This document shows, one piece after another, positions 1 through 64,000 of a stretch of DNA of 64,000 bases. Below the pieces are notes generated by a model. That model did not search any database and was not told the DNA's origin. It was given only the letters and a program-made list of their open reading frames with translations. The stretch's first letter is position 1; every line of letters begins with the position of its first letter. Source of the stretch: Opitutales bacterium (lineage in GTDB: Bacteria; Verrucomicrobiota; Verrucomicrobiia; Opitutales; Coraliomargaritaceae); assembly GCA_030729385.1 (NCBI GenBank), contig JANQXM010000042.1:33254-97253 (forward strand), in the 5' to 3' direction. Position numbers and translations under genes: made by a program.

Positions 1-1
1 C

Positions 2-409
2 ATGGTAAAAGTGACAATCGAATATGAGGGTGAGCTACGCTGTAATCTAGAGCATGGTCCTTCCGGAAACACACTACAAACCGATGCACCGGTGGATAAT
101 AATGGCAAAGGCGAAAGCTTTTCACCTACCGATCTCTGTGCATCTGCGCTAGGTTCCTGTATTGCCACGATAGTCGGCATGCAGATGGAAGCGCTGGGTG
201 TCGATTTGAAGGGGATGCGTATTGAAGTGAGTAAAGAAATGTCCGCTAACCTACCGCGTCGAATCGCCCGACTTGAAACGAATGTCTGGTTGCCTGTGCC
301 TTTAACCGATGATCAGCAGATGAAAGTGGAAATTGCGGCAAAGAACTGCCCAGTGCATCATAGTCTTCACCCGGAGATTGAAAAGCCGATCCATTTTCAT
401 TGGAAGTAA
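2..409 (+). CDS. OsmC family protein
   Basis: ORF with OsmC-like motifs (FSPTDLCASALGSCIATIVGMQ; NCPVHHSLHPEI). Confidence 0.85.
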   Translation: MVKVTIEYEGELRCNLEHGPSGNTLQTDAPVDNNGKGESFSPTDLCASALGSCIATIVGMQMEALGVDLKGMRIEVSKEMSANLPRRIARLETNVWLPVPLTDDQQMKVEIAAKNCPVHHSLHPEIEKPIHFHWK

Positions 410-415
410 TTTATA

Positions 416-2098
416 GTGAGTAAGTTAAATACTTTGATCACTCTGCTGGTATTCGACTCACGTAATCGATTATTGGTGCAGCAGCATTCAGATAATGGCG
501 TTGAAATACCACTTTACCCCTCCTCGTCATGTGAGGGTTCGTATTTGCTAACGACAGCTGACATTGAAGGCGAGCTAACTGAGATCCACTGTCGATTGAA
601 TAGTGAAGTCACTCCTGGGAATGAGTTTATAAGCCTGTATCAGCTAAGGTCGCTCGAACAATCCAGCCACTTAAAGGCAATTTTACAGGCGATAGAGCCT
701 CATTTATATCGACTTCCCTACCTCGATCTCGGGGAAAATGAGTATATCTACCGATTTCGTACCGCCAAAGAACGCAACCGCTCGATCTACGTGGATACTC
801 AGTCGGATGCACTGTATCAAAGCGCCCTGTGTGCGGCGATTAAGGAAGCACGACGAACGAAGGAAAAAACCTCAGGTGAGCCAGCAGTCTTGGATTTTGG
901 TGCGGTGAGTTATGTCATCCCCAGTCACTTCGGGTTTTGCCTCGGTGTGCAAAATGCAATCGAACGCGCTTATGAAACGGTGGCGGCAAATCCGGGAAAA
1001 CGGGTCTTCATGTTGAGTGAGTTGATTCATAATCCTTTTGTAAATGAAGATTTATTGGCTCGAGGATTACGTTACTTGCATACTGACAAAGGGTTACCAA
1101 TTCGTGATGATGGTTCGATAGCGACCGATCGGGAGGACCCCCAGGCGTTATGGAATCAACTAGCAGAGGAAGATATCGTCATTATTCCGGCATTTGGAGC
1201 GACGAATGAAGACAAGGTTCGTTTGATTCGGCGCGGGCTTTCGATCCGTGAAAATGATGCCACTTGTATGTTGGTCGAGAAGGTATGGAAGGCTGCTCGC
1301 CGTTATGCCGGGGAAGGTTATACGGTGTTGATTCACGGTAAGTCTGAGCACGAGGAAACCAAAGCTACTTTCTCTAACAGTTCGAGCCATGGCCCAGCAC
1401 TCATGATTCGCAATATGGAGCATGCTGAGCGTTTAGGTGAAATCATTAAGGCAGAGGATTCTCAGAAGAAAGCACTCTTTGATGCTTCCTTCGGTGGCTT
1501 GTATTCAGATGGTTTTGATCCTTTGCGTGATTTGGATCGAATCGCCGTGGTCAATCAAACCACTCTTTTGCGGAATGAGACACTGAGGATCATTGAGCAT
1601 CTTCGCGAAGTGATTTCGGAGAAATATGGTGAAGATCGTGTGGCTGAGCATCTTTGGTCGAAAGGTAAAGGGGACACCCTCTGTTATGCGACACAGGTTA
1701 ATCAGGATGCTTTGCACAAAGCGGTTGAGTTACCTATCGATGCCGCGATCGTGGTGGGCGGTAAAAATAGCTCTAACACCTTCCAACTGTATCGTGTCTG
1801 TGAGGATCGATTCGGTGACAACGCACATTACATCCAATCAGAGGCAGATATCACAGCGTTGCATGAAATTGAGCATTATATATTTCCGTATAATTTGTCC
1901 GAGATCTCTCAAGATAATCACTGCCAGCGCCCATTCCTAAAGGCAGATGGAGCGAAGAAACATATTCTACTAACGGGGGGGGCTTCTTGCCCGGACGGCA
2001 TTATCCAGCAAGTCATCCAGAAAATTAACAGTTTTTACCCTGCCGATGCGATTCGTCCGGTAGAGGCAATTTTACAAGCTTTTGAGTCTGAGGGTTGA
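416..2098 (+). CDS. ispH: 4-hydroxy-3-methylbut-2-enyl diphosphate reductase (IspH/LytB) with about 150-aa N-terminal extension
   Basis: IspH motifs FGFCLGVQNAIERA, LIHNPFVNEDL, GKSEHEETKATFS, VVGGKNSSNT, GGASCPDG; GTG start; extra N-terminal region. Confidence 0.88.
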   Translation: MSKLNTLITLLVFDSRNRLLVQQHSDNGVEIPLYPSSSCEGSYLLTTADIEGELTEIHCRLNSEVTPGNEFISLYQLRSLEQSSHLKAILQAIEPHLYRLPYLDLGENEYIYRFRTAKERNRSIYVDTQSDALYQSALCAAIKEARRTKEKTSGEPAVLDFGAVSYVIPSHFGFCLGVQNAIERAYETVAANPGKRVFMLSELIHNPFVNEDLLARGLRYLHTDKGLPIRDDGSIATDREDPQALWNQLAEEDIVIIPAFGATNEDKVRLIRRGLSIRENDATCMLVEKVWKAARRYAGEGYTVLIHGKSEHEETKATFSNSSSHGPALMIRNMEHAERLGEIIKAEDSQKKALFDASFGGLYSDGFDPLRDLDRIAVVNQTTLLRNETLRIIEHLREVISEKYGEDRVAEHLWSKGKGDTLCYATQVNQDALHKAVELPIDAAIVVGGKNSSNTFQLYRVCEDRFGDNAHYIQSEADITALHEIEHYIFPYNLSEISQDNHCQRPFLKADGAKKHILLTGGASCPDGIIQQVIQKINSFYPADAIRPVEAILQAFESEG

Positions 2099-2495
2099 AC
2101 CGTGGACAGATGCAGTTACTGTATGGGCAGTGTTATTTGGTATTACAGATTGTGAAGGGGGTGCTCAACCCGGTGTTTATTACAGCATCGGGTCTATTGT
2201 GCAGCACAAGCTCTATGGTTACCGGGGTGTGATTGTTGCCTTCGATCCACACTGTGTCGCAGGCGATAAGTGGTATTTTTCAAATAAAACTCAGCCCGCC
2301 CGCGAGCAGCCATGGTATCATGTATTGGTTCACGACAGTGGTGGGCTCAGCACATATGTAGCACAGTCAAATCTCCAAGAAGACCCATCACAGGCTCCAG
2401 TGGATCATCCGAGAATCAGCAGTTATTTCACGGAATTTATCGATGGTTCCTATGTCCTTAAAGAGGGCAATGCTTCTGGTGGCTGCTCGATGTAG
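2082..2495 (+). CDS. HspQ/YccV-like (hemimethylated DNA-binding domain) protein
   Basis: YSIGSIVQHKLYGYRGVIVAFDP...QPWYHVLV...TYVAQSNL matches the HspQ/YccV pattern; exact start uncertain. Confidence 0.75.
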   Translation: MSLRVEPWTDAVTVWAVLFGITDCEGGAQPGVYYSIGSIVQHKLYGYRGVIVAFDPHCVAGDKWYFSNKTQPAREQPWYHVLVHDSGGLSTYVAQSNLQEDPSQAPVDHPRISSYFTEFIDGSYVLKEGNASGGCSM

Positions 2496-2517
2496 CGAGG
2501 TTTGTCGCAGTGTATCT

Positions 2518-3954
2518 TTAAGACGATATAGCGGCTTCACTTTCAACGCCTTCGAGCACGAGCTCTCCAAAGAGCGTGCTGGCAGTGACTCGGTTGAATC
2601 GGACGGGCACGAGTTGACCGACTAGTCGTGGGCTCGCTTTGACGATCACAACGCGATTACCACGTGTGCGGCCGATGAACATGTCTTCGCCTTTCTTGGC
2701 TGGACCTTCAAAGAGCACTTCCTCGACTTTACCGACTAGCGCTTCGTTACGCTCCAGCGAGCGACGGCTCAAAATTTCAAGTAACACTTGGTTACGCTCT
2801 TCTTTCGTCTCTTTACTTATAGGGTCACCGAGTGGTTCGGCGGTGGTATCGGGGCGCACACTGTATTTGTAGAGATAGGCCATATCAAAACCGATTTCTT
2901 CAAAGTGTCTACGGGTCAGTTCAAAATCTTCTTCAGTCTCGCCTGGAAAGCCGACGATTACATCGGTGGAGATATACATATCCGGTCGAACGGCGCGGAT
3001 TTTTTCAATGATGCTGCGGAACTTTTCGATGGTGTAAGGACGACGCATCGCTTTGAGAATCGTATTGCTTCCACTCTGCATCGGGAAGTGTAGGTATTCG
3101 CAGAGCTTTGGTAGTCGAGCGTAGCATTCAATCAGGTCGTCCTTAAAGCCGACCGGATGGGGGCTGGTGAAGCGTATGCGCTCGATTCCCTCGATAGTGT
3201 GCACCTTTTCGATCAATTGCACAAAAGGACTCTTTTGATCGACGAAAGGAAACTCACGTATGCCGTATTGATTTACTATTTGTCCCAACAAGGTGACTTC
3301 TCGCGTGCCTTTTGCCACTAGCTCTTCGATTTCTTCGATAATGGCCTCCATGGGGCGGGCGCGTTCGGTCCCACGTGTCTTGGGCACGATGCAGTAAGAA
3401 CACTTCATATTACAGCCCTGCATGATGCTGACAAAGGCGGTGGCTTGCGGCTTATCGTCGACGTGCGACTTAATCGTATTTTGAGAATCGAGTTCTTCGG
3501 CTAGATCGACGATGGATTCCGGACGTGGGCCTTGGCCCTGCATCGTAGCGATAATATTGCTCAGATGGTCGGGTACGCGGTGAAATTTCTGTGTGCCGAT
3601 GATCAGGTCGAGGTCTGGCAAACTATCGAGCAGAGCCTCACCGCGGTTTTGAGCCATGCACCCCATGATGCCTATGATGAAGTTGGGGTTTTTGCGCTTT
3701 CTTTTACCGAGGTGGCCCGCTTTACCGATGGCTTTTTGCTCGGCCTGGTCACGCACGCTGCAGGTGTTCAGTAGGACGACATCGGCCTCTTTCTCGTTAT
3801 CGACCAGCGCATAGCCTTTCCCCCGAAGCATCGCGGCGACCGCTTCGGAGTCTCGTTCGTTCATTTGGCACCCGTAGGTTTTGATATGCACCCGGTTCAT
3901 GAGGAAGTCGGAGAATGTTGAGCCCAAAGGCTTTGTAAACTCAGAACTGGACAA
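2518..3954 (-). CDS. miaB: tRNA-2-methylthio-N6-dimethylallyladenosine synthase MiaB
   Basis: VHIKTYGCQMNERDSE, radical SAM CNMKCSYCIVPKTRG, TRAM-like C-terminus. Confidence 0.95.
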   Translation of the reverse strand: MSSSEFTKPLGSTFSDFLMNRVHIKTYGCQMNERDSEAVAAMLRGKGYALVDNEKEADVVLLNTCSVRDQAEQKAIGKAGHLGKRKRKNPNFIIGIMGCMAQNRGEALLDSLPDLDLIIGTQKFHRVPDHLSNIIATMQGQGPRPESIVDLAEELDSQNTIKSHVDDKPQATAFVSIMQGCNMKCSYCIVPKTRGTERARPMEAIIEEIEELVAKGTREVTLLGQIVNQYGIREFPFVDQKSPFVQLIEKVHTIEGIERIRFTSPHPVGFKDDLIECYARLPKLCEYLHFPMQSGSNTILKAMRRPYTIEKFRSIIEKIRAVRPDMYISTDVIVGFPGETEEDFELTRRHFEEIGFDMAYLYKYSVRPDTTAEPLGDPISKETKEERNQVLLEILSRRSLERNEALVGKVEEVLFEGPAKKGEDMFIGRTRGNRVVIVKASPRLVGQLVPVRFNRVTASTLFGELVLEGVESEAAISS

Positions 3955-4045
3955 AGTCTAAATGAAGGTCTGTTAAAAAGTTTGAAAAACCATTGTTGGC
4001 GCTGAGTGGTCTTGACCCATGTGCCACATGCTTTGTCATAAGTCT

Positions 4046-4612
4046 ATGTCCGAGATCCCCCCACGTGAGATTATTTTAGCGAAAGCCGGTGAGCTTTTTC
4101 ATAAGCGTGGCTATGGTGCGGTTACGATCGACGATGTGATTGCTGCGACAGGATTGCCTAAATCGACATTCCATCAGAATTTCAGTTCACGCTCAAAGCT
4201 TGGTCAGGCTTGGTTGGGTCGTTTGAATAAGCGCATGCAGGCGATGCACGATAGTTTCCTTGAGAAACCAGGTGATCGTGATCGGCGCTTGCGGAAGTAT
4301 TTCTTTTCCATGCGCAGCTGGTTGGAGGCCAATGGCTTCCGTTCTTGTCAGTTTGCTAATACGTCAGCCTGTATTGATTCTGAATCCGATGAAGAAATCG
4401 CGCATTTGATTGATCAATATAAACGCGCGCAGCGTAAGTTTTTCATCGAATTGGTGGGCACATTGGTTGATGAGACAGATGCTAAACGCTTAGGCACTGC
4501 GGTCTTTTTGCTCTATTCCGGAGCGATGACTGAAGCTCAAAATTTGAAAGCCACTTGGCCACTTGAAGATGCTTTGGCGATATCAGAGCAGCTCTGTGGA
4601 ATTAATCGATAA
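4046..4612 (+). CDS. TetR/AcrR family transcriptional regulator
   Basis: N-terminal HTH ILAKAGELFHKRGYGAVTIDDVIAATGLPKSTFHQNFSSRSKL; start set at internal Met. Confidence 0.85.
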   Translation: MSEIPPREIILAKAGELFHKRGYGAVTIDDVIAATGLPKSTFHQNFSSRSKLGQAWLGRLNKRMQAMHDSFLEKPGDRDRRLRKYFFSMRSWLEANGFRSCQFANTSACIDSESDEEIAHLIDQYKRAQRKFFIELVGTLVDETDAKRLGTAVFLLYSGAMTEAQNLKATWPLEDALAISEQLCGINR

Positions 4613-4675
4613 GAAGTCCCCAATTCTCCCTTTGCGCTGGAATTGAGAGAATGAAACCATCAATGTTTTCGCATT

Positions 4676-5200
4676 ATGGAAAAAGTAACCGAACTTCTGT
4701 CAAAGCTTCCTGAGGAAGCGAAGGATCTCCAAATCAACCTGAAGCGTGTGCTGGAAGGTGAATCTCTGAACACAGAGCAAACATGGGGCACTGCTTTGGC
4801 TGCTGCGTATTTTATTCGTAATCCTCAATTAACAGCGGCGATTCATGCTGACGCCGAAGCGGCTGGTGTGTCCCAAGCCATTTTGGAGGACGCTCGTGGC
4901 GCGGCTTCGATCATGGGAATGAATGCTATTTATTATCGTTTTCGTCACCTTATGAATAAGGAGGCATACAATCAGCGCCCTGCCAATCTACGCATGATGC
5001 GAATGCAGCAAGTCGCTACAACGAAGGCGAATTTTGAGCTGTTTTCGATTGCTCCTGCCGCATTGGCAGGTTGCGAAATGTGTCTTAAAGCGCACGAAGC
5101 AGCGGTTAAGAAAGATGGTATGACGGAGGATAATGTCCACGATGCCGTTCGTATTTCTGCGGTTCTGCATGGTGTGGCTGTTGCCTTGGAAATGGTTTAG
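4676..5200 (+). CDS. AhpD/carboxymuconolactone decarboxylase-like alkylhydroperoxidase
   Basis: CEMCLKAHEAAVKKDGM (CxxC with downstream His) typical of AhpD family. Confidence 0.8.
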   Translation: MEKVTELLSKLPEEAKDLQINLKRVLEGESLNTEQTWGTALAAAYFIRNPQLTAAIHADAEAAGVSQAILEDARGAASIMGMNAIYYRFRHLMNKEAYNQRPANLRMMRMQQVATTKANFELFSIAPAALAGCEMCLKAHEAAVKKDGMTEDNVHDAVRISAVLHGVAVALEMV

Positions 5201-5255
5201 CCATTATTGGCTGCTTTCCTAGTAGGTAGTTACGATTCAAAAAGCGCATGGTTTC

Positions 5256-5687
5256 ATGATACGTAAAGATCGGATCGTTATGTCAGCATCCCCGCATAAA
5301 GTATTTGTTTACGGCACTTTAAAACCGGGGGGTCACTACTGGCCTCAGTTTTGCGAAGGCAAGGTCAGTGAAGTGCAACCGGCAATGATACGGGGCGAGC
5401 TCTATGATCTACATGTTGGCTATCCTGGGGTGATCCTACAAGGAGATGGCTGGGTGCAGGGCTGTCTTTTAACTTTCCCGCGGGAAGCAGATTTCCTTCA
5501 ATTAGATGTGCTCGAAGGTTACGTGCCCGGAAGGGAGGAAAGTAAGAACGAGTATAACCGCCTAAAAGTGCCTAGTTACACGCCCGAAGGTGAAACACTT
5601 GGTGAGGTTTGGGCATACGAAATGACCGAAGCGACGATGCAGCGTTATACGGGCACTCGAATAGAGAGTGGCTATTGGGCTATTTAA
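5256..5687 (+). CDS. gamma-glutamylcyclotransferase (AIG2-like) family protein
   Basis: KVFVYGTLKPGGHYWP...RGELYDLHVGYPGVI...LDVLEGY. Confidence 0.85.
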   Translation: MIRKDRIVMSASPHKVFVYGTLKPGGHYWPQFCEGKVSEVQPAMIRGELYDLHVGYPGVILQGDGWVQGCLLTFPREADFLQLDVLEGYVPGREESKNEYNRLKVPSYTPEGETLGEVWAYEMTEATMQRYTGTRIESGYWAI

Positions 5688-5698
5688 ATAGATTCACC

Positions 5699-7237
5699 CT
5701 ACTCTTTGGGCTTCGCGACTTTCTTGGCGGGTTTCTTTTTTACCGTCTTTTTGGTCGTGGCTTTTGGGGGCACAGTTTTCTTTGCGGCGGCTTTCTTAGT
5801 CGCAGTCTTTTTCACCGTGGCTTTCTTTGTGGCGACCTTTTTGACCGCTTTTTTCGTCGCCTTCTTCTTAGCCGGTTTGTCTGCGGGAGCTGGTTTAGCT
5901 GGCTCCTTTGATTTCACTTCGGACTTCGTTTTAGTTTTAGGCTTTTTGACCGGTTCGGTTTTGGCTTCTGCAGGAGCCTTCGATTTGGGTGCTTTAGCTT
6001 TTGGCTTGGAGCTGGTTTCTTTGCCCTCCTGAGAAGGTTTAGATTCAGCGCTTGGGGGCGTTGAATTTGTTTCGCCTACTGGATGCTGTTTTTTGCCACC
6101 GCGTCGTCGGCGATTCCGAGCTGCCTTGTTTGATGTATCAGTGTTTTCTGCGCGTGGTTGTGAATCATCAGCCTGCGCGGATTGTTTGGCTTCAGTTTTC
6201 CCTGCTTCTTGCGAGTGCTCTTTATTGTCGTTTTCGCGATTACGATTACGACCTCCACGGCGTCGACCACGTCTGCGCTTAGAGCCAGCCTCTCCCTGTG
6301 TTTGATTATCAGGCGATCTTTGTTCGCGTTGAGGTGCTGGTTTTTTCGCTTCGTAACGCTCAGGGTGCGTTTCAAAATCTTCGATCGCAGCTGCGATCTT
6401 TTCTTCCATCTCTTCGTCGGTGTATGGAATAGTGCGTTCGACTCTTTCTGGTGATTTGGTCGGAATCTTAGGCTGTTCCGGTGGGCAGTATTCTGCGGGC
6501 GGCAGCACGATTGCGTTGTAAGGATCGATGGGAAGCGGATCTTCTGGTAGTGCAGATTTCGCTTTGGCGCTGAGACGCGGGTAAAGGGTGATTTCGTTGG
6601 GCACGTTGGGCTCATTCTCATTGAGTAGTTGCTCAATGGTGCGTGCGACGTGTTCGGGATCGATGCGTGTTTGCATCAGCTGCTCGTCGCTCACATCTGC
6701 CGCGGGTAGTTCTGGGTTTTGGCGAAGGATGAGGTTGGTCACTCGGAGACCGGCATCACGGGCTTGATCGAAGAGCGCGTTATTCATCTCGCGGAGGCCA
6801 CCTTCGATGAGTGCATTGATCGCACTCGCGGGGTGCCCACTCTTGTTGGCGGGGATGATGTTAATGAGCTGACCACGAAAGCGCAGTAAGTTGGGTAGTG
6901 CGAGGCGGGTCAGCATGATCGGACCGAGGAGTCCGATTTTGAGAATGGCTTCGAGATTACCGACAGGTAGTTTTTCGAAAGCGCCGCCAGGCGTTACATC
7001 GATCGCATGGATTAGGATGTGTAAGGCACCTTCCTTTTCCAGAATTTCATTGGTCGCGCGAGTGACGGCTTCGAGATCGCTGACATCAATCGGATATGCG
7101 AAGAAGTTTTGATCTGCGAAAGTGACTTTCGAGAAATTATTACCGATGCCGTGCACGCGGCAACCTTGCCGAATGAGACCCTTGATGATCCGGAGACCGA
7201 GAGGTGTCTCGGCGCCGGTGACAATAGCAATGTCCAT
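5699..7237 (-). CDS. SDR-fold protein with Arg-rich linker and Lys/Ala-rich histone-H1-like C-terminal tail
   Basis: N-terminal DIAIVTGAETPLGLRI Rossmann motif; middle KRRRGRRRGGRNRNR; C-terminal repeats KKATKKAVKKVATKKATVKKTATKKAAAKK. Confidence 0.8.
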   Translation of the reverse strand: MDIAIVTGAETPLGLRIIKGLIRQGCRVHGIGNNFSKVTFADQNFFAYPIDVSDLEAVTRATNEILEKEGALHILIHAIDVTPGGAFEKLPVGNLEAILKIGLLGPIMLTRLALPNLLRFRGQLINIIPANKSGHPASAINALIEGGLREMNNALFDQARDAGLRVTNLILRQNPELPAADVSDEQLMQTRIDPEHVARTIEQLLNENEPNVPNEITLYPRLSAKAKSALPEDPLPIDPYNAIVLPPAEYCPPEQPKIPTKSPERVERTIPYTDEEMEEKIAAAIEDFETHPERYEAKKPAPQREQRSPDNQTQGEAGSKRRRGRRRGGRNRNRENDNKEHSQEAGKTEAKQSAQADDSQPRAENTDTSNKAARNRRRRGGKKQHPVGETNSTPPSAESKPSQEGKETSSKPKAKAPKSKAPAEAKTEPVKKPKTKTKSEVKSKEPAKPAPADKPAKKKATKKAVKKVATKKATVKKTATKKAAAKKTVPPKATTKKTVKKKPAKKVAKPKE

Positions 7238-7445
7238 ATGTTGTATAAATTGGCTCTACCTGCGGAGAACACCCGAAATGGGGTTCGTCAAAGACGCAGT
7301 GGAGGTTCCGTGTAATGATCGGAGATGAGTGGTTATGTCGTATCTCAGACAGTATGTTCGAGATCTCATGCTGCATAGAGCAGAATCCAAACCACTTTTT
7401 GGCAATGGTAATCGTGTGGAATGCGTGGATGTAGGTTTTGGGCGT

Positions 7446-8093
7446 TTAATGGAGATGATCGACTAGCTCTTGGAGTGAGTGCACGACAGGAGCACCTGTG
7501 GTAGCAAGCCGTTCTGGTGTATGATGCCCGTGTGCGAGCAGGATACAGTGAGTGCCAATGGCTTCCGCTACTTCAAAGTCGTGTAGGGTATCGCCAATCA
7601 TCACGACTTCTTCGGGGTCCCATTCCAGTTTTTCAATCCAGCGCTTCCCCTGCCCTACTTTGCCTTCTGCGTAGATGTTATCAGTGCCGACCAGACCACT
7701 GAAATGCTCACGAATACCGAAGTGGTTGATGCCAATTTCAAGGGCTTCCTGTTTTGCGGCAGAAAGAACTGAATGCGTGTGCCCCAAACCGGAGAGTTTT
7801 TTGAGTATCTCCGAGGTTTCAGGGTGCAAGACGCACTCTTCTAGCCAGCGGACTTCGTAGTCGTTGATAAATTCGCGGCTGACTTGGGCAAAGCTATCTA
7901 CATCTGTATCAAAGCCGAGGTAGTCGTAGAAATGAATAACCGGAAAGCCAAAGTTCTGGCGATACACGTCCTCGGTGAGCGGCGATCGGTTGCGTTTGGC
8001 GAGTAGTCCGTTGAGCACTTCGACGCACAACCAGGTGTCGTCCAATAAGGTGCCATTCCAATCCCAGATGATATGACGATATGGTGAGGGCAT
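7446..8093 (-). CDS. HAD family hydrolase (phosphoglycolate phosphatase-like)
   Basis: IIWDWNGTLLDDT, VLSAAK, VVMIGDTLHDFEVA motifs. Confidence 0.85.
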   Translation of the reverse strand: MPSPYRHIIWDWNGTLLDDTWLCVEVLNGLLAKRNRSPLTEDVYRQNFGFPVIHFYDYLGFDTDVDSFAQVSREFINDYEVRWLEECVLHPETSEILKKLSGLGHTHSVLSAAKQEALEIGINHFGIREHFSGLVGTDNIYAEGKVGQGKRWIEKLEWDPEEVVMIGDTLHDFEVAEAIGTHCILLAHGHHTPERLATTGAPVVHSLQELVDHLH

Positions 8094-8516
8094 CTAGTCG
8101 AGTAGATCAGGTTTCCGCTCGAAGAGCACGGCAGGCACCTGCATGAGTGCGAGAAAGATCAAGGTGCCTTCAAAGCCGGGCACGCCTAGACGCTCACCTC
8201 TATCTGCAGCTGCGATATATGCGAACATCACCGTAGCAATCATCAGAAAGACAAAAAGCGCTGAAATAATCAGCATCGCTACATAAGTCAGTTTCCAGCG
8301 TTTATCTGAAACCTTGGCAAATGGGAGATTTAGAAAAGCACCGTAGAGTATAAAATAGACTGATTGGATGACCACGAAAGTCGTCAATGTGCCAGTAAGG
8401 AGGTTCTTTAAAGCGAGTCCGATTAGTAAAAAGCCCAAGGCGCGACCTGCCCAGCGTGCATAGCGCACACCATCCGGTATAATTGTATTTGGGTTTTCTT
8501 TGGTGATGCTGCTCAT
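8094..8516 (-). CDS. hypothetical multi-pass membrane protein
   Basis: ORF with several hydrophobic stretches; tightly packed between HAD and ogt genes. Confidence 0.6.
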   Translation of the reverse strand: MSSITKENPNTIIPDGVRYARWAGRALGFLLIGLALKNLLTGTLTTFVVIQSVYFILYGAFLNLPFAKVSDKRWKLTYVAMLIISALFVFLMIATVMFAYIAAADRGERLGVPGFEGTLIFLALMQVPAVLFERKPDLLD

Positions 8517-9070
8517 TTAAATAGTCGGAGCAGATCAGAGCCTGCCTCTTGCTCGGCGTCAAGCAACGCGAGCTTTCTATCTGCTCCCCATCGATAATTT
8601 CCTATCGCACCAGTAGATTGAATGACACGGTGGCATGGTCTGAGTATTGAAATGGGGTTGGCGCCCACCGCTGAACCCACTGCCCGATTGGCCTTTGGCT
8701 TGCCTATCGCTTGAGCAATCGACTGATAACTCACACGTTCCCCATACGGAACATCAATGAGTGCTCTCCACACCGCTAGCTGAAATGGTGTGCCTTGTGG
8801 TGCGAGATACTGCCACTGAATCGCTGGCGCCAAGGACTGATAGTGAGCAAGCCAGTCCAGAAATACGGTGCGAAACACACTATCTGCCTCGGGAAGATCT
8901 GCTGTTGTCTCCTCAAAATGTAGCTCAGTGATTCGTTCGCGTGAAAAATTAGCGATTAAGGTGCCCCACTCTGTGAGGATTCGACATCCCAATTCACCCG
9001 GAGAGGCATATTGGGTCAATGTGGTGAACAAATTATCATTTATACTTGCCATATCAGCGCTTCCTTCCAA
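8513..9070 (-). CDS. ogt: methylated-DNA--[protein]-cysteine S-methyltransferase
   Basis: Active-site PCHRVI, GxP.AxRAVGxAxGxNP pattern; start may be an internal Met. Confidence 0.9.
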   Translation of the reverse strand: MEGSADMASINDNLFTTLTQYASPGELGCRILTEWGTLIANFSRERITELHFEETTADLPEADSVFRTVFLDWLAHYQSLAPAIQWQYLAPQGTPFQLAVWRALIDVPYGERVSYQSIAQAIGKPKANRAVGSAVGANPISILRPCHRVIQSTGAIGNYRWGADRKLALLDAEQEAGSDLLRLFK

Positions 9071-9110
9071 TTTGAGAGAGTAATCATTTATTAATCATTC
9101 AATACATCCT

Positions 9111-10178
9111 ATGGCCGCTAAATCACAAATTCAAAAAACAGTACGTAATCCTGATGCAGATCGCAAAAACCTCGATTTAGCGATGTCCGGCATCAACAAG
9201 CAATTTGGCCCAGGGGCGCTCATGCGCCTAGGAGAAGCCACAAAAATGGAGATCGACGTGATTTCTACGGGTTCGATCGCCATTGACCTCGCTCTTGGAG
9301 TCGGTGGCCTCCCCCGTGGTCGTATTTGTGAGATCTATGGCCCTGAAAGTTCAGGTAAGACAACTTTCTGTTTGAGCGCGATCGCTCAGGCGCAAAAAGA
9401 AGGCGGCAACGCTGTCTTTGTCGATGTTGAGCACGCGCTGGATCCTAAATATGCGAAAATCGTCGGCGTGGATTTAGACAATCTGATGGTTTCACAGCCA
9501 GAGAGTGGTGAAGATGCACTGAATATCACTGAAACACTGATTCGCTCCGGCGCCGTGGATATTATTGTAGTCGATTCCGTCGCAGCATTGGTTTCGAAGC
9601 ATGAATTGGATGGTCAAATGGGTGATACCACTGTTGGCCTGCAAGCGAGAATGATGAGTCAGGCAATGCGCCGACTCACTGCTGCGATTAGTAAGTCTCA
9701 GTGTGTGGTGCTCTTTACCAATCAAATTCGTGAAAAGATAGGTGTCATGTTTGGCAGCCCCGAAACTCAGCCTGGTGGCCGTGCACTCAAGTTCTTTGCC
9801 TCGGTTCGGATGGATATTCGCCGAATTGGTCAGATCAAGGAGTCATCCGGCAAGGTTGTGGGTAACCGCACTCGCATTAAGATGGTGAAGAATAAAGTAG
9901 CTCCTCCATTCACTGAATCTGAGTTTGATATCATGTATAACGAAGGGATTTCACACTCCGGCTCGCTAGTAGACCTTGGTGTGGAACATAATATTTTGGA
10001 AAAGAAGGGTTCATGGATTTCTTATAAGGGCGAAATGGTCGGGCAAGGTCGCGAAGCAACTAAGACAGCTATCCAAGAAGACCAAAAATTAGCCGACGAA
10101 TTGACCCAGTTGATCATGGCCAAAGTTCACCCCAAAGGTGGCGATTCCGTTACGGGCACTAGTGAGGTTGAGGAATAG
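9111..10178 (+). CDS. recA: recombinase RecA
   Basis: GPESSGKTT Walker [26 protein letters not shown]. Confidence 0.98.
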
Positions 10179-10315
10179 CGTTTATTTCGCGATAGTCCCC
10201 TACTCTTCATCGGCATTTTCTGAATATTGCGTTCTGAGAGGCTTTAAATTCGGTCGATTATGGACTATCTCAAAGTAGTCCAGTCACTTGCGAACTTGAC
10301 GCTGCGCTCGATTAA

Positions 10316-11692
10316 GTGAAGTTAGCGGGTCCTATGCCAGCTTCAGATACCATCGTCGCACTGTCCACACCAGCAGGCGAATCCGCGATTGCCGTGATTC
10401 GTTTGAGTGGTTGCGCCTGCCCTGAGCTTGGGCAGTCGATACTTGGACGCCAAAGCGGTTTAAAAGCACGCCATGCTTACTTTGGCATCTACTTGGATAT
10501 CAAGGGGAAGCGAATTGATGACTGTGTGGTAACTTTGTATGAAGCGGGTAAATCCTTTACTGGCGAAGCTATGCTCGAGATCGCACCGCATGGTAATCCT
10601 TTGATAGTACAGAAGATCATGGAGGACTTGATGGCACGTGGTTGCCGACCAGCCGAACCGGGTGAATTTACTCGAACCGCCTTCATGAATGGGAAAATGG
10701 ATTTGAGTCAGGCTGAGGCAGTCTCGGATTTAATACGTGCTAGATCTGACAAGAGCATCGAAGTGGCACAGCGACAACTGCATGGATCCGTCGGTCGTAA
10801 GATGAGTGAGTTGACCGATCGCTTGCTCTCAGTGATGGCACATTTGGAGGCTTATATCGATTTTCCGGAAGAGGATTTGCCCGATGAAAATCAGTCCGGA
10901 CCGGCGATGGATTTACGGAAACTCATTAATGAAATCAATGAGTTGATCGAAACACAGCACTACTCCGCCCTATTACATGAAGGCATAAAGACTTTAATTG
11001 TTGGCGAACCTAACGTAGGCAAGAGTAGTTTGATAAATGCACTCACTGGCTCTGATAGGTCGATAGTTAGTGACATTCCGGGCACTACGCGTGATTACGT
11101 TTCGGCATTTCTAATGATCGGACCATGGCGTATCGAGATTTTGGATACAGCAGGATTGCACGAGGCGGTCGACGTAATTGAGCAGCTCGGAATCAACCAC
11201 ACGATTGAGCAAGCGGAGACGGCGGACTTCTTTTTGTTGATGCTCGATTCGAGTGGCGACTCCCCTACCCTGCCGGCTGAGTTGTTGGCTCGAACGACTG
11301 CTGAAAATACAATCGTCGTAGAAAATAAGATCGATTTAACCGGCTCGGTTTCGCATGACGCGTTTATGCCTGATTTCAAGCACGCCCGAGTTTCATTACT
11401 AGAGCGAGAAGGTATCAGTGAGTTGCGTCAACAATGGCAAGCGTCTATTGAGGCAGGCTTAAAACAGCCTAATGCAGATGGTGTCGTCGTGAATGCGCGC
11501 CATGCTGCTGCCCTGGGTGATGCTCGCGACGCTTTGGAGCTAGCTGCTGATAAATTGAAGAATTTGGAACTCTCGGAGTTGGTGGCCGCTGATCTACGTG
11601 ATGCGGTTGAATTTATTGGTCGTGTTGTTGGCAAGGTCGACAACGAGCGCATGCTAGACAGTCTATTTAAGCAATTTTGCATAGGAAAATGA
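10316..11692 (+). CDS. mnmE: tRNA uridine-5-carboxymethylaminomethyl(34) synthesis GTPase MnmE
   Basis: TIVALSTP N-terminus, GEPNVGKSSLINAL, DIPGTTRD, C-terminal FCIGK. Confidence 0.97.
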   Translation: MKLAGPMPASDTIVALSTPAGESAIAVIRLSGCACPELGQSILGRQSGLKARHAYFGIYLDIKGKRIDDCVVTLYEAGKSFTGEAMLEIAPHGNPLIVQKIMEDLMARGCRPAEPGEFTRTAFMNGKMDLSQAEAVSDLIRARSDKSIEVAQRQLHGSVGRKMSELTDRLLSVMAHLEAYIDFPEEDLPDENQSGPAMDLRKLINEINELIETQHYSALLHEGIKTLIVGEPNVGKSSLINALTGSDRSIVSDIPGTTRDYVSAFLMIGPWRIEILDTAGLHEAVDVIEQLGINHTIEQAETADFFLLMLDSSGDSPTLPAELLARTTAENTIVVENKIDLTGSVSHDAFMPDFKHARVSLLEREGISELRQQWQASIEAGLKQPNADGVVVNARHAAALGDARDALELAADKLKNLELSELVAADLRDAVEFIGRVVGKVDNERMLDSLFKQFCIGK

Positions 11693-13566
11693 GTGGCGGA
11701 CTAAAATTCGGGCCGAATCAGCCCTACGATGTGATTATTTGCGGTGCTGGTCATGCAGGCTGTGAAGCTGCGTTGGCGGCATCGCGCTTGGGTGCTGATG
11801 TGCTCATGCTCACCGGGAATCTCGATACAATCGCTCAAATGAGCTGTAATCCTGCCATCGGCGGTCAAGCCAAGGGGCACATGGTGCGTGAAATTGACGC
11901 ATTGGGTGGTGAAATGGCGATCAATGCGGATACGACAGCAATACAGTTTCGTCTGTTGAATGCTTCCAAGGGGCCGGCAGTGCAAGCGCCGCGGGCGCAA
12001 TGTGACAAGAAGGCGTATCAGTATCGCATGAAGCATGTCCTCGAGTTACAAGATAACCTCGATTTGTTCCAAGCCATGGTTCAAGGCCTGATTTACGAGG
12101 ATGGTCGTGTGGTTGGTGTGAGCACGAACCTGGATGTTGAGTTTTACGCGAAGTCGGTGGTAGTGACGACCGGAACCTTCCTGCGCGGTTTGATGCATGT
12201 GGGGAAGAATAAGAATGAGGGCGGTCGGATGGGCGATTTCTCTGCAAAAGGGCTCTCCGGGTCGTTTTTGGAGGCAGGTATAGAGCTTGAGCGTCTCAAG
12301 ACTGGCACGCCCGCACGTATTTTAGGCAGTAGTATTGATTTTACCAACTTAGAGGAGCAGCTTGGAGATGAAGAGCCCACGCTGTTTGCTTTTTACGATA
12401 CACGCGAAGAACAAGATTTGTTCCACGTGGAACATTTTGGTCAGGAGAAGTTGGGTTGGGCTCCGGGCGAGAAGCAGGTTTCTTGTTGGATGACTTATAC
12501 GGGCGAGAAGACTCGGGAAGTAGTGCAGGATAATTTACACCTCTCTGCGATGTATTCTGGTGAGATCGAAGGCACCGGACCACGGTATTGTCCGAGCATT
12601 GAAGATAAGTTTGTGCGCTTCAGTGATAAAGACCGGCATATGCTGTTTTTGGAGCCAGAAGGGCGGAATACCAACGAATGGTATATCAATGGACTATCCA
12701 CCTCACTTCCTTTCGAAGTGCAGTTGGATCTGCTGCGCAGTATTGATGGCTTGGAGAAAGTACACATGCTGCGCCCAGCCTATGCCGTAGAATATGATTT
12801 TGCGCCACCCACACAGTTGTTTCCATCACTAGAATCCAAGAAAGTGGAGAACTTGTTTTTTGCCGGGCAAATCAATGGCACGTCGGGCTATGAAGAAGCG
12901 GCGGGACAGGGTTTGATTGCTGGTGTGAACGCGGTTCAAAAGGTGAGGGGAGGCGAGCCCTTGATTTTGAAACGTCACGAAGCTTACCTGGGTGTGCTGA
13001 TAGATGACCTAGTTACGAAGGGGACGAATGAGCCTTATCGTATGTTTTCTAGTCGGGCGGAACACCGCTTATTGTTCAATCATCCAAGTGCTGAATTGCG
13101 CTTAGTAGAGCATAGCGATCGACTGCAACTTATTGATGGTCAGCGTGTTGCGAAGATTAAAGCCAAATCGGAAAAGATTCTGTCTTGGGTCGATCGCTTG
13201 GAAGTAGAGCGCACTCGCGGTGAAAGCTACGCCTTACATTTGCGTCGTTCTCGTTCACAGGAAGATTTTCCAGATGAATTGAAGACAGAGACGCGTGAGG
13301 TGCGTGACGAGGTGCACTATCGCGTTGTTTTTAAGGGATACCTGGAGCGGGAGCTGAAGCAGATTGAGAAGATGCGTCATATCGACCATATCCGCCTGCC
13401 GGAGGGTTTCGACTTTGGCAAAGTGAAAGGTCTGCGCAGTGAAAGCGCTGAGAAGTTAAAGAAAATTGCGCCTCTCACCCTGGGGCAGGCCAGTCGTATT
13501 AGTGGCGTGAATCCGGCGGATATAAGTATCTTGATGGTTTTTCTCGAGGCTGCATCTCGTAAGTAA
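11689..13566 (+). CDS. mnmG: tRNA uridine-5-carboxymethylaminomethyl(34) synthesis enzyme MnmG
   Basis: YDVIICGAGHAGCEAALAASRLG, SCNPAIGGQAKGHMVREIDALGG; ATGA overlap with mnmE. Confidence 0.97.
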   Translation: MSGGLKFGPNQPYDVIICGAGHAGCEAALAASRLGADVLMLTGNLDTIAQMSCNPAIGGQAKGHMVREIDALGGEMAINADTTAIQFRLLNASKGPAVQAPRAQCDKKAYQYRMKHVLELQDNLDLFQAMVQGLIYEDGRVVGVSTNLDVEFYAKSVVVTTGTFLRGLMHVGKNKNEGGRMGDFSAKGLSGSFLEAGIELERLKTGTPARILGSSIDFTNLEEQLGDEEPTLFAFYDTREEQDLFHVEHFGQEKLGWAPGEKQVSCWMTYTGEKTREVVQDNLHLSAMYSGEIEGTGPRYCPSIEDKFVRFSDKDRHMLFLEPEGRNTNEWYINGLSTSLPFEVQLDLLRSIDGLEKVHMLRPAYAVEYDFAPPTQLFPSLESKKVENLFFAGQINGTSGYEEAAGQGLIAGVNAVQKVRGGEPLILKRHEAYLGVLIDDLVTKGTNEPYRMFSSRAEHRLLFNHPSAELRLVEHSDRLQLIDGQRVAKIKAKSEKILSWVDRLEVERTRGESYALHLRRSRSQEDFPDELKTETREVRDEVHYRVVFKGYLERELKQIEKMRHIDHIRLPEGFDFGKVKGLRSESAEKLKKIAPLTLGQASRISGVNPADISILMVFLEAASRK

Positions 13567-13780
13567 TGCACGGCGCATGATTGGGGCGTCACTCTCTAAA
13601 TTGTGTCAATTAAGCTACGGCAATGTGTCGGGTGTGTGAAATTAGCGGCTAATGGTCGTAGCAATCGCTTTAATCGTTGACGGAACCGCTTGTTATCTAG
13701 GTTTAAAGTGAATTGCTTTGTGACGATTAATTCGTTCTGTTCTGGTTCTTCAGAGCAATTTACTCCTAAATATTTATAGA

Positions 13781-14482
13781 ATGAGCGCGCCGAAAATCCA
13801 TCGTATTTTAGTCCTAGATGACGAGCCTGACGTTACTGAATTGTTGCAATACAAATTAGAGCAAGCTGGTTACCGATGCATGGTGTTGAATGATCCGCTT
13901 ACTTTTGTGGCGAAGGTGCGTGAGTTTGAGCCGGATTTGATGATTTTGGATATTATGATGCCTGAGTTGAACGGGCTTCAGTTGTGCCGTATCGCACGAG
14001 CAGATCCCGTGATGAAAGATATCCCCATCATTTTCTTAACAGCCAAGGGGGAGGCGGAAGATCGAGTCACTGGTTTGGAAACGGGGGCAGAGGACTACGT
14101 GTCTAAGCCATTCAACTCCAAGGAGTTGCTGCTTCGTATTGGGAATATTTTAAATCGCAGTGTCAAATTGGATGATTCTGCGGGACAGAAGCGTATTGAG
14201 ATCGGAGGCGTGTTGATCGACGAGGACTTGCATCAATTACAGGTGGATGGTGAAGAAGTTATTTTGACCGCGACGGAGTTTCGTTTGCTGAAGTTGTTGA
14301 TGGAGCGGAAAGGGCGCGTGCAGTCGCGCGAGCACCTACTGGTCAATGTCTGGCACTATGATACGGATATTGAAACGCGCACTGTCGACACGCACGTGCG
14401 CCGTGTGAGAGAAAAGTTAGGGTCGTATGCACATTTGATTGAGACTATCCGTGGTGTTGGTTATCGTGCGGTCGATATCTAA
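13781..14482 (+). CDS. OmpR/PhoB-family response regulator
   Basis: Receiver domain VLDDEPDVTELL...LMILDIMMPELNG; winged-helix RTVDTHVRRVREKLG. Confidence 0.93.
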   Translation: MSAPKIHRILVLDDEPDVTELLQYKLEQAGYRCMVLNDPLTFVAKVREFEPDLMILDIMMPELNGLQLCRIARADPVMKDIPIIFLTAKGEAEDRVTGLETGAEDYVSKPFNSKELLLRIGNILNRSVKLDDSAGQKRIEIGGVLIDEDLHQLQVDGEEVILTATEFRLLKLLMERKGRVQSREHLLVNVWHYDTDIETRTVDTHVRRVREKLGSYAHLIETIRGVGYRAVDI

Positions 14483-15774
14483 TGTTGGTCTTTCTCTGTA
14501 TTCTATTTTTTGTGACAACCGTTTGGTTGTTATTCTACATTCGTCGCACGCGTCAGCTTTTGGCTGACCTGGAGGGGGCGGTGCATGCGCAACGACGTTT
14601 ATTGCCCGAGGCTTCTGATTTCACAATTAAGCTACACGGCGTGAAGGGTCTAATTGATGAGACGAATGATTTCATTGACCGCTATCAATTGTATGCGACT
14701 GAAAACACAGGTTATTCGAAGCAAATCGAAGCCTTGCTGCGTGCAGTTCAGGAGGTAGTGGTGATCTTCAACGCGGACCGAGAAATTGAATTTTCCAATA
14801 AATCCGCCGAATCATTGTTCCATAAGAGCATGTCGATGAAAGGTTTGCGTGTTGACTCGGCTATGCGCTCCTTGAGCCTGTTAGAGTTTCTTGAGGCTTT
14901 AAAGGAGGGGCGACCGGGGAATGAAAATCAAATCAGTATCGAGAAGGAGGGTGAGACTTTGTGGTTTGAGGCATCGTGCTCAGAGGTGCGTGGCATCTCC
15001 AATCCGAACGCGATGTCATATCTTCTAGTGCTTCACGACATCACGCGCTTGAAGAGTTTGGAAGTGTTGCGTCGAGAGTTTGTGGCTAACGTGTCGCATG
15101 AACTGCGCACCCCTTTGACGATTATCAAAGGTTTCGCGGAAACTCTAGTGGACGATGAGAGCACGATCCCATCGGAGTCACGCGTGCGGTTCCTCGGTAA
15201 GATCCTGACCAATGCGGAGCGCTTGCATATGTTGGTGGAAGATCTTCTAACCTTATCTCGATTGGAATCTAAGGCGGATCAGTTCGATCCTGTGATGCAG
15301 CCTATATTACCGCTATTGGAGGACATCCGGGAAGACTATCAGTCCCGTTTGAAGGAAAAGAGTCAGAAGATTGTGGTGGATGTGGATGATGCGGTCCCTT
15401 TTGTGTCGTTTGATCGCTTTCGTATTAATCAGGTGTTGGACAATTTGGTTGTGAACGCTTTCAGGTATGCTCCCGATTTTACTGAGTTACGTTTGAGCGC
15501 ACGTTACGATGCTGCAGAGCAGGTGGTGGTGTGCTCGGTTCAAGACGATGGTCCAGGTATTCCTGAAGATGATTTGCCGCATCTTTTCGAGCGTTTTTAT
15601 CGGGTGGATAAAGGCCGATCAAAGGAAAGTGGCGGCACTGGGCTAGGTCTGAGCATCACGAAGCATATTATACAGCTGCATGACGGTAAAGTCTGGGCGG
15701 AGAGCAAGCTGGGCGAGTGGACAAAGGTGAGCTTTAGCCTGCACTGCCCATTGGTAGAAACAGGCACAGTATAA
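14482..15774 (+). CDS. sensor histidine kinase (PhoR-like)
   Basis: N-terminal TM, PAS-like region, H-box FVANVSHELRTPLTII, DDGPGIPEDDL, GTGLGLSITKHI. Confidence 0.92.
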   Translation: MLVFLCILFFVTTVWLLFYIRRTRQLLADLEGAVHAQRRLLPEASDFTIKLHGVKGLIDETNDFIDRYQLYATENTGYSKQIEALLRAVQEVVVIFNADREIEFSNKSAESLFHKSMSMKGLRVDSAMRSLSLLEFLEALKEGRPGNENQISIEKEGETLWFEASCSEVRGISNPNAMSYLLVLHDITRLKSLEVLRREFVANVSHELRTPLTIIKGFAETLVDDESTIPSESRVRFLGKILTNAERLHMLVEDLLTLSRLESKADQFDPVMQPILPLLEDIREDYQSRLKEKSQKIVVDVDDAVPFVSFDRFRINQVLDNLVVNAFRYAPDFTELRLSARYDAAEQVVVCSVQDDGPGIPEDDLPHLFERFYRVDKGRSKESGGTGLGLSITKHIIQLHDGKVWAESKLGEWTKVSFSLHCPLVETGTV

Positions 15775-15801
15775 TCAAAGGGGTATCGGTCTTGACCCAG
15801 G

Positions 15802-16428
15802 GTGGGGGAGCTGTGCATAAATCTGCCTAATATGGAAATTTCAGAAGCACATGCTCGGGAGCTGGAAAAGCAGGTCGCACGTAAGCAGCAATTGCGTGAA
15901 CAAATAAATGGCGAACTCGCTGGAGTGGAGCGCATTCTGTTTGAGGCAGGCTGTGGGCATGGGCATTGGCTGGCTGATTACGCAGAAGCGAATCCAGAGG
16001 TGACCTGCGTGGGCATCGATCTGATTACTTGGCGTATTCGCAAGGGCTTGGATAAGCGCGATAAGCGAAATTTGAAGAACTTGTTCTTTTATAAGGCTGA
16101 GTTGGGGGAGTTTTTAGAGGTATTACCTCCACATATCCGTTTCGAACGCACCGTATTATTGTTCCCGGATCCGTGGCCGAAAGCGAAACACCATCGCCGA
16201 CGCATGGTGCAAACTGCATTCTTAGATGAAGTGGCTAAACGAACCGATACGGGCGGAACCTTTTGTTTTCGCTCAGACGATCGCCCATATTTTGATTGGA
16301 CCGTAGAGCATTTGGAGACGCATCCCGAATGGGAGATTGATGACGCTGCACAGTGGCCTCATGAAACGGAGACCTACTTTCAGAGTTTGATGGAGGAGTA
16401 TTTTTCGGTCGTCGCCCGACGCGTTTGA
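15802..16428 (+). CDS. trmB: tRNA (guanine-N7-)-methyltransferase
   Basis: [35 protein letters not shown]; start may be internal Met near 15832. Confidence 0.9.
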
Positions 16429-16433
16429 GGAGA

Positions 16434-16661
16434 CTACACGATATCTAGCCAAACGATTAGGACGAGCTGTGCCACGAGGGCAATCGCTAGTAGTCCGTAG
16501 GCAAATAGCATAAATATATCGGTTGCGAAGCGACGCTCACGAATAGTAGACGACCCAGTCTTGGGGGAGTCTGGGCGCTTCTCGGCGTTGATGACCGCAG
16601 AGCTTCCTTTGCGGTCTCTGAGGTGCGCGATGCGGTCTGTGAGGTTGGTGAGTTCCGACAT
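16434..16661 (-). CDS. hypothetical small membrane protein
   Basis: 75-aa ORF with C-terminal TM segment (DIFMLFAYGLLAIALVAQLVLIVWL). Confidence 0.5.
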   Translation of the reverse strand: MSELTNLTDRIAHLRDRKGSSAVINAEKRPDSPKTGSSTIRERRFATDIFMLFAYGLLAIALVAQLVLIVWLDIV

Positions 16662-16775
16662 ATTATAGAATGATCTTGGCGACCTTAGCTGTCATCGCGA
16701 GTTTAGTTATCTTCGATATAATTGATAGGTCTCATAAGCTTGGCTTATGTTGGCTGCTAAAAAGTAAATCTAGGG

Positions 16776-17699
16776 TTGACGCGTGATTCGAGCAAATACA
16801 TCAAAAGCGCCTTTCATGTGTGTCAATCACACCCTAAACACTCTCTCAAGTTCTTCGTGAACAAGCTACTACCAACAGTTTTTCTTCTCACCGGTTCGGC
16901 TTCAGCTCTTAATGCTGCGGACGGCGTAAGCCCGTCTCCATACACGCTGACAGAAATTTTCGGTCTTCCGGTTACTAACTCGATTCTCACTACTTGGGTG
17001 ATTTCGATTTTGTTAATTGTAGCCATTCGCTTTTCAGTTGGCACACCGAAGTTGATTCCTGGTAAAGGTCAGGCAGTCCTAGAGAATTTGATTGGCGGTC
17101 TACGTGATTTGCTTCTGCCGATCGTTGGCAAGAAGGCATTCCCGTTGGCTTTCCCTTTGTTGATCGGTCTGTTTTTGTTCATCATGATTCACAACTGGAG
17201 CGGATTGATTCCAGGGGTAGGGGTATTTGGATTTTACGATGACCACGGACATTTGAAATATTGGATGCGTCCTGCGAGTGCCGATTTGAACGCGACTTTC
17301 GGTATGGCGCTCGTTGCTATGGCTGCGTGGTTGTTTATCAGTTTGAAGGTAGCGGGTCCTAAGTTTTTCATATGGGAACTCTTCGGAAATAAGGCAGATA
17401 AGAAGGAAACACCAACACCGATCTATTTACTGTTGGCTCCTATTTTCCTGATGGTGGGTGTGATTGAAGTCGTTTCTATCTCATTCCGTCCGATTTCACT
17501 TTCTTTCCGTCTGTTCGGTAATGTCTTCGGTGGAGAGAATCTTCTTACAAGCATGACAGGTCTGGCACCTTACATTGTGCCGATTCCGTTCTACCTTTAC
17601 GAAGTGCTCGTCGGTGTCGTTCAAGCACTTATCTTTACACTTCTTGTTGCGATTTACATTGGATTGATGACAAATCACGACGAAGACCACGCTCACTAA
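16776..17699 (+). CDS. atpB: F0F1 ATP synthase subunit a
   Basis: [16 protein letters not shown]...[18 protein letters not shown]; first gene of atp operon. Confidence 0.95.
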
Positions 17700-17787
17700 A
17701 TTTTAAAACCTTTCCGCGCTCGGGACCATGTAGTAAATCCGTGGACGACGCAGAAATCACTAAATACTAAACTCAACGTAATAAATT

Positions 17788-18006
17788 ATGTTCAACATAC
17801 TCGCAGAAATCTCTGGTAATATCAACGTCGCAGCAGCAGCTATCGGTGTTCCTCTCGGCATTGGCCTCATTGGCTTCAAAGCTTGTGAAGCTGTAGGTCG
17901 TAACCCTGAAGCCGCTACTAAGGTATTGGTCCAATCGATTATCGCCATGGCTTTCGCTGAAGCGATCGTGTTCTTCGCGATCTTCCTTGGCAAGATGGCT
18001 GGCTAA
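17788..18006 (+). CDS. atpE: F0F1 ATP synthase subunit c
   Basis: Two-helix proteolipid with GRNPEAA loop and FAEAIVFF carboxylate helix. Confidence 0.95.
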
Positions 18007-18025
18007 ACCACTCTTTAAGAGTCTT

Positions 18026-18052
18026 GCCGACGATCCACTTTGGATCGTCGGC
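18026..18052 (+). other. perfect 12-bp hairpin in atpE-atpF intergenic region
   Basis: GCCGACGATCCA-CTT-TGGATCGTCGGC read directly. Confidence 0.85.
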
Positions 18053-18085
18053 ACTTTTAAATACATTTCCCAACTTTCCTTATTA

Positions 18086-18724
18086 ATGAAGGCCATATTC
18101 ATCACATTGCTCTTAGCATTATCACTCCCGCTCGGACTTTATTCAGCGGAAGACCTTCACGTTGATTCGCACGATGCTGCTTCCGTAGCCGGCGAGCATG
18201 CAGAGCAGGGTGTGATTTCCGAACTTGCTGGTAACTTCGGTATAACTTGGCCGACTCTTATCGCGCAGATGGTTAATTTCATCATTGTTGCGTTTGTCCT
18301 ATACAAATTTGCCGTTAAGCCGATCGCAGCGACACTTGATGAGCGCCAACAAAAAATTGCCGACGGTCTTCAGTATGCTGAAGAGATGAAAGCGCAATTG
18401 GCTGCAGCTGAGCGCGAGCGCGCAGAAAAGATCAAAGAAGCCGCCGCTCAAGCACAACGTATTTTGACCGAGTCTCGCGAGCAATCGAAGGAGATGATTG
18501 AGCAAAAGACTCAAGAAGCTGCCGCTCAAGCTGAAGCGATCATTCGTAAAGCAAGTGAAGCGACCGAGCTTGAGCGTCAAAAGATGCTTTCCGATGTTCG
18601 CCAAGAAGTGGCCCGTCTGGTTGTTGCAACTTCCTCTAAGGTGCTCGCTCGCGACCTCTCTGATACAGAGAAGCAAACCTTCTCCGATTCCGCTGCCAAG
18701 GAATTGGCTAGCGCTGGCAACTAA
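18086..18724 (+). CDS. atpF: F0F1 ATP synthase subunit b
   Basis: [38 protein letters not shown]; start set at internal Met beginning a signal-like segment. Confidence 0.92.
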
Positions 18725-18743
18725 GCCTCCAATTTTTTAACAG

Positions 18744-19139
18744 ATGAAACGCGACAAAAAGATCACTCAGTTAGCCAAGAAGCTCGTCGAGCTTTCGAAG
18801 GACAACGGTGTCGTGACTGAAGCTAAAGTCGGCGAAGTGCTCGCTGGCCTGAAGCAAGTAAAACACCGCCATCATCTGACCGTCCTCAAGGCCTTTCTCG
18901 TATATCTTCGTCGCGAAGTCGCTTTGCAGACTGCAGTTGTTTCGACTCCGGCAGCTTTAAGTGCGGATGCGTTGGCTGCGATCGAGGCAAAATTCTCGTC
19001 CGTTTATGGTCGCACAATCACTGCAGTCATAAAACAAGATACTTCTTTAATTGCTGGTGTGCGTGTGCGCGTCGGCGACGATGTGTATGATGCGTCCGTT
19101 TCTGGTCGTCTTCAGCGCCTCGCCGAAAGCGTCAACTAA
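18744..19139 (+). CDS. atpH: F0F1 ATP synthase subunit delta
   Basis: Position in operon and C-terminal TAVIKQDTSLIAGVRVRVGDDVYDASVSGRLQRL. Confidence 0.9.
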   Translation: MKRDKKITQLAKKLVELSKDNGVVTEAKVGEVLAGLKQVKHRHHLTVLKAFLVYLRREVALQTAVVSTPAALSADALAAIEAKFSSVYGRTITAVIKQDTSLIAGVRVRVGDDVYDASVSGRLQRLAESVN

Positions 19140-19181
19140 TCCTTCTAACCACCTTTCTATTAACTTCCTCCTCTTTTTACA

Positions 19182-20726
19182 ATGAGCTCAATAGTCGAAC
19201 AAATCGAAAACGAGATCGCTAGCTTCGAAGCTGGCGCTGTCAAATCCAACACTGGTAAAATCGTCTCCATCGCTGATGGTGTGGCCAAGCTCGAGGGCTT
19301 GTCCGGCGTTATGTATAACGAAATGATCGATTTCGGTAAGGGCATCTACGGAATCGCCTTGAATCTTGAAGAAGACGAAGTCGGTTGCGTTATCCTCGGT
19401 GACTATTCCAAGTTGAAGGAGGGCGACGAAGCCTCCACTTCCGGCAAACTACTTTCCGTTCCCGTCGGCATGGGCCTCCTTGGTCGTGTGGTCGATGCTA
19501 TCGGTAGTCCAATCGATGGCAAGGGTCCGATTAACTCTACCGAGAACTACCCAGTTGACCAAGTCGCGCCTGGTATCATCCCTCGTAAGTCCGTTGATCA
19601 GCCGATGCAGACTGGTATCATGGCGATTGACTCGATGATTCCAATCGGTCGTGGCCAACGTGAGCTTATCATTGGTGACCGTTCTACTGGTAAAACAACC
19701 ATCGCGATCGACACCATCATCAACCAAGCGAAGATCAACAACCAGCACCGTAACGAAGACGGCACCTTTCCAGAAGGCTTCCGCCCAGTTTACTCGATCT
19801 ATGTCGCGGTTGGTCAGAAGAATTCAAACATCGCTCGCACGATCGCAGTGCTCGAGAAAGCCGGCGCGATGGAATACACCATCATCGTTTCCGCTTCTGC
19901 TGGCGACAATCCTGCCAATCAGTACATCGCACCTTTCTCCGGTGCATCTATGGGCGAATACTTCATGCACAATGGCATGGACGCGCTCATCGTATATGAT
20001 GACCTTTCCAAGCAAGCCGTTGCTTATCGTCAGATTTCCCTGGTCCTTAAGCGCCCATCCGGACGTGAAGCGTATCCTGGTGACGTTTTCTACCTCCACT
20101 CTCGCCTCCTTGAGCGTTCTGCTCGTGTGAATGAGAACAATGGTAATGGTTCCCTCACCGCGCTCCCAATTATTGAGACGCAAGCAGGTGACGTTTCCGC
20201 TTACATTCCAACCAACGTGATCTCGATCACCGACGGTCAGGTCTTCCTTGAAACAGACTTGTTCAATCAAGGTATCCGCCCAGCGGTATCGGTTGGTCTC
20301 TCCGTTTCTCGTGTGGGTTCTGCAGCGCAGATCAAAGCGATCAAGAAGGTAGCCGGTAAGGTGAAGCTTCAACTCGCTCAGTTCCGTGAGCTTGCAGCGT
20401 TCGCTCAGTTCGGTTCCGACCTCGACGCGAAGACAAAGGCTCAGCTTGAGCGTGGTGCACGTGTTGTGGAACTCTTCAAGCAAGTCGCTTTCAATCCGAT
20501 CCCTGTCGAAGTGCAATCTTCTCTCATCTGGGCGGTTCAAAATGGTTTCTTCGACAGCATCCCTGTCGCAAAGATCGTAGAAGCGACCATCAATCTTCGT
20601 GAATTCTTCGAAACACGTGGTGCCAAGACAATGGACACCATCCGTTCCGAAAAAGCGATCAGCGATGAGTCCGAAGCAGCGATCAAGTCTTCCCTCGAAG
20701 AGTGGAAAGCCGGCTTCACTGCTTAG
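19182..20726 (+). CDS. atpA: F0F1 ATP synthase subunit alpha
   Basis: [28 protein letters not shown]. Confidence 0.98.
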
Positions 20727-20767
20727 GAAATTCCTAATTCGTAATTCCTAATTTTTAAATAAGTAAA

Positions 20768-23127
<2,360 letters not shown>

Positions 23128-23229
23128 GCGTGGAGCGCTTAATGGCGAATCGCTTATAGGTAATAGCTAATTTAAAAATTACTGGCAAACTACTGAATCC
23201 TGTATTCTCCATTCTGACTTCTTATTAAA

Positions 23230-23640
23230 ATGATTACACTTGAAATAATTACACCTGACGAAAAGGTCCTCAGCACCGAGGCCACACAGGTCGTATTGCC
23301 GACCGAGTCGGGTGAAACAGGTATTCTCACTGGCCACATCCCGATGGTGACGAAGATCGTCGCCGGAGAGTTGAGGGTCATTAAAGATGGCGTTAGCGAA
23401 TACATCGCAGTTGACCACGGCTTTGCCAAGGTTCTCGGCAACACGGTTTCCGTGCTCACCGAAGCAGCTGTTGACGTGAAGGAGATTGATCTCGGAGAAG
23501 TAGAGTCTGCTCAAGCCCGCGCCGAAGAAGCACTCCGCGCAGCAGCAGCAGAAGGCGCCGATCCAGCCGAAGTCGAACGCCTCGAAACCAGCGTCCGTTA
23601 TCTGATCGCTCAAAAGCTGGCCAAAGGCCGTCGCCGCTAA
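23230..23640 (+). CDS. atpC: F0F1 ATP synthase subunit epsilon
   Basis: LEIITPDEKVLSTEATQVVLPTESGETGILTGHIPMVT. Confidence 0.95.
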   Translation: MITLEIITPDEKVLSTEATQVVLPTESGETGILTGHIPMVTKIVAGELRVIKDGVSEYIAVDHGFAKVLGNTVSVLTEAAVDVKEIDLGEVESAQARAEEALRAAAAEGADPAEVERLETSVRYLIAQKLAKGRRR

Positions 23641-23658
23641 TCGCAGCCAAGCATTTAC

Positions 23659-23692
23659 AAAACGCGCCTCTCAAAAGGGGGCGCGTTTTTTG
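23659..23692 (+). terminator. Rho-independent terminator of atp operon
   Basis: AAAACGCGCC...GGCGCGTTTTTT stem with T-tract directly after atpC. Confidence 0.85.
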
Positions 23693-23716
23693 TGTCTAGA
23701 CTGTTTCATTGGTCGC

Positions 23717-23736
23717 GGCGGTTGTCCCAACCGCCA
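23717..23736. repeat. palindromic repeat GGCGGTTGTCCCAACCGCCA (copy 1)
   Basis: Identical 20-mer at 25058-25077; related degenerate copy near 55653. Confidence 0.85.
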
Positions 23737-23817
23737 CCATGGGGTTGCAAAAATCAGTTCGAATGCATTGTATCAAAATACAGTCGCATCATCTCCGTCT
23801 TTGTCTTTTTGGCGCCG

Positions 23818-24228
23818 TCATTTCACTTCCTTAGTCCAATCCTCAATTGTAAGTCCAGCGACTCGGCTAAACTCTTTTGTGTTATTTGTGACTAGAGTCA
23901 TCGAGTGAGCACGCGAGATGGCGGCGATGAGCAGGTCGTTGGGACCGATGATTTCACCACGCTGTGCTAAGTCGGTGCGGATGTCGGCGTAGTGGGGGCT
24001 TACTTTCTCATCAAAGGACAGGCGGGTGAATGGTTTGACAAAGGCTTCAAGTCGGGCGGTGTTCTGGGCCTTCTGCTGGCTGCGACTCACGCCATAGAGT
24101 AGCTCCGCGTACACGATTTCGGGGATGTAAATCTCTTTCGGGCGAACCGCTAAGAGACGTTCTTTAATGTCTGGATGGCTGCCTTTGAGATAGAAGATGA
24201 CCGTGTTGGTATCGAGGCAGTATTTCAT
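23818..24228 (-). CDS. PIN-domain ribonuclease toxin (VapC-like)
   Basis: YCLDTNTVIFYLKG, IYIPEIVYAELLYGVSRS, IGPNDLLIAAISRAHSMTLVTNNTKEF. Confidence 0.9.
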   Translation of the reverse strand: MKYCLDTNTVIFYLKGSHPDIKERLLAVRPKEIYIPEIVYAELLYGVSRSQQKAQNTARLEAFVKPFTRLSFDEKVSPHYADIRTDLAQRGEIIGPNDLLIAAISRAHSMTLVTNNTKEFSRVAGLTIEDWTKEVK

Positions 24229-24461
24229 AGCGACTCTCGTGGGCTATCGGAGGCACTGTCCAGGTCGTCGTGCCTGCTAAAGCTCGGATCTTGGACGCTG
24301 CCGAAGAGTTCGAAATAGCCTTCCGGCCAAGATTGTCCTTCTTCCGCAGCAGCGCTGAGCTGTTCACAAGCCCAGCTGGATAAGGAGCGATTGGCCCGCT
24401 TGGCAGCCTGCTTGGCTTTTGCCTGAGTCTTCTCATCGATGTAGATTGTTAATTGTGCCAT
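24225..24461 (-). CDS. VapB-like antitoxin
   Basis: Small ORF overlapping vapC by 4 nt; LTIYIDEKTQAKAKQAAKRANRSLSSWACEQL ribbon-helix-helix-like. Confidence 0.75.
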   Translation of the reverse strand: MAQLTIYIDEKTQAKAKQAAKRANRSLSSWACEQLSAAAEEGQSWPEGYFELFGSVQDPSFSRHDDLDSASDSPRESL

Positions 24462-24524
24462 GCCATAAAGATGCAGCTTTGAGGTTAAAAATCAAGTATA
24501 AGTGCAAGTATATGTGGATTTGCC

Positions 24525-24603
24525 GTAGGGGCTTTGCTTGCGAAGCCCGCAGAGTAGGACTAGGGCTAGGTTAGTCCGCGGTCTGCGCAAGCGCAGCCCC
24601 TAC
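24525..24603. repeat. cluster of three REP-like palindromes (GTAGGG class)
   Basis: 24525-24550 (+) GTAGGG-GCTTTG-CTTG-CGAAGC-CCGC; 24554-24580 GTAGGACTA...TAGTCCGC; 24578-24603 (-) GTAGGG-GCTGCG-CTTG-CGCAGA-CCGC. Confidence 0.8.
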
Positions 24604-24667
24604 AATTGAATTACGTCATTCGACCATTAGGCTCCTAGCTAACATTCGTGTTGATTCGCGTTGATTC

Positions 24668-25048
24668 GTGGTTCCAAATCAGCGTGTAATGACCTCTAGC
24701 TACGCACTCTATCTCGACGACGTCCGTCATCCGCCACAGACGGGTGAGGATTGGGTCCTGGTTCGATCGGTGGCGGCGATGCTGGAGCTACTCGAAGCGC
24801 GCGGCATCCCGACTCTGGCTTCGTTCGATTACGAACTCGGGCGGACAGACCCTTCACATGATGGCGGAGATGCGGTAGCGAGTTTCTTGGAGTTTATCCA
24901 GTCGGTTGCAAATGCAGAAGAGCCGGTTGACGTGGAAGTTCGTTTGCATACCAGCTCAAGCTACGGTGCGACTCGGATGGCGGAGTTGTTGGGCAGCAGC
25001 TGTAATACTTGTTATGAAGCAGGAATTCGCCTCATGCATTCATACTAA
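24668..25048 (+). CDS. cyclic-phosphate-processing receiver (cREC)-like domain protein
   Basis: YALYLDDVRHPP...WVLVRSVAAM...ASFDYELGRTDPSHDGGDAV pattern. Confidence 0.65.
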   Translation: MVPNQRVMTSSYALYLDDVRHPPQTGEDWVLVRSVAAMLELLEARGIPTLASFDYELGRTDPSHDGGDAVASFLEFIQSVANAEEPVDVEVRLHTSSSYGATRMAELLGSSCNTCYEAGIRLMHSY

Positions 25049-25057
25049 TGGGGTAGT

Positions 25058-25077
25058 GGCGGTTGTCCCAACCGCCA
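25058..25077. repeat. palindromic repeat GGCGGTTGTCCCAACCGCCA (copy 2)
   Basis: Identical to 23717-23736. Confidence 0.85.
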
Positions 25078-25143
25078 TCAGTATCGGACTGGTCGAGCCC
25101 GGTTGAAAATTACAGCCCCATTTCTATGATTGGAAAACACTGA

Positions 25144-25680
25144 ATGGGAGGTAGATTGCTTGGTATGGAAACTATACTGGAAATCTTGCAGCGGCCATTT
25201 GTGATTGGGTTGATCATTGGATTGATCCTTATGTTCGTGGTGTGGTTGCGGTCGCTTAGTAAGATGAATGCGGCGAAGAAAGCGCATGCCAAAGAGAACC
25301 GTGAGTTGCTTGCAAAGGTCGGACGATTAGAGACACACATACGCATGCAAATGGAACTCAGTGCCGATGGAAGTGTGGCTGTAAAAGCCGAAGTCGAAGA
25401 GTTGAAGAAGCAGATCGAAAATTTACGTGTCTCCAACAACTCACTTTCAACCAAGCCAGGTCGTGCGGAGTTGCGGCAATTGCACCTATATGAGAAAGCG
25501 CTGAGTGTGATGCATGTGCGGGCACCTGGTTTTTCTGTCGCTTGGAGTGAAGCGATCCGAGACGCCGAAGCGGAACTGGAAAAAGAAGAGCGGGGTCTGA
25601 TGAAGTGGATCCGAAAGCCTTTTCAATTAGGAAAAGCCAGCACAGCCGAAGAGGTGACTGAAGTTGAGGAGACGCAGTAG
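25144..25680 (+). CDS. hypothetical protein with N-terminal TM helix and coiled coil
   Basis: FVIGLIIGLILMFVVWL followed by charged helical region. Confidence 0.6.
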   Translation: MGGRLLGMETILEILQRPFVIGLIIGLILMFVVWLRSLSKMNAAKKAHAKENRELLAKVGRLETHIRMQMELSADGSVAVKAEVEELKKQIENLRVSNNSLSTKPGRAELRQLHLYEKALSVMHVRAPGFSVAWSEAIRDAEAELEKEERGLMKWIRKPFQLGKASTAEEVTEVEETQ

Positions 25681-25756
25681 GCAACGAGTTGCACTGTGCA
25701 ATAAAAGCGGTCTGTCGTTGGCTCGTGCTTATGTAGATGATGGCTACTTCGTGAGG

Positions 25757-27475
25757 ATGACTGGCATAGCTTTAAATTATCTGTGGGCGTTCTGTGCTCT
25801 TTGTTTGGCGCATGCTGCCTTTGCTGTGGAGCATCCGGCGGTGGTTCATCGTGAGTTTAGCCATACAGAGGATGTTGGTTTTGGGAACAGTGTGTTCCTG
25901 GTGGGCGATGCGGAGTTGTTGGGTGCCAATGATCCGGCCAAAGGGATACAAATGCGTTACACCGCGGGTAATGTCTGGAAAGCAAATGTGGCGATTGAGC
26001 CACGTGCGGGGGCTTTGAATTATCAATTCGTCAGCCGTGCGACGGATCCTTCGGTGTATTGCGATTCCAGTAACACGTCCAATCTGAGTGCCGGGGATAC
26101 GCTTGTATTGGGCGATGATGCGCCTGCGCCTTATGAGGGAAAGACGATTTATTATTACAGCGCATGGGAGCAGGTGAATCTGTTCTATTGGTCAACGAGT
26201 GCAGGTGTATTTGTCGAACAAGCGATGGCCCGTGTGGGCGATGGTCGCAGCGAAGACGAAGGACTGTATAAGATCGCCGAGATTGGTGAGGCTGGTCGGG
26301 ACTTGATTTTCATTTTCAACAATGGCGATGGCTTGTGGGATAATGCCTTTGGTCAATCAGGGCAAAATTATGAAACGCCCTTAGATTTTATCTTCGTGCA
26401 GGACGGGCACGTCTTTAACTACTGGCCAGCAGCGGCGGTGTCCGCGCCCCGTTTCGAGACTCGCGCGGTCGCGTCCACGGTGGTCGGTATTGATGGGCGC
26501 AATATTAAGATTTATCTGCCTCGTGGTTATGACTCGCACCCGAACAGACGCTACCCGGTGCTCTATATGCATGATGGACAAAATGTCTTTTCACCGGGCG
26601 GTAGCTTTGGCAGTTGGGACGTCGATCTGACTGCGAGTGCCGAGATACAGATGGGTCGAGTGCGTGAATGTATCATTGTAGCGATTGATAATACTGAGGA
26701 CCGACTTTCTGAATACTTGCCGCCTACAGATGACTTCAATGGCACAGGTCGCTGCGATGATTACGCCAGTTTCGTTATCGATAATGTCCGACCGACCTTA
26801 GATGTGAATTATCGAACTTTGAATGACCCCAGCAATACGCTGTTGATGGGCTCGTCTTTTGGCGGCATCGCCACGATCTACATGGGTTGGGCGCACGCAT
26901 CGGTGTTTGGAAAGCTCGGAGTGCTGTCGCCCTCTTGGTGGGCGATACCGAATTTACGCAATCAAATGCACTCGGTAGACGCCCGCTCGGAGCGAGTCTT
27001 TCTCTATTGGGGGACCGAGGAGTCGTCCACTTCGGCTGACGCCGCAACTTGGTGGCCTCCGTTCCTTGATGGCTATGATATTTACCTGAGTCAGGGCTAT
27101 CATGTGGGTGGCGATTTCCTTTTGAGGGTAGGGTGTGGACTCGCTCACAATGAAGCTGCATGGGCGAACCAGATGGCAGAGGCGCTGGGCTTTCTCCTTG
27201 ATGTAAACGATTCACCCAATGAGTTGGCTTATGTTGAGGCGCGTCCAGCTGTAGAAATTGCTGTCAATGAAGGAGACGAGGTGAATCTTCAATTTACAGG
27301 GATCTCAGGCTATCGCTATGAGTTTGAATCGACGGATGATCTCACCGACTCAGAATCATGGAGTCTCGTGTCAGCACGCGTGACGAGTCGCTATTGGAAA
27401 ACGTTCTCGGTGAGCGACACCATAGAAGCAGAAGAAACTGCAGGTTTCTACCGTGTATCGGTAACGCTGGATTAG
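25757..27475 (+). CDS. secreted alpha/beta-hydrolase-fold esterase (putative esterase/enterochelin-esterase-like)
   Basis: Signal peptide at internal Met; YPVLYMHDGQNVF, NTLLMGSSFGGIATIY nucleophile elbow. Confidence 0.75.
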   Translation: MTGIALNYLWAFCALCLAHAAFAVEHPAVVHREFSHTEDVGFGNSVFLVGDAELLGANDPAKGIQMRYTAGNVWKANVAIEPRAGALNYQFVSRATDPSVYCDSSNTSNLSAGDTLVLGDDAPAPYEGKTIYYYSAWEQVNLFYWSTSAGVFVEQAMARVGDGRSEDEGLYKIAEIGEAGRDLIFIFNNGDGLWDNAFGQSGQNYETPLDFIFVQDGHVFNYWPAAAVSAPRFETRAVASTVVGIDGRNIKIYLPRGYDSHPNRRYPVLYMHDGQNVFSPGGSFGSWDVDLTASAEIQMGRVRECIIVAIDNTEDRLSEYLPPTDDFNGTGRCDDYASFVIDNVRPTLDVNYRTLNDPSNTLLMGSSFGGIATIYMGWAHASVFGKLGVLSPSWWAIPNLRNQMHSVDARSERVFLYWGTEESSTSADAATWWPPFLDGYDIYLSQGYHVGGDFLLRVGCGLAHNEAAWANQMAEALGFLLDVNDSPNELAYVEARPAVEIAVNEGDEVNLQFTGISGYRYEFESTDDLTDSESWSLVSARVTSRYWKTFSVSDTIEAEETAGFYRVSVTLD

Positions 27476-27564
27476 GGGGGTGCGGGTGCTTTCGACACTA
27501 CACGAGTTTTTCGAGAGATTGAGCTTACGCCGAGTGGTGCGCTCCGAGACGGAGCTGCGCTACC

Positions 27565-28335
27565 TCATTTTTGCGCGCGCTGAAACGCCACGCCGAGACC
27601 CATCAGGGTGAGGTCTTCGACGAATAAACTCTTTTGCGCCCAGTCCTTGGTCAAGTTGGCGATACTGCCGCCCGTGGAGAGGACGACTGGTGCGGTTTCG
27701 CCACGTGATTGCAGCTCGGCGGTCACGCGGGCGAGGAGGGCGTCGATCATACCGGAAAAGCCGACGGCGACGCCCAGTTTCATGGCGTGTATCGTGGACT
27801 TGCCGATCGCGCCTTCGACATTGAGTAGGTCCTCGGCTTTCAGTTCTGGGAGTAGTGCTGTCTGTTCGTGCAGGTATCTGGTCATCACGGCGAGACCGGG
27901 GGCGATGATGCCACCTTCGTAACCAGCGCTGGAAACGATGTCGAAGGTCACGGCAGTGCCCATGTCGATGACGATGGCGGGAATGCCGTAAAATTCTTGA
28001 GCAGCAATCGCGTTGGCGATACGGTCTTGTCCGATCTCCTTTGGCTTTGGATAGACTAAATCTAGCCCAGGGCAACTATCGCAAGTGAGGTGGAAGACCG
28101 GTCGAATCAGCGCTTCAAGGCTGGAGCAAAGCGATTGATTGATGTCCGGAACAACCGAACAAAAGGAAATGCCCGATATGTCTTCGCCTAGAGACATAAT
28201 GCGTTTCGTAAACTCCGCTGAAGGACCATGGTCAAAGTCATGGGTCGGGAAATGCCCCGTGGCGTTCACAGTTTGCCCATCCACTAAACCATAGTGGGTG
28301 CTGGTGTTGCCGACATCGATACAAAGTAAATTCAT
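27565..28335 (-). CDS. coaX: type III pantothenate kinase
   Basis: [35 protein letters not shown]. Confidence 0.93.
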
Positions 28336-28387
28336 AATGTGTAATAGCTAAAAACTAAATATTTAGTCACGAGTGATTCGCAATTAG

Positions 28388-29422
28388 CTATTTTTTTAAA
28401 GTGACATCCCCTGCGCGAATGCTGTGTAAGGTGCCGGTTTCAGTTTTTAGTAGCAGTGCTCCGCTATTGTCGATGCCTGAGGCGATGCCAGAGATCTCCT
28501 TGCCGCCCATGATGGCGGTCACGTGTTGTCCGGCAAGTGCACTGAGTGGTGCCCAAGCTTCGGCGAGATCTTCGGTTGGGCTGTTGCCGATGGAGACATT
28601 GTAGGCTTTGTCGATGGCAGCGATGACTTGCGCGGCCACTTGGTTGAGTGGCAGTTCCTTGCCGTTGACGGCATAAAGACTGGTAGCGAGCTTGCGAATC
28701 GCCTCCGGGTATTTTGCCGGGTTGCTATTTACGTTGAGCCCGATGCCGAAAACGATGCTGCGGATGCTGTCTGCGTCCATCTTCGCTTCGGTCAACATCC
28801 CGGCAAATTTGCGACCATCGCAGTGGAGATCGTTGGGCCATTTGATTTTCAGGGGGGCTTTGGGCACCAAGCTTTGCAGTGCACGGCAAATATAGATCCC
28901 CGCCCAAAGTGTGAAGTGCTGGAGCTGCTGCGGTGGAATGTTGGGCTCGAAGACAACAGACAGGTAGAGATTGTCGGCTGATGCGCTGTGCCAGTCGCGA
29001 CCAAGGCGTCCGCGACCTTTGGTTTGGCAGCTAGATGTCACCGAGAAGGGACTTTTTCTTCGATGTGAGAGTTGTCGTTCGGCTTCGCTATTAGTGCTAT
29101 CGATGACAGGGAAGTAAATCACGTCCATGTCAGTGCCTGCTTTCTCTCCGTAGTAGCGGATCAATGCCGGATGTATGACTTCTGGCTCTTTGGCGAGGCG
29201 GTAACCTCGGTTACGGACGGCTTCGAACTCGAAACCTTTGTCGCGCAGCTTTTCCAGTTTCCCCCAAATCGCTGGTCGGGACATATTGAGCTGCTCGCCG
29301 AGTAAACTGCCGGAAACAAACCCCTCACCTGCATCAAGCAAAGCTTTGATAATGGTGTATTCGTCTTCGGTGGACGTGACTTCGCGGTATTCTGTGTCCA
29401 GCATTTCATGGGTTTTGATCAT
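28388..29422 (-). CDS. birA: biotin--[acetyl-CoA-carboxylase] ligase with N-terminal HTH
   Basis: [41 protein letters not shown]. Confidence 0.93.
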
Positions 29423-29545
29423 TTATTGCGCTATTGTTAAGCGCTAAATAGCGATGCAGTTTCTTCCGCGCGCATATTTTGTAATGGGTTTTTTATAATA
29501 ACTATCTGCTGTCTTTGGTCTTATGAAGTCGGCTGGTCAGTTATA

Positions 29546-30574
29546 TTGCTGTTGTTTCTAGCACTAAATGTGCATGGGAAAGTAGTGACGGCGTCGCTCA
29601 ACTTGGATGGTCAGGCGCCATTGAACGATATTGTTGTGACCATCGTTCCTCCCGTAGCTTCTAGTTCGAGCACAACTACACTGAGCGGATCCCTGCTTGT
29701 GGCGTTCGACATCGATACAGACCTTGATCAGGTTTCCAGCGTGAACGTGCTGAGTGGTGATATGGTTGGCTCACCACTGGAATTCATTAGCACGAGTTTC
29801 CTTCTCCGTTATAATATCAGCACATCAGGTAACATTGGGGTAGATATCTTCACGCCATCCCCGCCTTCAGTTGTGAATCCTGTGACTGGCGAGTTTGATG
29901 CAGCAGAACACACCTTTTTGATCAATGAAGGCATCTTATCTGGAGAGCTAACCCCATTTCTCTCCCCGACGAGCACATTTTCGACTGACTTTTCGATAGA
30001 ACCCTTTGGCGATTCCAGTAGTGGAACCGGAGTAGTCACCATTTCTTTGCAAAGCAGTGATGCCGTCTCGAAGACCTACTCGATTGAGATGCTGTATCCT
30101 GTGAGCACGACGACCCCATTGGATGTAGATGGGACACTAATCGATGTGGTTGTGTTGGGAGAGATCAAAGCGATCGGCACAGTGACTGTTCCTTTGCTTA
30201 CAGAGTTTGAATTGTGGCTTCAGGAGAATTCCCTTCCGAGCGCTCAATTCGAGGAGCTGAATCAGTTTGGCTTTGCCTTGGGTATTCAATGGGCGTTGGG
30301 CCTCAGTGCGAGCACCTCGCCTCAAAACTTTATGCCAGTGCTCGACGTCGTTTCACCGACCTCGACTCTCTACACGCTGGCATTGCCGGCGGGTGGCTCA
30401 GCTGGCGATCTAACGATTCTCTATGCCACGGATTTGGGGCAGCCATTTACAGTTCTTGATTCTGCAGCGGTCAGCGTAGGAAACCCGATTCCCGGGGGCA
30501 CCACTGGCTTGGTCACGATCACGCTACCTAGCTCGGGTCGCGGCTTTATCAAACTGAGCGCGACCGAGCCTTAG
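29546..30574 (+). CDS. hypothetical secreted protein
   Basis: TTG-start ORF with hydrophobic N-terminus and Ser/Thr-rich body; no family recognised. Confidence 0.5.
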   Translation: MLLFLALNVHGKVVTASLNLDGQAPLNDIVVTIVPPVASSSSTTTLSGSLLVAFDIDTDLDQVSSVNVLSGDMVGSPLEFISTSFLLRYNISTSGNIGVDIFTPSPPSVVNPVTGEFDAAEHTFLINEGILSGELTPFLSPTSTFSTDFSIEPFGDSSSGTGVVTISLQSSDAVSKTYSIEMLYPVSTTTPLDVDGTLIDVVVLGEIKAIGTVTVPLLTEFELWLQENSLPSAQFEELNQFGFALGIQWALGLSASTSPQNFMPVLDVVSPTSTLYTLALPAGGSAGDLTILYATDLGQPFTVLDSAAVSVGNPIPGGTTGLVTITLPSSGRGFIKLSATEP

Positions 30575-30604
30575 GGCATTCTTCGCCTAGTTTATCTCAT
30601 GGGG

Positions 30605-30632
30605 GTAGGGCGCGATTTCCGTATCGCGCCGC
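30605..30632 (+). repeat. REP-like palindrome GTAGGG-CGCGAT-TTCCGT-ATCGCG-CCGC
   Basis: Read directly; same architecture as other copies. Confidence 0.8.
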
Positions 30633-30650
30633 ATGAAAATGGAATACGGA

Positions 30651-31580
30651 CTATAGCCAGTCCAGGCCGATGTCTTTCCAACGGCTTTGGTGGATCGGGG
30701 CACCAGTTGAGATGAAGTCCAGCCCGAGCGTGCCAAGTTGTTGCAAGGAGCTTTGGGTGATGCCGCCACTGGCTTCGGTGCAGGCGCGTCCGTCGATCAG
30801 TCGTATGGCAGCTTCCAGTTCGTCGTTGGTAAAGTTGTCGAGTAGGATGATGTCGGCTCCGGCCTCAAGCACGGGGGGAATTTGATCGAGGGCATCGACT
30901 TCGACTTCAATCGCGAGGTCTTCACAGGCGTTGACGGCGAGCGAAACGGTATTGGTTAAGCGGTTGCCACCTGTAGCACCAGCTACGGCGAGGTGATTGT
31001 CCTTAAGCATCACTCGGTCAAAAAGCCCGATGCGGTGGTTGTGGCCGCCACCACAGGCAAATGCGTATTTCTGGAGCACACGGTATCCGGGCAAAGTTTT
31101 GCGGGTGTCGAGTAGGGCGGTGTCGCTGCCTTCGAGCGCTTGCACATAAGCATTGGTTTCAGTGGCAATACCGGAGAGGTGCTGGAGGAAGTTTAAAATG
31201 ACACGCTCAGCTTGCAGTAGCGGACCGGAGGGACCGTGGAGTGTGCCGAGGATGTCGCCTTTTTGGAGCGAGTCGCCGTCCTTAGAACTGGGTTCGAAGC
31301 TGCAGTTTTCATCGTAGGTGTTGAGCACGATGGGGATGAGCCCAAGGCCGCAGACGATGAGTGGCTCGCGTGCGGTCAATTGAGCGCTGCCTTGGGCACC
31401 TTCAGGCATGAGTGCGGTGGTGACGTCGCCGAGTCGGGCAGGGCGGACCGCGAGTCCGGCGCCGGCAAGGTCTTCGATTTTGGCGAGTCCAGCGAGTTGG
31501 CGCAGGTAGTCGTGGTCGAGGTCATCCCAAGCGAGTCGGGTGAGAAAAGTGTCTTTGGAATAGCGTCGGGCGTGACTCAT
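30651..31580 (-). CDS. nadC: nicotinate-nucleotide diphosphorylase (carboxylating)
   Basis: [45 protein letters not shown]; start set at [10 protein letters not shown] because the longer ORF start lies in a REP element. Confidence 0.93.
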
Positions 31581-31586
31581 TGTATT

Positions 31587-31674
31587 GGAGGGAAACGCTC
31601 CGTCGTTTCCGCAGTGGTCTGGAGGCCAATTCAACTTGGCGAGTCGCTACGGCAATGACGGAGCATTGCCCTCC
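31587..31674. repeat. inverted pair of REP-like palindromes (GGAGGG class)
   Basis: 31587-31612 (+) GGAGGG-AAACG-CTCCGT-CGTTT-CCGC; 31649-31674 (-) GGAGGG-CAATG-CTCCGT-CATTG-CCGT. Confidence 0.85.
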
Positions 31675-31695
31675 AGAAATAAATATTTATGCGAT

Positions 31696-32118
31696 TTAGT
31701 CGTAAGATTCGATTTTGCTGACTTTGCCGGTTTGCCGGTCGAAGATTACGCGCTTGAGCAGACGGGTGCGATCGGGGCTGACGCCGACCCCCGTGCCGAT
31801 ACCGACGCCAGAACCTCTGGTGCCAATACCACCTCCTAGTGAGACACCAAGTGAGGGCTTGATTTCACGGTATTCGCAAGCGACTTGCTTGCCTGCTGCG
31901 GTATCGACGGTGGCTTCGCGGCTCGGATCGCCGAGTGCCATGCGCACCATGTCTTGATCGAAGCCGACAGCGATTTGCCCTGTTCGGATCATTCGCTGCT
32001 CTCCGGGTGTGTAGGTCTTAAACAGGGCTTCGTTTTGATCGATACGTTTACTGGTCGATGCGCAACCAATGAAAAATAGAGAGAGTGCGAATACGAAAAA
32101 TGTGAGGACTGTTTTCAT
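31696..32118 (-). CDS. hypothetical lipoprotein
   Basis: Signal peptide with lipobox LFFIGCAS. Confidence 0.65.
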   Translation of the reverse strand: MKTVLTFFVFALSLFFIGCASTSKRIDQNEALFKTYTPGEQRMIRTGQIAVGFDQDMVRMALGDPSREATVDTAAGKQVACEYREIKPSLGVSLGGGIGTRGSGVGIGTGVGVSPDRTRLLKRVIFDRQTGKVSKIESYD

Positions 32119-32549
32119 GGCTGACTAGGTTCGAGTTTTTTGATCCAGAAACTTAGAGTATGCGATGACTCTAGCGACTGTCCGACTTCTCTCCAGTCAA
32201 ATGTTGCCTGTAGCTTTGGGTGCTTAATGTCGCCGCGTTTGTGCCAAAAGGAGTCCAGCGTGGAGTAGTCGGGGCCATTGTCCGCTCGGTTCACCGCGCA
32301 GAAGGCGGCATATTTGTAGTCGTAACGCATCGCTTGTGCTTCACGGGCTTCGAAGAAGCGGTGGCCGATGCCTTGTCTTCGGTATTCGGGTAACAATACG
32401 GATTCACCGAGGTAGTGTTGCTCGTAGGCGAGCGTGCCCTCGTAGAGATAGGGCCATTCACGGAAGACCTGAATGCGCAGTTCGGCTAAAGCTGTATTAA
32501 ACGGTGTGACTGCCGTGCCGCTGTGTGCAGTGACGGGGACTTCTGGCAT
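32115..32549 (-). CDS. GNAT-family acetyltransferase, apparently with internal deletion
   Basis: GESVLLPEYRRQGIGHRFFEAREAQA plus FWHKRGDIKHPKLQATFDWREVGQ; N-terminal YEGTLAYEQHYL joins directly to GESVLL. Confidence 0.7.
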   Translation of the reverse strand: MPEVPVTAHSGTAVTPFNTALAELRIQVFREWPYLYEGTLAYEQHYLGESVLLPEYRRQGIGHRFFEAREAQAMRYDYKYAAFCAVNRADNGPDYSTLDSFWHKRGDIKHPKLQATFDWREVGQSLESSHTLSFWIKKLEPSQP

Positions 32550-32550
32550 T

Positions 32551-34035
32551 TTATTTCGGTAGCTCGATCTCTGGTGCGTCGGTGAGCTCGTTGGATGTAT
32601 CCAGGTTCTTGAGGTGGACCTTCATTTCAAACAGATCGGTGCGTCGGTCAAGGCGCGGTGTGACAGAGCCGGAGGCACGTGACCGGTAGAGGTCTTCGGT
32701 GTCGATGTCGGTGACCAATAGCGTTTCTACATTGGAATCGGCAATGGCTTGGATGCCATCGCGCGCGAATTCGAAATCTGAGGGAGTAAAGACCGCCGCT
32801 TGACCGTAGTGGATGTCCATTGCGGGGACGCTGGGGAGGTTGCCGATGATCCCGGCAGTGGCGACGTAGAATTGGTTTTCGATCGCTCGGGCTTGGGCGC
32901 AGTAGCGCACACGGAGCTGACCATGACGATCGTCGGTGCAATAAGGGACGAAGAGAATCTCGACGCCTTGATCGGCGAGGTAGCGGCTGGCTTCAGGAAA
33001 TTCCACATCGTAGCAGATTTGCACGGCGATCTTTGCCTTTGGAGTCGGGAGGATGATGAGCTCATGTCCGCCTGAGATGCCCCAATATTTTTTCTCAGCA
33101 GGTGTAATGTGTAGCTTGGGCTGCGCGACGTAGCGACCGTCCGGATCGAAGATGAGGCATTCGTTTTGCAACTTGTCTTCGCGCTGGATGGGGTGACTGC
33201 CTCCGATGATATACACTCCATATTTACTGGCCATGCGTGACATCAGCTCGATGAAGGGCTCGGTGAATTCGGCCGCCAGCTTGCGGATGCCTTCGGGAGC
33301 AGAGAGCGGCTCGATGACGGAGAGTAATTGAACCGAGAAAAACTCAGGGAAGAGCACGAAGTCGGCTTTATAATCAGCCGCAGTCTCCACGAAATATTCT
33401 ACTTGGTTGGCGAAGTCGTCGAAGTTTTCAATCTTACGCACCTTGTATTGCACGCAGGCGATACGGACCTTGGAGGAGATCTCCTTAGGAGTGTAGTCCG
33501 GGTTGAGCCATTCAATGAGACTGGCGAGATTGTGGCTCATCGGATCGACGATGTAGTTACGCAAAATGCCTCGAACGAGGAAGCCCTGCTTGAGTTGGAA
33601 GCTAAGAACGTTGTCGTGAATCTCGCCGTCTTTAACTTTTTGAATATAGGCCTCGGGGCTTAGCTCTTTTTCATGCGTGGCATATCCGGAGATACGACCA
33701 CCGGCGAGTATGCGGCGTAAGTTGAGCTGTTTGCACAGGCGGCGTCGTGCCTCGTAGAGTGCGGCACCGATACCGCGACCTTGGCAGGCAGGGTCTACGT
33801 AGACATCGGCACCATAAAGGGTGTCGCCATGTGGGTCGTGGTTATGGAAGTAGCCACCATCGGTGATCCCGCCATAAGTATGCGCTCGGTATGGGTCGCG
33901 ACTGCTTTGGACGATGAGTGAGGCAACCGCGCCGACAATTTGCTCGTCGACGATCGCTACGAGCTGACCAGTCGGGAATAGCCTGAGGTGGTTTTGCAAC
34001 TGGCGTTCGCTCCAGACAACATTTTCTTCCGCCAT
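32551..34035 (-). CDS. bifunctional GNAT / carbon-nitrogen hydrolase (nitrilase-like) protein
   Basis: GNAT motif DPACQGRGIGAALYEARR; nitrilase motifs DFVLFPEFFSVQLL, KKYWGISGGHE, IAVQICYDVEFPE. Confidence 0.88.
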   Translation of the reverse strand: MAEENVVWSERQLQNHLRLFPTGQLVAIVDEQIVGAVASLIVQSSRDPYRAHTYGGITDGGYFHNHDPHGDTLYGADVYVDPACQGRGIGAALYEARRRLCKQLNLRRILAGGRISGYATHEKELSPEAYIQKVKDGEIHDNVLSFQLKQGFLVRGILRNYIVDPMSHNLASLIEWLNPDYTPKEISSKVRIACVQYKVRKIENFDDFANQVEYFVETAADYKADFVLFPEFFSVQLLSVIEPLSAPEGIRKLAAEFTEPFIELMSRMASKYGVYIIGGSHPIQREDKLQNECLIFDPDGRYVAQPKLHITPAEKKYWGISGGHELIILPTPKAKIAVQICYDVEFPEASRYLADQGVEILFVPYCTDDRHGQLRVRYCAQARAIENQFYVATAGIIGNLPSVPAMDIHYGQAAVFTPSDFEFARDGIQAIADSNVETLLVTDIDTEDLYRSRASGSVTPRLDRRTDLFEMKVHLKNLDTSNELTDAPEIELPK

Positions 34036-34090
34036 CAGCGGGAAGGCTTTTTTGTTTAATTCGATTAGGTGAGGGATGTCCTCGTGTTCA

Positions 34091-34137
34091 ACCTGACGAA
34101 TGAGTAATGGACCTGACGAATGAGTAATGGACCTGAC
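34091..34137. repeat. 20-bp tandem repeat (ACCTGACGAATGAGTAATGG, about 2.35 copies)
   Basis: Read directly, just upstream of the GNAT/nitrilase ORF start. Confidence 0.95.
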
Positions 34138-34250
34138 TTACCTTGTAATGTGAATGGTGACATTGATGTAGTTTCGCGATCTTTTGTCTGACGTCAAGTG
34201 ATGCAAAAGGTCTCGCCAAAATAGTTCTGCTTAGGCATCCAAGAACGTGT

Positions 34251-34877
34251 ATGGGAATTGAAATCGCATTTGTTGTTATGCTAGCCATTGGGTTGGCGGT
34301 ATTTTTTTGGATTATTGTTCGCAATTCATCGCGTAAAATTTGCCAGCAATATGAAAAAATGGCCTACCATTTAAGGCTTAAAATGACACAGCCGGAGCCT
34401 CAGATGCTTGCGTTTATTCGTCCGGAGCCATTCGTTCACGGCGTCTATCGTGACCGAGCGCTATCCATTTCTGTGCCGGGTAAGGGGCTACAAGGCACAC
34501 GGCAAATTGAAACCACTCTGAAAGTCGAAGTGGCAGATAAGAAAATCGCCTGGCAGATGACTGCGAAAAGCTTTCTTTCCGGAATGAGCCAACGTGATAG
34601 TGCCGGCATGGACCGTTGGAAGAGCGAAAATAACATTTTTGATCTCGCGATGGATGTGCGAACCAATGAGCCCTCCCGGCTGAGCCGGATTTTGCACGAC
34701 GATCGTTTGGAAGCAATCAGCGCTGTGCTTAAGGGGGCGAAGGCGAGCATCTATCTCGGCAATGGGATGATGGTTTATACCAAATTCGGGCTCATAGCAG
34801 ATGATCGGGAACGCGAACGGTTTATCAAAGTAGCCGAGCTGTTTTGCGATTTGGCCGAAGTGATTGAAGGCCGCTGA
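34251..34877 (+). CDS. hypothetical membrane-anchored protein
   Basis: N-terminal TM IEIAFVVMLAIGLAVFFWIIV; no family recognised. Confidence 0.6.
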   Translation: MGIEIAFVVMLAIGLAVFFWIIVRNSSRKICQQYEKMAYHLRLKMTQPEPQMLAFIRPEPFVHGVYRDRALSISVPGKGLQGTRQIETTLKVEVADKKIAWQMTAKSFLSGMSQRDSAGMDRWKSENNIFDLAMDVRTNEPSRLSRILHDDRLEAISAVLKGAKASIYLGNGMMVYTKFGLIADDRERERFIKVAELFCDLAEVIEGR

Positions 34878-34953
34878 CTGGGCACATTACTTGAAAATGA
34901 CCCCTCCTAGATATAGTTTCTAATAAATCACCCCGCCCATCGTCTTACTTAGT

Positions 34954-36405
34954 ATGAAACAATCAATTGCACCCCTTTCGGTTCTTCTTTTCGCCTCGAT
35001 TGCTTCAGCGCAGCCGGCGATCACCGTATATAACGAAAACTTTGGCGTCGTGCGCGACACCGTTGCCCTTGATCTGACCGCTGGTATCAGCGATGTCAGC
35101 TACAGCGGAGTCACCGCTCAGCTTGAGCCCGAGTCCGTGATCTTGCGCGACCCATCCGGCAATGTGAACCTACGTGTGGTCGAGCAGAGCTACCGCGGCG
35201 ATCCCGTGGATCAGGAAAGACTCCTGCAAATGTTTGAAGGGCAGACTATCGACTTTTACAAAACGCTTGATGGTAAAGAAGTCGTCGTAAAGGGTCGTAT
35301 CATCCGTGCGCCCTCTACAGTGATGACCAAGAACCAGTATGGCAACATGCAGCAGAAGCGACTGGAGCCGATCGTCGAGGTAGACGGCAAGCTGATCACC
35401 ATGCTACCAGGTATTCCTTTGTTCCCCAGCCTAGGTAACGATTCGGTCCTCGAGCCAACGCTTACCTGGAAGCTGCATTCCGATCGCAGCTCAAATTTCG
35501 ATGCACAGCTCAGCTATTTAACCAATGGCATGTCCTGGAAGGCGGATTATAACCTCGTGCTGCCGGAAACTGGCGATGATGTGACGCTCACCGGTTGGGT
35601 CTCGGTCGAAAATAACACAGGTAAAACTTTCGAGAACGCGACGATCAAGCTGATCGCGGGCGACGTCAATAAGGTCCAAACCGCACAACCCGTTCGCCGA
35701 GAGAAGGTCTATGCCATGGCAATGGCTGATGCAGCACCAGCGCCTCAAGTGGAAGCCAAGAAGTTCGACGAATTTCATATGTATTCCTTGCCCCTCGCCA
35801 CCACTTTGCGTGACAGTGAGACCAAGCAAGTGGAATTTGTCCGCGCCGAAAATGTAAAGACCAAGAAGCTCTATATCTACGATGGATCCGGCGACAGACG
35901 TTTCTACGGTAGCCTCAATGTGAACCAGAACTACGGCCAAAATACTAAGCCCGACGTCGCCATTTATCGCGAAATTTTAAACTCCGAAGAAAACGGACTC
36001 GGCGTCGCGCTGCCAGCCGGTCGCATGCGCTTCTATCGCATGGATGACGACGGACAGATGGAATTTACCGGCGAAAACACCATCGATCACACGCCCAAGA
36101 ACGAGACCATCCGCGTCTATTTGGGCAACGCTTTCGACATCGTCGGTGAGCGCAAACGCACGAATTTCTTCACCCACAAGACGCAAGATATGATACTCGA
36201 GACTTTCGAGGTCGAAGTGCGTAATCGCGGCGAAGAAGCGGTCACCGTGCAAATCGTCGAGCACATGAGCCGCTGGTCGAATTGGGAAATTCAAATGCCT
36301 AGCCACGATTTTGAAAAGACCGATGCGCAAACCATTGAATTTCCGATAGACGTGCCAGCCGATGGCACAGTCACGGTGACTTATACAGTCGAGTATACCT
36401 GGTAG
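34954..36405 (+). CDS. DUF4139 domain-containing secreted protein
   Basis: Signal peptide; [31 protein letters not shown]...[18 protein letters not shown] typical of the family. Confidence 0.8.
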
Positions 36406-36436
36406 GTTTTTTTGCTGAGGGTAGGGCGCTTTCGCC

Positions 36437-37021
36437 TTACCTTGCCTTGCTTGCTTGGTAGATGCCGTCCAACGCCGCAAAGTCCTCGTCGCGTGAAGCG
36501 CTGAGGATGGTGTGATCGTAGTGATCGCTCTGCTGCATCTCTTCGAGGGCCACTTTCATGCGGCGTTGCACTTCGTCTTCAGCGTCGGTGCCGCGTCCGC
36601 GTAAGCGGTTCTCCAGCTCTTCGACGCTGGGTGGCATGATGAAGACTGTGATGACATTACCTTTCAGCAGCGGATCTTGATTTGCCGTTTCACGCATTTG
36701 CGCCGCGCCTTGCACGTCGATATTGAGCAATAGGTCTGTGCCGGCTGCTAGCTTGTCTTGCACCTCACTTTTGAGGGTGCCGTAGAGATTGCTGTGCACG
36801 TGGGCGTATTCGTAGAAAGCGCCCGCTTGGATCTTAGCTTTGAATGTGTCGTGATCGAAAAAGTAATAGTCCACCGTATCGACTTCGCCGCCGCGTGGCT
36901 GGCGGGTGGTGGAGGTGACGACGCGCTCTATCTGTGGGCGCTCGGTCAGCATGCGGTCGCAAAGGGTCGTCTTCCCGCTGCCAGCGGGACCTGATACGAT
37001 GATGAGCAGACCGGATTTCAC
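36437..37021 (-). CDS. gmk: guanylate kinase
   Basis: [37 protein letters not shown]. Confidence 0.95.
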
Positions 37022-37027
37022 GAAGAT

Positions 37028-37564
37028 CTAGTAAGTAAAGGCGACCCCGACGAGCAGGAGGCCATAAGCGGCAAAGACGCCACCGAAGACTTTAGGGCGC
37101 TTTTCAGATTTGTAGAGCCAGCTGAGGAAGTCGCGCAGTTTGTAGGGGCTCGCTCCGAGAATCAGCGATGCGACGATACAGATGTAAACGAAAGTAACGA
37201 GGAACAGGCGCGCTTGCGGCAGCTGCATGTAGGCCGCGTCGAGTAGGACACCGGCGATCAACAGCGTAAGTGCGGCTAGACCACGCACCGCGAGGAAGTC
37301 CGGCACATAGTAGAAGGAACCGACGGCGACGCCAAGAAAGAGCAGGAAGAGCAATTTTTTATACTGCCCGAAATCAGCTGGACCGAGGTGCATGACTTTG
37401 TAAAGGAACCATGCCGTCGCGATCCCCATGAGGACGTAGGCTGCAAGGGTCGAGCGGGGGAAGGCTTGTGCGCTTTTTGCCGTAGCCATGCCGTGCCAAA
37501 GGAAATGCGCACCAAAAGCGATGAGGAAAATCCCGGTGAAGAGTGTGGCTTGGAAAAGTGTCAT
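37028..37564 (-). CDS. hypothetical multi-pass membrane protein
   Basis: Several hydrophobic helices. Confidence 0.55.
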
Positions 37565-37684
37565 AAATAAATGCCTAATCGGTAATGATTAATAGGTAAT
37601 GGGTAATGACTAATGCGGAAGGTGGAAGGAAAAAAGCGAAGTCTGCATTTGTCAGAGCAGAGAAACCGCTACAAAAGTCTTTGG

Positions 37685-38350
37685 ATGGATTTACACTTAG
37701 CAGGTTCCGTTCAGCCGATAGATTTGATCGTATTTGATTGCGACGGGGTGTTGCTCGAGTCGATGGCGGCCAAGATACAGGCCTTCAGCGAGTGGGTGCC
37801 TGAGGCGCATGCCTCCCGCCGCGATGACTTTATGAAACGAGTCATGGATGGCTTCGGCAAGTCGCGGACCTATCATATCCAAAGCTTTTACACTGATATT
37901 TTAGGTCAATCGCCCCTGCCGGAGTTTATCGAAGCGGAAGTGGCCCGCTTTACCGACATTTGCGAACCACTCTGCGCGGTGGCGGATTGGCGAGTGGGCT
38001 CGAAAGAGTTTGTTGAAGCCTGCCAGGCAGCGTGCATTCCGCGTTATGTCCTCTCGGGCACCCCTCAAGCGCCATTGGAGGAGATGTTGGAGTCAACCGG
38101 TGCCGCGCCATTATTCGACGTCATCATCGGTTCGCCCCCCGCGAAACCGGAAAGCCTGACCCGGATCCTTGCGGAAACAAAGATACCTGCTGAACGCACG
38201 GTCTTCGTCGGTGATGCCAATGCCGACCATGAGGCAGCGCTACACGTGGGCGCGCACTTTGTGTATTTCCCTTCTGAGGCCAATCTGCCTATCGCACCAA
38301 CCCCGACAGTGGTTACGGATTTGCGGCAGCTGCTGGTTCAAAAGGGATAA
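37685..38350 (+). CDS. HAD family hydrolase
   Basis: [35 protein letters not shown]; start set at internal Met. Confidence 0.85.
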
Positions 38351-39119
38351 ATTGGATCATCCCAAGGAGCTTGAGCTCTTTGTGCTCCGGGTTCTGTGGG
38401 ATAAACCATTGATCGGAACCGCGCTTTTTAAGCAGTCCACGATAGACCTCACCCCATGTGCCAAGTGTGATGTAGCCAGAGCGGTCCGCTCGTATGAATG
38501 TGGCCGCATGGGTGACTGGACTCATCTCGCCCGTTTCGGGGTTTTTCGATCGGACGACTAGGTATGCCGTCCGGAAGTTCGGCACTAGATCCAAAAAAGT
38601 CTTTAGCTGGTATGGAGGCTCTATCGCTTCAGCATGCAGACGTAGCGCATCGTCTGAAAGTTCGCGCACGAACCCATCCATAACCATTGCGGAAGCTAAG
38701 TTTGAAGAACCGCGATCCTCTGTGCGCGCTTCACTGGTCAGTTCAAGTAAGCGCCGATCGATCTCTTTAAAAAAGATCTGTTTGTAACTAGCAGAATTGG
38801 CTTCGCGGGTGAAGGGGCGGATCAAGCCGAATTTTTCATACCAAATCAGAATGTTCAGCATGGCGGTAGGACCGCAACCGCTCTCAGGAATCGGGTAGAT
38901 CGATTGGTCTTCGGAGAGTATCGATAGGCGATTCAATGCGTTGTTTGTCCGCTCAGTGCCGTAGATATGTCGATAGTAATAGCCAACTTCTCCACTCGTC
39001 GCGTCTGCCTTCCGCTCGATTACCTTGAAATTGTGTTGGGTGATTTGGCTCTGTGCAAAGGCCTGCGTTTGCATGGCTAGCAAGCATGCTAAAAAGAGGT
39101 ATTGCGGCCAGTGGTTCAT
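38313..39119 (-). CDS. secreted C39-like cysteine peptidase-fold protein
   Basis: Signal peptide; [19 protein letters not shown] (Cys box) and THAATFI (His). Confidence 0.55.
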
Positions 39120-39258
39120 TCCAGTGCGAGACTACCGCCGATGGCTAGATCGTAAAGCGCGAAGCCCTGATATTAGAAATTCTTGAATTAGCTGTGCTTT
39201 TCTCGCTGACACCGTAAATTAGCTTAACTTATCTCAATGCCTATTCACAACAACTACT

Positions 39259-40149
39259 ATGAATAACAAACAACTATCCCTCGTTTCTCTTGGCGTTGTC
39301 GCTTTGGGATCACTTCTTAACGCAGCTGATGGCTTCGTCCTTTTTGGTGACGACGTCGCGAAACCAGCTCCCGAACAAAAGTTTGTTCGTCCGATGACGG
39401 GTCCCTATTTCCATGAGGATGCCTTCATCACGACTGATTTGCGCGCATGGTATTTGCAGCACAATTTCGACTCCGACACGCTAGGCAGCAATGCCGATGT
39501 CACTGTGGCGGCACTTCAAGTGCGTATCGCACTGACAGAAAGCCTACAATTGGTCGCCTATAAAGATGGTTACACCGAATTCGATAACGCCGCACTCGTG
39601 GGTGATAACGAAGGCTTCAACGATATCGGTGCAGGCATCAAATGGGCTTTCATCCAAGACTGGGAAAACAACTTCCACATGGCTGCCGGTATCGGCTACG
39701 AGTTCGGGCTTGGCGACAAAGACGTGCTTCAAGAGACCAACGAGCTTCGCCTCTGGCTCTCTTGGGCGAAAGGTTTCGATAAGCTTCACCTCGGCGCCAC
39801 AGCCAATTTGATTCTATCCGAAGACGATTCCGATGGTTTTGCGGGTAACTCCGATATGGTCACCGTTCACCTGCATGCAGATTACTATCTGACAGAGTGG
39901 TTGAGCCCAGTGGTTGAGCTTAATGGATACCTCGCGCAAGACGCGGCACCCGGTCTTCCAATCTCTGGAGTCGATGCGGTCAGCCTTCCAGGTGGTGAAG
40001 CAAACGACACCTACACGATCGCAGTCGGAGCCGAAGTTCGCCCATTTTGCGAAAATTTTGGATTACGACTTGCATACGAAACCGAGCTTACTGATAACGT
40101 CAGTCTGTTCGGAGATCGTTGGACCCTGTCCGCCGTTTACGAATTCTAA
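39259..40149 (+). CDS. outer-membrane beta-barrel-like protein
   Basis: Signal peptide, alternating amphipathic strands, C-terminal aromatic (LSAVYEF). Confidence 0.6.
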   Translation: MNNKQLSLVSLGVVALGSLLNAADGFVLFGDDVAKPAPEQKFVRPMTGPYFHEDAFITTDLRAWYLQHNFDSDTLGSNADVTVAALQVRIALTESLQLVAYKDGYTEFDNAALVGDNEGFNDIGAGIKWAFIQDWENNFHMAAGIGYEFGLGDKDVLQETNELRLWLSWAKGFDKLHLGATANLILSEDDSDGFAGNSDMVTVHLHADYYLTEWLSPVVELNGYLAQDAAPGLPISGVDAVSLPGGEANDTYTIAVGAEVRPFCENFGLRLAYETELTDNVSLFGDRWTLSAVYEF

Positions 40150-40178
40150 AAATTTCTTATATTAGTGTTAGTTTGTAT

Positions 40179-40210
40179 AAAGGCGGCCTTCCCTGAAGGT
40201 CGCCTTTTTT
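40179..40210 (+). terminator. Rho-independent terminator
   Basis: AAAGGCGGCCTT-CCCTG-AAGGTCGCCTTTTTT hairpin and T-run. Confidence 0.85.
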
Positions 40211-40233
40211 ATGCGTTTATTCAGAGGAATAAG

Positions 40234-40301
40234 GTAGGGTTCGATATCCTTATCGAACCGCAACAGTATGCCAGCGGAGCGTTAAGGATAACGCTCCCTA
40301 C
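40234..40301. repeat. inverted pair of REP-like palindromes (GTAGGG class)
   Basis: 40234-40261 (+) GTAGGG-TTCGAT-ATCCTT-ATCGAA-CCGC; 40274-40301 (-) GTAGGG-AGCGTT-ATCCTT-AACGCT-CCGC. Confidence 0.9.
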
Positions 40302-40347
40302 CACCAACGATACATCAACCTAATCGCAGAACGCTCTATACATTGAA

Positions 40348-40650
40348 TCAGGCAAGCAGCGCTGCGGCTTCTGGATGACGTTTTGCATACACACCAATAT
40401 AGCTGCATTGCGGCACGACTTTCAGTCCCTCAGCTCGGGCATACTCAAAGGCGGCACCAGCCAACTGCCCTGCAATATTCTGTCCCCGCAATTCAGGTGG
40501 GACAAAGGTATGGTGGATCGTCATCACCGCACGAGCTAAGCTATAATCTAAGTGCGCGATGGTTTCTACACCTCGAATCTCAAAACGTGATTTTTCGAGG
40601 AAATGTTCTACTGTTGGCGGGTTATTCATAATATTGATACGATGGCTCAA
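40348..40650 (-). CDS. small GNAT-like N-acetyltransferase (YjdJ-type)
   Basis: AVMTIHHTFVPPELRGQNIAGQLAGAAFEYARAEGLKVVPQCSY. Confidence 0.8.
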   Translation of the reverse strand: MSHRINIMNNPPTVEHFLEKSRFEIRGVETIAHLDYSLARAVMTIHHTFVPPELRGQNIAGQLAGAAFEYARAEGLKVVPQCSYIGVYAKRHPEAAALLA

Positions 40651-41471
40651 TCACCGACTTGCAATGACCAGCCGGAGTCATTGGGCCGTTTACGTGCTTT
40701 TACAGGAGCACCGAATGCCTGACTTAGGTTCTTTGAGTTCAGCACCACATGCTTGCAGCCACTTGCCAGAACCTTCCCCTTTTTAAGGAGGAGGACGTGG
40801 GAGATTTCGGCAAAGATCTCTTCAATGTGATGCGTCACCAAGATCAGACCCGGTGTATTTTTAGACTGTGCCAGTTTTCGTAAACTGCCGATGAAGTGCT
40901 CACGAGCGACTGGGTCGAGGCCTGCGCAAGGTTCGTCCAGAATCAGAAGTTCAGGATCTGCCATAAGTGCTCGCGCAATGAATACCTTTTGACGTTCGCC
41001 TTGGCTGAGCACACCCCAAGGGCGCTCTGCCAAAGCACGAACTTTCATCCTGCTTAGGCAGCGGAGCGCTTTCCGTGTATCCACTTTCCGCTCACGTGTC
41101 CAAAAACCCAACTGTGCAGTCTCGCCGCTCAAGACGGTGATCATCGCTGGCTCGTCGTCAGGAACGCGGCGTGCAAAAACAGTGCTGACGATCCCGATAC
41201 GTTTACGAACCTCGTTCCATTCAGCCTCACCGTAGGATTCGCCAAGTAGTTCAAGCGTGCCTCCGGTCGGAGTCAGATACGCGGTGATCGCAGCAAGCAA
41301 AGTGGTTTTGCCGCAACCGTTCGCACCCAAGATCGCCCAGTTTTCTCCCTTCAGAACCTTCCAGTCGATACCCTTAATGATCTCTGCCTCATCTCTACGC
41401 ACACGGAGACCTGTAACCGAAAGGAGAGGCGCATCTGTCTGATGAGTCTGAGGCATAATGAGCGAGTTCAC
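40647..41471 (-). CDS. ABC transporter ATP-binding protein
   Basis: LGANGCGKTTLLAAI, LSQGERQKVFIARALMADPELLILDEPCAGLD. Confidence 0.9.
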   Translation of the reverse strand: MNSLIMPQTHQTDAPLLSVTGLRVRRDEAEIIKGIDWKVLKGENWAILGANGCGKTTLLAAITAYLTPTGGTLELLGESYGEAEWNEVRKRIGIVSTVFARRVPDDEPAMITVLSGETAQLGFWTRERKVDTRKALRCLSRMKVRALAERPWGVLSQGERQKVFIARALMADPELLILDEPCAGLDPVAREHFIGSLRKLAQSKNTPGLILVTHHIEEIFAEISHVLLLKKGKVLASGCKHVVLNSKNLSQAFGAPVKARKRPNDSGWSLQVGD

Positions 41472-41511
41472 TCAATGATGCCCAACTTGTCGAGTGTTCG
41501 CAATCGGCTAC

Positions 41512-41820
41512 TTATGCTGCGCTTGGGTGCAATGGCTTCACTTCCTTCTGGATGTTGGGCAGCAGATCGCGTTCGGCGATACGGAGGTCATAGTTCTTCT
41601 GCAGGTTGACCCAGAGTTGAGAAGAGGTGCCAAAGTAAGTCGCCAATCGAAGCGCTGTCTCGGTCGAGATCGGTCGCTTAGCATTCACGATCTGGTTCAT
41701 CGTCGGCTGTGAGATACCTGAATCCTTCGCCACGCGATAGGGAGTGATTCCCGCGGGCTTGATGAATTCTTCCAACAGGATTTCGCCAGGATGTGGTTCT
41801 GGGATGGTTTGAGTGCTCAT
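41512..41820 (-). CDS. higA: HigA-family antitoxin (HTH)
   Basis: HPGEILLEEFIKPAGITPYRVAKDSGISQPTMNQIVNAKRPIS. Confidence 0.9.
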   Translation of the reverse strand: MSTQTIPEPHPGEILLEEFIKPAGITPYRVAKDSGISQPTMNQIVNAKRPISTETALRLATYFGTSSQLWVNLQKNYDLRIAERDLLPNIQKEVKPLHPSAA

Positions 41821-41832
41821 GGTAAAAATGGA

Positions 41833-42114
41833 TTAATGGTAATCGACGATTTCAACGTCCTCGGCATGGCCGTCGATGAAATGGAAGCAGATGCGATATT
41901 GTTGATTGATACGGATAGAGTGTTGTCCTTTTCGGTCTCCATAGAGTTGTTCGAGCCGATTGCCTGGCGGTAGTTTTAAGTCGTCGAGATGGATGGCGGA
42001 TTCAATGAGGCGAAGTTTGCGCAATGCTGATTGTTGTAAATTGGTTGGCAGCTTCTTGTGCCGCTGGTTGTCCCAAAGGGCTGCCGTCTGTTTACATGCA
42101 AAGCTTCGAATCAT
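41833..42114 (-). CDS. higB: HigB-family (RelE/ParE superfamily) toxin
   Basis: MIRSFACKQTAALW...LEQLYGDRKGQHSIRINQQYRICFHF. Confidence 0.9.
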   Translation of the reverse strand: MIRSFACKQTAALWDNQRHKKLPTNLQQSALRKLRLIESAIHLDDLKLPPGNRLEQLYGDRKGQHSIRINQQYRICFHFIDGHAEDVEIVDYH

Positions 42115-42145
42115 GCTATTTAGTAATATATGCTACTTTTGTGAG

Positions 42146-42166
42146 TATATTCAAGTTTTGAATATA
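42146..42166. promoter_or_regulatory. candidate operator palindrome upstream of higBA
   Basis: TATATTCAA-GTT-TTGAATATA, 32 nt upstream of higB start codon. Confidence 0.5.
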
Positions 42167-42219
42167 ACTTAATTATGGACATAATCCCGCAGGCGGAGAT
42201 TCGCTGTGATGTCGGTGAG

Positions 42220-43479
42220 CTAGCTAGAGAAATAGGCGAACTTGCGCAGCGCTTCTGCGTGCTCACTGGCGTCTTCGAATCCGCATTTCAGTAAAATAAT
42301 CGGATGTTCGATATTTTCGATTTCGGAGGACTTTTCACAGATGGTATATTTTAGAGGCGTTTCACGGCAGCCGAAAAAGCTACTGATATTACTTATCGAA
42401 TGGCTCTGACATTTTTCGATCAGGCTTTCTGGGTCAGGGTCCAAAATGAGAATTTGAGCCCCATCGATGTAAGAAAGCCATCCGCTTAAACGATTAGTAA
42501 CGCCTAAATCCATGAAGCCATAGCCACTACAAATAATGCGTCGCGTTTGTAGTAGCTGATTTTGAAATTTCGCCCAAATCCACGGGTAATTTGCATAATT
42601 GTAGGCTTCCATCTTTCCAAGTATACCAGCTAGGAAATCTGGCGTGCCGTAATAACCCAAGTTGTGATTGCCTTCTGAGTAATCGGAATCTGGGTTGTCC
42701 AAGCGGTGGTATTCTTCTCCGTTCCAACACCAATCAATCGATCCGTGTAGCTTTAATAGGATATTCTGATCGTTATCGTTAAGCTTAGATGGATGAAATC
42801 GGCTAGTTTGAATTGATTCATCAAAATAAAAGCCATCTTCATAGTGTATTCCTAAAGTTTTAAGGGCGGACTCGCTCTTGATATCATGGTTCAAGGTGGA
42901 AAGTGAAAATAATCTCTTATCGCAATTGAGTGTTCTGAGAAAATTGATTTGTCCATTAACTATATCTTCACCGTTTCGCTCTAAAAGAACCTTATTTGTG
43001 TGTTCTTTATTTCTGTCGATGAGTGACTCATAGACATTCCAGCGTATCCAATCATTGGTTGCATTTAAAATGTCCCAACGCGACACAGAGCGATCTCGGA
43101 TAGGTCCTATATATTTCTTTAATGAATCCGAGGCGTTAAGTTTTTTAAGCAAGTCTTCGAATACTAAATTTCTAAAAGGTATTAATGTAGGGGTTCGATG
43201 GGTTCCCTCATTTTTACAAAGATCGTCAACGATTTGTGCGAGTTCTTCATAATTTGGGGGTGTCTTGGTATTCTTGCTAGGTTGCTCTGATAATACAGAC
43301 GTTATGGCATTCAAAGTAGCTTTAGTGAGTTCCGCGCTGTGAGGATCCATCACTCCTTCAAATCCTAAGTTAGTCTGTAATCTGTGGTTAGAGCCAAATT
43401 CCAATTCTCCGGATAGAATTTGCTTGGTAATATCCTTAACCTTTGGCATCGGACTCGTGTATGAGCCGAAGAGAAACAT
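42220..43479 (-). CDS. SIR2-like domain protein
   Basis: FSLSTLNHDIKSESALKTLGIHYEDGF, ILLKLHGSIDWCW, RIICSGYGFMDLGVTNRLSGWL; N-terminal MFLFGSYTSPMPKVKDITKQIL aligned by eye with SIR2 GAGxS region. Confidence 0.6.
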   Translation of the reverse strand: MFLFGSYTSPMPKVKDITKQILSGELEFGSNHRLQTNLGFEGVMDPHSAELTKATLNAITSVLSEQPSKNTKTPPNYEELAQIVDDLCKNEGTHRTPTLIPFRNLVFEDLLKKLNASDSLKKYIGPIRDRSVSRWDILNATNDWIRWNVYESLIDRNKEHTNKVLLERNGEDIVNGQINFLRTLNCDKRLFSLSTLNHDIKSESALKTLGIHYEDGFYFDESIQTSRFHPSKLNDNDQNILLKLHGSIDWCWNGEEYHRLDNPDSDYSEGNHNLGYYGTPDFLAGILGKMEAYNYANYPWIWAKFQNQLLQTRRIICSGYGFMDLGVTNRLSGWLSYIDGAQILILDPDPESLIEKCQSHSISNISSFFGCRETPLKYTICEKSSEIENIEHPIILLKCGFEDASEHAEALRKFAYFSS

Positions 43480-43626
43480 GGGGCGATATTCGTGAGTATT
43501 CGTGTTCATTGGCGGTCAAACCTGTGTTGGCTTTCCAATAGACTGAAATCCTATGCTTCAGTGCGCAAGGACAAGCTGGTCTCTTGGGCGGACTGTCGGT
43601 CTTCGCGAGCAAAGCCCCTAATAAGC

Positions 43627-47346
<3,720 letters not shown>

Positions 47347-47393
47347 CGTATCGTTATATCTTGATACGTTATTGCAAGCTTTGAATCTGCTTC

Positions 47394-48863
47394 TTAGGAG
47401 AAGCGCTTCCAGGCCGAGGGCACGAACAGCACCAAGATGGCGTAAAGTTCAAGACGCCCGATGATCATCAGCAGCGAGAGGAAGACCTTCGTGCTGCTTC
47501 TCAAAAAGTGGAAGTTTTCGGTCGGACCGACGGCATCAAAGCCTGGTCCGATGTTGAAGAGTGTCGCCTGCACGCAGGAGAAGACGGTTAGAAATGAAAT
47601 ATGCGGCTCATTGGCAGAGACAAAGAGCATCGCGAGTAACTGCAGGCCCGCCATTAGGATCAGGAAGAGTATGACGCTATGAATTGCTCGCTCGCCGAGG
47701 GTTTGCCCTCCCATGCGCATCGGGATTGTGACGTTTGGGCGAAAAGCATGTGTGATACTGCGCATGGCAGCGCGGGTCGCGATGACGATCCGCACGACTT
47801 TTACGCCGCCACTGGTTGACCCTGAGCAACCGCCGATAAACATGACGATCAGTAGGATCATTTTTGCTGGAGGTAGCCATTGATCAAAGTCGGTCGTTGC
47901 GTAGCCTGTCGTGGTGATGATGGATACGGACTGGAATGCTGCAGCACGGATGGAGTCGTGGTTCGGGAGTTGGCCGGTTTGATCGACGAGAAATAAGACG
48001 AGCAGGGCAGTGCTCACTAGAATTAAGGCATAGAACCAATAGACTTCGTTGTTTTGTTTTAGAATATGCGTCTGACCTCGAAGCAAGCGGATCATATACA
48101 CAAAGGTGGTGCCGCAGATCGCCATGAAGAAAATCGAAATCCATTCAAGCAGTGGGCTTTGGAATTCCTCCATGCTTAGGGCTTCAGTGCTGAAGCCACC
48201 TGTGGATACTGTTGTCATCGAGTGGTTAATCGCTTGAAACCAGTCCATACCGCCTAATTTATAGGCGAGTGCGCAAGTAAAGGATGCGACTAGGTAAAAA
48301 ATCATCAATTGTGTAGCACCACTCTGAATGCGGCCGTGATCAAAGTCGGCCGAAGTTCCGGAGGACTCATTACTGAAGAGAATTTTCGCGCCCGCGCCAA
48401 ATGAGGATAGGATAGCGACGAAGAAGACAACGACACCTAAGCCGCCCACCCATTGACTCATAGAGCGCCAGGTTAGGAGGCTTTTGGGGAATTCGTTGAA
48501 ATCTGAAAATGCCGTTGCTCCAGTTGTTGTGAGGCCTGACGCACTCTCAAAGATGCCATCTGAGAAGTCGCAATGCAGGGTAAAGATATAAGGCAGCGCT
48601 CCAACAAACGTGGCCACGATCCACGATAGTCCGATCGCAATAAGCGCCTCTCGGCGGAAGAGTTTGGTCTCTCCTTTGCGGCCGAGGATATAAAAAATCA
48701 CAGAGATTCCTATGGTGATGCCAATGGTATCTAGGAAACCAATGATTGAGGGGTCGGAAAATTTTTCTCCAAGCGCTAGCCCTGTAACCATGCAGATGCC
48801 AAAGGCGCATGCTAAAGCTAGCAGGACCATACTTAAGAGTCGGTAGATTATAGCGGTATTCAC
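47394..48863 (-). CDS. trkH: Trk-type potassium uptake membrane protein TrkH
   Basis: [42 protein letters not shown]. Confidence 0.93.
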
Positions 48864-48866
48864 GGA

Positions 48867-50216
48867 CTATATAAGGCAATTGAGCAGGGCTTTTTCCACT
48901 TCTGGAGTCACCAGCACGACCACGCGGTCGCCAGCTAGAATCATGTCATCGGCTGCGGGAACCTTCGCTTTGAATTTATGCAAGAGCGCGACAAATAAAC
49001 TGCCCTTAGGCAGGCTGATATCCTTAATCATACGGCCGACGCACGGGCTAGAGTGCTGGATGCGCACTTCGATGATTTTACCGCCGTTGTTGGGCATCTC
49101 TGCAAGAGTGACCGTGCGGTCGGTGGAAAGGTTACGCACCATGAAATTGGCGGTCGCACTTCGTGGGGAGACCACCACTTCGATGCCCAGCATTGTGCGC
49201 AAGATTCCAAGTAGTTGATCGTAGTCGCCCTTGTTTATCACGAGTTGCACGTGGCTGACGCCTAACTTCGCGGCTTGTAGACAGGTCAAAATATTTTCTT
49301 CGTCGTCTTTTGTGCAGGCCACAAAGTAGTCGGCACTACCGATTTGTTCCTCTTCTAATAGACGTAGAGATGTGGCGTCACCATTGATGACGGTAATATT
49401 TGGAAAGCGCTCGGCAAGTTGGCGGCATTTCTTGGCGTCTTTCTCAATGAGGCGGATTTTGAAACGCGGGTTGGTCAATAAGCGTATTAGGTTGATCGCG
49501 GTCTCGCTGCCGCCGAATAGCACCACAGTGGAAATTTCGGTCTTGTGCTTCGGATCGAAGCGCTCACGTAGCTCAAAGAGTGATTCAGGATGACCAAAAA
49601 TTGTGACGATGTCGCCTTCTTCGAGTTCGGTATCAGCGCTAGCAACCTCAGTTTTTCCGTTGCGCTGGATGTAGCCGACGCGGACACGAGGGTCGAGTTT
49701 GAGATCTCTCAACTTGCGACCAATGACACGTGCGCCAGGGGCGATCTTCTGTTGCTGCACTTCGATTTGACCACGAGCAAAGTTTTCCACTGCAACCCGA
49801 CCTGCGTTGCGAATCTCTTTAGCGAGTTCGACCGCGCAGATGGCCTCGGGGTTGACCAGCAGGTCGATCCCGAAGTGAAGTTGGTAGTTGATGACTGAGG
49901 TGTCGCTGAAAGTTTCGTCGTGAATACGGGCGATGGTATTCTTCGCACCTAAGCCTTTCGCGAGGGAGCAGGAGATGACGTTCGTGCGGTCATCACTGGT
50001 CATCGCGAGGAAGGCATCACACTTTGCTACATCGACATCAACCAGTTGACGCGCCGAGCTGCCATTGCCGTTGATGATGCGTGCGTTTTGCTCCTCATCG
50101 AGCTTTTCGCAACGGGTGTCAGACTGCTCGATTAGGGTAACGTCGTGCCCCTCGGCAGCGAGTGTCGTGCAAAGATTGTGGCCGACTTCACCGGCACCTA
50201 CGATAATGATCTTCAT
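48867..50216 (-). CDS. trkA: Trk system potassium transporter TrkA
   Basis: Two Rossmann/RCK repeats ([34 protein letters not shown]). Confidence 0.93.
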
Positions 50217-50307
50217 AATGGGCGTCTAAATCGAATTTAAACTTCCGGCGCAGTGTGACGCCCTTATCCTGTATTTCCAGAGTATATTTGGGGGGTGTTT
50301 GGATGCT

Positions 50308-50333
50308 GGAGGGACGTGTTTCACACGTCCGCC
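50308..50333 (+). repeat. REP-like palindrome GGAGGG-ACGTGT-TTC-ACACGT-CCGCC
   Basis: Immediately beside the end of the RAYT pseudogene. Confidence 0.85.
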
Positions 50334-50334
50334 G

Positions 50335-50819
50335 TCAATCATGCCAACAGAGTTGGGTTAATTTACCTTGAAAAGGCCAATCCGTGGTATGACTGACTAG
50401 TTTGTGTCGAACTGGGTTATTGGATACATAGTTCCATTTCTCAGAATAGGACTCGCCGGATCGCAATTGCCGGTCCCAACAAGATTTTTGCCAAATTGGC
50501 TTCTGCTCAGGAGTGGGCCAAAGCCTGGTTGTTTGCGCTTTCCAATACTTGACTCACGCGTGTATGGGTAGAGGTGGAATTCTGCCGGTGCGCAGAATAA
50601 ATGGATGTGGTCTGGCAGAATAATGTATCGACCTACATGAAACGCATCCGCGTCACGCCATGCCTCTTGGAGTATACAGTGTGCGTTTTCGTTAGCTAGG
50701 AGATGGGCGCGGTTTTTGGTGCAAACCGTTATAAAGATAAGATTAGAGCGGTTCCCGATATCCACGATTGGTGCTGTGGCGGGAGATTTTCGCTGAGGGA
50801 GACTGGGCTGGTCGGACAT
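50335..50819 (-). pseudogene. frameshifted REP-associated tyrosine transposase (RAYT, Y1_Tnp)
   Basis: N-terminal part NLIFITVCTKNRAHLL...ILPDHIHLFCAP in one frame; VKYWKAQTTRLWPTPEQKPIWQKSCWDRQLRSGESYSEKWNYVSNNPVRHKLV...LCWHD in another frame, to a TGA at 50335-50337. Confidence 0.85.
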
Positions 50820-50839
50820 GCTTGAAACTTTGGGTATTC

Positions 50840-50935
50840 GGCGGACGCGTGGAAACGCGTCCCTCCTGTTACTGAAACCCGTATCAAGGACAGGTGCCAT
50901 TGTTTTCTGGAGGGACGCGTTTCCACGCGTCCGCC
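50840..50935. repeat. inverted pair of REP-like palindromes (GGAGGG class)
   Basis: 50840-50866 (-) and 50909-50935 (+), both GGAGGGACGCGTTTCCACGCGTCCGCC. Confidence 0.9.
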
Positions 50936-50964
50936 TCAATGAAGTAAGAATAGGATTCAGCTTC

Positions 50965-51891
50965 CTACAACAACGCCACTTCCACTCCAAAGGTGGCGCT
51001 TTCCCCGCCGCCCACAGCGTGCAGGCCTTTGCCGTGCTCGGGGCTGTTGGGCGGGCCCATCCAAGGCTCGACGCAGTAAAAGGGGCTATCTGGTTTTTCG
51101 GTCCAAATAACGAAGGCGTTCCAGGTGGAATGTGTCTCAGAATCGTTGAGCAGGCGTATCCCGATGTCTTCCTCGCCGCCATTGGGCCCAAAAACGGCGG
51201 TATCGCCCTTTAATCGGGTGTAAATGCGATCGGTATTGGCCGGGTCGCCGAAGGAGCGGTTATTCTCCCATCCTTTATCCACGGTCTGTAGCGAACCATC
51301 GGGCGCATGGGTGAAGCATTTCTTGGCGGGGATTTCGAAGCGGTAGTCTTTCCGCGAAAGCCCCTCGTGCCAAGGGAGCGTAAAGTAGAAGTGGTGCCCC
51401 GCAGACCAGAGGATGGGCTTGTCGCCTAGGTTGTCCAAGCGCAGGTAAACTTTGAATGATACCTGCTCAAACACGTAGCGCACGGTGAACCGATAGTTGA
51501 AAGGGTAGGCCTCGTGGTCGGCCTCGGTCGGTTTGAGTTCTGCGGTGAAGCCAGTCTCGTCGGCCGAAACGATCTCGAAGGTGCCATTACGACTGAAACC
51601 ATGCATTGGCATCGGGCGAACGACACCATCTTGGTCCTTCCACTCACCGATCTTGCCCTTGTTGTAGGTGCGGGCGGCAAAAGGAAAGAGGATCGGGTTG
51701 CCGCCACGGACTTTCGCAAAGTTGTCGTAGTCGGCATCTTCCGGCCAGTGGATGACATCGCGAAACGAGCCGTCACCCATACGGAGGTTCCAGTTCATGA
51801 GGCGTGCGCCCAGCTCGGGGCGCGCTAAAAAGGTCGAGGGGCCACAGTTCCAGCGGTGCAGTGTGACGCCGTAATATTCGATGGTTTCCAT
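50965..51891 (-). CDS. aldose 1-epimerase-family protein
   Basis: [53 protein letters not shown]. Confidence 0.85.
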
Positions 51892-52022
51892 AGTTCAGAT
51901 TTGTAGCAGTTTGCGTGCTTTGTCTAGTGCGGTAATCGGTCGTTGCGATTATCCGTTAAATCGGCGGTGAAATCGGATGTCCACACTTGCGTTCTAGGGG
52001 CTGACTTTCATTGTATGGGTCT

Positions 52023-53438
52023 ATGGCAACACCTCGCATCTGCCTTTTACTTTTTACGTTATTTTTTGTGCTTCCGATGGGCCTTCATGCCGAAGAGGCC
52101 GCGCCTGTGGTGGACGATAAGATCGACGTTTACGTCATCCCGATCACGGATGCGATTAGCAAACCGAATTTGTATATTCTACGTCGTGGTCTGAAGGAGG
52201 CGATTGAGAATGAAGTCGATATGGTGATCCTTGATATGGATACGCCGGGCGGGCGGGTCGATTACACCATTGAGATGATGGAGATGTTGGCAAAGTTCGA
52301 AGGCATCACCGCAACTTATGTGAATGACGATGCCATTTCCGCAGGGTCTTTCATCGCTGCGGCGACTCAGGAGATCTATTTCTCGCCAATCGGTAAGATC
52401 GGTGCCTCTGCAGTGATACAAGGCGGCGGAGAGGACGTGCCCGAAACGGCGCGAATGAAAATCGAGAGTTACTTGCGCGCGAACATTCGGGTGATCACAG
52501 AGGATTATCCTTTCCGCTCTGATGTGGTGCGGGCGATGTTGGACGCCGATTTCGAGCTCAAGATCGGCGAAGAAGTGATTAAGCCGGCGGGCGAGTTACT
52601 GACGTTGACGGCTAAAGAAGCGATGCGTGAATACGGGGAGCCCTTGAGCCCGTTATTGGGCAAGGGGATTTATGAGTCGGTCGAAGAGCTGCTCGATGCT
52701 CGATTCGGAGAAGGTAAATATGAAATACGCGATTTTCATCTTAGTTATTCCGAGGAGATCGCGAAATGGATGAGCACCTTTGCGCCTGCCTTGATGGGCA
52801 TTGGGTTACTTTTGTTATTTCTAGAATTCAAGACGCCCGGATTTGGTATTTTTGGAATTGGAGGAATCGTCTTGATCGCGATTTTCTTCGCGAGTCAGTA
52901 TATCGCGGGGCTTGCAGGGAATGAGGCGGTTTTGTTTTTCGTGCTCGGGGTGATTCTTGTGTTGGTGGAGTTATTTTTCTTCCCTGGTTCGATTGTATTT
53001 GGGCTCGCGGGCTTGGGTCTGATTTTTGGCTCACTGATGTGGGCAATGGTCGATGTCTGGCCGAATGAGCCGATCGACTTCTCTCTGGAGATATTCGCCG
53101 AGCCGTTGGTGAATATGATTTTTGGCGTGGCGATCGCGGTCTGCGGCGCCTTGCTCTTTGGGCGATTTTTCCAGGGCTCGTTTTTGGAGCGCCGATTGGT
53201 ACTGTCTGAGTCAGCAGGTGGGAGTAGTGCGACGATCCGCGCTGACCGAGAATCGACTTTGCCCAGTGTGGGCACAAAGGGTGTCGCCGTGACAGATTTG
53301 TTTCCCAGTGGTCGTGTTGAAATTCGCGGGACTCGCTATGAAGCGCGCTCTGCGCTCAATTCGATTGATAAGGGTGCTGCGGTGCGAGTGGTCAAAAGCA
53401 GCGACTTTAGTTTGATCGTAGAGGAGGTTGAAGAATGA
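52023..53438 (+). CDS. NfeD-family membrane-bound serine (ClpP-class) protease
   Basis: [48 protein letters not shown]-terminal NfeD domain. Confidence 0.9.
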
Positions 53439-53899
53439 GTGCGATAATTGGTTTTTTAGTAGCGGCTCTCGTATTGGTTTTCTTTGAGGTCATTCTGCCG
53501 GGCGGCGTGCTCGGCGTGCTAGCGGCGCTTTGTTTGCTCGTAGCGTCGTGGCTCGGCGGAACGGAGTATGGATGGCTCGGTGGGGTCGGCGTATTTGGCG
53601 GTGGTCTTCTGACCATCGCATTGTTCGTTTATATCGAGTTCAAGCTATTGGCTCGCACCTCGCTAGGTCGCGCGTTTTTTCTAAAAGAGACGGTCACCGG
53701 CCATTCAAATGCAGCACCGGCAGAAGATTCTATTATAGGCGAATCAGGCACGGCACTAACGCGCTTAAATCCGAGTGGAAAGGTTGCAATTAAAGGCCGG
53801 AGCTACGAAGCTCACTCGCAAGACGGATATATTGAGGCGGATGCGCCTATCCGCGTCATTTCACAAGACAGTTTTAAACTCATCATCAAAAAAATATGA
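53435..53899 (+). CDS. short NfeD-like protein
   Basis: TM segments plus [41 protein letters not shown] (NfeD OB-fold). Confidence 0.88.
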
Positions 53900-54927
53900 A
53901 CCTATCCATGCTCCCCCTCGCCCTTGCAGGCTGGCAACTTGGCGTTGCTGCCGTTCTTGGCCTGATCTTATTGATCGTTGGCTTTATCGTTATCTCATTC
54001 TTTAGCATCTGGCTTCGTGCGATGCTTTCCGGAGCTACGGTTGGTTTTCCAACACTGGTTGCGATGCGCCTTCGTGGTGTGCCTGCTTCCTTGATCGTCG
54101 ATGCACGTATCACCTCTGTAAAGGCAGGCATTGAAATTAGCGCGAATGACCTAGAGGCACACTATCTCGCTGAGGGTAATGTGGTTCAAACAGTTCAAGC
54201 ACTGATTGCTGCTGATAAGGCGAACATCACACTCGACTGGCAGCGTGCTTGTGCGATCGATCTTGCGACCAAGGGCACTGGTAAGTCGGTGCTCGAAGCG
54301 GTGCGCACATCGATTAATCCAAAGGTCATTGAATGCCCAGCAGCTGACAGCGGTCGCAGGACAATCGATGGTGTGGCGAAAGACGGCATTCAAGTGAAAG
54401 CCCGTGCGCGTGTGACCGTGCGCTCGAATCTCGACAATTACGTCGGCAGTGCGCTTGAAGAAACCATCATTGCTCGTGTGGGTGAAGGTATCGTGACTAC
54501 CATTGGCTCTGCAGAATCCTATAAGATGGTGCTTGAATCGCCGGACATGATTTCCAAAACCGTGCTTGGTCGCGGTCTCGACGTCGGCACTGCGTTTGAA
54601 ATTCTTTCTATTGATATCGCCGACGTAGACGTGGGTGAAAATATCGGAGCCAAGTTGCAAGAGTCACAAGCCGAAGCCGATAAGAACGTGGCGCAAGCGA
54701 AGGCTGAAATGCGTCGTGCCGCTGCGGTTGCGCTCGAACAAGAAATGAAGGCTCGTGTCGAAGAGATGAACGCGAAGGTTGTCGAAGCGGAGGCGCAAGT
54801 GCCACTCGCGCTGGCCGAAGCATTCCGTTCCGGTAATCTTGGAGTGATGGACTACTATCGTATGAACAACATCAAGGCTGACACCGATATGCGTGATTCT
54901 ATCTCCAAAGGAGACGAGTCTAAGTAA
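53896..54927 (+). CDS. floA: flotillin-like protein FloA
   Basis: [67 protein letters not shown]. Confidence 0.93.
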
Positions 54928-54948
54928 TTATAGGTCGATCGATTCCTG

Positions 54949-55614
54949 ATGGATAATTTACTCGAAATCATCGTCCCCGTAATTTTTGCGGCGATCTACT
55001 TTTTTGGAAACATGCTTTCCGGAAAGGCAGATAAAGACGATGCGCCAAAGCCGCCGCGACGTCGTCCAGGTAATGCCGAAGACGACGAAGCGGCCGAGCG
55101 GCAGCGTAAGATTCAGCAAGAGATCCGTCGGAAGATTCTAGAACGTCGTCAACAGGCGGAGGGTCTGGGACCGGTGCCACCTGTGGTTTCGCCGCCGCCA
55201 ATGAGAGGCATGCAGCGCCATCAGCGTGAGCGGACAAAAGAGACGACAGCGCATACGCGTGAAGCAGCTCAGCCACCACCATACGTTGCGCCGACCCATG
55301 AAGTTGAGGCCGCTCCAGGAGGATTCTCTTGGGGGGAGTCGGACAATACTTACGGAAAGGAGATGGAGGTGAAATTGCGCCGTATCGAAGAGACCAAGCG
55401 CCAAGCGGAAAAGTTGAAGAAGGAAGCGGGGAGTTCGCTTGCCGATTCGACTACGACCTCTTCAAAGCGCCGATCAAGTGGTCTCCGGTTATCCGGTTCG
55501 GTGCGTAGCCAGTTAAAGAATCCAGGCGCAGCAAGGGCAGCCTTTGTCTATGGCGAAGTGTTGGGTCAACCGATCAGTATGCGCAAGCAAAGCAGCGTGC
55601 CGGGGCTATCTTGA
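54949..55614 (+). CDS. hypothetical membrane-anchored charged protein
   Basis: N-terminal TM and long charged/Arg-Glu-rich region, directly after floA. Confidence 0.6.
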   Translation: MDNLLEIIVPVIFAAIYFFGNMLSGKADKDDAPKPPRRRPGNAEDDEAAERQRKIQQEIRRKILERRQQAEGLGPVPPVVSPPPMRGMQRHQRERTKETTAHTREAAQPPPYVAPTHEVEAAPGGFSWGESDNTYGKEMEVKLRRIEETKRQAEKLKKEAGSSLADSTTTSSKRRSSGLRLSGSVRSQLKNPGAARAAFVYGEVLGQPISMRKQSSVPGLS

Positions 55615-55800
55615 TCAGCCTAGCGTTGTAGAGTTACGATCACAAAGGTAGAGGCGGTCGTCCCGAGCGCCATTGCGTCGATTATTGGCACTCGCTCCTA
55701 CAACATACAGGTTGAGCAACTCAGACGTGTGGCGATGGAGACCATCGAGTGGCACCGCTTTAACCCGAATTATGCAGACATGAAATACGTCATTTCATTT

Positions 55801-55880
55801 GGAGGGCAATGCTCTGTCATTGCCGCAGAAACGCCTAAATACATCGAACCATCGGCGGTTGCGACGGAGCGCAACCCTCC
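55801..55880. repeat. inverted pair of REP-like palindromes (GGAGGG class)
   Basis: 55801-55826 (+) GGAGGG-CAATG-CTCTGT-CATTG-CCGC; 55855-55880 (-) GGAGGG-TTGCG-CTCCGT-CGCAA-CCGC. Confidence 0.88.
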
Positions 55881-55987
55881 AGGGTTTTTACAGAATGCCT
55901 TCTTAGGGTAGTGTCAGTCGTAGACCATCGCCTCTACCTCTTGCATGCAGTCGCACTATCTAGCTCTTAGAGTCGTGCAATTTAGCC

Positions 55988-56476
55988 TTACTCAGCTGCT
56001 GGCTCTGCGAGTTCTGCTGCTTTTTTATCGGCTGCGTCTTTTGCCGAGTCGGCTAAATCGGCTTTCGCTTGTTTGATCGCTTCGGTGACTTCAGCGAGGC
56101 GAGCCTTTTTATCACTGTTGATACCTTCCTCTGCCTGAGCTTGGGTCAATCTTTCAAGCACGCCATCACCTCGCACGCTGAATGCATAGGCGAGGACCTT
56201 GTCGAGTGCATCCTTGGAATCTTTTTGCAAATACCATAGTTGGCGGTGCATCGAGCCTGCCGCTATGCCGTTGTCGATGACGGCGGCGATGTTAGCTCGC
56301 GACTCAGCGTTCATTGAGTCTTTACCTTGAACATATACTGTCAGCGGAAAGACGAGCTCCCCAGCGATTGCATGTGCACGCATGTTGCTGGCACCATAGC
56401 GAGCTCCGGTTTCAAAGACTGCGATGGCTGCGAAAACGAGTGCAAGCGGCAAGAGGAGAGACTTGATTTTATCCAT
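55988..56476 (-). CDS. hypothetical protein with N-terminal TM/signal anchor
   Basis: Hydrophobic N-terminus and Ala/Lys-rich C-terminal helix. Confidence 0.6.
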   Translation of the reverse strand: MDKIKSLLLPLALVFAAIAVFETGARYGASNMRAHAIAGELVFPLTVYVQGKDSMNAESRANIAAVIDNGIAAGSMHRQLWYLQKDSKDALDKVLAYAFSVRGDGVLERLTQAQAEEGINSDKKARLAEVTEAIKQAKADLADSAKDAADKKAAELAEPAAE

Positions 56477-56530
56477 GTGGAGGTGGGTATGAGTGGAATG
56501 GCAATGAATAGGTCATTGCCACCCAGCCGT

Positions 56531-57952
56531 TTACTCTAGTTCTCGAATCTGCGTGCTGTCGATCAAGTTTTCGCCCGCATACTGTTTGGTGACGACGACC
56601 AATGGGTCGCCCGCTTTACACCATTTGTATTCTTTGAGTAGGGCGAAGGCGCTTTGAATGGTCATTTCATGGTAATGGTTGAATTCCATGAAAAACGGTT
56701 CAATCCCGCGCATAATCAGCAACTGCTTAAACAAGACAGGGTTGTCTGTAAATGCGTAGATTGGTAATTGCGGGCGTAGTGATGAGAGCTTTTGGGCAAA
56801 TAAACCGGCGCGCGTAAATACTACAATGGACGCATCGAGCGAAGCCGCTAATAATGCGGCAGACTTTAGCATCTTAGACTTCGGCAATGTCAGGTGAATA
56901 TCGTCTCTGATCGGCAGGGTCTCTGCCTTTTCCATGCGATAGGCGATGCGATTGATGGTTTGCACGCATTCGACGGGGTATTTACCCACGGTTGTTTCGC
57001 CGGAGAGCATGACGCAGTCGGCTTGTTCGCGTATGGCGTTGGAGACGTCAGTGACTTCCGCACGAGTCGGAATGGGCGACTCGATCATCGATTCCAGCAT
57101 GTGCGTGGCCACGATCACAGGCTTGGTGCCTTGGATGCAGGCATTGATCGCTCGTGATTGAATGAGTGGGAGGTCCTCGAATGGGCATTCGATGCCTAAG
57201 TCGCCGCGCGCTACCATGAGACCGTCGGATGCTTTGATGATGCCCTCCAGATTCTCAATCGCTTGCTGGTCTTCGATTTTGGCGATGATTTTAGCAGCGG
57301 AGTTACGGTCATTAAGATATTTGTGGAAAATTTCTAAATCTGCGGGCTCGCGGACGAATGACAGGGCAAAGAACTCTATGTTTTCTTCGATGCCCACGTC
57401 CACGTCGCCTTCATCCTTTTTCGTTAAGGCAGGTAAATTGACCCGGACGCCGGGCAGGTTGATATGGCGGCGATTGCCAAGCGGGCCCGAGATAATGACT
57501 TCGGTACGTACGCGGTGGCCTTCAATGTTGGTCACTTTCAGGCGGATTAGACCACTGTCCACCAACACGGTGTCGCCGACTGACATGTCATTGGCAAAGC
57601 CCGGGTAGTTCACGTCGACGCGGCGGATGCCGTCTTCGCCCACGCCGCCGAGACCTTCACCATATGTGAAGTCGAAAGTTTCGCCCACGACCAGTTCGAA
57701 GGTCTCAGGAACGTCGCCTGTGCGAATTTCCGGGCCCTTTACATCCATCATGATGGCGATTTGGCGACCGACACGGTCGCAGACTTTTCTCACGCGCTGG
57801 ATGATCTCACGTGTCCAAGCATGATCAGCGTGCGCCATATTGATGCGGCAAATGTCGACGCCTTCCTTAATGAGCTTTTCTAGAATGGCTTCATCCATCG
57901 TGGCTGGACCGATGGTAAAGATGATTTTGGTTTTTCTGTATGCGGTTTCCAT
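56531..57952 (-). CDS. pyk: pyruvate kinase
   Basis: [47 protein letters not shown]. Confidence 0.96.
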
Positions 57953-57954
57953 AG

Positions 57955-58767
57955 TTACAGTGTAGGGAACTGAACAGCACAGGTAGTGCCGATATCTGGA
58001 TTAACGATATTAATTTTGAATGAATTTGCGCGGCAAAGCCCTGCAAACTTGCTCTGGACGTGTGCCACGCTGTTGCAGTCTTTGCTGAGGTGGGCGATGA
58101 ATACTTCTCTAAGTTTGGCGCTGCCGTTTAATTCATTGAGCACATTGTAAGCAGCGTCATTGGAGAGGTGCCCGTGGCGACCGCGGATTCGTTGCTTGGT
58201 GGACCAAGGGCGTTTTTCGTCCTTTTCGAGCAGATCTTCGTCGTAATTGGCTTCGAGCACCAGCGTTTCGACCGAGTGCATATGCTCTTTGACATGCTCT
58301 GGCACATAGCCGAGGTCGGTGATCCAGCCGAGACCCTGTCGAGGGCTGAAAAGATCGCCTTCTTCGCCCCAATGGAAGGTGTAGCCGACGGGGTCATAGG
58401 CGTCGTGGGGGAGGGAAAAGGAGCGGATTTCGATGTCACGGAAATTAAAAGTCGTGCCGGTTTGAAAGATTTGCCAGTTCGGGCGCTTGGTCAGTTTGCC
58501 TTGGACTGCATCCGCGGTGTCGCGGTTAGCGAAAATGGGCAGGTCGGCACGTTTCGCTAGCCCACGTATGCCCTGTGCGTGGTCGCTGTGCTCGTGGGTT
58601 AAAAAGACCGCATCTATCGTATCTAGCGACTCATTAATAGTTTGCAGCATTTCGCCGATGCGCTTGGCCGAAAAGCCGACATCGACCAACACCTTGGTAT
58701 TGCCAGTGCATAAAAGGGCACAGTTTCCGCTACTGCTAGAGCCGAGAATCTGAAAATTGGCTGACAT
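57955..58767 (-). CDS. MBL-fold metallohydrolase (YycJ/WalJ-like)
   Basis: [42 protein letters not shown]-type motif; start set at internal Met. Confidence 0.88.
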
Positions 58768-58949
58768 CGACCGCAGAACTACACGCCCACAGGATGGGAG
58801 CAAAGCATTTTTACGCACTTGCCTATCTGTTAATATCCCCTTTGGCTCTCCCGCTTCAATTAACTGGCTGAGCAGCTTGCGCCCTAGTCATTCACACACA
58901 ACTTGTTACGAGTGAAAGGTCGCTGCCGCAAAGACCGATCCGTATTGAT

Positions 58950-59930
58950 ATGAAAAATAAACACAGCAGCCCATCGCAAGACGCACTCGCTCCTGCTTTT
59001 ACCAAGCCGAGTAAAGTCTATGATCAGGATTTCGTCCTCACCGACGAATACCGTGCCGCCCTGCCCGATATGCAGAATGCCGATGCGCAGCAAATTTTCG
59101 GTGCCAATGTGCCTATCTTGAAGGTGGGCATTTCCAACTTTCGTTTACCTTTACGCTACATCACGCCGACTTCGGATACCATGACCTTGGAGACCTCGGT
59201 CACTGGCACGGTGTCGCTCGAAGCGAATCAAAAAGGTATCAACATGTCGCGTATCATGCGCGTGTTTTACGATTATCAAGATCGTATCTTCACGCCCGAC
59301 CTTCTTCAAGATGTGCTCTTGCACTACAAAAAGGAGATTCAAGCACATCGTGCGCAGCTCAAGTTAGATTTTGAATATCCGATCATGAAACCGAGCCTCC
59401 GCAGCGGCTTGGAAGGTTGGCAGTATTACAAATGCGCATACGAAGGCAAAGTCGATGACCTCGACCGCTTCCGTAAATACATTCACTTCGATTTCGTTTA
59501 TTCTTCCGCTTGCCCATGCTCTTCCGAGCTGTCCGAGCACGCGCGTGAGAGTCGCCAAGTTTATGGCATCCCTCATTCACAACGTAGCACCGCACGCGTG
59601 AGCGTTGAAGTCGCTGAAGGCGAACACCTGCCGATCGAAGCACTTCAAGCGATTTGCCTCGAGGCCCTACAGACCGAGACACAAGTCATGGTCAAACGTG
59701 AGGACGAACAAGCCTTTGCCGAAATGAACGGCGCCTTTACTAAATTTGTCGAAGACGCTGCTCGTTTACTTTACGAACAGCTCGATTCTGAGCCGCGTAT
59801 TGTTGATTTCCAAGTTGCCTGTGCGCACTTGGAGTCGCTGCATTCGCATGATGCGGTCGCGGTGATTAACAAAGGTGTGCCCGGTGGCTTTACCGGCCAG
59901 TTCGAAGATTTCAAAGGCTTGATTCGATAG
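58950..59930 (+). CDS. folE2: GTP cyclohydrolase FolE2
   Basis: [47 protein letters not shown]. Confidence 0.92.
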
Positions 59931-60162
59931 AGTTTGTCTCCAGCGACGACGGTCTTGGATTAAATTTTTTAGGTTTGGGGTGGAGTCTTGGTTAGTCGCA
60001 GTTGCGCCTGCTGATCCTTTATAGATAAAGTATACCATCTTCTAGGTTTTTACGTGATGTTGTGAATCGGCATTTTGTAATAGACTGTAAAAATAAAACT
60101 CTAGGTAACTTTAGGCATGTCATATGCGATAGTAGTCCTACGTTTGAAATTTTTTATATAGA

Positions 60163-60705
60163 ATGCTACCAGTTGATCTGCTTCCAATGCCTACCACTAA
60201 TTTAAAAGAACTCTTTGATGTCGTCGATGCGGACGACAAAGTTCTACGCGTAGAAACACGCAGTGTCGTGCACCGTGAGAAACTCATGCACCGCGCGGTG
60301 CATATTTTTGTCTTCAACTCAAAAGGAGAGCTCTACTTGCAGCGCCGTTCGATGACGAAAGACACAGCGCCCGGGAAATGGGTGAGCTCCTGCTCCGGTC
60401 ACGTTGATAGCGGCGAAGAATACGACATCGCTGCCGCTCGCGAGCTCGGTGAAGAAATCGGTCTCTACGATCCAGTAGGTCTGGAGCGCGTCTTCAAAGA
60501 AGCTCCCTGCAAGCCAACTGGTCATGAATTCGTCTGGGTGTATCGTTGCCAATCCGAAGGTCCGTTCCAGCTCGACCCGACAGAAGTCAGCGATGGCCAA
60601 TGGATCGAAATCGAACACTTAAACAACTGGCTCAAAGAACGCCCTCGCGATTTCGCCTGGTCCTTCGTCCACCTCTGGGAAAAGTATCAAGCGCAACAAG
60701 CGTAG
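60163..60705 (+). CDS. NUDIX hydrolase (YfcD/IDI-like)
   Basis: [22 protein letters not shown]-type; nudix box [23 protein letters not shown]. Confidence 0.9.
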
Positions 60706-60706
60706 G

Positions 60707-61453
60707 TCATTCGCTGGCTGTCTCTTTGGGGTAGATCGCTTCAGATAGCATTCGGATCTCTAGCCTTGTAGAATTTGGGCGTTTCGGCCGTTCAAGAATC
60801 AGGACCACTCTACGATTTGTAGCGATACGGATATCATTTGAGAGAACTAGGCGCGGTCCATTCTTTGCCTCAAAAGCTAGCCCAATCGGTATGCCTTTAT
60901 CGCTGCCGGCGTAATCGCTGAAATCCACAGAAGCAATTGCCCCAGGTTGTATGTCTATGTCGGTCGATCCGGCTTTTCCAAAGAGTGGCACGCCAGTTGT
61001 ATTGACTAAGAGAAGCGAATTTCGAGCAAAAGACTCTGGGGCATCATTGATAATAAATAGTTCGTATGTCCGCTCATGTATTTGAACGTCACGGTTTGAT
61101 GAATTCGCGGCAAAGATAACTAAGCCCTGTGAGATACTTGGGTCGATCTGTGCAGACGTTGCTAACAAATAAGGGGGATTGTTTTCATCTTCAGCGATGT
61201 AATTTGGATTCTTAAAATAAATATTTAGCTCGGGGGAACCGCGGTATTGGTAAGTTGAAATTGAACGGCTCGTTCGGATGAATTCCAGAGGTTCTATTTC
61301 TTTTCCGTTGAAAAAATACAACTCTTCGAAGTGATCACGTCCGACACCAAAGACGCGAAAATCTATGGAGATTTCTTTCTGTTGTTCTTTTGCGTAGGCG
61401 AGGGTACCTATGGCAATGAACAGAAAAACTAAAGTTGTGAATTGTTTAACCAT
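60707..61453 (-). CDS. hypothetical secreted protein downstream of cassette A-like gene
   Basis: Signal peptide; 25-nt overlap with upstream gene. Confidence 0.6.
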   Translation of the reverse strand: MVKQFTTLVFLFIAIGTLAYAKEQQKEISIDFRVFGVGRDHFEELYFFNGKEIEPLEFIRTSRSISTYQYRGSPELNIYFKNPNYIAEDENNPPYLLATSAQIDPSISQGLVIFAANSSNRDVQIHERTYELFIINDAPESFARNSLLLVNTTGVPLFGKAGSTDIDIQPGAIASVDFSDYAGSDKGIPIGLAFEAKNGPRLVLSNDIRIATNRRVVLILERPKRPNSTRLEIRMLSEAIYPKETASE

Positions 61454-64000
61454 TTTATGTTTTCGATTCGGAATTTTCGCCCAAGCCCGATTGCGTTGTT
61501 CATTTCGTCAGCAGGGTTGTTTTTAATTAGATCCGGATAGCGCTGAATAGTCGCTTCGCAATAAGCCACCCCTTCTTTTTTACCTGTGATCGGATTGAGG
61601 ATAACCGCACCGGCACGAATTTTAAAAGTGTCGCTACGCGGGCTTAGTGCTGGGCTTAGAGCAGAAAAAATATCTGCTTGGCTGAGGAAGCTAGTGGCGT
61701 TGCGAGGCATGCGTTCGTCGATTGCGGCATCAACATATCTTGTGCCTCCGATCACAGTGTTGATGTCGGTCTCGTCGATAGCCTCTTGGAGCAGACCTGA
61801 ATTAATGAAAGCTTTAAACGATTCGAAAGGCTTCGCACGTGTTTTCAGTTTCTCGACGATATTTACAGCCAGTGTAGCCAGCTCTGTTTGGCTTATTTCC
61901 CGATGACCCAGTGAGACACTAGGCTTCCATTCGCTCCCTGGGTTGAAGCCATTGCCAGCTTTGAAGGTGTCTGCTCGTTCCGCATTTGTTAAACTTGGAT
62001 AGTCGTCGCCCAAAGTTGTTTCATCCTCGTAATCTTCGAAAGGGAACTTCCAGTTTGTAAATGAGGTCGAGCGTAGATGCCCAGAAAAGGGGAGTCTAAA
62101 AAAAGACGATTCTAGGTTTAGTCGATGCTCCGTCGCCGCAGTCGAGGTGCCCTTGTTGGTTGAGTAATTCCAATCGAAAATGTTGTTTGCACCAAGAATA
62201 GCTTCCCAGGCAAGGACTGAAGTTGAATTGAAATTAAAGCTACCCGCTTGATGAAGATAGCGCGCAGATTTCGAATTCTGTAGTTCGCTTAGATCCTGCG
62301 TGGCGCCGTTTGGTGTGACTTGAATGTAAGGGTTGGGAAGGTGGCTTTCTTGATCGGCGGGTAATTGATGTTTCCAATGTGATGAAGCTGAATTTTGAGG
62401 TATGCTGGAAATGAAGTAACGATCGAACACTTCATTCAAGTCGTTCCCCCAACTGTTCCCGATAGAAAAAGGTCGAGTGTCATAGAGCTGCAAGTGTTGC
62501 AAAACCCCAATGGAGTAGGGAGTGGTCGCAGGGAGATCAAAAAGGCGAAAGAAATTGTTATTCACCTGACCATGGAAAAAATCAAGGTTCGAGAATGCGA
62601 TCGACGATGGTTGGTCTGGGTCGCCTTGATCATCGCCATCCACGTCATTTAAGTCGATTCGATCAAGCGTTGCGGGAGTGCTCAAATCTAGCGCTGGCGA
62701 GCGTAAGTCGATTTTGGTGAGCCACGATTCAAGGTCATCGATGCTATCAAGCAGGCGATACTGAAATGCGATGGGTGCGTCTGAAACAGATAGGGATGAT
62801 GGGCTGCTTTGGTAGTAAGCGAAGTTCGTTGAAATGGCACCGAATGGGATATCTTTAATTTGCTGAACGATTTCACCGTCGGCATTGCGTATGATGAGTG
62901 AAATTTTTGATGAGTTCGCGGTATAGTTGATAGAATCACCGTCGGGATAGCTAATATTTCTATGGGCTGAGTTGTAGCTAGGATCATCAACTTCCCATAC
63001 CCAATCGTTTGTGTAATAGAACTTACTTTTGCTCGAACTCGCGTTGATCGGCCATTCTCCGGTCATCTTGCGTATCTCGCCAGATTTATGGGTGTCACTA
63101 AAATTGAGGTCAAATTTTGGAGTGATTGCATCAAAGTTTAGTGTGGTTGAATTTGTATAACTCTCTGTGTCCTTGTCGTAAAAGCTGAGGTTTATGTCAG
63201 GCATATCCACCACTTCTACGCTGAGTTCAGGCGAGCCTGTTCCTGAGCTGTCTAGAAATTTGTGGCGAAATCCATAAGGGCTCCACATCTCTGCTTCGAA
63301 GCGTAAAAAAGCTCGAGCATTTCTTGAATTTTTAGACTGACCGGAAACGACGAAGTAGAGTGAATATTCGGTAATAATCACGGGCGTTGTTGTCACGGTG
63401 TCTCCGGTGTTCAATGCCGCGATATCTGAATCGTTTAATCCTATTAGGGCGATGTCGCCGTTGGCATCTGGAGAGCTGCCCCAGAGGAATTTGCGCAGCG
63501 CGTCATCGACTTTTAAGGGCGAGGCAGTCGATTCGAAGCTCTGATCCATGAGGTCAAACTTAAGACCGCCCAATTCCGTGTTGGAAATGACGTTCTTGGC
63601 GAGCTGTGTTACGTCATGGAATGAGTCTAGGTATTCGTTTTGTTCGATCCCAGTGAGCAATTGCATCTGTGGTGAATCGATGACTTTCCTTAGCGCGTCG
63701 TTGGCATCTTCTACTTTTTGCGAAACGCTATTGTCGCGCACATCTTCAACCTCTGAAGGGGTGAACTGGGTGTCGTCGCTGTAGAATACTTTGAGGTCAG
63801 GTCGTCTGCCGCCGATTTGCTTTAGTAGCTGTCTTTGTTCTGAGGTCGATAATCCGGCACTATTGAAATCGCTGAAAAACTGATCTGACAAATATGAGGA
63901 TTCGTCGATTTGCCCAGCGCTTACTTTCACGCCTTCGTCGCTGATCCACCAGGCGATTTGTGCGGAGGTTTTGGCATTGCTTAAAACTTCGACGATGGGG
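61429..64000 (-). CDS. probable Verru_Chthon cassette protein A-like protein, 5' end outside the window
   Basis: C-terminal SDTFKIRAGAVILNPITGKKEGVAYCEATIQRYPD; open frame continues upstream of annotated start (PIVEVLSNAKTSAQIAWWISDEGVK) to window edge. Confidence 0.55.
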   Translation of the reverse strand, partial: PIVEVLSNAKTSAQIAWWISDEGVKVSAGQIDESSYLSDQFFSDFNSAGLSTSEQRQLLKQIGGRRPDLKVFYSDDTQFTPSEVEDVRDNSVSQKVEDANDALRKVIDSPQMQLLTGIEQNEYLDSFHDVTQLAKNVISNTELGGLKFDLMDQSFESTASPLKVDDALRKFLWGSSPDANGDIALIGLNDSDIAALNTGDTVTTTPVIITEYSLYFVVSGQSKNSRNARAFLRFEAEMWSPYGFRHKFLDSSGTGSPELSVEVVDMPDINLSFYDKDTESYTNSTTLNFDAITPKFDLNFSDTHKSGEIRKMTGEWPINASSSKSKFYYTNDWVWEVDDPSYNSAHRNISYPDGDSINYTANSSKISLIIRNADGEIVQQIKDIPFGAISTNFAYYQSSPSSLSVSDAPIAFQYRLLDSIDDLESWLTKIDLRSPALDLSTPATLDRIDLNDVDGDDQGDPDQPSSIAFSNLDFFHGQVNNNFFRLFDLPATTPYSIGVLQHLQLYDTRPFSIGNSWGNDLNEVFDRYFISSIPQNSASSHWKHQLPADQESHLPNPYIQVTPNGATQDLSELQNSKSARYLHQAGSFNFNSTSVLAWEAILGANNIFDWNYSTNKGTSTAATEHRLNLESSFFRLPFSGHLRSTSFTNWKFPFEDYEDETTLGDDYPSLTNAERADTFKAGNGFNPGSEWKPSVSLGHREISQTELATLAVNIVEKLKTRAKPFESFKAFINSGLLQEAIDETDINTVIGGTRYVDAAIDERMPRNATSFLSQADIFSALSPALSPRSDTFKIRAGAVILNPITGKKEGVAYCEATIQRYPDLIKNNPADEMNNAIGLGRKFRIENIKWLNNSQL

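Follow-up and report, generated by a model that had tools for sequence, protein, structure and literature searches.

Here, we report a gene whose product joins a short-chain dehydrogenase/reductase (SDR) fold, with its active site lost as judged by alignment, to a long disordered tail that ends like histone H1, and which is retained across an order of bacteria that are mostly marine. In the window (the whole stretch of 64,000 nucleotides that was analysed) this gene lies at 5699..7237 on the minus strand, starts with ATG and encodes 512 amino acids; orthologues are present in 74 of the 273 sampled genomes of the order. Our preferred reading, to which we assign a probability of about one half, is that the protein is a pseudoenzyme scaffold tethered to nucleic acid that was originally the partner of a radical-SAM enzyme resembling spore photoproduct lyase (an SPL-like enzyme). 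We regard the operon link to the SPL-like gene as the most telling lead. Pseudoenzymes and histone-like tails are each known in bacteria. Nevertheless, literature searches on SDRs with a histone-like tail, on SPL with SDR and on a Coraliomargarita histone returned nothing on the tailed family, and we found no published account of an SDR without an active site that carries an H1-like tail and is kept across an order. If the tail binds DNA, this would be a nucleoid protein of unrecorded architecture in abundant marine bacteria. The automatic label 'SDR family oxidoreductase' would mislead for the tailed genes.

The SDR fold

The SDR (Rossmann) domain comprises residues 1-222 (6572..7237; this and all other parts of the protein are encoded on the minus strand). 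Residues 3-128 match adh_short (PF00106) with an E-value of 2.6e-14, and SDR models are the only Pfam matches of the protein; in particular, there is no match to an HU domain up to E 0.1. Many NCBIfam SDR models also match, all far under their cut-offs (the best with 49 bits against 271), and the sequences of active SDRs in the PDB can be aligned to residues 3 to about 220. An AlphaFold model of the domain, built with 32 family sequences, shows a confident SDR fold (pLDDT 89, pTM 0.87), the closest PDB fold being that of 5vt6, an NADP-bound acetoacetyl-CoA reductase (TM 0.80). The protein therefore has the Rossmann fold of classical SDR enzymes, as the sequence-only reading had proposed for its N-terminus. 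It shares with classical SDRs (PF00106; e.g. PDB 5vt6 and 3emk) the fold, the length, the order of secondary structures and the start of the glycine-rich turn, but it lacks the Asn-Ser-Tyr-Lys tetrad and the NNAG and PG motifs and adds a basic tail of 290 residues.

Loss of the active site

To compare the tetrad, 71 tailed proteins were aligned with 15 ordinary SDRs. None of the tailed proteins has Tyr and Lys together, whereas all 15 ordinary active SDRs have both; one residue of this pair is left in two cases, Lys alone in one tailed protein and Tyr alone in one. In the window protein the tetrad Asn is replaced by Gly102, and the Ser position falls on Pro or a gap near residues 128-129, where the translation reads IIPANKSG (residues 127-134). 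The YxxxK position is occupied by NALIEGG (residues 141-147; 6797..6817), in which Tyr has become Asn141 and Lys has become Glu145. The segment ILIHAID (residues 74-80; 6998..7018) places His77-Ala-Ile-Asp80 at the NNAG position in the alignment with active SDRs. A remnant of TGxxxGxG is found in VTGAETPLG (residues 6-14; 7196..7222, from alignment and translation), in which the TGAETPLG stretch carries Pro in place of the middle Gly.

These losses extend across the tailed proteins. The NNAG motif, the PG motif and the Ser position are gone, the last mostly as an alignment gap, and the middle Gly of TGxxxGxG remains in only 14/71 tailed proteins (lost in 57/71) against 15/15 active SDRs. As judged from the alignment, the whole active site has thus been lost in the family. 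The loss of the tetrad may have been stepwise, since Asn at position 111 (classical numbering) is retained in 22/71 tailed proteins whereas the Tyr and Lys pair is gone in all. A shifted but intact YxxxK, which the sequence-only reading had named as evidence against its claim, can be rejected, as none was found at residues 120-166 of any of 65 homologues. That reading had described the tetrad loss for the window protein; it holds family-wide, and the motifs quoted there (VTGAETPLG, ILIHAID, IIPANKSG, NALIEGG, KRRRGRRRGGRNRNR and ARNRRRRGGKK) were all found in the translation.

Selection on the SDR domain

For the SDR part, comparison of 12 related pairs gave dN/dS values of 0.03-0.10 (rough, several pairs being near saturation), which indicates that a non-catalytic function is maintained and leads us to reject a recent pseudogene. 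For the tail, dN/dS is 0.09-0.37, taken only from pairs with unsaturated synonymous sites. The pattern of conservation differs from that of active SDRs. It is lower at the NNAG position (0.86 to 0.48), in the Ser loop (0.49 to 0.37), in helix F (0.61 to 0.52) and also in beta5, and higher in beta2 (0.52 to 0.79), beta3 (0.40 to 0.56) and beta7 (0.57 to 0.68). From these falls and rises we infer that the nicotinamide and catalytic side was released, whereas the adenosine side, or an interface located there, appears to be still needed.

Two alternatives bear on this domain. The first is that it is still an enzyme, with different chemistry performed by other residues as in some divergent SDR relatives. 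The domain is under strong selection, and the residues found most often in place of Tyr and Lys are those of the window protein, Asn141 (31/71) and Glu145 (36/71); however, no substitute is conserved there family-wide, other members carrying Gly, Ala, Ser or Phe, and conservation of the catalytic side is lowered overall, so that we regard this as very unlikely. The second is a ligand or redox sensor, in which the SDR domain would bind NAD(P)(H) or another adenosine compound and alter the hold of the tail on nucleic acid. NAD-binding regulators of the SDR type (NmrA) exist, and part of the pocket persists: the TG of the glycine-rich turn is present in 69-71 of 71 tailed proteins, its last Gly in 62/71 (the other 9 have Ala) and the Asp of the beta3 loop in 54/71. 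The increased conservation of beta2 over active SDRs points the same way, although it could also be structural or belong to an interface. The two features that the sequence-only reading had attributed to the protein, binding of NAD(P) and redox sensing, are unsupported: the second Gly is lost in most members, the NNAG and PG motifs are gone, and neither the AlphaFold model nor the alignment gives a sign of a bound dinucleotide. We consider such a sensor unlikely.

The tail

About 290 residues follow the SDR fold of the window protein and end in disordered Arg-rich and Lys/Ala-rich segments. They begin with a Pro-rich linker (residues 223-301; 6335..6571), in which Pro and a 'P..I.T' motif are partly conserved. 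Inside the linker lies an acidic helix, TDEEMEEKIAAAIEDFETHPERY (residues 273-295; 6353..6421); in the full-length AlphaFold model, residues 274-290 form one helix within the linker, with a pLDDT of about 84-92, and disorder is predicted from residue 302 to 512, with a pLDDT below 50 in the C-terminal tail. An Arg/Gly/Asn-rich segment, KRRRGRRRGGRNRNR (residues 320-334; 6236..6280), and a second Arg-rich segment, ARNRRRRGGKK (residues 373-383; 6089..6121), are read from the translation. The C-terminus is a Lys/Ala/Pro/Thr-rich, histone-H1-like tail (residues 411-512; 5702..6007), whose 102 residues include 40 Lys, 20 Ala, 13 Pro, 12 Thr and no Arg. The sequence-only reading had been right about a Lys-rich end, although its estimate of about 80 residues of Lys, Ala and Thr was slightly too short.

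The same build recurs among the homologues. Each of the 65 homologues in the main set that do not run off the end of a contig has a tail in frame; tail lengths are 107-532 residues, with a median of 283. The acidic stretch is found in 61/65, an Arg-rich stretch (at least 6 Arg in 12 residues) in 54/65, with RRRGRRRGGRNRNR-type segments in most members, and a Lys-rich stretch (at least 9 Lys in 30 residues) in 58/65. The usual order is the Pro-rich linker, the acidic stretch or helix, the Arg-rich stretch and the Lys-rich end. The net charge of the tail is positive in nearly all homologues, and a few members (such as L046, L058, L064 and L072) have weak or nearly neutral tails. Both parts of the protein are thus conserved, and in-frame tails of the same build in 65/65 complete homologues lead us to reject a frameshift or assembly product, a concern raised by the sequence-only reading. 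Tails of this kind are not common in the genome: RRGRRRG occurs in frame in the tailed gene only, according to a DNA pattern search and a tail search that was limited by low-complexity handling. A recent DNA tandem repeat as the source of the tail was also rejected, as there is a single 30-bp, two-copy repeat.

From its composition and predicted disorder, the tail is a plausible binder of nucleic acid. Basic tails attach to polyanions of any kind, including polyphosphate, RNA and acidic lipids.

Comparison with known systems

Three known systems resemble the window protein in part. The first is AlgP/PhaF of Pseudomonas, which shares with it a folded N-terminal part followed by a long disordered Lys/Ala/Pro-rich C-terminus (PMC9239181). 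The N-terminal part of AlgP/PhaF is helical or a phasin, whereas that of the window protein is an SDR; moreover, AlgP/PhaF has KPAA repeats and lacks the Arg/Gly/Asn-rich segment, whereas the window protein has KKATKK-like sequence and no KPAA in its translation. The second is MDP1/HupB of mycobacteria, whose disordered Lys/Ala-rich C-terminus is likewise shared and compacts DNA in MDP1 (PMC5974015); it differs in its N-terminal HU DNA-binding domain, for which no counterpart was detected by Pfam. The third is SDR5C1/HSD17B10 of human mitochondrial RNase P, an SDR fold with a structural role within a nucleic-acid machine; neither its catalytic site nor its NAD site is needed for tRNA processing (PMC3526285), but it is still an active dehydrogenase and carries no basic tail.

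The first comparison suggests another client for the tail. It might bind polyphosphate or storage granules, or tether granules to the nucleoid, while the SDR domain recognizes the granule or a client enzyme. AlgP localizes to polyphosphate granules; its H1-like KPAA tail binds DNA and positions these granules, the tail being needed for their spacing, and PhaF combines the same kind of tail with a PHA-binding domain (PMC9239181). The closest fold, 5vt6, belongs to acetoacetyl-CoA reductase, a kind of enzyme that takes part in PHA synthesis, although the SDR fold is generic. However, no granule gene was seen among the conserved neighbours and the KPAA repeat is absent, and we regard a granule function as rather unlikely.

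Distribution and phylogeny

A sequence search found strong relatives of the SDR domain in 30/44 genomes of the family and 70/273 genomes of the order, and a profile search returned the same 70 order genomes at 160 bits or above (at least 160 bits). Divergent tailed versions were recognized in four genomes of a further family, f22, by reading all four sequences; three of them lie directly before miaB. The tailed orthologues thereby reach their total of 74 genomes in 9 families, and a one-off gene can be rejected. Relatives with names come from Puniceicoccaceae/Opitutia metagenome genomes and Coraliomargarita sp. In the phylogeny, the tailed proteins of all 9 families form one clade, with f22 inside (support 100/99).

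A class-wide profile search of 384 genomes gave nothing above 111 bits outside the order. The 14 matches examined, from outside the order and from two of its members, are all ordinary SDRs that retain YxxxK. Beyond the order, searches across the class and the phylum retrieved ordinary active SDRs only, none of them next to SPL. At L032/L149 (genome G037) the orthologue is interrupted around codon 54, either by an in-frame TGA or by a change of frame, which could reflect a broken gene or an assembly error.

Link to an SPL-like gene

The neighbour that distinguishes several loci is an SPL-like radical-SAM gene (Pfam SPL, 3.5e-17; NCBIfam photo_TT_lyase, 1.1e-20, well below the cut-off of that model). 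It occurs in 62/273 order genomes, together with the tailed gene in 16 and without it in 46 of the sampled genomes. Where both are present, the tailed gene is the next gene after SPL on the same strand in 14/16 genomes; in 13 its ATG lies before the end of the SPL gene, and 11 of these overlaps measure exactly 10 nt, an arrangement that suggests translational coupling. In several families the order is a PNP_UDP_1-type nucleosidase, the SPL-like gene and the tailed gene. The nucleosidase is directly 5' of SPL in nearly all loci from L088 to L127, with or without a tailed gene. A scan for promoters and terminators gave results at chance level.

All 44 SPL-like proteins (L038 4527-5577 and 43 of the order) contain CxxxCxYC. 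At the position that a PDB alignment assigns to the hydrogen-donor Cys of the B. subtilis-type SPL, these 44 proteins have Tyr (39), His or Gln. The substrate of the SPL-like enzyme may therefore not be spore photoproduct, and its reaction may differ.

Two SDRs illuminate the origin of the tailed family. They are encoded at L088 (genome G063) and L089 (G123) and occupy the same operon position after the SPL-like gene as the tailed proteins, the L088 start overlapping the SPL stop by 4 nt; in contrast to the tailed proteins, they have no tail and retain an intact YxxxK (YAATK/YAGAK) and NAAG. They are the best-scoring non-tailed matches of the family profile (140 bits), and G063 carries both kinds, an intact tail-less SDR and a tailed protein. 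One split (support 98/83) groups these two SDRs with the tailed clade and apart from the remaining SDRs; with a root among ordinary SDRs, they would be the sister group of the tailed clade. Intact SPL-linked SDRs are rare, and a phylum-wide search found no further one. Intact tail-less SPL-linked SDRs, decayed tailed ones in the same gene order and tailed survivors of SPL loss form an unusually clear before-and-after series, through which the path from a metabolic enzyme to a scaffold can be put to the test.

The SPL partnership cannot be the sole role of the tailed protein, as SPL is missing from 58/74 genomes that encode it, and no SPL match was found in the genome of the window. This genome and its nearest relatives share the arrangement mnmG-mnmE-recA-(MGMT)-DUF-HAD-tailed gene-GGCT-miaB-ispH. 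The separate gene miaB (2518..3954 in the window, minus strand) is the most widely shared downstream neighbour, adjacent or close to the tailed gene in several families, including f22, which has no SPL. This proximity suggests an RNA-associated factor, the Arg/Gly/Asn-rich segment binding RNA in tRNA or ribosome biology, an idea that we find doubtful. The RRRGRRRGGRNRNR-type segment of most members fits it, as does SDR5C1, an SDR subunit of a tRNA-processing complex (PMC3526285). However, in genomes without the tailed gene the nucleosidase-SPL pair is often followed directly by miaB-X-gmk, so that proximity to miaB may be mere inherited gene order, and the Lys/Ala tail resembles DNA-binding H1-type tails.

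Proposed mechanism

In the scaffold reading, the SDR active site would have decayed in the ancestor of a family that spans the order (Opitutales in the broad sense), the fold being kept by selection while a long disordered basic tail became joined to it. SDRs usually form dimers or tetramers. The folded domain would pair in a putative oligomer and offer a platform on which other proteins bind, and the still-conserved half of its pocket might hold a ligand that contains adenosine. Several tails per complex would then hold the scaffold on nucleic acid by charge, DNA being more likely than RNA. In lineages that keep SPL, synthesis of the tailed protein would be coupled to that of the SPL-like enzyme, and for this reason the protein probably began as a tether or adaptor of this nucleic-acid enzyme. 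In the lineage of the window, from which the SPL-like gene is gone, it would be a free-standing scaffold associated with the nucleoid or with RNA. A bolder version, which we offer tentatively as one possibility, is that an SDR that once served the SPL-like enzyme became an H1-tailed pseudoenzyme adaptor, presenting damaged or modified nucleic acid or recruiting the enzyme, and in some lineages outlived its partner as a new type of nucleoid-associated protein.

Other genes in the window

Two further open reading frames were noticed in the window. At 416-2098, an IspH-like ORF of 560 amino acids has a long N-terminal extension that is Nudix-like by eye, and at 42220-43509 an ORF that is SIR2-like by eye is flanked by unrelated genes.
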